From contig NZ_FOYM01000033.1 of NCBI RefSeq assembly GCF_900115975.1, positions 1-36,859 of the forward strand: DNA of 36,859 nucleotides, in the 5' to 3' direction. Positions 1 through 36,859 of the stretch are shown piece after piece (positions within the stretch are counted from its first letter, which is position 1; each line of letters begins with the position of its first letter). The translations under genes were made by a program, and so were the position numbers. The DNA comes from Desulfoscipio geothermicus DSM 3669. Lineage in GTDB: Bacteria; Bacillota; Desulfotomaculia; Desulfotomaculales; Desulfallaceae. The notes beneath the pieces were generated by a model, which saw nothing but the letters and a program-made list of their open reading frames with translations, was not told the DNA's origin and searched no databases.

Positions 1-529
1 CAAGATAAGCAAAAATAGGGGCATATCCGTCGTATCCCTTGTAAGTACGGGACACTCCCTGTTTTTTAGTGCCGGAATTATCGAAAGGTGATACGTCAAT
101 ATCTAAAGGAACATACTGGCGTTCTTTATTTGCGCCAAGAAATATTGGTGTAATCTGAACAGGATCATTGCTCAATAACTTAGCTGATTCTTCTAAAATA
201 ATTTGCTTCCATTGTTCGTTTTTACCGGCCATATCCAAGCGTTGCCGTAAAGTTGGACTGGAAGGTACCTTGGTAACATTTAGAGATATAGCAAAAAAGT
301 CGTCTTCTCTAAACGGCTCAATGTGATCGAAGTCGCTTTTTCCCTGGCACAATAAGCCAATGTATGAAGTAACCACATCACCATGTGATATATTTGGTGT
401 GTATACACCTGGAATGCTTGATTTATCAAGTCGCTTTTTTAGGTCGGTTTTAGCAATAAGAGCACCTACAAATGTAAGCCCGGAATGAGTAGTAAGGTAT
501 TCGTTAGACTGTTCGATAATGAATCTCAT
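1..529 (-). CDS. IS1380-family transposase, N-terminal part (runs off the left edge)
   Basis: The minus strand from an ATG at 529 to the window edge is open for 176 codons. The product begins MRFIIEQSNEYLTTHSGL and contains DIDVSPFDNSGTKKQGVSRT followed by a YKGYDGY motif. That is the first catalytic-Asp region of IS1380-type DDE transposases (PF13701-like). The C-terminal half with the remaining acidic residues lies outside the window, so completeness cannot be judged. The A+T-rich composition contrasts with the GC-rich dcw genes to the right. The element probably ends near 605-611, just upstream of its start codon, where it meets the recombinase remnant. Family call is by motif recall. Confidence 0.85.
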   Translation of the reverse strand, partial: MRFIIEQSNEYLTTHSGLTFVGALIAKTDLKKRLDKSSIPGVYTPNISHGDVVTSYIGLLCQGKSDFDHIEPFREDDFFAISLNVTKVPSSPTLRQRLDMAGKNEQWKQIILEESAKLLSNDPVQITPIFLGANKERQYVPLDIDVSPFDNSGTKKQGVSRTYKGYDGYAPIFAYL

Positions 530-540
530 GTGTGCACCCC

Positions 541-605
541 ACAGGTGAATTATTGATATCTTAATTATCTTTGCATATCTTTATTATACTAAATATTTCA
601 CCTGT
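541..605. repeat. Inverted repeat at the probable IS1380 end
   Basis: ACAGGTGAA at 541-549 is repeated inverted as TTCACCTGT at 597-605, separated by 47 A+T-rich bases. It lies between the transposase start and the recombinase remnant. The outer copy may be part of the IS terminal repeat. A minus-strand TATAAT-like hexamer near 585-590 could be the transposase -10 element. The exact IS end and the target duplication cannot be fixed without the other end. Confidence 0.4.
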
Positions 606-1068
606 TATGGGCAGTTTTCTATTATTTAGTTCACGGATTCAGGAAATATTAATCAAGCCACCAAAAACGGAAAGTAGCATCAGGAAGGTAACCATTGACC
701 CACACCTGACAGCCATGCTTAAACGTCACCGGATCAGGCAAAATGAGAAGAGATTAAAACTGGGGAATAAGTGGAAAGGAAATAACAATCAGGTTTTCAC
801 CGGTCCCACCGGGGGGTTAATGGTCCCGTCAACAGTGCAAAACTGGTGGATTAAATTTCGGGAGCAGAACGGCCTGGAAAATGTCCGGCTGCACGATCTC
901 CGCCATACCCACGCCACCCACCTACTGGCATCCGGTAAGATTGATATTAAAACCATTGCCGACAGATTAGGCCATAAAAACGCCGCTATGACGCTAAACG
1001 TATATTCGCATGTATTGCCAGCGAAACAGCGGGAAGCCGCTTTAGCACTGGCGCACCTGTGGGAATAA
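571..1068 (+). pseudogene. Tyrosine recombinase (phage/ICE integrase) C-terminal remnant
   Basis: The recognisable part starts at about 655 (KPPKTESSIRKV) and runs to a TAA at 1066-1068. It keeps the box II pattern HDLRHTHATHLLASG (catalytic His and Arg), LGH, and the nucleophile Tyr in NVYSHV. The first catalytic Arg, normally in a GLR-S-E motif upstream, is missing, as are the core-binding and arm-binding domains. The first codons of the frame fall in the probable IS1380 end, so the gene looks truncated by that insertion. It cannot be a working recombinase as it stands. It is convergent with murA and marks an old integration next to the dcw cluster. Confidence 0.85.
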
Positions 1069-1286
1069 CAAATTTTTAATTCTGTCCGGCAAATATCCCC
1101 GGGCCTTTTCATTGCCCGTATTAGAAGGAGTTTGCAATTTTTTGCTCCCACAATACTCCCATTTCGCTACATTTGAAAAGCGCTACATAAATACTTCAGT
1201 TTACAAAACCGCAAAGCATTGATTTTACTGGATTCGCAAGAGTTAATTTCGCGCTTGTCCCCCCAAAAACCAAAAAAGAGTCCACA
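1069..1286. other. Intergenic region between integrase remnant and murA
   Basis: These 218 bases hold no ORF with a usable start and SD and no convincing terminator. They sit where an attachment site of the lost integrative element could be, but no direct-repeat partner is visible in this window. Confidence 0.5.
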
Positions 1287-2540
1287 TTAACTGTGCACTC
1301 GAATAATGCGCGCCCCCAGGGCGTTATATTTATTTTCCAGGCGCTCGTAGCCGCGGTCTATATGCCCCACATGGTCCAGCACCGTACCGTTTTCGGCACC
1401 CATGGCCGCCAGCACCAGCGCGGCGCCGGCCCGCAGGTCGCTGGCCTCCACGTAGGCTCCCGTCAGTTCGGGGACCCCCCTGACCACCGCCGTGTGGCCC
1501 TCCAAATTTATATCCGCTCCCATCCGGCGCAGTTCCATAACATGTTTGTACCGGTTTTCAAATATGGTTTCGGTAATCACGCTGGTCCCTTCGGCTACGG
1601 TCATCAGCGCCATGAACTGCGGTTGCATGTCAGTGGGAAAACCGGGGTAGGCCATGGTCTTGATGTCTACCGCCCGGGGTCTTTTGTCTGCCGCCACCCG
1701 GACCTGGTCATCTTTCACCTCCACATAAACTCCGGCCTCCCTCAATTTATTGATAACCGGTTCCAGATGCTCCGGGATGATATTGGCGATCAATATATCT
1801 CCCCGGGTAATGGCGGCCGCCACCATGTGCGTACCGGCTTCGATGCGGTCCGGAATTACAGAATGTTCCGTCCCGTGCAGGGAATTGACCCCGGTTATCT
1901 TAACGGTATCCGTTCCCGCACCTCTGATTTTTGCACCCATATTATTTAAAAAGTTTTGCAAATCCACTATTTCCGGCTCCCGGGCCGCATTTTTGATAAC
2001 CGTTTTTCCTTCGGCCAGCACCGCGGCCATCATCAAGTTTTCCGTGGCCCCCACGCTGGGTAAGTCCAGGTATATTTCGCTGCCCTGCAGTTTTTCAGCC
2101 CGAGCACTGATGTAGCCGAACTTTTCGGTAATCCCCACCCCCATAGCTTGCATGCCTTTTAAGTGCAGGTTCATGGGCCTTGAGCCGATATTACAGCCGC
2201 CCGGGTATGAAATACGCGCGCACCTGAACCGGCCCACCAGCGGTCCCAGCACCAAGTTGGAAGCCCGCATGCGCCGCATTAATTCCTCGGATACTTCGTG
2301 GCAGTTGACCCTCCTGGCGTCGATGCGCATGACATCCTTTTCCCAAACCACGCTGGCACCGAGGTAAACCAGCACATCCCGCATCACCGCCACGTCGCGT
2401 AAACGGGGCACCCCCCGGATAACGCACTTACCGTCCAAAAGCAGGCTGGCAGCCATAATGGGCAAAGTGGCGTTTTTGGAGCCGCTGACGCGTACGGCGC
2501 CCGACAGGCTGTATCCGCCGGTTATCATAAACCTTTGCAA
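1287..2540 (-). CDS. murA: UDP-N-acetylglucosamine 1-carboxyvinyltransferase
   Basis: MurA transfers enolpyruvate from PEP to UDP-GlcNAc, the first committed cytoplasmic step of peptidoglycan synthesis. With a TTG start at 2540, which follows GGAGGTG at a 6-base spacing, the product is 417 residues, the usual length. The catalytic pair K22-N23 lies in [10 protein letters not shown] and the PEP-reacting cysteine is C116 in [10 protein letters not shown], so the fosfomycin-sensitive Cys form is present. The longer open frame to 2603 runs into murB and has no SD. This is the last gene of the minus-strand dcw cluster. The divIB/ftsQ gene that commonly follows is absent, and mobile remnants lie downstream. 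Confidence 0.97.
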
Positions 2541-2554
2541 TTGTCTCACCTCCG

Positions 2555-3466
2555 CTAAAACTCTCCCAGCATTTGCACCTCCAATACGAGTTTGACGCCG
2601 CATTTCTCCTCCACCAGATGCTGTACCCGCTCGATCAGTTTCAAAACGTCACGGGCAACGCCGCCGCCAAGATTGACGAAAAAATTGGCGTGGCGCGGAG
2701 ATACCTGTATATTGCCCACCCGCATTTCCTTGCAGCCCGCCGCCTCAATCAGCCGGCCCGCGGAATCACCGGGCGGGTTTTTAAAAACGCTGCCGGCATT
2801 GGGGAATTCTAAAGGTTGGGTCTTCCTGCGCCGGGCCAGGTAATTTTCCATCCTTTTCTTTATCTCTTCCACACGACCGGGAACACCCTCCAGCACAACC
2901 CCCGTCACAATCACTTTCCGATCAGCCAGGCTGCTTTTGCGGTACTTGAAAACCAGTTCACCGGCATTAAAAATCAACCTGTTGCCGGCGTAATCATAAG
3001 CAGTTACCTGCCTGACCCGTTCGCCCACGGCGCAGCCGTTGGCACCGGCATTCATCACCAGCGCGCCGCCCACCGTGCCCGGAATGCCGGCCAGGAACTC
3101 AAAGCCCGCCAGCCCGGCCCGCATGGCCCGGTCAGCCAGGCGCGGCAGGGGCGTCCCGGCACCGGCTTTGATCAACGCACCCTGCACTTGCACCTCGGAC
3201 AACCCCGGACCGATCTTGATGACCATGCCCCGAATTCCGTAATCGGATACCAGCAGGTTGGAACCGTTGCCCACCAGGGTAACGGGCAACCCGCGGGCGC
3301 GGGCGAAAATCAAGGCCCGCCGCAGGTCTTCTTCGTCCCGGGGCGCCACGAACAAATCGGCAGGCCCGCCAATGCGCCAGCTGGTGTGTTTACTCATGGG
3401 CTCGGCCAGAAAAACCGGGCTTTTCAGCGTTTTTTGCAAATCCTCATAAATTGCCGCATCCGTCAA
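2555..3466 (-). CDS. murB: UDP-N-acetylenolpyruvoylglucosamine reductase
   Basis: MurB reduces UDP-GlcNAc-enolpyruvate to UDP-MurNAc using FAD and NADPH. The 303-residue product shows the FAD-binding run HTSWRIGGPADLFV near residues 27-40, then TLVGNGSNLLVSD, then GIPGTVGGALVMNAGANG, and the C-terminal PNAGSVFKNP with the catalytic Ser. This is the short (type II) MurB of Gram-positives. The start is TTG at 3466 after GGGGAG, overlapping the murC 3' end by 23 bases, which implies translational coupling. The stop lies 14 bases before the chosen murA start. Confidence 0.97.
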   Translation of the reverse strand: MTDAAIYEDLQKTLKSPVFLAEPMSKHTSWRIGGPADLFVAPRDEEDLRRALIFARARGLPVTLVGNGSNLLVSDYGIRGMVIKIGPGLSEVQVQGALIKAGAGTPLPRLADRAMRAGLAGFEFLAGIPGTVGGALVMNAGANGCAVGERVRQVTAYDYAGNRLIFNAGELVFKYRKSSLADRKVIVTGVVLEGVPGRVEEIKKRMENYLARRRKTQPLEFPNAGSVFKNPPGDSAGRLIEAAGCKEMRVGNIQVSPRHANFFVNLGGGVARDVLKLIERVQHLVEEKCGVKLVLEVQMLGEF

Positions 3467-4850
3467 CCGGCAACTCCCCTTTTAATCTGTTCAGCAACTC
3501 GACGCCCGTTTTCCAGACATCACCCGCTCCCATGGTAAGCACCAGGTCGCCTTCCCGTAAGAATCCTTTTAAAAACGCAAGGGTCTCCTCGCGGTTCCCC
3601 AGGTAATGTGGGGGGGTTCCCCTGTGCCTGTGCACGGCATCCACAATCAACCGGGCTGATACGCCTTCCATGGGGCTTTCCCCGGCACTGTAAATATCGT
3701 TGATGATTACCACGTCCGCGCCGGTAAAACAGGTCCCAAAACGTTCATGCAACAGCGCCGTTCTGGTATACCGATGCGGCTGGAACACAGCAATGATGCG
3801 CCCCCGGTGCACCTGGCGGGCCGCCCGCAGCGTAGCCGCGATTTCGGTGGGATGGTGCGCGTAATCATCCACCACGGTGATGTTCCGCACCCGGCCCAAC
3901 AACTGGTAACGCCTGCCGGCACCCCGGAAAAGTCGCAGGCTTTTGACGACATCGTCAAAAGGTAAACCCAGCGCGCGACTGGCCGCCACCACCGCCAGGG
4001 CGTTGGATAAATTATGCCGCCCGGGCACCACCAGTTCCAGCCGCCCCAGGTGCGCTTCACGGTAATACACTTCGCCCGAGGACCCGCTGTCATGCAGCTT
4101 GATACTGCGCAGGACATAGTCGGCCTGCGGGTGGTCCAGGGCATAGGTAATCACTTTCCCGCCGCAGTCCCGAGCCAGAGCCCGCAGGTTGGGATCATCA
4201 AGACAAAGCACCGCCGTGCCGTCTCCGGGCACTTTTTGCAAAAACCCCCGGAATGCATTGATTATTTCCTGCATCGAACCGTAATGATCGAGGTGATCAT
4301 CTTCAATATTGGTCACCACCGCCAGGTAAGGCCATAGTTTCAAAAAGGATTTGTCGCTTTCATCGGCCTCCGCCACCAGGAATTCGCCCCGTCCGATTTT
4401 GGCGTTGCCGCCAATCTGAGTCAATTCACCTCCGATTAATATTGTTGGATCCTGGTGACATTGTTCCAATACCAACGCCAGCATAGCTGTCGTGGTGGTT
4501 TTCCCGTGCGCGCCGGCCACTGCTACACCCTTTTGCCGTTTCATCAAGAGGCCCAGCAAGTCTGCCCGGTGCATCACCGGAATACCCACTTTCCTGGCCG
4601 TCTGCAGTTCGGGGTTGTCGGGTTTTATGGCGGTGGAATAGACCACCAGCCCGGCATCCTTAATGTTAGCCCCGTCATGCCCTTGATATACTACGGCCCC
4701 CAGTTCCTGCAACCGCGCAGTTACCGGCGTGCTGTTCAAATCCGAGCCCCGCACATCATAATTCTCGTCCAGCAGCACCCTGGCCAGGCCGCTCATTCCG
4801 GCGCCACCAATACCAATAAAATGTACCTTGTCAGGAATATCGTACAACAA
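3444..4850 (-). CDS. murC: UDP-N-acetylmuramate--L-alanine ligase
   Basis: MurC adds L-Ala to UDP-MurNAc with ATP. The N-terminal Rossmann motif HFIGIGGAGMSGLA is followed by the Mur-ligase P-loop AGAHGKTTTTAM, the central DDHLDHYGS and the C-terminal DDYAHHPTEI. The open frame reaches 4895, but the first codon there has no SD. GGAAGGAG precedes adjacent CTG and TTG codons, so TTG at 4850 was chosen (468 residues; CTG at 4853 is the alternative). It overlaps murB downstream. A gap of about 200 bases separates it from murG, unusual in an otherwise tight operon. Confidence 0.95.
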   Translation of the reverse strand: MLYDIPDKVHFIGIGGAGMSGLARVLLDENYDVRGSDLNSTPVTARLQELGAVVYQGHDGANIKDAGLVVYSTAIKPDNPELQTARKVGIPVMHRADLLGLLMKRQKGVAVAGAHGKTTTTAMLALVLEQCHQDPTILIGGELTQIGGNAKIGRGEFLVAEADESDKSFLKLWPYLAVVTNIEDDHLDHYGSMQEIINAFRGFLQKVPGDGTAVLCLDDPNLRALARDCGGKVITYALDHPQADYVLRSIKLHDSGSSGEVYYREAHLGRLELVVPGRHNLSNALAVVAASRALGLPFDDVVKSLRLFRGAGRRYQLLGRVRNITVVDDYAHHPTEIAATLRAARQVHRGRIIAVFQPHRYTRTALLHERFGTCFTGADVVIINDIYSAGESPMEGVSARLIVDAVHRHRGTPPHYLGNREETLAFLKGFLREGDLVLTMGAGDVWKTGVELLNRLKGELPVDGCGNL

Positions 4851-4987
4851 CAGCCAATCATCTCCTTCCTGCACCGGATGGCGTAAATGCGGCAAGCCGG
4901 GAGAGAAAGATACCTTATATTATGCATAAGGCCGATAAGGTGTTACTGGCCCGTCATCCGGTGACAATTCCCGGGCTTGTCCTGTAA

Positions 4988-5021
4988 GAGTCGTCAGTCG
5001 TCGGTGGTCAATCATTAGTAA
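4988..5021. repeat. GACTGACGAC-type short repeat, murG-murC gap
   Basis: The plus strand reads GTCGTCAGTCGTCGGTGG followed by TCAATCATTAG. A degenerate relative lies at 7312-7360 between murD and ftsW (GTCATCAGTCGTAAG, then TCGGTCGTCGGTTGG, then TTCATTA). Both lie in unusually wide gaps of the dcw operon. No hairpin or ORF explains them. The rest of 4851-5054 has no gene. Confidence 0.45.
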
Positions 5022-5054
5022 TACAAAAGAACAAGATTGTATATAAAAGTAAGC

Positions 5055-6161
5055 CTATACCATTTCCGCTATGCTGTCCAAAATATCGTCCAGGGCGCGG
5101 GGTTTGCCCAGCCGGCGGCTGGCCGCGGCCATTTCCGCCAAACGGGCACGGTCGGCCAACAGTTTATCCACTTTCTCCAGCAACACCCGGCCCGAAAAAT
5201 CGGCATCCCGCACCATGTCCGCCGCCCCCCTGGCAGCCAGTGCCCGGGCGTTGTGTTCCTGGTGATTGCCGGTGGCATAGGGGAAAGGTACCAGCAAGGC
5301 CGGCAAACCCCGCACCGTGATTTCAGCCAAAGTGGCGGCGCCTGCCCGGCTGACCACCAGGTCGGCTGCCGCCATGGCTTGGGGCATATCGTATAAATAT
5401 GGCATGACGGTAATGTTTTCGATTTTTTCGTTATCTACGCCCCGGCTTTTCAGCATGTCCATAAACTCGGCGTGCTGCCCGCGTCCGGTTACGTGCAGCC
5501 ATTGCAGCCCCGGCCGGCCTGCCAGAGAACCGAACGCTTCCGCCACGGCCCGGTTCAAGCTGCGGGCGCCCTGGCTGCCGCCAAAGGAAAGCACCAGCAG
5601 ATCGTTCTCCCGCACGCCGAACTTTTCCCTGGCCCGGTTCCGGTCGGCGGCCAGAATTTCCGCGCGCACCGGCAGTCCGGTAAGCCGCACCGCGGCCCGG
5701 CGGGGAAAGTATTTTATTGAATCCTCAAAAGTAACCGCCACCCGGTCCACCACCCGGGACAAAATCCGGTTGGTGATGCCCGGAAAGGCATTTTGCTCGT
5801 GGATCAAGGTGGGGATTTTCATGCGGGCCGCGGCCAGCACCACCGGCCCGCAGACATACCCCCCGGTGCCCACCACGGCCCGGGGAGCAAAGTCGTGAAT
5901 CAGGCGCCGGGCCTCCCGGTACCCGGCCAGGGCCTCCCAGGGCACCTTGAGGTTTTGCGGCGACAGGCTGCGCCTCAAACCCACCGCCCGGACGGTATGG
6001 AATTCCAGACCGGCCTTAGGCACAATATCCGCTTCCAGCCCCCGGCCGGTGCCGATATACATGACGGCGCAGCCGGGGAAACGTTCCTGGAGCCCCCCGG
6101 CAATGGCCAGGGCCGGGTAAATATGCCCTCCGGTTCCGCCGCCGGTTATAAGAAAACGCAA
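5055..6161 (-). CDS. murG: UDP-GlcNAc:lipid I N-acetylglucosaminyltransferase
   Basis: MurG converts lipid I to lipid II at the inner face of the membrane. The GT28 fold shows the N-terminal G-loop ITGGGTGGHIYPALA, HEQNAFPGITNRIL, the C-domain SFGGSQGARSLNRA and the UDP-GlcNAc-binding SRAGAATLAEI with PFPYATGNHQ. Two starts are possible: GTG at 6170 and TTG at 6161. AAAGAGGTG lies 6 bases before the TTG, and starting there matches the usual family N-terminus (M-R-x-L-I-T-G-G-G), giving 368 residues. The gene begins 13 bases after the ftsW stop. Confidence 0.96.
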   Translation of the reverse strand: MRFLITGGGTGGHIYPALAIAGGLQERFPGCAVMYIGTGRGLEADIVPKAGLEFHTVRAVGLRRSLSPQNLKVPWEALAGYREARRLIHDFAPRAVVGTGGYVCGPVVLAAARMKIPTLIHEQNAFPGITNRILSRVVDRVAVTFEDSIKYFPRRAAVRLTGLPVRAEILAADRNRAREKFGVRENDLLVLSFGGSQGARSLNRAVAEAFGSLAGRPGLQWLHVTGRGQHAEFMDMLKSRGVDNEKIENITVMPYLYDMPQAMAAADLVVSRAGAATLAEITVRGLPALLVPFPYATGNHQEHNARALAARGAADMVRDADFSGRVLLEKVDKLLADRARLAEMAAASRRLGKPRALDDILDSIAEMV

Positions 6162-6174
6162 ATAGTTCACCTCT

Positions 6175-7296
6175 TTACCTGGGAGTGCTGTACTTGGATA
6201 TATTTAATAGAATGCCCACGCCCATCAGGGAAAAGATCAGGGAAGTGGAGCCAAAGCTGACAAAGGGCAGGGTTATGCCGGTAACAGGCAGCGAACCGGT
6301 AACCACCCCGATGTTTACAAACGCCTGAAGCGCGATGCCGGAAACAAGCCCGGCTGCCAGCAAGCTGCCGAAGGCGTCGGGACAGGTGATGGCGATTTTA
6401 AAACCCCGCCATACCAGTAAAATAAATAACAAAATAACCAAACTACCGCCGATGAAACCAAGCTCTTCACCGATGGCGGCAAAAATGAAGTCGGTGTGCC
6501 GCTCCGGCAGAAATAAAAATTTGGAATGTCGGCCCTGCCCCAGACCCATGCCCAGTAAACCGCCCGATGCCAGGGACATCAAGGCGTTGATAATATTCCA
6601 GCCCGCTCCGGTGGGGTCGGCCTCGGGGTCCAGAAAGGCCATGAACCGGCGCATCCGGTACGGTTCCAGAATAATGGCCGCCGCCACCCCCATTACGCCC
6701 AGACCAGCCAGGCCGGTCAGGTGTCCACCCCGGGCTCCGGCGGCAAACAACATAATAAAAACGGTGCCGCAAAGCGTGGCGGCCGTACCCAGGTCGGGCT
6801 GGGCCAAAATCAGCAGGGCCGCCGCACCGGTCACCGTCAGAAACGGCATAAGACCACTGCCCAAATATTTGATGCGATCTTTTTTCAAGGCCAGGCCGTA
6901 AGCAGTAAAGGTTATAATACATATCTTAACCAGCTCGGAAGGCTGAAAACTCAAAAAACCCAGATTAATCCAGCGCCTGGCGCCCAGGTACTCCATCCCG
7001 ATGCCCGGGACCAGTACCAGCACAAGCAGTAAAAACGAACCGATCAGCATCAGTCCGATCCAGCGCTTCAGCCGGTAATAATCATAATTCATCATGAAAA
7101 ACATGGCGCCAATGCCCAGCAACGCGCCAAACAATTGCCGCTTGAAAAAATGAAAGGGGTCGCGGAAGGGACCCTCGGGGTCGCCGGCAAAATATGCGCT
7201 GGCGCTGAACACCATAACCAAACCAATGCTGAGCAGCATCAGTACGGTAAGAAACAAGACAAAATCGGGTGCCCGCTTGCGCATACGCATACCCAT
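6175..7296 (-). CDS. ftsW: SEDS-family cell-wall protein (FtsW/SpoVE type)
   Basis: This is a polytopic membrane protein of the SEDS family, which polymerises glycan chains with a partner class B PBP. About ten hydrophobic segments are visible. Family motifs include GARRWINLGFLSFQPSELVK, QPDLGTA and LPVTGITLPFVSFG, then GSTSLIFS near the C-terminus. GGAGGGGGTG precedes ATG at 7296, giving 373 residues; ATG at 7290 is possible. The open frame extends to 7350 without an SD. In B. subtilis the dcw member is the sporulation protein SpoVE, while FtsW is elsewhere. Since this seems to be the only SEDS gene of the cluster, a division role is also plausible. The two cannot be separated from sequence alone. 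Confidence 0.93.
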   Translation of the reverse strand: MGMRMRKRAPDFVLFLTVLMLLSIGLVMVFSASAYFAGDPEGPFRDPFHFFKRQLFGALLGIGAMFFMMNYDYYRLKRWIGLMLIGSFLLLVLVLVPGIGMEYLGARRWINLGFLSFQPSELVKICIITFTAYGLALKKDRIKYLGSGLMPFLTVTGAAALLILAQPDLGTAATLCGTVFIMLFAAGARGGHLTGLAGLGVMGVAAAIILEPYRMRRFMAFLDPEADPTGAGWNIINALMSLASGGLLGMGLGQGRHSKFLFLPERHTDFIFAAIGEELGFIGGSLVILLFILLVWRGFKIAITCPDAFGSLLAAGLVSGIALQAFVNIGVVTGSLPVTGITLPFVSFGSTSLIFSLMGVGILLNISKYSTPR

Positions 7297-7311
7297 CACC
7301 CCCTCCAAAGT

Positions 7312-7360
7312 AGTCATCAGTCGTAAGTGTTCGGTCGTCGGTTGGGCCATTCATTATCAG
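7312..7360. repeat. GACTGACGAC-type short repeat, ftsW-murD gap
   Basis: This is a degenerate second copy of the repeat at 4988-5021, sharing GTCGTCGGT and the TTCATTA end. It overlaps the untranslated 5' extension of the ftsW frame. No function is visible. Confidence 0.35.
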
Positions 7361-7393
7361 CTTTCTGTAAAAAGTGTTTGGGAATCTGACTAT

Positions 7394-8746
7394 CTAAAGG
7401 CTGTTGACTATTTCCCGGAACAGGTCGCCCCGCTCCTCAAAGTTATTAAACATATCCCAGCTGGCGCAGGCCGGTGACAGCAGCACCACGTCACCGGGGC
7501 GGGCCGCCCGGTGAGCCGTTAAAACCGCCTCGCGAAAATCCCGGGCCCGCAATATTTCCCCGCACCCTGCCTGCCGGGCGGCCCGTTCCACTTCATCCGC
7601 ACATTCGCCCAGCACCACCAGCACCCGTACCTTTTCCCGGGCCAGACGGGCAAGCTCGGTAAAATCACTACCCTTGTTTCTGCCGCCGGCCAGCAGCACA
7701 ATAGGCCGGTCAAACGCCTCCAGGGCCTTGATGCTGGCATCGGGATTGGTACCCTTGGAATCGTTGACATAGCGGACTCCGTTTTTAACCGCTACGGTTT
7801 CCAGCCGGTGCGCCACACCGGGAAAAGTACGCAGCGTGTGGGCCAGCACCGCCGGTTTTACACCCAGGGCGAAAGCGGCCGCCACCGCCGCCAGGGCGTT
7901 CTCCAGGTTATGCCCCCCGGGAATGGCCACTTCACCCGCCGCCGCAATATCCGTTTCCCGCCCTTCCAGTCGCACAACAATCCTACCCTGGAGGACAAGA
8001 ACCCCTTCTTTTAAATTATGCCTGCGGCTGAAAAATATGACCTGCCCGCCCGTTGCCTCCGCCAACATCCGGGTGCGCGGATCGTCGTAATTGAGCACAG
8101 TAATATCGCCCCGCCCCTGCCGGGCAAAAATGCGAGCCTTGGCCGCAATATAACCTTCCATGGTACCGTGGCGGTCCAGGTGGTCGGGGGTTATATTGAG
8201 AATTACCGCCACCCGGGGACGGAACTGCCGGGCGGTTTCCAGCTGGAAACTGGAGACCTCAGCTACAATCATGTCCTCCGGGCCGTAACCTTCCACTACG
8301 TCCACCAGCGGCAGGCCTATGTTGCCCCCCACCAGGGTGTGGATGCCCGCCGCCCGGAAAATTTCACCGACCAGGGCGGTGGTTGTGGTTTTGCCGTTGG
8401 TCCCGGTAATGGCCACCATGGGCGCCCGGGCAAACCGGTACGCCAATTCCAGCTCGCCCGTTACCGGAATTCCGTGCCGCATGGCGGCGGCCACCGGGGG
8501 TACGGTGGGCGGTACGCCGGGGCTCACCACCAGCATGTCAAATGTGCCGGGCATTACTTCGGGGTAATTACCCAGCACAGCCTGAACGCCGGAGTCAATA
8601 AGATCATCCAGTTCCCCGTTGAATTTATCTTTGGTCCTGGTATCCGTGAGCGCCACCGCGGCCCCCCGGCGCACCAGGAAACGGGCCACCGAGATACCGC
8701 TCTTCCCGGCCCCCACCACCAGGATTTTTTTGCCTCGCAGTTCCAA
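7394..8746 (-). CDS. murD: UDP-N-acetylmuramoylalanine--D-glutamate ligase
   Basis: MurD adds D-Glu to UDP-MurNAc-L-Ala with ATP. The 450-residue product has the N-terminal VVGAGKSGISVARFL, the P-loop ITGTNGKTTTTALVGE, the NITPDHLDRHG motif, and VNDSKGTNPDAS with LLAGGRNKGSDF in the C-domain. The start is TTG at 8746 behind AGAGGG at about 10 bases. About 257 bases of REP-like repeats separate it from the upstream mraY stop, so murD translation is not coupled to mraY. Confidence 0.97.
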   Translation of the reverse strand: MELRGKKILVVGAGKSGISVARFLVRRGAAVALTDTRTKDKFNGELDDLIDSGVQAVLGNYPEVMPGTFDMLVVSPGVPPTVPPVAAAMRHGIPVTGELELAYRFARAPMVAITGTNGKTTTTALVGEIFRAAGIHTLVGGNIGLPLVDVVEGYGPEDMIVAEVSSFQLETARQFRPRVAVILNITPDHLDRHGTMEGYIAAKARIFARQGRGDITVLNYDDPRTRMLAEATGGQVIFFSRRHNLKEGVLVLQGRIVVRLEGRETDIAAAGEVAIPGGHNLENALAAVAAAFALGVKPAVLAHTLRTFPGVAHRLETVAVKNGVRYVNDSKGTNPDASIKALEAFDRPIVLLAGGRNKGSDFTELARLAREKVRVLVVLGECADEVERAARQAGCGEILRARDFREAVLTAHRAARPGDVVLLSPACASWDMFNNFEERGDLFREIVNSL

Positions 8747-8847
8747 AACAACACTACCCTCTTTCGCCCATCTGTTTTCAACAGTTGTTCATATTCGCAG
8801 CGACATGACGGGGTTAGTGGTCCCCGCTGCGCTGGTGAATCTCCGCG

Positions 8848-9003
8848 GGAAAAAGGGGACAGGCTACTTTTTTGCTTTTTAAAAAAGTTGCCTGTACCCT
8901 TTTTCCCACGTAGTTTTTGCTGTTGCCTGTACCCTTTTTCCCGGAGGCTTACCTCGAAAAATTATTACAATTTATTTCCAGGAAAAGTAGCCTGTCCCCT
9001 TTT
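8848..9003. repeat. REP-like repeat cluster, family A (GGGGACAGGCTACTTTTT)
   Basis: One left-pointing copy, AAAAAGGGGACAGGCTAC, starts at 8850. Three inverted copies end at about 8907 (TTGCCTGTACCCTTTTTCCC), 8942 (same sequence) and 9005 (AGTAGCCTGTCCCCTTTTT). The first two form a long hairpin with an A/T-rich tip. The last copy runs into the mraY stop codon (9004-9006), so in mRNA the repeat follows that stop directly and could act as a terminator or a 3' stabiliser. The same family recurs at 18732-18842. No ORF lies in 8747-9003. Confidence 0.85.
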
Positions 9004-9993
9004 TTACTTCAAGCCGTACAGCCCCAGCGCCGCGAAAATTACCGAAGCCAGCCAAAAAGTGCGCACCACCCGGGTTTCGCTCCAGCCCCCCAGTTCAAAA
9101 TGATGGTGCAGGGGGCTCATGCGCAGTATGCGCCGCCCGAATACCTGGAAAGAAAAAACCTGTAGTATGACCGACAGGGTCTCAAGCACAAAAACCCCAC
9201 CGATAACCAGCAAAAAAAGCTCGCTCCGGGTGAGCACCGCCGCCGCGCCCAGGGCTCCGCCCAGCGCCAGAGAACCGGTGTCCCCCATGAACACCCGGGC
9301 CGGATGCCGGTTGTAAAAAAGGAAACCAATACACCCGCCGGCCAGCGCCGCCATGGCCAGTGCCGTTCCCGGACTGCCGGACAAAAGGCTCACCGCAACA
9401 TAAGCCAGGGCGGCCACCGCGGTAACCCCGGCCGCCAGCCCGTCCAAGCCGTCCGTGAGGTTCACGGCATTGGCCGTGCCCACTACGACGACAACGCTGA
9501 AAATGACGTAAAGCCAGGGAACCGGTTCCAATACCACATGGTGACCGGTGAGCAATGTGCCGAAGGGCACCGCCACGCCGGTGCCGCGGTCCAGCACCGT
9601 AACGGCCAGGGCTCCTAAAAGCGCCGCCAGCAGCACCTGGCCCAACAATTTTTCCCGGGCGCGCAAGCCCAGAGATCGCTTAAGCGCCACCTTAATATAA
9701 TCATCCATAAATCCAATTGTTGCAAAACCCAGGGTGACACCCAGGACCACCAGGGCGTCCCGATCGCCGCCACCGGCGTACAGTCCCGCCGCCAGCGTGC
9801 CGGCGACAAATATTACTCCGCCCATGGTGGGGGTACCGGCCTTGCTGAGGTGCCGTTGCGGCCCGTCGGTCCTGATGTTCTGGCCAAACTTGAGCCGGCG
9901 CAGCAGGGGGATGAGCACCGGCCCCAGGGCCAGGCTAACCACCAGGGCAATCATAAAAGCCTGGACTATTTTGTAATCTATGGCTAAACTCAT
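9004..9993 (-). CDS. mraY: Phospho-N-acetylmuramoyl-pentapeptide-transferase
   Basis: MraY moves phospho-MurNAc-pentapeptide onto undecaprenyl phosphate, making lipid I in the membrane. The 329-residue product has about ten hydrophobic segments. It carries AGTPTMGG, the catalytic Asp pair in FMDDYIKV, the substrate loop NAVNLTDGLDGLAAG, FMGDTGSLALGG and the HHHFE motif in SPLHHHFEL. ATG at 9993 follows GGGAGAGGG. It begins 25 bases after the murF stop. The length is at the lower end of the family but all motifs are present. Confidence 0.97.
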   Translation of the reverse strand: MSLAIDYKIVQAFMIALVVSLALGPVLIPLLRRLKFGQNIRTDGPQRHLSKAGTPTMGGVIFVAGTLAAGLYAGGGDRDALVVLGVTLGFATIGFMDDYIKVALKRSLGLRAREKLLGQVLLAALLGALAVTVLDRGTGVAVPFGTLLTGHHVVLEPVPWLYVIFSVVVVVGTANAVNLTDGLDGLAAGVTAVAALAYVAVSLLSGSPGTALAMAALAGGCIGFLFYNRHPARVFMGDTGSLALGGALGAAAVLTRSELFLLVIGGVFVLETLSVILQVFSFQVFGRRILRMSPLHHHFELGGWSETRVVRTFWLASVIFAALGLYGLK

Positions 9994-10018
9994 GGGCCCT
10001 CTCCCTTAAAAACAGCAA

Positions 10019-11398
10019 TTAATCTTTCAACAGACCTTCGATAATCTCCTCCATGCGTATGCCCCGGGAACCCTTGACCAGCACCACGTCCCCCGGTCGC
10101 AGTTCCCGCCGCAGCACCTGCAGAGCCTCTTTTTTGTTATTGCAGTCTATAACGCCCCCCGGGGTGCCTCCGGACCGGCGCGCGCCCTCCGCCGTCTCCC
10201 GGGAGAGTTCGCCCACCGTGACCAATAACGCCACCCCGTGCCGCACCGCGGCGGCGCCGACCCGCCGGTGACCGTCAACGGCGCCGGCGCCCAGTTCCAG
10301 CATATCGCCCAGCACCGCCACCGCCCGGCGCCCGTCTTCGGCGGCGAGTTCCTCCAGGGACTGCAGGGCGGCGCAGGTGGAATCCGGGTTGGCGTTGTAA
10401 GCATCATTTATAATGGTATAATTATTACCTTCCATAATGTCCATCCGCATCCCGGAAAGGGCGATCCGGGACAGCCCGGCAGTCACCTCCGCCGGGGTCA
10501 ACCCCAGCAACAGCCCGACGCCTGCCGCCGCCAGGGCGTTTTGCACATTATGCCGGCCCGGCAGCGGCAGGTGAACTTCAAACGACACATCTCCCATCAC
10601 CACCGTAAACCGGTTACCGGCGCCTTCCCGGCGTATATCCCGGGCATAGATGTCCAATCCCTCGTCCAGCCCGAAGTACAGTACCCGGCCGTGACAGCGG
10701 CGCGCCTGTTCCCCGGCGTGCGGGCTGTCGCCGGGCAGGAGGGCGAAACCGTCCGGGGAAATGTGTTCTAAAAGCTCCCCCTTGGCCCGGGCGATATTTT
10801 CCACGGACCCCAGTCTTTCCAGGTGGGCGACGCCGATATTGGTAATGACAGCGCAGGTGGGCCGGGCCAATCGGCACAAGGCATTGATTTCCCCGGGGCC
10901 CCGCATGGCCATTTCCACTACTCCGGCCCCGTGTTCGGGGGAAAAATCCAGCAAAGTCAGGGGCAGCCCGATTTCATTGTTGAAATTGCCCCGGGTTTTC
11001 AGTACCGGAAACCGGGTTTCCAGCACCGCCGCCACCATATCCTTGGTGGTGGTTTTGCCGCTGCTGCCCGTAATACCCACCACGGGCACGGTAAACCAGC
11101 GGCGGTGGTAGGCCGCCAGAGCCTGCAGCCCGGCCAGGGTGTCGCCCACCCTGATCACCGGCACCCGGGGGTCCACGTCCATCGCCCGGCTTACCACCAC
11201 CGCAGCGGCCCCCCCGGCTACAGCCCGGTCAATGAAATCATGCGCGTCGAACCTTTCCCCCCGCAGGGCAAAAAACAGGTCCCCCGGCTTAATTTGCCTG
11301 GTATCCGTGCAAACCCGGGCGACTTCTACCCCCTCGTCGCCCTGCAAAAGCCTGCCGCCAATGGCCCGGTATACCTCACCCGCCGTCATGGTTTTCAT
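10019..11398 (-). CDS. murF: UDP-N-acetylmuramoyl-tripeptide--D-alanyl-D-alanine ligase
   Basis: MurF adds the D-Ala-D-Ala dipeptide, completing the cytoplasmic pentapeptide precursor. The 459-residue product shows the N-terminal DTRQIKPGDLFFALRGERFD, the P-loop GITGSSGKTTTKDM, NIGVAHLERLGS, and the C-domain NDAYNANPDST and LGDMLELG. ATG at 11398 follows AAAGGGGG at about 10 bases; ATG at 11389 is a less likely alternative. The 374-base gap to murE upstream is filled by a repeat element, so murF may rely on read-through or its own promoter. I saw no clear promoter. Confidence 0.97.
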   Translation of the reverse strand: MKTMTAGEVYRAIGGRLLQGDEGVEVARVCTDTRQIKPGDLFFALRGERFDAHDFIDRAVAGGAAAVVVSRAMDVDPRVPVIRVGDTLAGLQALAAYHRRWFTVPVVGITGSSGKTTTKDMVAAVLETRFPVLKTRGNFNNEIGLPLTLLDFSPEHGAGVVEMAMRGPGEINALCRLARPTCAVITNIGVAHLERLGSVENIARAKGELLEHISPDGFALLPGDSPHAGEQARRCHGRVLYFGLDEGLDIYARDIRREGAGNRFTVVMGDVSFEVHLPLPGRHNVQNALAAAGVGLLLGLTPAEVTAGLSRIALSGMRMDIMEGNNYTIINDAYNANPDSTCAALQSLEELAAEDGRRAVAVLGDMLELGAGAVDGHRRVGAAAVRHGVALLVTVGELSRETAEGARRSGGTPGGVIDCNNKKEALQVLRRELRPGDVVLVKGSRGIRMEEIIEGLLKD

Positions 11399-11464
11399 TT
11401 AAAAAATACCCCCTTTGGTGCCGGGTATAGCTCTGGCAGTGTTACGCATAACGCAAGCCGCCCG

Positions 11465-11721
11465 CCACGGGGACGGTTCCATCGTCTTCCCGATTAAGGT
11501 ATGGGGACACACCCCTTCGGGGAATGTCCACGATTCTTTCGCTGCGCTTCAGGGACATGGGGACATTCATACGTTGGGGACATTCATACGTTGGGGACAT
11601 TCCTTCGAAGGAGGTGTGTCCCCTTTCCGCTGAAGGAGGTGTGTCCCCTTTCCGCTGAAGGAGGTGTGTCCCCTTTCCGCTGAAAGAGGTATGTCCCCGT
11701 ACCTTAAAACCGTCCCCATGG
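11465..11721. repeat. MITE-like composite element between murE and murF
   Basis: The ends are inverted copies: CCACGGGGACGGTT at 11465-11478 and AACCGTCCCCATGG at 11708-11721, one mismatch in 14. Just inside, AAGGTATGGGGACA near 11495 is matched by the inverted TGTCCCCGTACCTT near 11692-11705. Between them are 2.6 copies of a 17-bp unit (from 11558) and four copies of a 25-bp unit (11604-11703). No transposase or credible ORF is inside. The structure resembles a non-autonomous or REP composite element built from GTCCCC words. Confidence 0.75.
11604..11703. repeat. Four tandem 25-bp repeats
   Basis: Head-to-tail units begin at 11604, 11629, 11654 and 11679. Units 2 and 3 are identical (GCTGAAGGAGGTGTGTCCCC then TTTCC). 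Unit 1 differs at its first three bases and unit 4 at several. Each unit contains GGAGGTG, a strong SD-like word on the plus strand, without a following ORF. There are no unique spacers, so this is not CRISPR. Confidence 0.9.
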
Positions 11722-11772
11722 CTCCGCCAGATATTTTACATAAAAGTAGGCAGGAATTTATCAGTCAAGGTA

Positions 11773-13254
11773 CTAGTTTAAGTCTGCCCCCAGGGCTTTG
11801 GCGGCTTCTTCGCGGTCGTCGAAGTGAAAGCGGCGGTCGCCGATGATCTGGTAGGTTTCGTGCCCCTTGCCCGCGACAACCACCACGTCGCCGGGCCCGG
11901 CGTCCCGGATGGCCTGCCTGATGGCCGCCCGCCGGTCGGGTATCACGGTGTAATTGGCGCCGTCAACCTTGCGGACCCCCGCCAGGATATCCTCGATAAT
12001 TTGTTGCGGGTCCTCGGTACGGGGATTGTCGGAAGTTACCACCGCCAGGTCGCTCATCCGGACGGCGATGCCGCCCATCAGAGGACGCTTGGCCCGGTCC
12101 CGGTCCCCCCCGCAGCCGAACACTGTAATCAGCCTACCGGCGGTGATTTCCCGGGCGGTGGACAGAACATTCTCCAGGCCGTCGGGGGTGTGCGCGTAAT
12201 CCACCACCACGGCAAAATCCTGTCCCCGGTCCACCAGCTCGAACCGGCCCGGCACCCCCGGCACCCCTTCCAGCGCCTTTTTTATCGTGGCCGGGGGGAT
12301 ATTGTCCGCCACGCCGGCGGCCACCGCCGCCAGGGCGTTATACACATTGAACTTGCCCGTCAGCCGCAGGTGCAGCGAAAGGTTTTCGCCGTTCACCGTC
12401 ACATCAAAGGACACCCCCCGGGCCGTCACCCGGACATTTTGAGCCAGCAAGCCGGCGGGGGGACGCAGGCCGTAGGTAATTACGGGCACCCGGCAAGCTT
12501 TGATGATTTCTTCCGCCGCCGGGTCGTCGGAATTTATTATAGCATGCTTGGGCCCCTGCTTGTGAGCTTCCCGGCCCAGACCGGCAAACAACAAGCCCTT
12601 GGCCCGCAGGTATTCCTGCATGTCGCCGTGGAAATCCAGGTGATCCTGGGTGATATTGGTAAACACCGCCGTATCAAACTCGCACTCCTGCACCCGGTGC
12701 AGCACCAGCGCGTGGGAACTGACCTCCATCACCACCGCCTGCACCGCCTCACCCGCCATTTCCGCCAGCAGCTGCTGCAGGTCGGCGGATTCCGGGGTGG
12801 TATGCTCCACCGGCAGCACCCGGTCGCCGATGCGGTTTTCGATGGTGCCGATAAGCCCCGTCTTCAGGCCATGCTCCCGGTATATGGCGTTGATCAGGTT
12901 GGTGGTGGTGGTTTTGCCGTTGGTGCCCGTGACCCCCACCATTTTCATTTTCCGGGCGGGGTAATCGTAAAAACGGGCCGCAACCAGCGCCAGAAACTCG
13001 CGGGTATCTGCCACCAGCACCCGGGCCACCCCTTCAGGCACCGGCACGTCTTCCTGCACTGCCACCGCGCCGGCACCCCGTTCCACAGCGTCCGCTACGT
13101 ATAAATGACCGTTTGTTTTAAAACCCTTTATGGCCACAAACAAAAAACCCGGCTTCACCCGCCGCGAATCATAAGCTATTCCCTGTATTCGCCGGTCCGG
13201 CGCCTGTGAAACTTCTAAAACCGGCAGCCCGGCCAACAGGTCTGACAATAACAA
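11773..13254 (-). CDS. murE: UDP-MurNAc-L-Ala-D-Glu--meso-diaminopimelate ligase
   Basis: MurE adds the third stem-peptide residue. The 493-residue product has YDSRRVKPGFLFVAIKG, the P-loop GVTGTNGKTTTTNL, HTTPESADLQ, the carbamoylated-Lys region, and DYAHTPDGLENVL. The motif DNPRTEDP is the signature of meso-diaminopimelate specificity (lysine enzymes have D[D/N]P[N/A]), so the wall is DAP-type. The start is TTG at 13254 behind AAGGGGGAC. A terminator-like hairpin (13334-13361) separates it from spoVD. Confidence 0.97.
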   Translation of the reverse strand: MLLSDLLAGLPVLEVSQAPDRRIQGIAYDSRRVKPGFLFVAIKGFKTNGHLYVADAVERGAGAVAVQEDVPVPEGVARVLVADTREFLALVAARFYDYPARKMKMVGVTGTNGKTTTTNLINAIYREHGLKTGLIGTIENRIGDRVLPVEHTTPESADLQQLLAEMAGEAVQAVVMEVSSHALVLHRVQECEFDTAVFTNITQDHLDFHGDMQEYLRAKGLLFAGLGREAHKQGPKHAIINSDDPAAEEIIKACRVPVITYGLRPPAGLLAQNVRVTARGVSFDVTVNGENLSLHLRLTGKFNVYNALAAVAAGVADNIPPATIKKALEGVPGVPGRFELVDRGQDFAVVVDYAHTPDGLENVLSTAREITAGRLITVFGCGGDRDRAKRPLMGGIAVRMSDLAVVTSDNPRTEDPQQIIEDILAGVRKVDGANYTVIPDRRAAIRQAIRDAGPGDVVVVAGKGHETYQIIGDRRFHFDDREEAAKALGADLN

Positions 13255-13333
13255 CCCGCAGTCCCCCTTATTTTTTATTAAAGATTATTTCCATAATTAG
13301 AATATTTATCCTGACAAACCCCAAAAACACCTG

Positions 13334-13361
13334 CCGCCGGGACGGTAAACCCGCCCGGCGG
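13334..13361 (-). terminator. Terminator-like hairpin between spoVD and murE
   Basis: CCGCCGGG at 13334-13341 pairs with CCCGGCGG at 13354-13361, with an inner GGT/ACC pairing. On the minus strand it is followed, after six bases, by TTTTTGGGG. It lies 7 bases after the spoVD stop and 80 bases before the murE start, so it may attenuate transcription inside the cluster. The T-run is short and offset, so efficiency is uncertain. Confidence 0.55.
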
Positions 13362-13367
13362 TAGTAT

Positions 13368-15569
13368 TTAATGCACATATGGATTAAGCAGTTCATCTTG
13401 CTGCGGCCCGTCACGTTCCGTCCCGCCGGAATTTTGACCGCCGTCCGTCCCCTGTCCGGGCGGCGCGAATTTAATCTTCACGGCAGTGCCGGCCTTTACC
13501 CGGGTCCCGGGCTTGACGCTTTGCTCCACAGCCAGGCCGCTGCCTTCGGGCACCAGCCGCAGCCCGATCTCCTCCAGCAAATTACCGGCCTCCTTGATGG
13601 TCAGCCCCTGCAGATTGGGCACGGTAACCTGGCCGCCGTTCTCCTCTTGGGTGGCCGGCTGCAGTTCAAGGATAACGGTGGTGCCGCTCTTAACCCTGGC
13701 CCCGGCCTTGGGGGTCTGTTCATAAACCATGTTGCCTTCCCCGCTGGTCTGGCACTGCAACCCTTTGGCCTTGATACTTTTAATGGCTTCATCCACCGGG
13801 TAATTTACCACATTGGGCACCGTGACTTCCACTTTGGGCATTTCTATTTCGTAAGGTTTTTTCGGTTTTTCCAGCCCGGGCGTTTCGGGCAACCCCAGGT
13901 AGCGCAGGGTGTCCCGGGCTATGGCGCCGAATACCGGTGCAGCCACCAGCCCGCCGTAATATATCCCGCCCTGGGGCTCGGCGATTACTATAAGACCCAC
14001 AATCTTGGGATCGTCAACAGGCGCCATGCCGACAAAGGAGGCTACGTACCGGCCGCTGACATAGCCGCCGCTTTCGCCCACCACCTGGGCCGTACCGGTC
14101 TTGCCGCCCACGCGGTAGCCCTCCACAAAAGCGTTGCGCCCCGTGCCGTTGGCTACCACATTTTCCAATAGCCCCCTGAGCTGCCGGGCGGTTTCCGGTG
14201 AAATTACCTGGCGCACTTCTTCCGGCTTTATTCTTTCGACAACCTTACCGTTATACCTCTTTTCCCGCACCAATTGCGGCTTCATCAGCATCCCGTCGTT
14301 GGCTACCGCCGCCGCCGCGGTAAGCAGTTGAATGGGCGTCACCGCAATGGACTGGCCAATGGATATAGTGGCCAAATTCAGATTGGTGGCTGATTTTTGC
14401 GGGATGACAATGCCCTTGGCTTCACCCGGCAATTTGATGCCTGTGTACTCCCCGAAGCCAAAAGCCTTGATATACTTGTAAAAATTATCCTTGCCCAAGT
14501 CCAGCCCCACTTCTATAAATCCCGGGTTGCAAGAGTTCTGCACTACTTCGGTAAAACTCTGACTGCCGTGGCCGCCGGCTTTCCAGCAGCGGATGCGGCG
14601 GTCGGCCACACTAATATATCCCGGGTCATAGAACCGGTCATCGGGGCGCACCGTTCCCTCCTCCAGGGCGGAGGCGGCAGTGATTATTTTAAACGTGGAG
14701 CCCGGCTCGTAGTTATACCAGATGGCGGGATTCTTATCCCACACCCCCCGGGGCTCCTTGGTCCAGTTGTTGGGGTTGAAGGTGGGCCGGCTGCCCATGG
14801 CCAGTATACCCCCCGTTTCCGGTTCCATCAGAATAGCCAGGGCAAACTTGGGGTGATATTGCTCCACCACCTTATCCAGTTCCCGCTCTACGAAATACTG
14901 AACGGTCTCATCAAGGGTAAGCACCAGATCATAACCGGGCTTGGGCGGTATGTAATCATGCAGGGCTTCGGGAATTTGCCTGCCGGCGGCATCATACTCG
15001 ATAACTATCCGGCCCGGCTGCCCCCGCAAATCATCATCGTAACTTTTTTCAATGCCTATCAACCCCTGGTTGTCAATGCCGGTGAACCCCAGCACATGGG
15101 CGGCCAGGGAGGGGTGCAGGTAATAGCGCTTGCTCTCTTCCACGAAGCCTATACCCGGCAAGTCCAATTTCCTGACCTGTTTGGCGATATCGTTGTCCAC
15201 TTTCCGTTTTATCCATTCAAAGGATGATTTTTTAGTCAACCGCTCATATAATTTATCGACATCCATTCCCAGTATAGGGGCCAGCTTTTCCGCCGTTTCC
15301 CGCGGTTCTTTCACATGGCCCGGGGTTACGTATATGGAATCCACACTGATACTGGTAACCAGTTCCTTACCGTTGCGGTCATACAGGGAACCGCGCTTGG
15401 CTTCCACCGGTATATCCCGCATCCGCCTTTCCAGGGCTTTTTTTTGCAATTCACCGCCCTCGACAAATTGAACCCAGGCCAGCCTGCCCATCAAGCATAC
15501 GAATAATAAGCTGCCCAACAGGAATACCAAGGTTAACCGCCTGCGCACCGTCATATTGGTTCCGTACAT
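13368..15569 (-). CDS. spoVD: Class B penicillin-binding protein with two PASTA domains (SpoVD/FtsI type)
   Basis: This transpeptidase cross-links peptidoglycan outside the membrane. An N-terminal signal anchor (about residues 10-32) is followed by the class B pedestal domain and the transpeptidase domain. The catalytic motifs are STFK (S291), SCN (346-348) and KTGT (490-493). Two C-terminal PASTA repeats span roughly 582-645 and 650-715, then a hydrophilic Gly/Gln-rich tail. The 733-residue length and PASTA pair match SpoVD-like PBPs. As the only PBP in the cluster it may serve division, sporulation cortex synthesis or both. ATG at 15569 follows GGGGG. It lies directly downstream of ftsL and probably works with the SEDS protein. 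Confidence 0.93.
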   Translation of the reverse strand: MYGTNMTVRRRLTLVFLLGSLLFVCLMGRLAWVQFVEGGELQKKALERRMRDIPVEAKRGSLYDRNGKELVTSISVDSIYVTPGHVKEPRETAEKLAPILGMDVDKLYERLTKKSSFEWIKRKVDNDIAKQVRKLDLPGIGFVEESKRYYLHPSLAAHVLGFTGIDNQGLIGIEKSYDDDLRGQPGRIVIEYDAAGRQIPEALHDYIPPKPGYDLVLTLDETVQYFVERELDKVVEQYHPKFALAILMEPETGGILAMGSRPTFNPNNWTKEPRGVWDKNPAIWYNYEPGSTFKIITAASALEEGTVRPDDRFYDPGYISVADRRIRCWKAGGHGSQSFTEVVQNSCNPGFIEVGLDLGKDNFYKYIKAFGFGEYTGIKLPGEAKGIVIPQKSATNLNLATISIGQSIAVTPIQLLTAAAAVANDGMLMKPQLVREKRYNGKVVERIKPEEVRQVISPETARQLRGLLENVVANGTGRNAFVEGYRVGGKTGTAQVVGESGGYVSGRYVASFVGMAPVDDPKIVGLIVIAEPQGGIYYGGLVAAPVFGAIARDTLRYLGLPETPGLEKPKKPYEIEMPKVEVTVPNVVNYPVDEAIKSIKAKGLQCQTSGEGNMVYEQTPKAGARVKSGTTVILELQPATQEENGGQVTVPNLQGLTIKEAGNLLEEIGLRLVPEGSGLAVEQSVKPGTRVKAGTAVKIKFAPPGQGTDGGQNSGGTERDGPQQDELLNPYVH

Positions 15570-15597
15570 TCGCCAAAACCCCCAGTGATAAGCGCAC

Positions 15598-16125
15598 CTA
15601 TCCCGTGTGTATGCTGGCCTCCAGCCGGCCGACCATATCAGCGAAGGCCCGGATTACCCAGTTTCCCTCCCGCTGCTTTTGGCCCGCGGCCTGCTCCTTT
15701 TCATTAACCGGTGCATCCGCGGCGACAGCGGAGGTTTTACCGGCTTGTTCAGCCGGGTTTACCTTTTGCACCAGCACAACTTGGTCATTTTGCGGCCTGA
15801 CCATGCCCAGCTTGTGCACCGCTATGTACTCAATATTTTCCAGGCTGGCCAGCTCGTTTACTTTGGTATATAAATTGTGGCTTTCTTTACGCAGCAAGGC
15901 CAGCTCTTTCTGCGCCTGGTTCAGCCGGTATCCGGTGACCAGCACCTGGGCGTAATAAAACGCGATAACCACGAAACTGCAGAAAAACACCAGCACCAAA
16001 CCCGCCAGCAGCAGCTTTTCCTTACGCACCAGGTTTTGTTTGGCAGGGCGCCTGCCCGAGCGCCTTTTCTGTTCCGGCAACTGGGCCCAGCCCGAATATT
16101 CCGCTTTTTCCCTGGCTACTATCAA
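15598..16125 (-). CDS. ftsL: Cell division protein FtsL-like
   Basis: This is a small bitopic protein. A basic cytoplasmic N-terminus (to about residue 38) precedes one membrane helix (LLLAGLVLVFFCSFVVIAFY, about 39-58) and a coiled-coil segment rich in Leu/Lys/Glu (about 65-95). A variable, probably extracellular tail follows. The position between rsmH and the PBP gene, plus this topology, identifies FtsL, which with DivIC/DivIB activates the septal synthase. At 175 residues it is longer than typical (about 110-120) because of the Ala/Gln-rich tail. The start is TTG at 16125 after GGGAGGGTG, 3 bases after the rsmH stop codon. Confidence 0.85.
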   Translation of the reverse strand: MIVAREKAEYSGWAQLPEQKRRSGRRPAKQNLVRKEKLLLAGLVLVFFCSFVVIAFYYAQVLVTGYRLNQAQKELALLRKESHNLYTKVNELASLENIEYIAVHKLGMVRPQNDQVVLVQKVNPAEQAGKTSAVAADAPVNEKEQAAGQKQREGNWVIRAFADMVGRLEASIHTG

Positions 16126-16128
16126 AGC

Positions 16129-17139
16129 TTATTCACCCTCCCGGCTTTTTAGAACAACGCTTAATTTTTCCACCACCCGGAGCTTGGCGCTGCGCGCCCG
16201 GGGATTTTCAGCCAGCTCTTCGGCTGAGGGGGTTATGGGCCTGCCGGTAACCGGCTTGATTTCCGGCCGGCGCCCGCAGGTGCAAACGGGAAACTGCGGC
16301 GGGCATGTGCAGGGTCGGGCCAGTTCCCTGAAGGTCTCCTTGGCAATGCGGTCCTCCAGCGAATGAAAGGTAATGACGCAAAGCCGGCCCCCCGGCATTA
16401 GAAAGGATACGGCCTCCCGAAAAGCATCCCTTAAAATATCCAGCTCATTGTTTACGGCAATCCGCAGGGCCTGGAAAGTGCGCTTGGCGGGATGGGGGCC
16501 TTCACGCCTGGCCCGGGCAGGGACGGCCTTTTTAATTATTTCCACCAGTTCATATGTACTGCTGATTTCCCGGTCTTGCCTGGCCCGCACTATGAACGAT
16601 GCTATTTTGGAAGCCCAGCGTTCCTCGCCGTACCGCCGGATGATGCCGGCCAGTTCCTTTTCAGGCAGATGGTTCACCAACTCCCGTGCCGTAACCCGCC
16701 CGGCGGGATCCATGCGCATGTCCAGCGGGGCGTCATGCATGTAGCTGAACCCCCGGGCCGGGTTGTCCAACTGGTAGGAACTGACCCCCAGGTCAAAAAG
16801 AATACCGTTCACCGCTTCCAGCCGCAGTTCCGTCAAAACCCGCGCCAGTTCTTTAAAATTAGCCCGCACCAGGGTAAACCGGTCGGAGAATGGCGCCAGG
16901 TTTTCTTCGGCCGCCCGCAAAGCCTGCGGGTCCTGGTCCAACCCCACCAGTTTGACTCCGGGACCGGTACTTTCCAGCAAAGCGCAGGCATGTCCCCCAC
17001 CGCCCACGGTGCAATCGACAAGCACTCCCGTTTCACCGGGGTTAAGGCCGTTCACTACTTCTCGGACCATAATCGGCATGTGCTTAAAGGGAAAATAACT
17101 GTCTGAATTTTTTTTATAGTTACCAGTAGTATCCGGCAT
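16129..17139 (-). CDS. rsmH: 16S rRNA (cytosine-1402 N4)-methyltransferase
   Basis: RsmH (MraW) methylates N4 of C1402 in 16S rRNA using S-adenosylmethionine. The product shows [10 protein letters not shown], the SAM-binding [36 protein letters not shown], the DMRMDP motif, and [15 protein letters not shown] with a Cys-rich [13 protein letters not shown] segment. The open frame reaches 17259 but would overlap most of the mraZ 3' end. ATG at 17139, preceded by GGTGAT, gives 336 residues, close to the family size. It follows mraZ by 16 bases. Confidence 0.95.
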
Positions 17140-17155
17140 GTTATCACCATGCTTA

Positions 17156-17593
17156 TTATATGCCCAAATCAAAATCCACAATCTTCTCGGCAATCTCTTC
17201 AACAGATGAGGCAGATTCTTCATTATATTTTTCCCAACGTTCTCTGGACCATAATTCAACGCGGTTGGAAACGCCGATGACCACCACTTCCTTTTCCAGA
17301 CCGGCGTATTCCCGCAAGTTGGCCGGAACCAGTATGCGTCCCTGCTTATCTATTTCACATTCGGTGGCGCCGGCAAAGAAAAACCTGACGAAGGCCCGGG
17401 CATCTGCGCGTGTAAAGGGCAGGGACCGCATTTTCTGTTCCAGCGCGGACCATTCTTCCATGGGGTACGCAAACAGGCAGCTGTCCAAACCCTTGGTAAT
17501 GATGAATTTATCGCCCAAGCCTTCGCGGAGACGGGCTGGAATAATGAGCCTTCCCTTGGCGTCTATGTTATGCTGGTACTCCCCCAAAAACAT
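17156..17593 (-). CDS. mraZ: Transcriptional regulator MraZ
   Basis: MraZ is an AbrB-fold DNA-binding protein that forms rings and represses its own dcw operon. Two MraZ repeats are visible: [21 protein letters not shown] near the N-terminus and [20 protein letters not shown] around residues 76-95, each with the DxKGR/DxQGR core. The start is ATG at 17593 behind GGGGTG at 6 bases (145 residues). An in-frame GTG at 17602 lies inside that SD and is less likely. It is the first gene of the cluster, just downstream of its promoter and three 10-bp-spaced operator repeats. Confidence 0.95.
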
Positions 17594-17613
17594 GCCGGGC
17601 ACCCCACTGGCTT

Positions 17614-17650
17614 ACACTTGAAAACCACTTTCCCCCACTTTGTACCACTT
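17614..17650 (-). promoter_or_regulatory. MraZ operator boxes
   Basis: On the minus strand AAGTGG occurs three times at exact 10-bp spacing (plus-strand CCACTT at 17625-17630, 17635-17640, 17645-17650), and a fourth related AAGTGT lies one turn further on (17614-17619). Direct GTGG/TGGG-type repeats with about 10-bp period are the known MraZ-binding pattern. They lie between the -10 element and the mraZ SD, a good position for autorepression. Confidence 0.8.
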
Positions 17651-17653
17651 ACT

Positions 17654-17682
17654 ATTCTATATTGATTTGGTTATTCCTTCAA
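17654..17682 (-). promoter_or_regulatory. Sigma-A type promoter of the dcw cluster
   Basis: On the minus strand TTGAAG (17682-17677) and TAGAAT (17659-17654) are separated by exactly 17 bases. Transcription would start near 17647, inside the MraZ boxes. No other promoter of this quality was seen upstream of mraZ. Confidence 0.7.
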
Positions 17683-17747
17683 TAGTTCCATAGTCCCGGA
17701 AAATTTTTTCCTGAACAGCACCAAACTAGCAGCACAAAAAAAATAAA

Positions 17748-17767
17748 CCAGGGCTGTCAGCCTCTGG
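17748..17767 (-). terminator. Rho-independent terminator after the PHP phosphatase gene
   Basis: On the minus strand CCAGAGGCTGACAGCCCTGG folds into a hairpin with one bulge, followed by TTTATTTTTTTT. It lies 37 bases after the 17804 stop and insulates the dcw promoter from upstream transcription. Confidence 0.75.
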
Positions 17768-17803
17768 CATTTAAAGCATATTCAGCTGGTTTCTCCTAAA
17801 AAC

Positions 17804-18580
17804 TCATACTAATGACACTTTAGTATAGCCTACTTTTGTTATTAGTTCCAGGGCTTTGTCGAATTGATACCCCACCTGCTCCGGGGTATGGGCGTCAGAG
17901 CCGGTGGTTACCGAGACACCGTGATTTCGACACGCCTGCAGAAAGCCGAAAGAGGGGTACATCTCTTCCACCGGTGCTCTTAGCCCGGCGGTATTAATCT
18001 CCACACATACACCTGTCTCGGCAAATACCCGGGCGGTTTCTTCGTATACTCCCTGCACATCCCCCTGCGGCTTGTATCCGAACTTTTTAATTAAATCCGG
18101 GTGGGCCATTATATCAAAGAGCCGGCTTTGGGCGGCCTGCTGTAATAGTTGGAAATATCTCCGGTAAAGTGCATCTAGGTCACAGTGCCGGTACCGGTCA
18201 ATGTAAGCGGGGTTATCAAAACCCCACCCGTCTATAAAATGGATGGAACCCAGCACGTAGTCAAAAGGGTAGGCTTTTAGTATTTTCTCTAACTCTGCCT
18301 CGCGGCCCGGTATGTAATCAGCCTCGATGCCGAGCCTAATGGGTATTTCCGGGTTGGCGGCCCGCAGTTTTTCTACTTCAGCCACGTATTCGGGAAGCTG
18401 TTCGGATGTCATAGCTATTCCCGGGTCCCGCTCCTTTTCCGCCAACCAGTACATGGGTAGATGGTCGGCAAAGCCGATTTCCGGCAGGCCCAGTTCAATG
18501 GCCCGCTCCACGTATTCCTTCATTTCCCCGGTGGCATGTCCACAGCGGCAAGTATGTATATGGTAATCAGGTAGAAGCAT
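17804..18580 (-). CDS. hisK: PHP-domain histidinol-phosphatase (HisJ/HisK family)
   Basis: The N-terminal DYHIHTCRCGHATG supplies the metal-binding HxH of the PHP fold. Further ligands are visible in GFADHLP, GIEADYIPG, GSIHFIDG, MAHPDLIKKFG and the C-terminal GSDAHTPEQVG. The 258-residue length fits histidinol-phosphate phosphatase of the PHP type, which makes histidinol in histidine synthesis. No other his gene is nearby, so the substrate is inferred from the family. ATG at 18580 follows TGAGGTC. A terminator follows the stop. Confidence 0.83.
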   Translation of the reverse strand: MLLPDYHIHTCRCGHATGEMKEYVERAIELGLPEIGFADHLPMYWLAEKERDPGIAMTSEQLPEYVAEVEKLRAANPEIPIRLGIEADYIPGREAELEKILKAYPFDYVLGSIHFIDGWGFDNPAYIDRYRHCDLDALYRRYFQLLQQAAQSRLFDIMAHPDLIKKFGYKPQGDVQGVYEETARVFAETGVCVEINTAGLRAPVEEMYPSFGFLQACRNHGVSVTTGSDAHTPEQVGYQFDKALELITKVGYTKVSLV

Positions 18581-18653
18581 GGGTAAGACCTCACTTGTCT
18601 ATGGATTTGGGAAACTATTCGCTCCGTTCCTCAAAGCCTTCGCCGCCTTGATA

Positions 18654-18711
18654 GGTGCCGGGTGTTGAAAGTTGAAAATCGAAGATTTTTCAACTTTCAA
18701 CACCCGGCACC
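18654..18711. repeat. Palindromic element, family B, copy 1
   Basis: A 58-bp near-perfect palindrome starting GGTGCCGGGTGTTGAAAG and ending CTTTCAACACCCGGCACC. It equals copies 2 (20261-20317) and 3 (32744-32800) except for an A-to-G change in the left arm matched by T-to-C in the right arm, plus one extra T in the run near the tip. About 35 bases upstream (CTCAAAGCCTTCGCCGCCTT and flanks) are shared with copy 2, so the mobile unit is longer than the palindrome. Confidence 0.9.
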
Positions 18712-18731
18712 AAAGCCGGCTACCCCGACTT

Positions 18732-18842
18732 GGGAAAAAGGGGACAGGCAACTTTTTCAAAAAGCGAAAAAGTAGCCTGTCCCCTTTTTCCACTTCTTTA
18801 TTGCCTGTTTTTGCCAGGAAAAGTAGCCTGTCCCCTTTTTCC
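18732..18842. repeat. REP-like repeat cluster, family A, second locus
   Basis: A hairpin pairs GGGAAAAAGGGGACAGGC (from 18732) with AGTAGCCTGTCCCCTTTTTC (to about 18790). A further inverted copy (AAAAGTAGCCTGTCCCCTTT) ends at about 18842. That copy abuts the TAG stop of the downstream methyltransferase gene (18843-18845), the same arrangement as at the mraY stop near 9004. Confidence 0.85.
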
Positions 18843-19913
18843 CTATTTGTTTTCCCTTATTCTGTGCGAAATTTCCCGGGTCAGGCTGTATATCCGCTCG
18901 GCCAGTTCGGGTTCCAAAAGCCCGGTGCCACAGGCGGGGGTGATCAGGCTCTGGCGCAGCAGCACTTGCCGGTCCATACCCCGGTGAGTCAATTCCACCC
19001 AGAGGTTTTCCAGCCGGGCCAAAAGTGTGCCGGCGTCCTCTTCGTAAGCTTTATCGAAAGTGGGCACGATGCCCCAGGCCATTACACCGCCCCGCTCCAG
19101 ATAGCTTTTCATCTCCCTGGCGTAAGGAAACAGCGAATCGCCGAACTGGTAGGTGTCCAGATTGACTATTTCCAGGTCGGCCTCGAACAGCACTGACCAG
19201 TCGATGGCGTCGCAGGAGTGCACCCCCGCCAGCCCGCCGGCGGCGTGGATGGCGGCGAAAATGGCGTTCAGGTCATTGAGCACCATTTCCCGGGTTACGG
19301 TGATGTAGCTGCTGCTGCCGTACACCCTGATACCGGGCTCGTCCACGAAGATAATGGCCGGCAGCCCCAGCTTGCCCAGTTCCGCCGCCTGCCAGCGGGC
19401 GTGCATGGCCAGCGTTTTCACCAGCACATCCCGCAGCTGATCCTCGTAATAGGCCAGGCGGCCACGCTCGTCCTTCAGTTGGAAGCCGATGGTCAGGGGC
19501 CCGGCCAGGTGTCCCTTGAGATAGCGCGCCGGCCCGGTTCCGTTGGCCCGCATTTCTTCCATAAAGGCGTAGAAGCCCGCGGCCGACGCCGGAGGGAAGG
19601 CGAACATCCCCAGGGCCTGCGAATCCCCCGATTCAGCAGCCAGGTATGTGGAATAGAACTCGGTCAGCCGGTCGGGCCAGGCCGGGTTATCCACCGGAAA
19701 AATCACTTTATCCCCCCGCTTTTCCAGGAGCCCCATCCGCACCAGCGGGTCCAAAAATTGGTGCACAAAACCCTCATCGCCGCCCCGCCGGGGTAATTGC
19801 GGCCAGTGGGGGATAACGGGCAGGTTCTCCTTTATCAGGCGCAGCGCTGCACCCGGTTCCGTAAACGGCATGCTGCCGATGCCGGTAGCCAGTCCTTGCG
19901 GTGTAAATTGCAA
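18843..19913 (-). CDS. MetE/UroD-fold methyltransferase (core-MetE-like)
   Basis: The product is a single TIM-barrel like the C-terminal half of cobalamin-independent methionine synthase, or UroD. It begins with GLATGIGSMPFTEPGAAL. Putative zinc ligands are His and Cys in GVHSCDAIDW and Cys in ITPACGTGLL, with FVDEPGI as the conserved barrel Glu. The N-terminal half of MetE is absent, as in the short core-MetE proteins of anaerobes that can use methylcobalamin or a corrinoid protein. Role in methionine synthesis or another methyl transfer is inference. The start is TTG at 19913 after GGGAGGG (356 residues); the longer frame to 19997 has no SD and an unlikely N-terminus. Confidence 0.72.
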   Translation of the reverse strand: MQFTPQGLATGIGSMPFTEPGAALRLIKENLPVIPHWPQLPRRGGDEGFVHQFLDPLVRMGLLEKRGDKVIFPVDNPAWPDRLTEFYSTYLAAESGDSQALGMFAFPPASAAGFYAFMEEMRANGTGPARYLKGHLAGPLTIGFQLKDERGRLAYYEDQLRDVLVKTLAMHARWQAAELGKLGLPAIIFVDEPGIRVYGSSSYITVTREMVLNDLNAIFAAIHAAGGLAGVHSCDAIDWSVLFEADLEIVNLDTYQFGDSLFPYAREMKSYLERGGVMAWGIVPTFDKAYEEDAGTLLARLENLWVELTHRGMDRQVLLRQSLITPACGTGLLEPELAERIYSLTREISHRIRENK

Positions 19914-20087
19914 AAAAAACCCTCCCAACAACTCAAATTGTAAAAATATACAAATTAATGCCTTACATTTAACAACTGATAACCGTAAATTAAACACAAT
20001 TCATTATAACCCCGGCCGGAAAGGGGTGTCAAAGTTAACCTTGTAGAGGATGCTCGACAAGTCCGCGCGAGATCCACTTCGAATTTC

Positions 20088-20137
20088 ACTTTGATTAATA
20101 CCCTTGCCATATTTATGGCAAGGGTATTAATCAAAGT
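20088..20137. repeat. Perfect 50-bp palindrome, family E
   Basis: Two perfect 24-bp arms (left arm starting ACTTTGATTAATACCC, right arm ending GGGTATTAATCAAAGT) are separated by TT. It stands alone in the 407-base gap between the patatin and MetE-like genes. There is no T-run directly after it and no nearby ORF. No second copy occurs in the window. Confidence 0.85.
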
Positions 20138-20140
20138 ATG

Positions 20141-20184
20141 GGAATGCACGCGCTAAGGGAACTGAATAATGCGCGCATTCCCAA
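20141..20184. repeat. Inverted repeat next to the family E palindrome
   Basis: GGGAATGCACGCGC is followed about 17 bases later by GCGCGCATTCCC, pairing with a two-base bulge. It starts only three bases after the 50-bp palindrome, so the two may form one structured DNA or RNA unit. The surroundings (19914-20260) contain no gene I can support. Confidence 0.6.
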
Positions 20185-20260
20185 CTGCGTTGGCTCGACT
20201 TTTGCGGTGCTTACGTATTGTATATACGCTCCGATCCTCAAAGCCTTCGCCGCCTTGATA

Positions 20261-20317
20261 GGTGCCAGGTGTTGAAAGTTGAAAATCGAAGATTTTCAAC
20301 TTTCAACACCTGGCACC
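20261..20317. repeat. Palindromic element, family B, copy 2
   Basis: A perfect 57-bp palindrome: 27-bp arms starting GGTGCCAGGTGTTGAAAG around a GAA tip. Identical to copy 3 at 32744-32800. It lies 3 bases after the patatin stop on the minus strand, where it could act as a transcript-end hairpin, although no long T-run follows. Confidence 0.92.
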
Positions 20318-20320
20318 AAC

Positions 20321-21238
20321 CTACGTACTCCTTACTTTTGCAAATTTACTTTTTATCTCCTCCAGCGCCTTGGACGCCGCCAGTTCACCCTGGCCGACAC
20401 AATACCCGGCCCGGCTGAAATCCCACGGGTCCATATTAATAGCCGGCCTGATCACTACATCGGCATAATGCTCCAATTTCATATTGATAGTCTCGGACAT
20501 CACTATATCAAAACTCTGGATCAATACATCGATAATATTGCCGATGTTATGCTGTAATTTCCCGTCATACCCCACATCCACGGCAATGACGAAATCCGCC
20601 CCCATTTTACGCAGCACGTAAGCCGGCACGTTATCGCGCACCCCGCCGTCCACCAGCAGGCGGTCCCCCAGTTGCACCGGTTCAAAAATGCCGGGCACCG
20701 CGGTGCTGGCCCGCACCGCCAGCGCCACGGGCTGCCCTTTGATAAAGGCGTCATCCGGCGGCAACACCGTGCGGGTGGTTGTTTTTCCTTCCATGAAAAC
20801 CACCAGCCGGCCGTTCCGCACGTCCACTGCGGTGATGCCCAGGGGCATAATGGTTTCCCCGAATAACCGCTCCCTGCCCACCAGCCTGTTCACCCACGCC
20901 TCCAGTTTGTTCCCCTTCATCAGTCCCAGCGGCCGGCGAAAAGGGAATGGTAAACCAAAAAAATCCGCAATAACTTTACCACCTATCAGCATCAGGTTGA
21001 CCAGCGTGGACCCGAAGTCAAACACGTCCCGGGCACGCAGTGACAGGGCTATTTCTTCAATACGTTCCGGGCTGTTACCTGTAGCGAGCAGCGCCGCCAC
21101 AATGCTTCCCGAACTGGTTCCCGCCACCATGTGCACCGGGATGCCGGCCCTTTTCAAAACCTTCAACACCCCGACATGGGCCATTCCCCGCACAACCCCG
21201 CCACCCAAAGCCAGTCCCACCAGCGGCCTGGTAGACAT
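20321..21238 (-). CDS. Patatin-like phospholipase / acylhydrolase (RssA-type)
   Basis: A single patatin domain. The oxyanion-hole motif ALGGGVVRGMAHVG lies near residues 10-23, the nucleophile elbow GTSSGS near 40, and the catalytic-dyad Asp in VDGGVRDNVPA near 195. Such proteins hydrolyse acyl chains from lipids; the bacterial substrate is rarely known. ATG at 21238 follows GGTGG at 7 bases (305 residues). The longer frame starting with TTG at 21262 lacks an SD. It lies 60 bases after the 49-residue coiled-coil gene and is probably co-transcribed with it. Confidence 0.85.
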   Translation of the reverse strand: MSTRPLVGLALGGGVVRGMAHVGVLKVLKRAGIPVHMVAGTSSGSIVAALLATGNSPERIEEIALSLRARDVFDFGSTLVNLMLIGGKVIADFFGLPFPFRRPLGLMKGNKLEAWVNRLVGRERLFGETIMPLGITAVDVRNGRLVVFMEGKTTTRTVLPPDDAFIKGQPVALAVRASTAVPGIFEPVQLGDRLLVDGGVRDNVPAYVLRKMGADFVIAVDVGYDGKLQHNIGNIIDVLIQSFDIVMSETINMKLEHYADVVIRPAINMDPWDFSRAGYCVGQGELAASKALEEIKSKFAKVRST

Positions 21239-21298
21239 AAAAAAACCACCGTCCCGTTTCAAGGTACTATCAATATATGAAACGGCGGCAGTTTGTGA

Positions 21299-21448
21299 CT
21301 ATTCCTTATCTTTCAAGCGCTCCAATTCTTCCTCCAATTCTTCCAGTCTGCTGATCATGGCCGGTTTTACAGAATGGGCCGGCAGCCTTTTTTTCAGGTC
21401 GGCAATTTGTTCTTCCAATTCCATAATTCTTTTTTCTCTCTCATTCAT
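21299..21448 (-). CDS. 49-residue coiled-coil protein
   Basis: ATG at 21448 follows AAGGGTGAT; the stop is TAG at 21299-21301. The product begins MNEREKRIMELEEQIADLKK, then has a central LPAHSVKPAM turn and a second charged helix RLEELEEELERLKDKE. Both helices have a heptad-like Leu/Ile pattern, giving a helical hairpin. From memory, similar tiny proteins occur in other Firmicutes without a known function. There are no catalytic or membrane features. It directly precedes the patatin gene. Confidence 0.75.
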   Translation of the reverse strand: MNEREKRIMELEEQIADLKKRLPAHSVKPAMISRLEELEEELERLKDKE

Positions 21449-21503
21449 ATCGATCACCCTTTAAATTATTACGGACCAAATACCGGAGAGAACCAGCCCG
21501 CCA

Positions 21504-22079
21504 TTACTTAAATATATCCCGTAAATTTACAGCAAAATCCCGGAAAACCCCCGAGTTTACCATACCCTCCATATATATTTCCGGCTCGCCATATTCTCCG
21601 CTTGTCAGCAGCCTGTAAACCATCACCTGTTTGCGAGTATAGTTGACAATCCAGTATTCTCCAACCCTGTGTTTTTCATAAAGGTTTAATTTTTTTACAT
21701 AATCCATGGATGGCGATGATGGAGAGACGATTTCGATTATTAAATCAGGCGCGCCTATGCAATGTTTGTCGGTTAATTTGGTCTTGTCGCATACAACCAG
21801 TATATCGGGCTGCACAACTGTTTTAACGTCCTCTGTTTTTTCATTGCCTTCCGGTAACAACACATCATAAGGTAAACACAAAACTTCACAATCTTTACCC
21901 GTTAAAAAATTTGCCATATGCACGAAAAGTTTTCGCAAAACCCTCTGGTGCTCTGTTGTCGGTGACGGGGCCATAGCGAAAAGAACACCGTCTATAATTT
22001 CATATTTTTTATCTTCCGGCAACTCCAAAAAATCCTTATAACAGCTTTGTTCATGTCGATCTTGTAACTGATAGGACAT
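21504..22079 (-). CDS. Uma2-family (DUF820) putative endonuclease
   Basis: A 191-residue protein with the PD-(D/E)XK-like Uma2 pattern: YEIIDGVLFAMAPSP near residue 26, the acidic VQPDILVVCD, and APDLIIEIVSPSSP followed by DYVKKLNLYEKHRVGEYWIV. Genes of this family are abundant in bacteria with large or repeat-rich genomes; their role is unsettled. ATG at 22079 follows GGGAGGTG. It stands between two unrelated transcription units. Confidence 0.85.
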   Translation of the reverse strand: MSYQLQDRHEQSCYKDFLELPEDKKYEIIDGVLFAMAPSPTTEHQRVLRKLFVHMANFLTGKDCEVLCLPYDVLLPEGNEKTEDVKTVVQPDILVVCDKTKLTDKHCIGAPDLIIEIVSPSSPSMDYVKKLNLYEKHRVGEYWIVNYTRKQVMVYRLLTSGEYGEPEIYMEGMVNSGVFRDFAVNLRDIFK

Positions 22080-22132
22080 TTAAGCACCTCCCATCTCAGC
22101 ACATAATACCATATAATGCAAATAAATAAAAA

Positions 22133-22150
22133 CCATGTCACCCGACATGG
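22133..22150 (-). terminator. Terminator after fur
   Basis: On the minus strand CCATGTC-GGGT-GACATGG forms a 7-bp stem followed by TTTTTATTTATTT. It lies 16 bases after the fur stop. Confidence 0.8.
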
Positions 22151-22165
22151 AGAATGGTTACTATT

Positions 22166-22609
22166 TTATCTTTTCATGCAATCCCGGCACCGGCCGAATA
22201 TTTTCAATTCGTGATCACTGATGTTAAAGTCATAGGTTTTACTGACCCGCTCCTCCAGGTCATCCAGCAAATCTTCATTCACCTCAATTATCCGGCCGCA
22301 CTCAATACAGATTAAATGGTGATGCCGGTGCCCGTTGTTGCTTTCGGCCCCGTATTCATAACGTTTGCGCCCGTCACCAAAATCCATGCTGTGAATGATG
22401 TCAAAGTTGGTGAACAGCTCCAGGGTGCGGTATACGGTGGCCAGACCCACATCGGGAGCCTTTTTTTTCACCAGATTATAAACTTCCTCGGCGCTGAGGT
22501 GTTTGTCTTTGTTTTCCAGCAGCACCCGCAGGACTTCCTCCCGTTTGGGAGTCATCTTGTACTCGTTGGCGCGCAGTTTTTCTTCCACTTCACCAATAAT
22601 CCCGCGCAT
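22166..22609 (-). CDS. fur: Fur-family metal-dependent repressor
   Basis: The 147-residue protein has the winged-helix N-domain (MTPKREEVLRVLL; the recognition region GLATVYRTLELF), the His-rich HRHHHLICIECG metal site, and a second CxxC pair in CRDCMKR. The two CxxC pairs form the structural zinc site. Fur, PerR and Zur share this layout. The presence of feoAB 3-5 kb away fits Fur, but PerR cannot be excluded by motif reading. ATG at 22609 follows GGTGGTGG; the frame extending to 22678 would run through the promoter. It is divergent from a strong promoter driving a candidate small RNA. Confidence 0.85.
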   Translation of the reverse strand: MRGIIGEVEEKLRANEYKMTPKREEVLRVLLENKDKHLSAEEVYNLVKKKAPDVGLATVYRTLELFTNFDIIHSMDFGDGRKRYEYGAESNNGHRHHHLICIECGRIIEVNEDLLDDLEERVSKTYDFNISDHELKIFGRCRDCMKR

Positions 22610-22639
22610 AAAAACCACCACCAGAAGTTTCTTTGAATT

Positions 22640-22669
22640 AGTATATACGTAATCGTTCGTTTCTGTCAA
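22640..22669 (-). promoter_or_regulatory. fur promoter
   Basis: On the minus strand TTGACA (22669-22664) and TATACT (22645-22640) are 18 bases apart. The start would be near 22633, leaving a leader of about 24 bases before the ATG. This shows that the upstream extension of the fur frame is not translated. Confidence 0.7.
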
Positions 22670-22700
22670 TATGGACATTTGTTCATTTAAAAAATTTATA

Positions 22701-22735
22701 TTGTGCTTGATTTCACATTTACAATCTTATATAAT
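22701..22735 (+). promoter_or_regulatory. Promoter with CRP/FNR- or Rex-like operator (site 1)
   Basis: TTGATT (22707-22712) and TATAAT (22730-22735) are 17 bases apart. The 18-mer TTGTGCTTGATTTCACAT (22701-22718) contains TGTG-N8-CACA and overlaps the -35. The operator-to-promoter phasing is identical to site 2 at 23910. The promoter points away from fur into the terminator-bearing leader. Confidence 0.7.
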
Positions 22736-22741
22736 ATGCTT

Positions 22742-22801
22742 AACCAAGGAAAAAACAACTGCCTCCTCTCTTTTCCCCGTTTTCCTAGCGGGTTTTTTTT
22801 T
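22742..22801 (+). ncRNA. Candidate small RNA or attenuated leader with anti-SD motif
   Basis: Starting about 7 bases after the -10 element, an RNA of about 60 bases would end at a hairpin CCCGTT-TTCCT-AGCGGG (22777-22793) followed by nine Ts. Its unpaired centre carries GCCTCCTCTC (22761-22770) and CTTTTCCCC. GCCTCCTC is the exact complement of GAGGAGGC (22932-22939), the SD of the downstream symporter gene, and a general anti-SD word. It contains no ORF. It may be a free small RNA or the leader of the symporter mRNA. C-rich, fur-linked sRNAs such as B. subtilis FsrA are a functional analogy only. Confidence 0.55.
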
Positions 22802-22818
22802 GCGATTTTGGCCTGTTT

Positions 22819-22857
22819 GACTTCTCCCCACGGTTGAAGTCGGGGGCCTTACGGCCC
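22819..22857. repeat. Possible IS200/IS605-type end hairpins
   Basis: GACTTC (22819-22824) and GAAGTC (22836-22841) frame CTCCCCACGG, then GGGCC-TTAC-GGCCC follows. The wording CTTCTCCCC...GGGGGCC is reminiscent of IS605-family ends, but no transposase is present. It lies between the leader terminator and the symporter gene. Confidence 0.35.
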
Positions 22858-22945
22858 GCTTCAGTAATCCCGCCAACCTTTTTGGCATATCCGCCCGGTT
22901 GATACCATAAAAAGATATAATAAAACCAGGCGAGGAGGCCCGGCC

Positions 22946-23878
22946 TTGTTTACTGTATTGGGAGTTTGCACCGGCCTGTATATGCTGCTCAAAGGCATGA
23001 ATGTAATGAAGGTGGGGTTGGAAAATCTTTCCCGGGAAAAGATGCGCCGGGCGCTGGCCAACCTTACGGCCACCCCGGTAACGGCGGCCCTGACCGGAAT
23101 GGTGTTAACCATGCTGGCCCAGAGCAGCACCGCCATATCCGTGCTCACTGTCGGTTTTGTCAACGCCGGTCTGCTCAACCTGGTCCAGGCCGTCGGCATC
23201 CTGCTGGGGGCCAACGTCGGAACCTGCATCACAGTGCAATTGATATCCTTTGATTTATTGCACCTGGCCCTGCCCGCGGCGGCGGCAGGCGCTGTTTTAT
23301 GGTTGCTGGGCCGCCAAAATCCCTACGGCCAACTTGGGCGGGCGCTGTTTGGTTTCGGGGCGGTTTTCGCGGGGCTCCATCTAATGGCCGCGGCACTGGC
23401 ACCCCTTCAACATGCCCCGTGGTTTACCGGAGCCCTGGTCTCCCTGCAGCGCAATGCGGCCCTGTCAGTAGTGGCCGGCGCGCTGGCCGCCGCCCTGCTG
23501 CACAGCAGCGCCGCCGCCACGGGTATTGTAATGCTGCTTTCCAACCAGAATTTAATAGAGCTGCCCACCGCCGTGGCCATAGTGCTGGGCAACAACATCG
23601 GCACCTGCATCACCGCCGTGCTGGCCAGTTTGAGCGGCTCCAGGGCCGGCAAACAGGTAGCCGCCGCCCACGTGCTGTTGAACGTTCTGGGCGCACTGCT
23701 GTTTCTGCCCCTGCTATACCCCTTTGCCCTGCTGGCGGGCTGCACGGCGGACAGCCTGCCCCGCCAGGTGGCCAACGCGCACACCCTGTTCAACATAACC
23801 AGCAGCCTGGTCGTTCTGCCGGTAATTTATCATTTTACCGCCCTGGTCCGGCTGGTAGTGCCCGACCGCTTACGTTAA
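22946..23878 (+). CDS. Na+/phosphate cotransporter family protein (NptA/PNaS)
   Basis: A 310-residue polytopic protein with the two inverted PNaS repeats: MLAQSSTAISVLTVGFVNAG with LLGANVGTCITVQ, and ALLHSSAAATGIVMLL with LGNNIGTCITAVLAS. The paired QSS/HSS and G-N-x-GTC motifs define Na/Pi-II-type symporters. The C-terminal PhoU-like domain of longer relatives is absent. The start is TTG at 22946 after GAGGAGG at about 7 bases. The upstream leader at 22742-22801 carries a word complementary to this SD. Phosphate uptake is expected from the family, but transport direction and substrate are not proven. Confidence 0.87.
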   Translation: MFTVLGVCTGLYMLLKGMNVMKVGLENLSREKMRRALANLTATPVTAALTGMVLTMLAQSSTAISVLTVGFVNAGLLNLVQAVGILLGANVGTCITVQLISFDLLHLALPAAAAGAVLWLLGRQNPYGQLGRALFGFGAVFAGLHLMAAALAPLQHAPWFTGALVSLQRNAALSVVAGALAAALLHSSAAATGIVMLLSNQNLIELPTAVAIVLGNNIGTCITAVLASLSGSRAGKQVAAAHVLLNVLGALLFLPLLYPFALLAGCTADSLPRQVANAHTLFNITSSLVVLPVIYHFTALVRLVVPDRLR

Positions 23879-23909
23879 ATTGCATCGTCCGGACTACTTT
23901 TTGCCATAA

Positions 23910-23944
23910 TTGTGATTGACTTCACAAAATGACGGGTTTATAAT
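23910..23944 (+). promoter_or_regulatory. Promoter with CRP/FNR- or Rex-like operator (site 2)
   Basis: TTGTGATTGACTTCACAA (23910-23927) has six-base inverted arms TTGTGA/TCACAA. Inside it TTGACT (23916-23921) is the -35, 17 bases before TATAAT (23939-23944). It points into the usp remnant at 23933-24070, whose front part is missing. Confidence 0.78.
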
Positions 23945-24070
23945 TTAACCAAATTCGACCTAATCGTTATCGGCAGCCGGGGTTTGAATCCCATAACGGA
24001 ATTTTTAATGGGCAGCGTCAGTAAACGGGTTGTCCGGCACGCGCCCTGCCCGGTGCTGATTGTCCGGTAG
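23933..24070 (+). pseudogene. Universal stress protein C-terminal remnant
   Basis: The frame after a TGA at 23930-23932 reads without a start codon to TAG at 24068-24070. From 23951 it encodes KFDLIVIGSRGLNPITEFLM followed by GSVSKRVVRHAPCPVLIVR. This is the last third of an UspA-fold protein with its ATP-binding signature G-2X-G-9X-G-S intact. No N-terminal part or SD is present. The preserved promoter at 23910-23944 lies almost on top of the fragment, so an internal deletion that removed the leader and N-terminus is likely. Confidence 0.82.
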
Positions 24071-24076
24071 ACTTTT

Positions 24077-24104
24077 AAGGGACCGCCATTACCAGCGGTC
24101 CCTT
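24077..24104. terminator. Bidirectional hairpin between usp remnant and dacF
   Basis: A perfect 10-bp stem, AAGGGACCGC (24077-24086) and GCGGTCCCTT (24095-24104), is followed on the plus strand by TTCCTC. It overlaps the last five codons and stop of the convergent dacF gene. The T-run is weak on both strands. Confidence 0.6.
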
Positions 24105-25387
24105 TTCCTCAAGTATACCACCCGCCCCCGGGGTCGCCGCCTGCGCCGGAACCTGAATATCGCCGCCATTGCTTTCAGCAGTACCAGCGCGGCCGGCACC
24201 GCCCCGGCCCGGAACCACCAGTAACTGGAAAGCTTGCGCGCTACCGGGTGCACCGTCACCAGCGGCACCCGGCCCAGTTCCCGACCCTCCGATTCAAGAA
24301 CCAGTTCACCGAGCTGTTCCCCGGCCTCCAGCGGGGCGGATATATTTTTATTCAACTCCACACGGCGGGTTACCCGCGGGTCCTCCCCGGTGGGAAAGTT
24401 GTAATACAAAAATCCCGCCGTTTCCAGCACGGCCCTGGCCGTACCGTATTGCACCGCTGCGTCGGTGATTATTTCCCGCGGTTTGACCAGCGCCACCGGA
24501 GTGAAGTTTTCAAACCCGTAATCCAGCAGCATAGCCGCATCGGTCCACAAGTTGGCGCCCTGGCTGTTCAATACCACCGCAATCAATTCCCGGTCGCCCC
24601 GCCTGGCCGATGCCGCAATGCACTGGCCCGCATCCACGGTATAACCGGTTTTGATGCCGTTGGCCCCCCGGTAGCCGTAATAATTGTGCCACAGCAGCTT
24701 GTTGTGGTTAAAGAAATCCTCCTGCACCGGCCCGTAAATCCGCTCCAGTTCCTGAACCTTTTCCAGCACTTCGGGTTTCATGTTTTCTTTGCGCGCCACT
24801 TTATAATTTACCGTGCTTACAATCCGGCGGAAGGTTTCGTTTTGCATGGCCGCCCGGCTGATCAGGGCCAGATCGCGGGCGGTGGTATAATGGTCCTCAT
24901 CAGGCATGCCGTTCGGGTTGACAAAGTGGGTATGGCGCGCCCCGATTTCCCGGGCCCGGGCGTTCATCATATCAGCGAAGCCCGGCACCGATCCGCCCAC
25001 GTGCTCGGCTATGGCCACCGCGGCATCATTGGCGGAACTGAGCATCAGCATGTACAGCAGGTGTTCCATTTTTACCTGTTCGCCCGGCTGCAGACCGATA
25101 CGCGTACCGCCCACCTTCGCCGCCCGTTCGCTCACCGTGACCATATCCGCCAATGACGATTTTTCCAGGGCCACCAGGGCGGTCATAATTTTGGTGGTGC
25201 TGGCGGGATACATTTTTTGGTCAGCATTTTTACTATACAATACCTGCCCGCCGGCGGCGTCCATCACCAGCACAGCCTCCCCCACCGGCGACGGGGGGGT
25301 GGCCGGGGATGCCATAACGGGAACCGCCGGATAAATCGCTGCCAGGATTAAACATAATAAAGCCAGTGCCAGTGCCTTGTTTGTCAC
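24089..25387 (-). CDS. dacF: D-alanyl-D-alanine carboxypeptidase (DacF/PBP5 type)
   Basis: This serine peptidase (S11) removes the terminal D-Ala from peptidoglycan stem peptides outside the membrane. A signal peptide (about residues 1-26, ending VMA-SPA) precedes the motifs STTK (S63), SAN (118-120) and KTG (246-248). A C-terminal beta-domain and a membrane helix (about 395-412) follow, with a very basic tail. The tail after the helix is longer than in typical DacF amphipathic anchors. The start is GTG at 25387 after AGGAG. It lies 15 bases downstream of feoB on the same strand, so it may be partly read from the iron-transport operon. Confidence 0.9.
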   Translation of the reverse strand: MTNKALALALLCLILAAIYPAVPVMASPATPPSPVGEAVLVMDAAGGQVLYSKNADQKMYPASTTKIMTALVALEKSSLADMVTVSERAAKVGGTRIGLQPGEQVKMEHLLYMLMLSSANDAAVAIAEHVGGSVPGFADMMNARAREIGARHTHFVNPNGMPDEDHYTTARDLALISRAAMQNETFRRIVSTVNYKVARKENMKPEVLEKVQELERIYGPVQEDFFNHNKLLWHNYYGYRGANGIKTGYTVDAGQCIAASARRGDRELIAVVLNSQGANLWTDAAMLLDYGFENFTPVALVKPREIITDAAVQYGTARAVLETAGFLYYNFPTGEDPRVTRRVELNKNISAPLEAGEQLGELVLESEGRELGRVPLVTVHPVARKLSSYWWFRAGAVPAALVLLKAMAAIFRFRRRRRPRGRVVYLRKRDRW

Positions 25388-25402
25388 TTCATCTACTCCT
25401 AT

Positions 25403-27331
25403 TCATCCAACTCTTTGCCGCCGGCGGGAGAGCAGCACTACCGGCGCCAGGGCCAGCGTCACCGCCAGGGCGGTAAGCGGCAGGGTCACGGCCGGGCTTA
25501 TCGCCCGGGCGAAAAAGACCACGCGGGCCAAAAGGCCGCCCCCCAGGAAGGCCAGCGCAAGAATAAGCAGCCACATCACCGCGCCCTCCCGCCAGCCCCG
25601 CTCCTTGAAAATCACCAGCGTGGAAGCGATACAGGGCACAAACATGGTCAGGGTCACCAGCGCCACAAAAACTTGCAGCGGTTCCATGGGAATTTCCATG
25701 ACCCCGGCGGTGCCGAAATCCCGCCGGATAAAGCCCATGATGATGGCACCGGCGGTTTCCCTGGGTAAAAAGAGCCAGCCCGTGGTAAGAGGCTCCAATA
25801 ACTGCTGGATTTTTTCCATCAGCCCGGTTACGCGCAGTAAGCTCAGCAGCAGCGCGCCGCCCAGGAAAATGGGGAAGGCTTCTTTGATGAAACCGAAAGT
25901 TCTGGTCCAGGTTTTAAGCAGCACATTGCCAGGGCGGGGTATGCGCATGGAGGGCAGGTCCAGAAGCAGCGGCGCGGTGGACCCGGGCAACAACCGGTCC
26001 AGTACGGTGCCCACTCCGGCCATGATGCTGAATATGATAAATCCATATAAAAACATGTACCCCGGACCCAGAGAACCCAGTATGGCCGCCACAAAAGCCA
26101 GTTGAGCCGAACAGGGTACCGACAGGGCCAGCAAAAAAGTGGCGATGCGCCGCTCCCGCCGTCCGGGCAAAAGCCGGGTGGTGATGATGGCCATGGTCAC
26201 GCAGCCAAAGCCCAGCACCACCGGGATTACAGCCTGACCGTTCAGCCCCAGGTAACCCATGACCCGGTCCATTAAAATAGCGATCCTTGGCAAGTACCCG
26301 GAATCCTCCAGCAGGGAAAGCACCAGGTAAAACCCCAATACCAACGGCAACAGCAGTCCCAATAAATAGGTAACAGCCATGGTCAACAGCCCGAACTGCC
26401 CGGCCATTATTACCCCCGCCGGGGAATGCAGGTCCATTACCCGGCCAAGCAATGAGCGTACCAGCGGCTCGTAATAACCGCTCATGATTACTCCTTCAGT
26501 GTAACCCACCACGGTCTGGGCAAAAAAAACGCCCACCAGTTCGTACATCAGCCATAAGGTCACCAGCAGCAGCGGGATGCCGGTCACCGGCCTGATCAAC
26601 CAGTGTCCCAGCCGGGTGGCCCACGCCGCGTCAGCGCCCCGCTCCCATAGCACGGCGGCACAGATGTCGTTAACCCGGTTGCGTCTCGCGGCATAGATTT
26701 TTTCCTTTTCGTCGCCGGGGTCCAGCCCGTGGCGGGCGGCCACCTCCGCATCCCCCTCCGACACCAGGAGCGCCTCGCTCCGGGAGAGGTTGGGGTAACG
26801 TCCCAATATTTTTTCCACCGGGGTATCAGGCTGGCCGGGCCGGGCCCGGAACAGCTGTTCCTTTAACAGGTCAATGCCGGCGCCGGTTGTGGCCACCGTG
26901 GGCACCACGGGCACGCCCAACCGGTTTTCCAGCACGCCGGCATCCAGTTCCAAACCGCGTTCCGGCAGTTCGTCCACCATATTAAGGGCCACCATCATCG
27001 GCACTCCCATATCCACAAGCTGGCAGGTAAGAAAAAGATCACGGTCCAGGTGCACCGCGTCCACCACGTTGATCACCAGGTCGGCGCTCAGCACGGCATC
27101 CCGTACCAGGACTTCTTCGGCATTTAAAGCCGACAGCCCGTAAACCCCGGGGGTGTCCACCAAAAAGTCGTTCCCCAGTTTACCGCAGCAAAATTCCATG
27201 GTGGTGCCGGGGAAATTGGATACATCTACGTACTGTCCGGTCAGCCGGTGAAAGCACACCGACTTGCCCACATTGGGGTTGCCCGCGAGAACTATTATCT
27301 TTTGACCTTCCGCCTTGTTTTTCACTACCAT
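25403..27331 (-). CDS. feoB: Ferrous iron transport protein B
   Basis: FeoB is a membrane Fe(II) transporter with an N-terminal G domain. G1 is GNPNVGKS (about residues 17-24), G2 lies in SNFPGTTME, G3 is DTPGVYGL and G4 is NMVD. About ten membrane segments follow, with the gate Cys motifs SVPCSAQLAF and FVPCIASTLV. The KSVCFHRLTGQY segment and the 642-residue length set it apart from the 770-residue enterobacterial type. ATG at 27331 follows GAGGAC; the frame to 27439 lacks an SD. It is 161 bases downstream of feoA, a gap containing a GTGTG/CACAC hairpin at about 27465-27490. Confidence 0.93.
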   Translation of the reverse strand: MVVKNKAEGQKIIVLAGNPNVGKSVCFHRLTGQYVDVSNFPGTTMEFCCGKLGNDFLVDTPGVYGLSALNAEEVLVRDAVLSADLVINVVDAVHLDRDLFLTCQLVDMGVPMMVALNMVDELPERGLELDAGVLENRLGVPVVPTVATTGAGIDLLKEQLFRARPGQPDTPVEKILGRYPNLSRSEALLVSEGDAEVAARHGLDPGDEKEKIYAARRNRVNDICAAVLWERGADAAWATRLGHWLIRPVTGIPLLLVTLWLMYELVGVFFAQTVVGYTEGVIMSGYYEPLVRSLLGRVMDLHSPAGVIMAGQFGLLTMAVTYLLGLLLPLVLGFYLVLSLLEDSGYLPRIAILMDRVMGYLGLNGQAVIPVVLGFGCVTMAIITTRLLPGRRERRIATFLLALSVPCSAQLAFVAAILGSLGPGYMFLYGFIIFSIMAGVGTVLDRLLPGSTAPLLLDLPSMRIPRPGNVLLKTWTRTFGFIKEAFPIFLGGALLLSLLRVTGLMEKIQQLLEPLTTGWLFLPRETAGAIIMGFIRRDFGTAGVMEIPMEPLQVFVALVTLTMFVPCIASTLVIFKERGWREGAVMWLLILALAFLGGGLLARVVFFARAISPAVTLPLTALAVTLALAPVVLLSRRRQRVG

Positions 27332-27492
27332 TGTTAAGTCCTCATCCTGAAAATAATGCAGTAAAAAAAATGGAGTAAAACCAGAAAAGCCCGGTCCCCC
27401 CGGGCGTTGCATATGAGTGTACGGCCTACCGCTCTGCAAAACTTCGCCGCCTTAAAATCCTCGTATTGTGTGTTCCTTTTCGCACACACGCT

Positions 27493-27765
27493 TTAACAAA
27501 CTTCGCTTTTCAGCCGGGTGGCGACCGGTATTGTTTCTCCCGCCCGGGACAGCAACTCCACATCAATATGGCGGGCCAAACTCCTGCCAACGGCGATTTC
27601 CTGCCTGAGTTTGCCGAGCACCACCGGACCGGCGGGAATCACTTCGGCGCAGGTCAATACCACCCCTTCAACAATACCCATGCGGAGAGCACGCTGTTTG
27701 ATCCCGGCATCGGCAATGGAAATTATCTTGATCAGGTCGCCCCGCTTCACTTTATCCAACAGCAT
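27493..27765 (-). CDS. feoA: FeoA-domain protein
   Basis: A 90-residue SH3-like FeoA domain: LDKVKRGDLIKIISIADAGI, then the RALRMGIVEGV motif and ARHIDVELL near the end. FeoA supports FeoB-mediated iron uptake. The start is ATG at 27765 after CTGGAGG. The open frame to 27843 must be discarded, because its first TTG is the -35 hexamer of the feoA promoter. It precedes feoB and is divergent from a small ORF at 27918. Confidence 0.9.
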   Translation of the reverse strand: MLLDKVKRGDLIKIISIADAGIKQRALRMGIVEGVVLTCAEVIPAGPVVLGKLRQEIAVGRSLARHIDVELLSRAGETIPVATRLKSEVC

Positions 27766-27814
27766 GCGCGCCAGGCCTCCAGTAAATTGATAAAGAAAAC
27801 CGTTCTCGCCAACT

Positions 27815-27843
27815 ATTATATTTTCCGCGGACAGCCCGGTCAA
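27815..27843 (-). promoter_or_regulatory. feoA promoter
   Basis: On the minus strand TTGACC (27843-27838) and TATAAT (27820-27815) are exactly 17 bases apart. Upstream, GATAAAA-AA-TTTTATC (27864-27879) is a palindrome that might be an iron-responsive operator. It does not fit the 7-1-7 Fur box well. Confidence 0.75.
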
Positions 27844-27917
27844 TAATTAATTCTGTTAAGATTGATAAAAAATTTTATCCCCGGTAACAATACTATAAAA
27901 AAGGAGGTTATCGCCCA

Positions 27918-28067
27918 ATGACCGGTATTGATGCCAAGGGCATGGAAGTGGCCAAATTGACCGAGGATCAGCTAAATCGCCTGGTCAGCGCAGAGAAGGA
28001 AATAAACAACGCCGGGGCCGGCCAGGAAATCTACCTGCTGGCCGTATCCCGCCACCCGGGCCGGTAG
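27918..28067 (+). CDS. 49-residue protein of unknown function, divergent from feoA
   Basis: ATG at 27918 follows a perfect AAGGAGG at 10 bases; the stop is TAG at 28065-28067. The product begins MTGIDAKGMEVAKLTEDQLN and continues RLVSAEKEINNAGAGQEIYL, ending with a short basic tail. It is mostly helical and soluble with no Cys or membrane segment. A 33-bp-stem hairpin begins one base after the stop. The SD strength, codon usage like its neighbours and the adjacent hairpin support a real gene. Its role is unknown; the shared upstream region with feoA is the only hint. Confidence 0.7.
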   Translation: MTGIDAKGMEVAKLTEDQLNRLVSAEKEINNAGAGQEIYLLAVSRHPGR

Positions 28068-28068
28068 C

Positions 28069-28141
28069 AAAAAGGGGGAAAAAGGGGACTGGCTCCGATT
28101 CGTTTTTTGAATCGGAGCCAGTCCCCTTTTTCCCCCTTTTT
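28069..28141. repeat. Giant hairpin, family C (GGGGACTGGCTCCGATTC)
   Basis: A perfect 33-bp stem (28069-28101 with 28109-28141) with a 7-base loop GTTTTTT. The left arm contains GGGGACTGGCTCCGATTC and two A5 runs. On the plus strand it follows the small ORF directly and ends in T-runs, so it can terminate that transcript. Its GGGGAC core relates it to families A and D. Confidence 0.9.
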
Positions 28142-28175
28142 TCCGGAGGCGGCCGACTGCCCGCCGGGGAACAGT
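28132..28175. repeat. 44-bp direct repeat, copy 1
   Basis: Starts CCCCCTTTTTTCCGGAGGC and ends CGCCGGGGAACAGT. Identical to 30367-30410. Together they flank the GGDEF/HD-GYP gene in the same orientation. Internally GGCGG and CCGCC can pair around CCGACTGC. Copy 1 overlaps the right arm of the family C hairpin. Confidence 0.92.
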
Positions 28176-28193
28176 TAAATCACAATACATATT

Positions 28194-30359
28194 TCAACTT
28201 GGTATTGCAACGGGTTCCCGAGACCGCTTTTCACTGATTACCCGACAAATACTTTCCCTCCTGCTCTCTAAAATTTGAATAAACCTATCGACCAACCGGG
28301 GGTCAAACTGACTGCCCTTATTTCTGTGCAGTTCCAGTATCGCCTCATCCAAAGATAAATTTCTTTTATAAGGCCTGGGCATCGTCATGGCATCAAAGCT
28401 ATCCGCGACAGCAATGATCCGCGCCCCCAGGGGTATTCCCTCTCCGGCCAACCCGGACGGGTATCCACTGCCGTCATATCTTTCATGATGATGCAGCACA
28501 AAGGGGATAATTTCCCTGAACAGGTCAAATGACGCCAGTATATTGCACCCCCAGCGGGGATGTTGTTTCATTACCCGCCATTGGGCCTCTTCAAACTTGC
28601 CCGGTTTGAACAGAATTTCACCGGGGACTTCCAGTTTGCCGATATCATGCAGAAAAGCGGCCGCTTTGATAAGGGCTACCTCTTTCGGAGGCAATTGCAA
28701 ATCGCCGGCCAGTGCCGCCGCGTATTCCGCCACATTTGTTGAATGAATAAAAATATAGCGGTCTTTATCTTTAATCAGGTCGCCGATGGCCCGTAATGAA
28801 TTGGTTAAATCGCCGCGGCTTTTGCTTAATATATTTTGAAATTGACCAATAGCTGCAAAGTATACCTGCACCCGGTTTTTGGCATTGCGCTTGGCGTGAT
28901 ACATGGCTTCGTCAGCCATTTTAATCAAATCCCGGACACCGGCGGCGTGCTGCGGGTAAAGGGCAATGCCGATGCTTACGGTCAAACTTCCCCCGGGTAG
29001 TTGTTCTTTATACTGAAAAGGATGTTCCGCAATCTGGCATCGCAACCGCTCTCCGATGCGCCAGGCAATCCGGTAGTCGCTATCGGGCAAAACAATACCG
29101 AATTCATCACCTCCGTACCGGCCCACAATATCGGAGGCGCGGGTATGTTTTAATAATATCCGGGCAAATTCCTTCAGCAACTCGTCACCGGCCGGATGGC
29201 CGAAGTGATCGTTGTAATATTTGAAGTTATCAATGTCGAGCAGCATAAAGGCCAGGGATTTATTCTGCTCGATGCTTTTCTTCACTTCTCTGTTCAATGC
29301 CTTTTGCAAATAGCTGTGATTGTATAAACCGGTCAGCCCGTCCCGCAGCGTCAAACCATACAGCTTTTCTTCCAAAGCCTTGCGCTCGGTGATCTCCCTG
29401 GCTATCAAGATAACACCGGTACCGCTTTTTTCTTTTTCCAGGGGCAGGCAGTCAACGTTAAGCACCATCTCCCATCCGTCCTGCGCCGTCAGGTAATATT
29501 CCTGACTGCATATGCCCCGGCCGTGAGCCATCACTTCAGGTATCGGAAAAACGCATTTTACCCAATTTTCTGTTTTTTCATCGCTGAATATATATGCATA
29601 ATGCCGGCCCAACACCGCCGAGCGGTTGATTTCAAAAATTTGCTCGGCCACCTGGTTAAATGTTTTTATAATGCCTTTACGGTCGATGGCAACAACTGCG
29701 TTCCTGGTGGTGCGCAATATAGACCGGTAAAAACCATGCTCTTCCAAAAACTTGCGCGAGGTGGCCAGACTGGCAAATATACCGGTAAAAAGACCCAACA
29801 CAGTAAACACCACGCCCACGGCCATCACCCGCCGGCTGTTCGCCACAGCGGTTCCGGCAACAGCGAAAGTATCCGCCAGGCGCATTTCCTGCACCGTGTC
29901 AACCGCGCGCAATAGTTCATTGTTCAGCCCGAATAACTGCCACTTCAGCTCTTCCGGCAACCCGGCGCCTTTTGTCACCAGGGGCACAACCCTTTGTTCA
30001 CAATAATTATTGTACTCTTCATTCAATATCTTGATATTGCGGGCCAAAGGTTTACGGGCATCCCGGATAACAGTGATCAGTTCGTCTTCCAGGCGGGCGT
30101 TAGCCCGCGCCAGTTGCCTGAAATCCGCCAGGTGTTCGGGCTTGCCGCTGATAATGTACATATTCATAGATTGGGATTGGGCCATAATGTTTTCTTTTAT
30201 CTTTCCGATACTTACCACTTTTTCCACCTGTTTGCCCACCAGCGCGGTGTTGCTGTGCAGCCGCACCAGCCACTGGATGACAAAACAAGCCATCAACAGG
30301 GTGCCTGCCAAAATAGCCAGAAAAGCGGCCAGCATCCTTTTATCGACATATAAACGCAT
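28194..30359 (-). CDS. Membrane-bound PAS-GGDEF-HD-GYP cyclic-di-GMP enzyme
   Basis: A 721-residue protein. TM1 is at about 9-32, an extracytoplasmic helical sensor region follows, and TM2 is at about 177-198. A PAS domain spans about 208-325 (AVVAIDRKGIIKTFNQVAEQ onward). In the GGDEF domain, RYGGDEF is intact at 414-420 and the inhibitory RxxD site (RASD) lies five residues upstream. The HD-GYP domain has HDIGK at 571-575 and HHERYDGSGYP at about 624-634. Both synthesis and hydrolysis of c-di-GMP are therefore possible. ATG at 30359 follows a G9 run as SD; the frame to 30449 would overlap the chemoreceptor end. It is flanked by 44-bp direct repeats. Confidence 0.92.
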   Translation of the reverse strand: MRLYVDKRMLAAFLAILAGTLLMACFVIQWLVRLHSNTALVGKQVEKVVSIGKIKENIMAQSQSMNMYIISGKPEHLADFRQLARANARLEDELITVIRDARKPLARNIKILNEEYNNYCEQRVVPLVTKGAGLPEELKWQLFGLNNELLRAVDTVQEMRLADTFAVAGTAVANSRRVMAVGVVFTVLGLFTGIFASLATSRKFLEEHGFYRSILRTTRNAVVAIDRKGIIKTFNQVAEQIFEINRSAVLGRHYAYIFSDEKTENWVKCVFPIPEVMAHGRGICSQEYYLTAQDGWEMVLNVDCLPLEKEKSGTGVILIAREITERKALEEKLYGLTLRDGLTGLYNHSYLQKALNREVKKSIEQNKSLAFMLLDIDNFKYYNDHFGHPAGDELLKEFARILLKHTRASDIVGRYGGDEFGIVLPDSDYRIAWRIGERLRCQIAEHPFQYKEQLPGGSLTVSIGIALYPQHAAGVRDLIKMADEAMYHAKRNAKNRVQVYFAAIGQFQNILSKSRGDLTNSLRAIGDLIKDKDRYIFIHSTNVAEYAAALAGDLQLPPKEVALIKAAAFLHDIGKLEVPGEILFKPGKFEEAQWRVMKQHPRWGCNILASFDLFREIIPFVLHHHERYDGSGYPSGLAGEGIPLGARIIAVADSFDAMTMPRPYKRNLSLDEAILELHRNKGSQFDPRLVDRFIQILESRRESICRVISEKRSREPVAIPS

Positions 30360-30366
30360 AATCCCC

Positions 30367-30410
30367 CCCCCTTTTTTCCGGAGGCGGCCGACTGCCCGCC
30401 GGGGAACAGT
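30367..30410. repeat. 44-bp direct repeat, copy 2
   Basis: Identical to 28132-28175. It lies in the 86-base gap between the chemoreceptor stop and the GGDEF/HD-GYP start. Its C-run adjoins the G9 run (minus strand) used as SD by that gene. Confidence 0.92.
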
Positions 30411-30445
30411 CAACCGCCTGGATAACCCGGCGCCGCACCCATATA

Positions 30446-32257
30446 TCAACCCCGTTCCGAACCGGAATCCAACTTAAAGCCCTCCACCACCCGCTGCAGT
30501 TCCGCCGCCACCCCGGCCAGTTCCTGGGCCGCACCGGAAACCTGCTGTACAGTGGAGGTTATTTGCTGGCTGGCCGCCGACAAGTGCTGGGTGCCTTCGT
30601 TAACCTGGTCCGCGCCGGTGGAAAGGTCCTTGATCATGCCGGTATTGTGCCGGACCGATTCTATTATTTCCCGGAGCGCCGTTTCCGCCCCGGCCGCCAG
30701 CCGGACACCTTCATCCACCTCGGTCACCCCGCGGTCCATGGCTGTTATGGCCCCGTTTACGCCTGCCTGCACCTGCTGTACCAGCCCGGTGATTTCACCG
30801 GCGGCCTGCCCGGACTGTTCCGCCAGCTTGCGCACTTCCTCGGCCACCACGGCGAAACCCCGGCCGTGCTCACCGGCCCTGGCCGCCTCGATGGCCGCGT
30901 TCAGGGCCAGCAGGTTGGTCTGGTCGGCAATGCCGGTGATGGTGCCGATAATTTGTCCGATACGCCCGGACTGCTCGCCCAGTTCATGCACCGCCCGGGA
31001 TATCCGCTTGCTGTTTTCGGCGATGGCGTTGATTTTCTCCAGGGCCTGCCCCACGGCGGCGCTGCCGTTTTCGGCCATTTCCCGCATGCGCTCGGACTCT
31101 TGCCCCGCCGACCGGGCGTTTTCCGCACTGGAGGCCGAGGTGGCCGCCAATTCGTTGGTGGTACCGGCCACCTCTTCCATGGTGGCGCTCACTTCCTGGG
31201 CGGAGGCGGCCAGTTCCTGGCTGTGGGATGAAATTTTCAGCGAGTTGTCCTGTAATTTACCGATAATATTCCGCAGGCTGTCTGTCATTTGGTTGAAGGC
31301 GCCGGCCAGTTCGCCGATTTCATCCCCGGTCTCGACCGCAACCGTTCTGGTTAAATCACCCCGCGCCACCTGCCGGACACTTTCCAGCAGCAAATTTACG
31401 GGCCGCAGCAAATGCCGGGCCGTCAAAAGCGCCAGCGCCGCGCCGGCCAATACCACCATAATGCCCAGGGTTGCATTATACCGGCGCATAACATATACCG
31501 GGGTAAGAAAGTCTTTCACCGGCGAGGTCAGGGCAACGGACCAGCCCTTGCCTTCATACTCGCCCCACCCGTCCAGGGGCACGTAGGCCACGTATTTGTC
31601 CACCCCTTCGTAAGTATACCGGGCAAACCCGCTATCGCCCCGCACCATTTTTTCACCGGCGGCTTTCAGCCCTGGAATTTCCATCTCCAAAATATTGTCC
31701 CGCAGTACCATTTCCCTGTTGGGGTGCGCCATGATCATTCCCTGGTTGTTGACCAAAAAGGCATATCCTGTTTTGCCGGTTTCCTTTTGCAGGGCGGCGA
31801 AATCGTCCACCATGGCCCAAATGGTGTTTTCCAGCACCAGGCGGCTGGTCAACACCCCGATAATATCGCCGCCGGCGTCCCGCACGGGGTGGGCAAAGCT
31901 TAATACCGGCTTCTGCAGGTCCACGGACATGCGCACGTCCGATATGTACAAATCGCCTTTTACAGCGGTTTTATACCAGTCCTTGTCGTTCTTCATCACC
32001 CCCACGTGGCCGTCACTGTCGGCAATCTGCAATCCCGCAGCGTCCGTCAGGGAAATGGAGTCGTAGTAACCGTAATCCTTTTTGAAACTTTGCAGCACCG
32101 CCGACTTTTCCGCCGCCGGGACATCCATGGTTGTCAATTTGGGATGTTTGGCCATGATGATAATGTCTTTGCTCCGCTCGTACACATATTTGTCAATCAT
32201 GTCCGCATAAATCCGTCCGTCGGTCAACAGCCTCTCCCGGGTGTAATCCACCAGCAT
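30446..32257 (-). CDS. Methyl-accepting chemotaxis protein, main open portion
   Basis: The open part (603 residues from the ATG at 32257) has a dCache-like extracellular sensor (about 1-265), TM2 (about 273-292), HAMP (about 293-345) and the cytoplasmic signalling domain. The hairpin tip reads [20 protein letters not shown], then [15 protein letters not shown]. The first membrane helix expected before the sensor is missing from this frame but is encoded just upstream in phase, beyond a TAG at 32276-32278. The ATG at 32257 has no good SD. A version starting here would lack its N-terminal anchor, so the gene is probably disrupted, or expressed only by readthrough. Confidence 0.88.
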
Positions 32258-32275
32258 GGCCCGGGACTTATTGTA

Positions 32276-32374
32276 CTATAAGTAACCAATCAATAAAACT
32301 GCGAGAATGATCAATGCTGCGGTGGCCATGGCCAGCTTGGTTTTAATACTAGTCCTCCCCATGCAAACGGGCAT
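32276..32374 (-). pseudogene. In-phase N-terminal segment of the chemoreceptor, ended by TAG
   Basis: ATG at 32374 follows AGGTGG at about 7 bases and opens a frame of 32 codons: MPVCMGRTSIKTKLAMATAA, then LIILAVLLIGYL, a typical chemoreceptor first helix. Codon 33 is TAG (32278-32276). The next six codons (YNKSRA) lead straight into the ATG at 32257 in the same phase. Without the TAG the reading frame 30446-32374 would give a 642-codon receptor of normal architecture. Confidence 0.82.
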
Positions 32375-32421
32375 AAAACATCCACCTGTTATATGCCCTT
32401 TCACCACCTTTCCGTAATATT

Positions 32422-32439
32422 TTGTGATCTATTTCACTA
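32422..32439. promoter_or_regulatory. CRP/FNR- or Rex-like operator (site 3)
   Basis: TTGTGATCTATTTCACTA fits TTGTGA-N6-TCACAA with one mismatch. It lies at about +3 to +20 of the chemoreceptor transcript, a position expected for repression. Related to sites 1 (22701) and 2 (23910). Confidence 0.6.
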
Positions 32440-32448
32440 TTAAGGATA

Positions 32449-32477
32449 ATCTTATTGCAATTATTTTTTTATGTCAA
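32449..32477 (-). promoter_or_regulatory. Chemoreceptor promoter
   Basis: On the minus strand TTGACA (32477-32472) and TAAGAT (32454-32449) are exactly 17 bases apart. The predicted start is about 32442, leaving a leader of about 68 bases to the ATG at 32374. This supports 32374, not 32257, as the original start of the receptor gene. Confidence 0.75.
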
Positions 32478-32521
32478 TATTTATATTAAAATTATTCTTC
32501 GATTTATACATTTTACCGGTT

Positions 32522-32671
32522 TTAACTGGCCAGCCAGAGGAAAAACAGCAGCAAACCGGCACTGGCCGCAAAAAATAAAAAAACGAGCAAAAATATGGGG
32601 TCGACGTATAGGCGGCCGATTTTTATTTTATTCGACCCGCCGCCTTTTTCCCGTCCGTGTTCGCCGGGCAT
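32522..32671 (-). CDS. 49-residue single-pass membrane protein
   Basis: ATG at 32671 follows GGAGGG at about 6 bases; the stop is TAA at 32522-32524. A polar Gly/Lys-rich N-terminus (MPGEHGREKGGGSNKIKIGR) precedes a hydrophobic helix (PIFLLVFLFFAASAGLLLFF) that runs almost to the C-terminus. The N-terminus is probably cytoplasmic. Function is unknown. It lies just upstream of the chemoreceptor promoter on the same strand. Confidence 0.68.
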   Translation of the reverse strand: MPGEHGREKGGGSNKIKIGRLYVDPIFLLVFLFFAASAGLLLFFLWLAS

Positions 32672-32704
32672 ATTAATCCCTCCGCCGCTATAATTCGTAA
32701 ATCT

Positions 32705-32726
32705 CTCCTACCCCAAGAGGTGGGAG
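32705..32726. repeat. Short hairpin resembling an IS605-type end
   Basis: CTCCTACC (32705-32712) pairs with GGTGGGAG (32719-32726) around CCAAGA and is followed by CTTCC. The form is like IS200/IS605 terminal hairpins, but no transposase is nearby. It immediately precedes palindrome family B copy 3. Confidence 0.4.
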
Positions 32727-32743
32727 CTTCCTGGTTATTAGCA

Positions 32744-32800
32744 GGTGCCAGGTGTTGAAAGTTGAAAATCGAAGATTTTCAACTTTCAACACCTGGCACC
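32744..32800. repeat. Palindromic element, family B, copy 3
   Basis: 57 bp identical to copy 2 (27-bp arms, GAA tip). It lies 6 bases after the radical SAM stop on the minus strand, again at a transcript end. The 37-bp upstream sequence shared by copies 1 and 2 is not present here, so the palindrome itself is the conserved unit. Confidence 0.92.
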
Positions 32801-32806
32801 AAATGC

Positions 32807-33934
32807 CTACACAAACTGCCGGCGGATCCGATCCAGCGTTTTTTGCAGCGACTCGGGGCCGTCCACGTCCCGCAGCAGTTTTTCCACGTACCGGTACCGG
32901 TTCGGGTTTTTCATGTCGTCCAACGCTGCGTAAACACCGGCCCGCCGGCCCAGCTGGTAATTGGCCTTTTCTGCCGGCGACAGGGCCAGGTAGCGGTCGA
33001 TAATGCCCAGCATCCTGTCCTTGTCGCCGGGCAGCGTGCCCTCCAGTTCCTGCAGCAGGTTCAAAATATGGTCGCTGACCACCGCGGTGGTCACCCCCTG
33101 CAGGGACGCCAGCAGCAGGCGCTGTTCCTCCACCGCTTCATCCTCTTCCAGCGGAGTAAACTCACCGTTTTTCATCATCTCGTACAGCGGGGTCCCTTTA
33201 AGCACCGACAGGGTTCTGAAGCGGATGAAATCCGGGTTGCCCGCATTAATAACCGCCGCGGTTTCCAGGGCGTGCTCCCGGGAATATTCCCTGCCGCCCA
33301 GGCCGGGCATGATATACCAGCACAGCGACAGGCCCGCGCCCCTGATTTTCCGGGCGGCCTCCAGCAGATCGGCGGCGGTGATACCCTTTTGGATAAATTT
33401 TAAAACCGTGTCCGAGCCCGATTCCATACCCATGTGGATTCTGCTCAGGCCGGCTTCCCGCAGTTCCCGGAGTTCGCCCTCGGTTTTCCGGGCCGCCGTA
33501 TTGGCCCGGGCGTAGGTGGTTATCCTGTCCACCGCCGGAAAAACTGAACGGATATACTTAATAATTTGCACCAGTTCGGCGGTTTTTACTATTAATGAAT
33601 TGGCGTCCTGTAAAAAAACGCTTTTACCGCCGTAATACAGCCAGGCGGCCACGTGGTAATGCAGGTGTCCGTGGCGCGCGCCCGCCTCCTGCACCACTTC
33701 GGCGGTCACCCGCCCCGCCGGTCCTTGCTGCCGGGACATCTGCTCCACCTGTTCCGCCACCCGGCGGACGGTATCTATGTCTTGCAGTATATCCGCCAAG
33801 GGGCGGCGGCTGAATTTTTCTTTTTTATATGTTTTACAAAAAGCGCACCTGTTCCAGGGACAGTTGCGGGTCACCCGGATAAGCAGGCTGCCGGCTTCGC
33901 TGGGCGGCCTGATCGGCCCCTGTTCGATGAACAT
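32807..33934 (-). CDS. Radical SAM protein with CX4CX2C cluster motif
   Basis: A 375-residue protein with RVTRNCPWNRCAFCKTYKK near residue 21. The three Cys that should hold the [4Fe-4S] cluster are spaced CX4CX2C rather than the canonical CX3CX2C. Downstream are YGGKSVFLQDANSL, an Elp3/MiaB-like HMGMESGSDTVLKFIQKG, and WYIMPGLGG, all typical of the radical SAM barrel. No accessory domain is evident in the C-terminal 90 residues. The substrate is unknown. ATG at 33934 follows GGGAGGGG. It appears monocistronic. Confidence 0.85.
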   Translation of the reverse strand: MFIEQGPIRPPSEAGSLLIRVTRNCPWNRCAFCKTYKKEKFSRRPLADILQDIDTVRRVAEQVEQMSRQQGPAGRVTAEVVQEAGARHGHLHYHVAAWLYYGGKSVFLQDANSLIVKTAELVQIIKYIRSVFPAVDRITTYARANTAARKTEGELRELREAGLSRIHMGMESGSDTVLKFIQKGITAADLLEAARKIRGAGLSLCWYIMPGLGGREYSREHALETAAVINAGNPDFIRFRTLSVLKGTPLYEMMKNGEFTPLEEDEAVEEQRLLLASLQGVTTAVVSDHILNLLQELEGTLPGDKDRMLGIIDRYLALSPAEKANYQLGRRAGVYAALDDMKNPNRYRYVEKLLRDVDGPESLQKTLDRIRRQFV

Positions 33935-34011
33935 TGCTGTAAACCCCTCCCGTAAGATCAGTGTTACGGAAATTTTATCATAAGTTAATGAGCTGTAACG
34001 GTTAATTACTA

Positions 34012-34221
34012 TTGTTCCCTACATCTTACCACAATTTTTTTGTGTTTTTTTACTTTTATTGCCGCACCAATTGTGATTCCCCCGGCCGGGATATCCGGGG
34101 CTTGCAAGTGGAAAACCCGGACCACACGGCCTGTGCCCTGTTGTTGAAAACCACCGCCGGGCCAATCGGCGCCAGCATCGCCCAGTCGCATATCAATGAA
34201 ATCCAGAACAACATCTTTTAA
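34012..34221 (+). other. Unassigned GC-rich coding-like fragment
   Basis: The frame ending at TAA 34219-34221 looks coding from about 34078. It reads SPGRDIRGLQVENPDHTACA, then LLLKTTAGPIGASIAQSHIN. There is no convincing start. A GTG near 34108 has a GGGG at 7 bases and would give about 37 residues; the A/T-rich front part looks untranslated. It may be the 3' remnant of a lost gene. I do not recognise the family. Confidence 0.3.
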
Positions 34222-34231
34222 TTTAAGAGCA

Positions 34232-34318
34232 TGCTATAATACTTGAAAGGGCAATTCAATGTCAGTTTTCGAGTAAACCAACTCTTCAATATTTTGAAGG
34301 GTTGGTTTATTTGTTTTT
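34232..34318 (+). ncRNA. Candidate small transcript with extended -10 and terminator
   Basis: TGCTATAAT (34232-34240) is an extended -10 element without an obvious -35. About 35 bases downstream a 15-bp stem (34275-34289 with 34294-34308, one G-U pair) is followed by TATTTGTTTTT. A five-codon ORF (MSVFE) lies between. The product would be about 70 bases. It could be a small RNA, or the terminator may simply end transcription entering from the left. Confidence 0.4.
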
Positions 34319-34338
34319 GCCCAAGTGAAAGGAGCCGT

Positions 34339-34422
34339 ATGAGTAAAAAAATTTATTACTACAACATAATTTTTTCAACCGTTAAACTATTGTTGACAGT
34401 TTTCATTATGGTCGCATATTGA
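34339..34422 (+). CDS. 27-residue hydrophobic peptide
   Basis: ATG at 34339 follows AAAGGAG; the stop is TGA at 34420-34422. The product is MSKKIYYYNIIFSTVKLLLT followed by VFIMVAY, a basic start and one short hydrophobic helix. It sits between a terminator and the riboswitch promoter; its last codon overlaps the -35 hexamer at 34419-34424. It could be a small membrane peptide or a leader peptide. Length alone makes it uncertain. Confidence 0.42.
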   Translation: MSKKIYYYNIIFSTVKLLLTVFIMVAY

Positions 34423-34447
34423 CTATATGCCCTTTACCCTGTACAAT
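34419..34447 (+). promoter_or_regulatory. Promoter of the riboswitch-antiporter unit
   Basis: TTGACT (34419-34424) and TACAAT (34442-34447) are exactly 17 bases apart. The start would be near 34454, right before the conserved riboswitch 5' strand. A second possible pair (TTGACA at 34393, CATATT at 34415) is weaker. Confidence 0.7.
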
Positions 34448-34453
34448 AACTCA

Positions 34454-34585
34454 CTAAGGGGAGTAGCTGCCCGGCTTGCCGGGTTGTCAAATCGTCAATA
34501 CGACCGTCGGGTCCGGTTTGACATAGCTTATCAGAAACAGCTAAGCGAGACCTTCACGTTATCGTGCGTGAAGGTCTCGCTTTTT
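34454..34585 (+). promoter_or_regulatory. yybP-ykoY manganese riboswitch with terminator
   Basis: The aptamer starts AAGGGGAGTAGCT (34456-34468) and contains the TCGTCAATACGA hairpin (34492-34503). It ends AGCTAAGCGAGACCTT (34539-34554). P1 pairs AAGG with CCTT and AGCT with AGCT. A 14-bp terminator stem (34545-34558 with 34567-34580, then TTTTT) reuses the 3' strand of P1, so folding of the aptamer and terminator are exclusive. Mn2+ binding should stabilise P1 and allow transcription, the usual ON design of this class. Confidence 0.9.
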
Positions 34586-34631
34586 CTATGCTAAGGCTGT
34601 TTACTTAATATTGTTTAGAAAGGATATGATT

Positions 34632-35630
34632 ATGCTGACAGTACTTTTTTTAGTTGGTGGTTTATCACTAATACTGCTGAGCGCGGAAATCTTCACCAAC
34701 GGTATCGAGTGGCTGGGTAAAAAACTAAAATTATCAGAGGGAGCGGTGGGAAGTGTCCTGGCAGCGGTGGGAACTGCCCTGCCGGAATCGATGATCCCAG
34801 TCATTGCGATTTTGTCCGGTACCGGGAAATCAGTGCACGACATCGGGATCGGCGCCATACTGGGGGCACCCTTTATGCTGGCCACGTTGGCATTGTCCAT
34901 AGTTGGCATTGCAGCAATGATTTACAAAGTGAACGGCAAGCGGCGGGAGTATATGTTGATTAATCCTTCCATAATGAGGCGTGACCTGGGGTTTTTTATA
35001 CTGGTATACACGATAGCCATTGCGGCCGCTTTTCTACCACAGGGTTTTAAAATCCCTGTGGCTATACTACTGATCTTAACTTACTTTTTTTATGTTGCCC
35101 GCACGCTTCGGGACGGGGCCACTTTGTGTGATACCGAACTTAAACCCTTGCATTTTGCTAAAAAGCTGAAGGAACCGTCTACCGGGGTGGTCGTGTTTCA
35201 GGTGGTGGCGGCTCTGGGAGGCATTATTGCCGGGGCGCACATGTTTGTGGACGGTATTAAGCATTTGTCTGAAATACTGCACATCTCCCCTTTCGTGCTG
35301 TCCATCATTATAGCGCCCATTGCTACGGAACTACCCGAAAAGTTTAACAGTCTGATCTGGGTGCGTAACTGCAAAGACACGCTGGCCATAGGCAACATAA
35401 CCGGCGCCATGGTGTTTCAGGGTTCCATGATCCCCGCCTTTGGCATAGCCATGATGCCTTGGGAATTATCCGAGCCGGCCCTTATGAGTGCTTTGCTGGC
35501 TTTGGCAGGTGCCGGGATGATTTACCTGAGCCTGCGGATAAAAAAGGAAATACGCCCGGCCACACTTGCCTTTAACGGGGTATTTTATATTGTTTTCCTG
35601 GTTGCTGCCTTTACAGTTTACCGGCACTAG
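34632..35630 (+). CDS. CaCA-family cation antiporter under Mn riboswitch control
   Basis: A 332-residue membrane protein with about ten helices and two inverted alpha-repeats: AVGTALPESMIPVIAILSG with GAILGAPFMLAT, and IAPIATELPEKFNSLIW with GNITGAMVFQGS. The acidic LPE motifs are the cation-binding sites of Na+/Ca2+ exchangers. Because a yybP-ykoY riboswitch precedes it, export of Mn2+ (perhaps also Ca2+) is the most likely role. ATG at 34632 follows AAAGGA at 7 bases; two earlier in-frame starts (34611, 34626) lack proper spacing. Confidence 0.88.
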   Translation: MLTVLFLVGGLSLILLSAEIFTNGIEWLGKKLKLSEGAVGSVLAAVGTALPESMIPVIAILSGTGKSVHDIGIGAILGAPFMLATLALSIVGIAAMIYKVNGKRREYMLINPSIMRRDLGFFILVYTIAIAAAFLPQGFKIPVAILLILTYFFYVARTLRDGATLCDTELKPLHFAKKLKEPSTGVVVFQVVAALGGIIAGAHMFVDGIKHLSEILHISPFVLSIIIAPIATELPEKFNSLIWVRNCKDTLAIGNITGAMVFQGSMIPAFGIAMMPWELSEPALMSALLALAGAGMIYLSLRIKKEIRPATLAFNGVFYIVFLVAAFTVYRH

Positions 35631-35774
35631 GAACCTGGTCAGAAAGTCCTTTTCAAGGAAACCTAAGCCTACCACATTTTCAGAAAAATGGGACAAATTT
35701 AGGAATTTAATCCAGTTACAGGCTTACTTTATTGGCATTAATACTAATATCACCCTAATATTTCCTTATTTCAT

Positions 35775-35882
35775 AAAAAGGGCGCACTTAACCTGTTACC
35801 GATAGAAAAAATCCTGAGCCGGCACCTGTGTAGCGAGTGCATCAAGACCGGACGCATCCCCAAGGGGCCGACCGGGTTTTAA
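35775..35882 (+). other. Unassigned coding remnant
   Basis: The frame ending at TAA 35880-35882 reads KKGALNLLPIEKILSRHLCS followed by ECIKTGRIPKGPTGF. Upstream it meets a stop with no start codon or SD. The GC-rich, codon-like stretch within A/T-rich DNA suggests the 3' end of a degraded gene. Family not recognised. The rest of 35631-36053 holds no gene apart from the hairpin at 35914. Confidence 0.3.
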
Positions 35883-35913
35883 TATGGACAACATTACAGC
35901 GGTTAGATATTTT

Positions 35914-35942
35914 AAGGCCTCGCAGTAATTCTACGAGGCCTT
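35914..35942 (+). terminator. Rho-independent terminator
   Basis: AAGGCCTCG (35914-35922) pairs with CGAGGCCTT (35934-35942), followed by CTTTTATT. It lies about 280 bases after the antiporter stop and 31 bases after the coding remnant. On the minus strand the hairpin is followed by AAAATA, so it acts mainly on plus-strand transcripts. Confidence 0.75.
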
Positions 35943-36053
35943 CTTTTATTAAATTAAATGCTCTTGAATGCACGAATGGGATTAATCAATAATTAAGCGT
36001 CTTAATACATCTTCAGTATTCCAGCATTTCTTGCTCCGTTGAAAGCCCCAGTT

Positions 36054-36488
36054 TTAGGACATTTTGCATTCCTTGCATTTTTCAAAAGTTTTGTAGCCTG
36101 CAGGGTAAAAAACCCCTTTATGACTTATAAAATATTTCTCTACTTTAACAGTAGGAAAATAATTAAGGATAACTTTCTCTGCCTGGCTCATTTTTTCATG
36201 ATGCCATTTGACTTGCTCTTTAGTACCCATGGAAATGTCTCCCAAAGCAGCACAGTCTTCATGATGAAAGATGAAGACTCTTTCAATACCGTGCTTTTTA
36301 TGCGCCAGATCAATTTGATTTAAAATAAATGTTCTAAACTCTGCATCGTTGAGCAAATTTAATGACGACCCGGCAATTGATATTACATCATATTGCTCAT
36401 AGAACCCTCGCTGTTTCAACCATGAATGTGTAGTAGACTGAAACCGGTAGTCCATGCACATTATGGCAAGATTTTTACACCCTTCCAT
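36054..36488 (-). CDS. Beta-carbonic-anhydrase-like zinc protein
   Basis: A 144-residue protein with CMDYRF near residue 11 (the CxDxR signature) and FHHEDCAAL near 75 (the HxxC signature). Together these are the zinc ligands and catalytic dyad of beta-class carbonic anhydrases. It is shorter than the classic enzymes (about 200 residues) and ends in a second Cys pair (CKECKMS). CO2 hydration is plausible but unproven; small relatives include CS2- or COS-hydrolases. ATG at 36488 follows AAAGAGGTG; an in-frame GTG lies inside that SD. Only 27 bases separate it from the upstream transposase stop. Confidence 0.75.
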   Translation of the reverse strand: MEGCKNLAIMCMDYRFQSTTHSWLKQRGFYEQYDVISIAGSSLNLLNDAEFRTFILNQIDLAHKKHGIERVFIFHHEDCAALGDISMGTKEQVKWHHEKMSQAEKVILNYFPTVKVEKYFISHKGVFYPAGYKTFEKCKECKMS

Positions 36489-36515
36489 TTCTTTCACCTC
36501 TTTAATATTATTAAC

Positions 36516-36859
36516 TCAACTTTCGCAGTAACAAGCAGCCAGTCGTTCCTTGAAAAACGAGGGTAAATTGCTGATCAAGTAGTCGATCAGCTTGCGGATC
36601 TCCGCCTCCGCCAGTTGCAGCTGCTCTTGTAAAAACCGCTCCATCAGGGAGAAAATCCTCTGCAGCGCATCTACCAGACTGATATCCTGCAACTCGTCGC
36701 AGCAGATGTAGAAGAGGTTGCCGATGGTTCTCGGGTCTTCGCCGTTTCGGCTCTCCAGAGCCAGCATGATGTATCGGATGAACACGATGGTAGTGTGCGC
36801 CACCATGGAATCGTAGGAACGTCCCTGAAACTCTTTGGCCAGCCTGAGATAGGACTTGG
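36516..36859 (-). CDS. DDE transposase, C-terminal part (runs off the right edge)
   Basis: The frame is open from the right edge to a stop at 36516-36518. It begins KSYLRLAKEFQGRSYDSMVA and continues through IVFIRYIMLALESRNGEDPR, FYICCDELQDISLVDALQR and a helical C-terminus ending CYCES. The AKEFQGRSYD...HT segment resembles the C-terminus of IS4-like DDE transposases (YREK-type region). The catalytic residues lie outside the window. Family assignment is from memory. Confidence 0.65.
   Translation of the reverse strand, partial: KSYLRLAKEFQGRSYDSMVAHTTIVFIRYIMLALESRNGEDPRTIGNLFYICCDELQDISLVDALQRIFSLMERFLQEQLQLAEAEIRKLIDYLISNLPSFFKERLAACYCES

Follow-up and report, generated by a model that had tools for sequence, protein, structure and literature searches.

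On balance, the best explanation for the DNA between the fur gene and the adjoining Na/Pi symporter gene of Desulfoscipio geothermicus DSM 3669 is that it contains an orphan transcription unit peculiar to this genome, probably giving a short RNA that has no dedicated action on the symporter, and that the symporter is served by a sigma-E-type promoter of its own. In the arrangement proposed, a cassette lying wholly within some 190 bp that relatives lack comprises a sigma-A promoter, some 60 noncoding bases and an intrinsic terminator, and probably yields a short RNA; the symporter mRNA would start near 22920 from the sigma-E-type promoter, past the terminator, and so would be without the C-rich segment of the cassette. 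The elements themselves are present in the sequence (Table 1; positions are those of the window, by which is meant the whole stretch of 36,859 nucleotides analysed, belonging to a genome of ~3.65 Mb), and from them we infer the use of each promoter. A confirmed transcript would serve as one instance of a young noncoding transcription unit in a spore-forming family that has received little study.

Table 1. Features of the fur–symporter region, in order of position within the window.
Feature	Position	Strand	Basis or remark
fur (Fur family regulator)	22166..22609	-	Pfam FUR, 2e-38
fur promoter, TTGACA-18-TATACT	22640..22669	-	region kept in syntenic relatives
~190-bp stretch peculiar to this genome	22690..22880 (edges approximate)	.	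without counterpart in aligned syntenic relatives
sigma-A-type promoter, TTGATT-17-TATAAT (10/12)	22707..22735	+	sequence; promoter-terminator pair above chance
predicted ~60-nt RNA, no ORF	22742..22801	+	transcript inferred
CU-rich GCCTCCTC, complementary to symporter SD	22761..22768	+	sequence match
intrinsic terminator: CCCGTTTTCCTAGCGGG at 22776-22792, then nine T; 6-bp stem, -7.6 kcal/mol	22776..22801	+	
two adjacent small hairpins, GACTTC..GAAGTC and GGGCC..GGCCC	22818..22859	.	fold/sequence
sigma-E-type promoter of symporter, ATA-N16-CATAAAAAG	22887..22914	+	conserved; consensus form in PMC3789822
symporter SD, GAGGAGGC	22932..22939	+	upstream of TTG 22946
Na/Pi symporter-family gene, TTG start (22946)	22946..23878	+	Pfam PF02690, 6e-56; NCBIfam NF037997, 5e-78

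The two coding genes form a divergent pair, with fur on the minus strand and the symporter gene on the plus strand. The start of fur was set at the ATG common to relatives; against the NCBIfam Fur model the protein gives an E-value of 2e-55, yet lies under that model's cut-off. The nearest homologues of the symporter are found in records named Desulfallas, Desulfotruncus, Desulfotomaculum and Peptococcaceae. A minus-strand ORF of 53 residues at 22727-22888 gave no match in a Pfam search.

An earlier note on this DNA had pointed to a strong promoter divergent from fur and to an ORF-free RNA of about 60 bases ending in a terminator, and all of these elements are indeed found, the transcript itself being predicted. 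The hairpin and its run of nine T begin 40 bases downstream of the sigma-A-type promoter, and at strict cut-offs this is the sole promoter-then-terminator pair of its kind in the window. At those cut-offs no such pair arose in 20 shuffles of the window or in 500 shuffles of the spacer, and at looser settings one arose in 0.4%, 3.8% and (at the loosest) 9.4% of spacer shuffles, although these percentages flatter the cassette somewhat because the cut-offs were chosen after the element had been seen. The pair does exceed chance, which makes a discrete ~60-nt transcript from 22742-22801 plausible. A leader-peptide reading of this RNA was rejected, since no ORF with an ATG, GTG or TTG start lies within it.

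The earlier note had also described an exact complementarity of eight bases between the CU-rich stretch of the cassette and the symporter SD. The match is certainly present, but neither its length nor its energy stands far from chance: a perfect match this long (8 bp) to the symporter SD was found for 3.4% of dinucleotide-shuffled RNAs and a duplex energy this strong for 8.6%, and two or more copies of the octamer turn up in 25% of window shuffles. The symporter SD does rank first of the 27 ORFs in the window by predicted duplex energy, with others close behind. That CCTCC should match this SD follows from the resemblance of any CU-rich stretch to the 16S anti-SD, and it should serve as a caution that perfect matches between CU-rich RNAs and SDs come cheap. 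The same stretch had also been described as unstructured, and this part of the description is not confirmed, because four of its eight bases, 22764-22767, are mostly paired in the predicted 60-mer (only ~29-36% unpaired), their partner being AGGA near its 5' end.

A candidate promoter for the symporter itself, at 22887-22914, was overlooked by the earlier note. It has ATA some 16 nt before a CATA-type -10 element, and is the sole match in the window, on both strands, to a strict sigma-E pattern. Of the 12 closest symporter homologues (the window included), 9 have a sigma-E-like element at a nearly constant distance from the start, as against an expectation of ~0.06 per sequence in shuffles, the 12 homologues being related sequences. 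In its form the element resembles sigma-E mother-cell promoters, such as that of spoIIID in C. difficile, which has ATA-N16-CATATATA (PMC3789822). A sigE gene, scoring above the family cut-off, is present in the genome. Most likely the symporter is transcribed from this sigma-E-type (mother-cell sporulation) promoter, the conservation of which suggests that in this family the phosphate symporter may have a tie to sporulation; a literature search for yqeW together with sigma E found no paper. For an mRNA starting at 22920, fold prediction leaves the first six SD bases 40-86% unpaired.

Conservation was tested at family distance, fur being 75-84% identical within the family. The genes for Fur and the symporter stand side by side, or nearly so, in about ten relatives, and in the five that were aligned the gap between them is ~140-165 bp and contains, besides the fur promoter, a conserved stretch of TGTCAATATGAACGTATGTCAAT and, at its opposite end, an ATATC...CATA..A element before the SD. 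The window keeps both ends of this gap, and has in addition ~190 bp in which the promoter, CU-rich stretch and terminator lie together with two more hairpins. Neither the CCTCC core nor the terminator hairpin is found in any of the syntenic relatives read, so that, at family level, the outcome is the one that the earlier note had itself named as a refutation. A second copy of the insert was sought in the genome itself, in 16 family genomes, in 60 relatives and among plasmids and phages, and none was found beyond chance; viral contigs gave no exact match.

Taken together, an anti-SD function of the short RNA on the symporter is not supported, because the syntenic relatives have neither CCTCC nor hairpin, because the complementarity is about what any CU-rich RNA would show towards an SD, because there is no Fur box of the B. 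subtilis type, and because a conserved promoter, apparently the symporter's own, lies past the terminator. Pending RNA data or genomes from the same genus, we would regard the fit to the neighbouring SD as incidental.

What survives best of the earlier proposal is an attenuator acting in cis, although it too is unlikely. Here a vegetative read-through RNA from 22742 would hide the SD in a helix between 22761-22768 and 22932-22939, and sporulation transcripts made by sigma E would leave the SD open, giving a switch between two isoforms. The suggested structure prediction, run on 22742-22980, does yield this helix and a sequestered SD, with all eight pairs at probabilities of 0.89-1.0 and the SD unpaired at 0.003; removing or masking the C-rich part raises the predicted openness of the SD to 0.20, and when the RNA part is shuffled, only 4% of the resulting sequences hide the SD below 0.05. 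Against this, the scheme requires read-through of a terminator with nine T, and no anti-terminator was seen in the predicted folds; its elements are not conserved in the family relatives, the pairing was picked post hoc, and the fold energy of the whole RNA is ordinary (z -1.29).

An equally doubtful possibility is that no useful transcript is made at all, and that the promoter and terminator are relics of a divergent gene since lost, or else of a mobile-element end, brought together by deletion or insertion. In two relatives (G001 and G007) the corresponding gap holds additional genes, and in G001 a hairpin-T sequence precedes the symporter; the minus strand of the hairpins at 22818-22859 also weakly resembles hairpin-bearing repeats, perhaps repeat ends, in relatives. 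The insert, however, has no sequence similarity to the gaps of G001 and G007, to plasmids or to phages. A specific origin of 22818-22859 in an IS200/IS605 end was considered and rejected, the likeness to repeats in G001 and G024 being merely loose, while the tnpB ends of this genome differ.

The earlier note had also suggested that, as a free RNA, the product could act on many SDs in the manner of C-rich sRNAs, of which FsrA, IsrR and RoxS are examples; to this we would give slightly less credence still. FsrA of B. subtilis and IsrR of staphylococci, both Fur-controlled, are likewise short and terminator-ended, with a C-rich segment complementary to SDs (PMC9410917), and the RNA predicted here, with a predicted promoter and terminator of its own, would be similarly short and CU-rich. 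However, it differs from them in having one CU stretch, with a single CCTCC that is partly paired, and in lacking a Fur box: the best match in 22600-22960 has six mismatches to a B. subtilis-type 7-1-7 box, which may not be that of the host. It is tied to fur by adjacency only, its predicted target is not an iron enzyme, and the cassette is not conserved among the family genomes. RoxS/RsaE offers a parallel in its pairing of C-rich regions with ribosome-binding sites, but in RoxS there are several C-rich regions, which are conserved, as is its promoter with a ResD site (PMC4409812), and neither feature is seen here. No Rfam family matched at or above its gathering cut-off, the weak matches being at chance level, and the target octamer is not clearly enriched at start codons (28 cases genome-wide of octamer followed by start codon, versus 20 for a reversed control pattern), which together with the absence in the family tells against the suggestion. 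The least probable of the readings weighed, and a very unlikely one, is a two-promoter switch arising from a recent insertion in one lineage, whereby a long sigma-A RNA bearing the anti-SD would silence the symporter in growth and a short sigma-E RNA would be translated in mother cells.

Some further features were observed in passing. Upstream of fur, at 22664-22690, lies the ~23-bp TGTCAATATGAACGTATGTCAAT stretch, in which TTGACA is repeated twice on the fur strand. It hardly varies across the family, whether or not the symporter is there, but its distal half is changed to TGGACATTTGTTCATT in the window; it is possibly an operator. The fur–symporter gap of G001 (L041) contains two small ORFs, the second having a C-terminal MPGG repeat rich in glycine and methionine. 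Elsewhere in the window, a long palindrome built on GGGGACTGGCTCCGATTCG/CGAATCGGAGCCAGTCCCC occupies 28070-28135, and similar GGGGACTGGCTCC and GTCCCC sequences are found close to a tnpB at another site of this genome (L148) and, in two relatives (G005 and G004), upstream of fur. Finally, positions 27920-28069 hold a small ORF of 49 residues (MTGIDAKGMEVAKLTEDQLNRLVSAEKEINNAGAGQEIYLLAVSRHPGR), which is preceded by a strong SD, AAGGAGG, and runs divergently from the feoB region.
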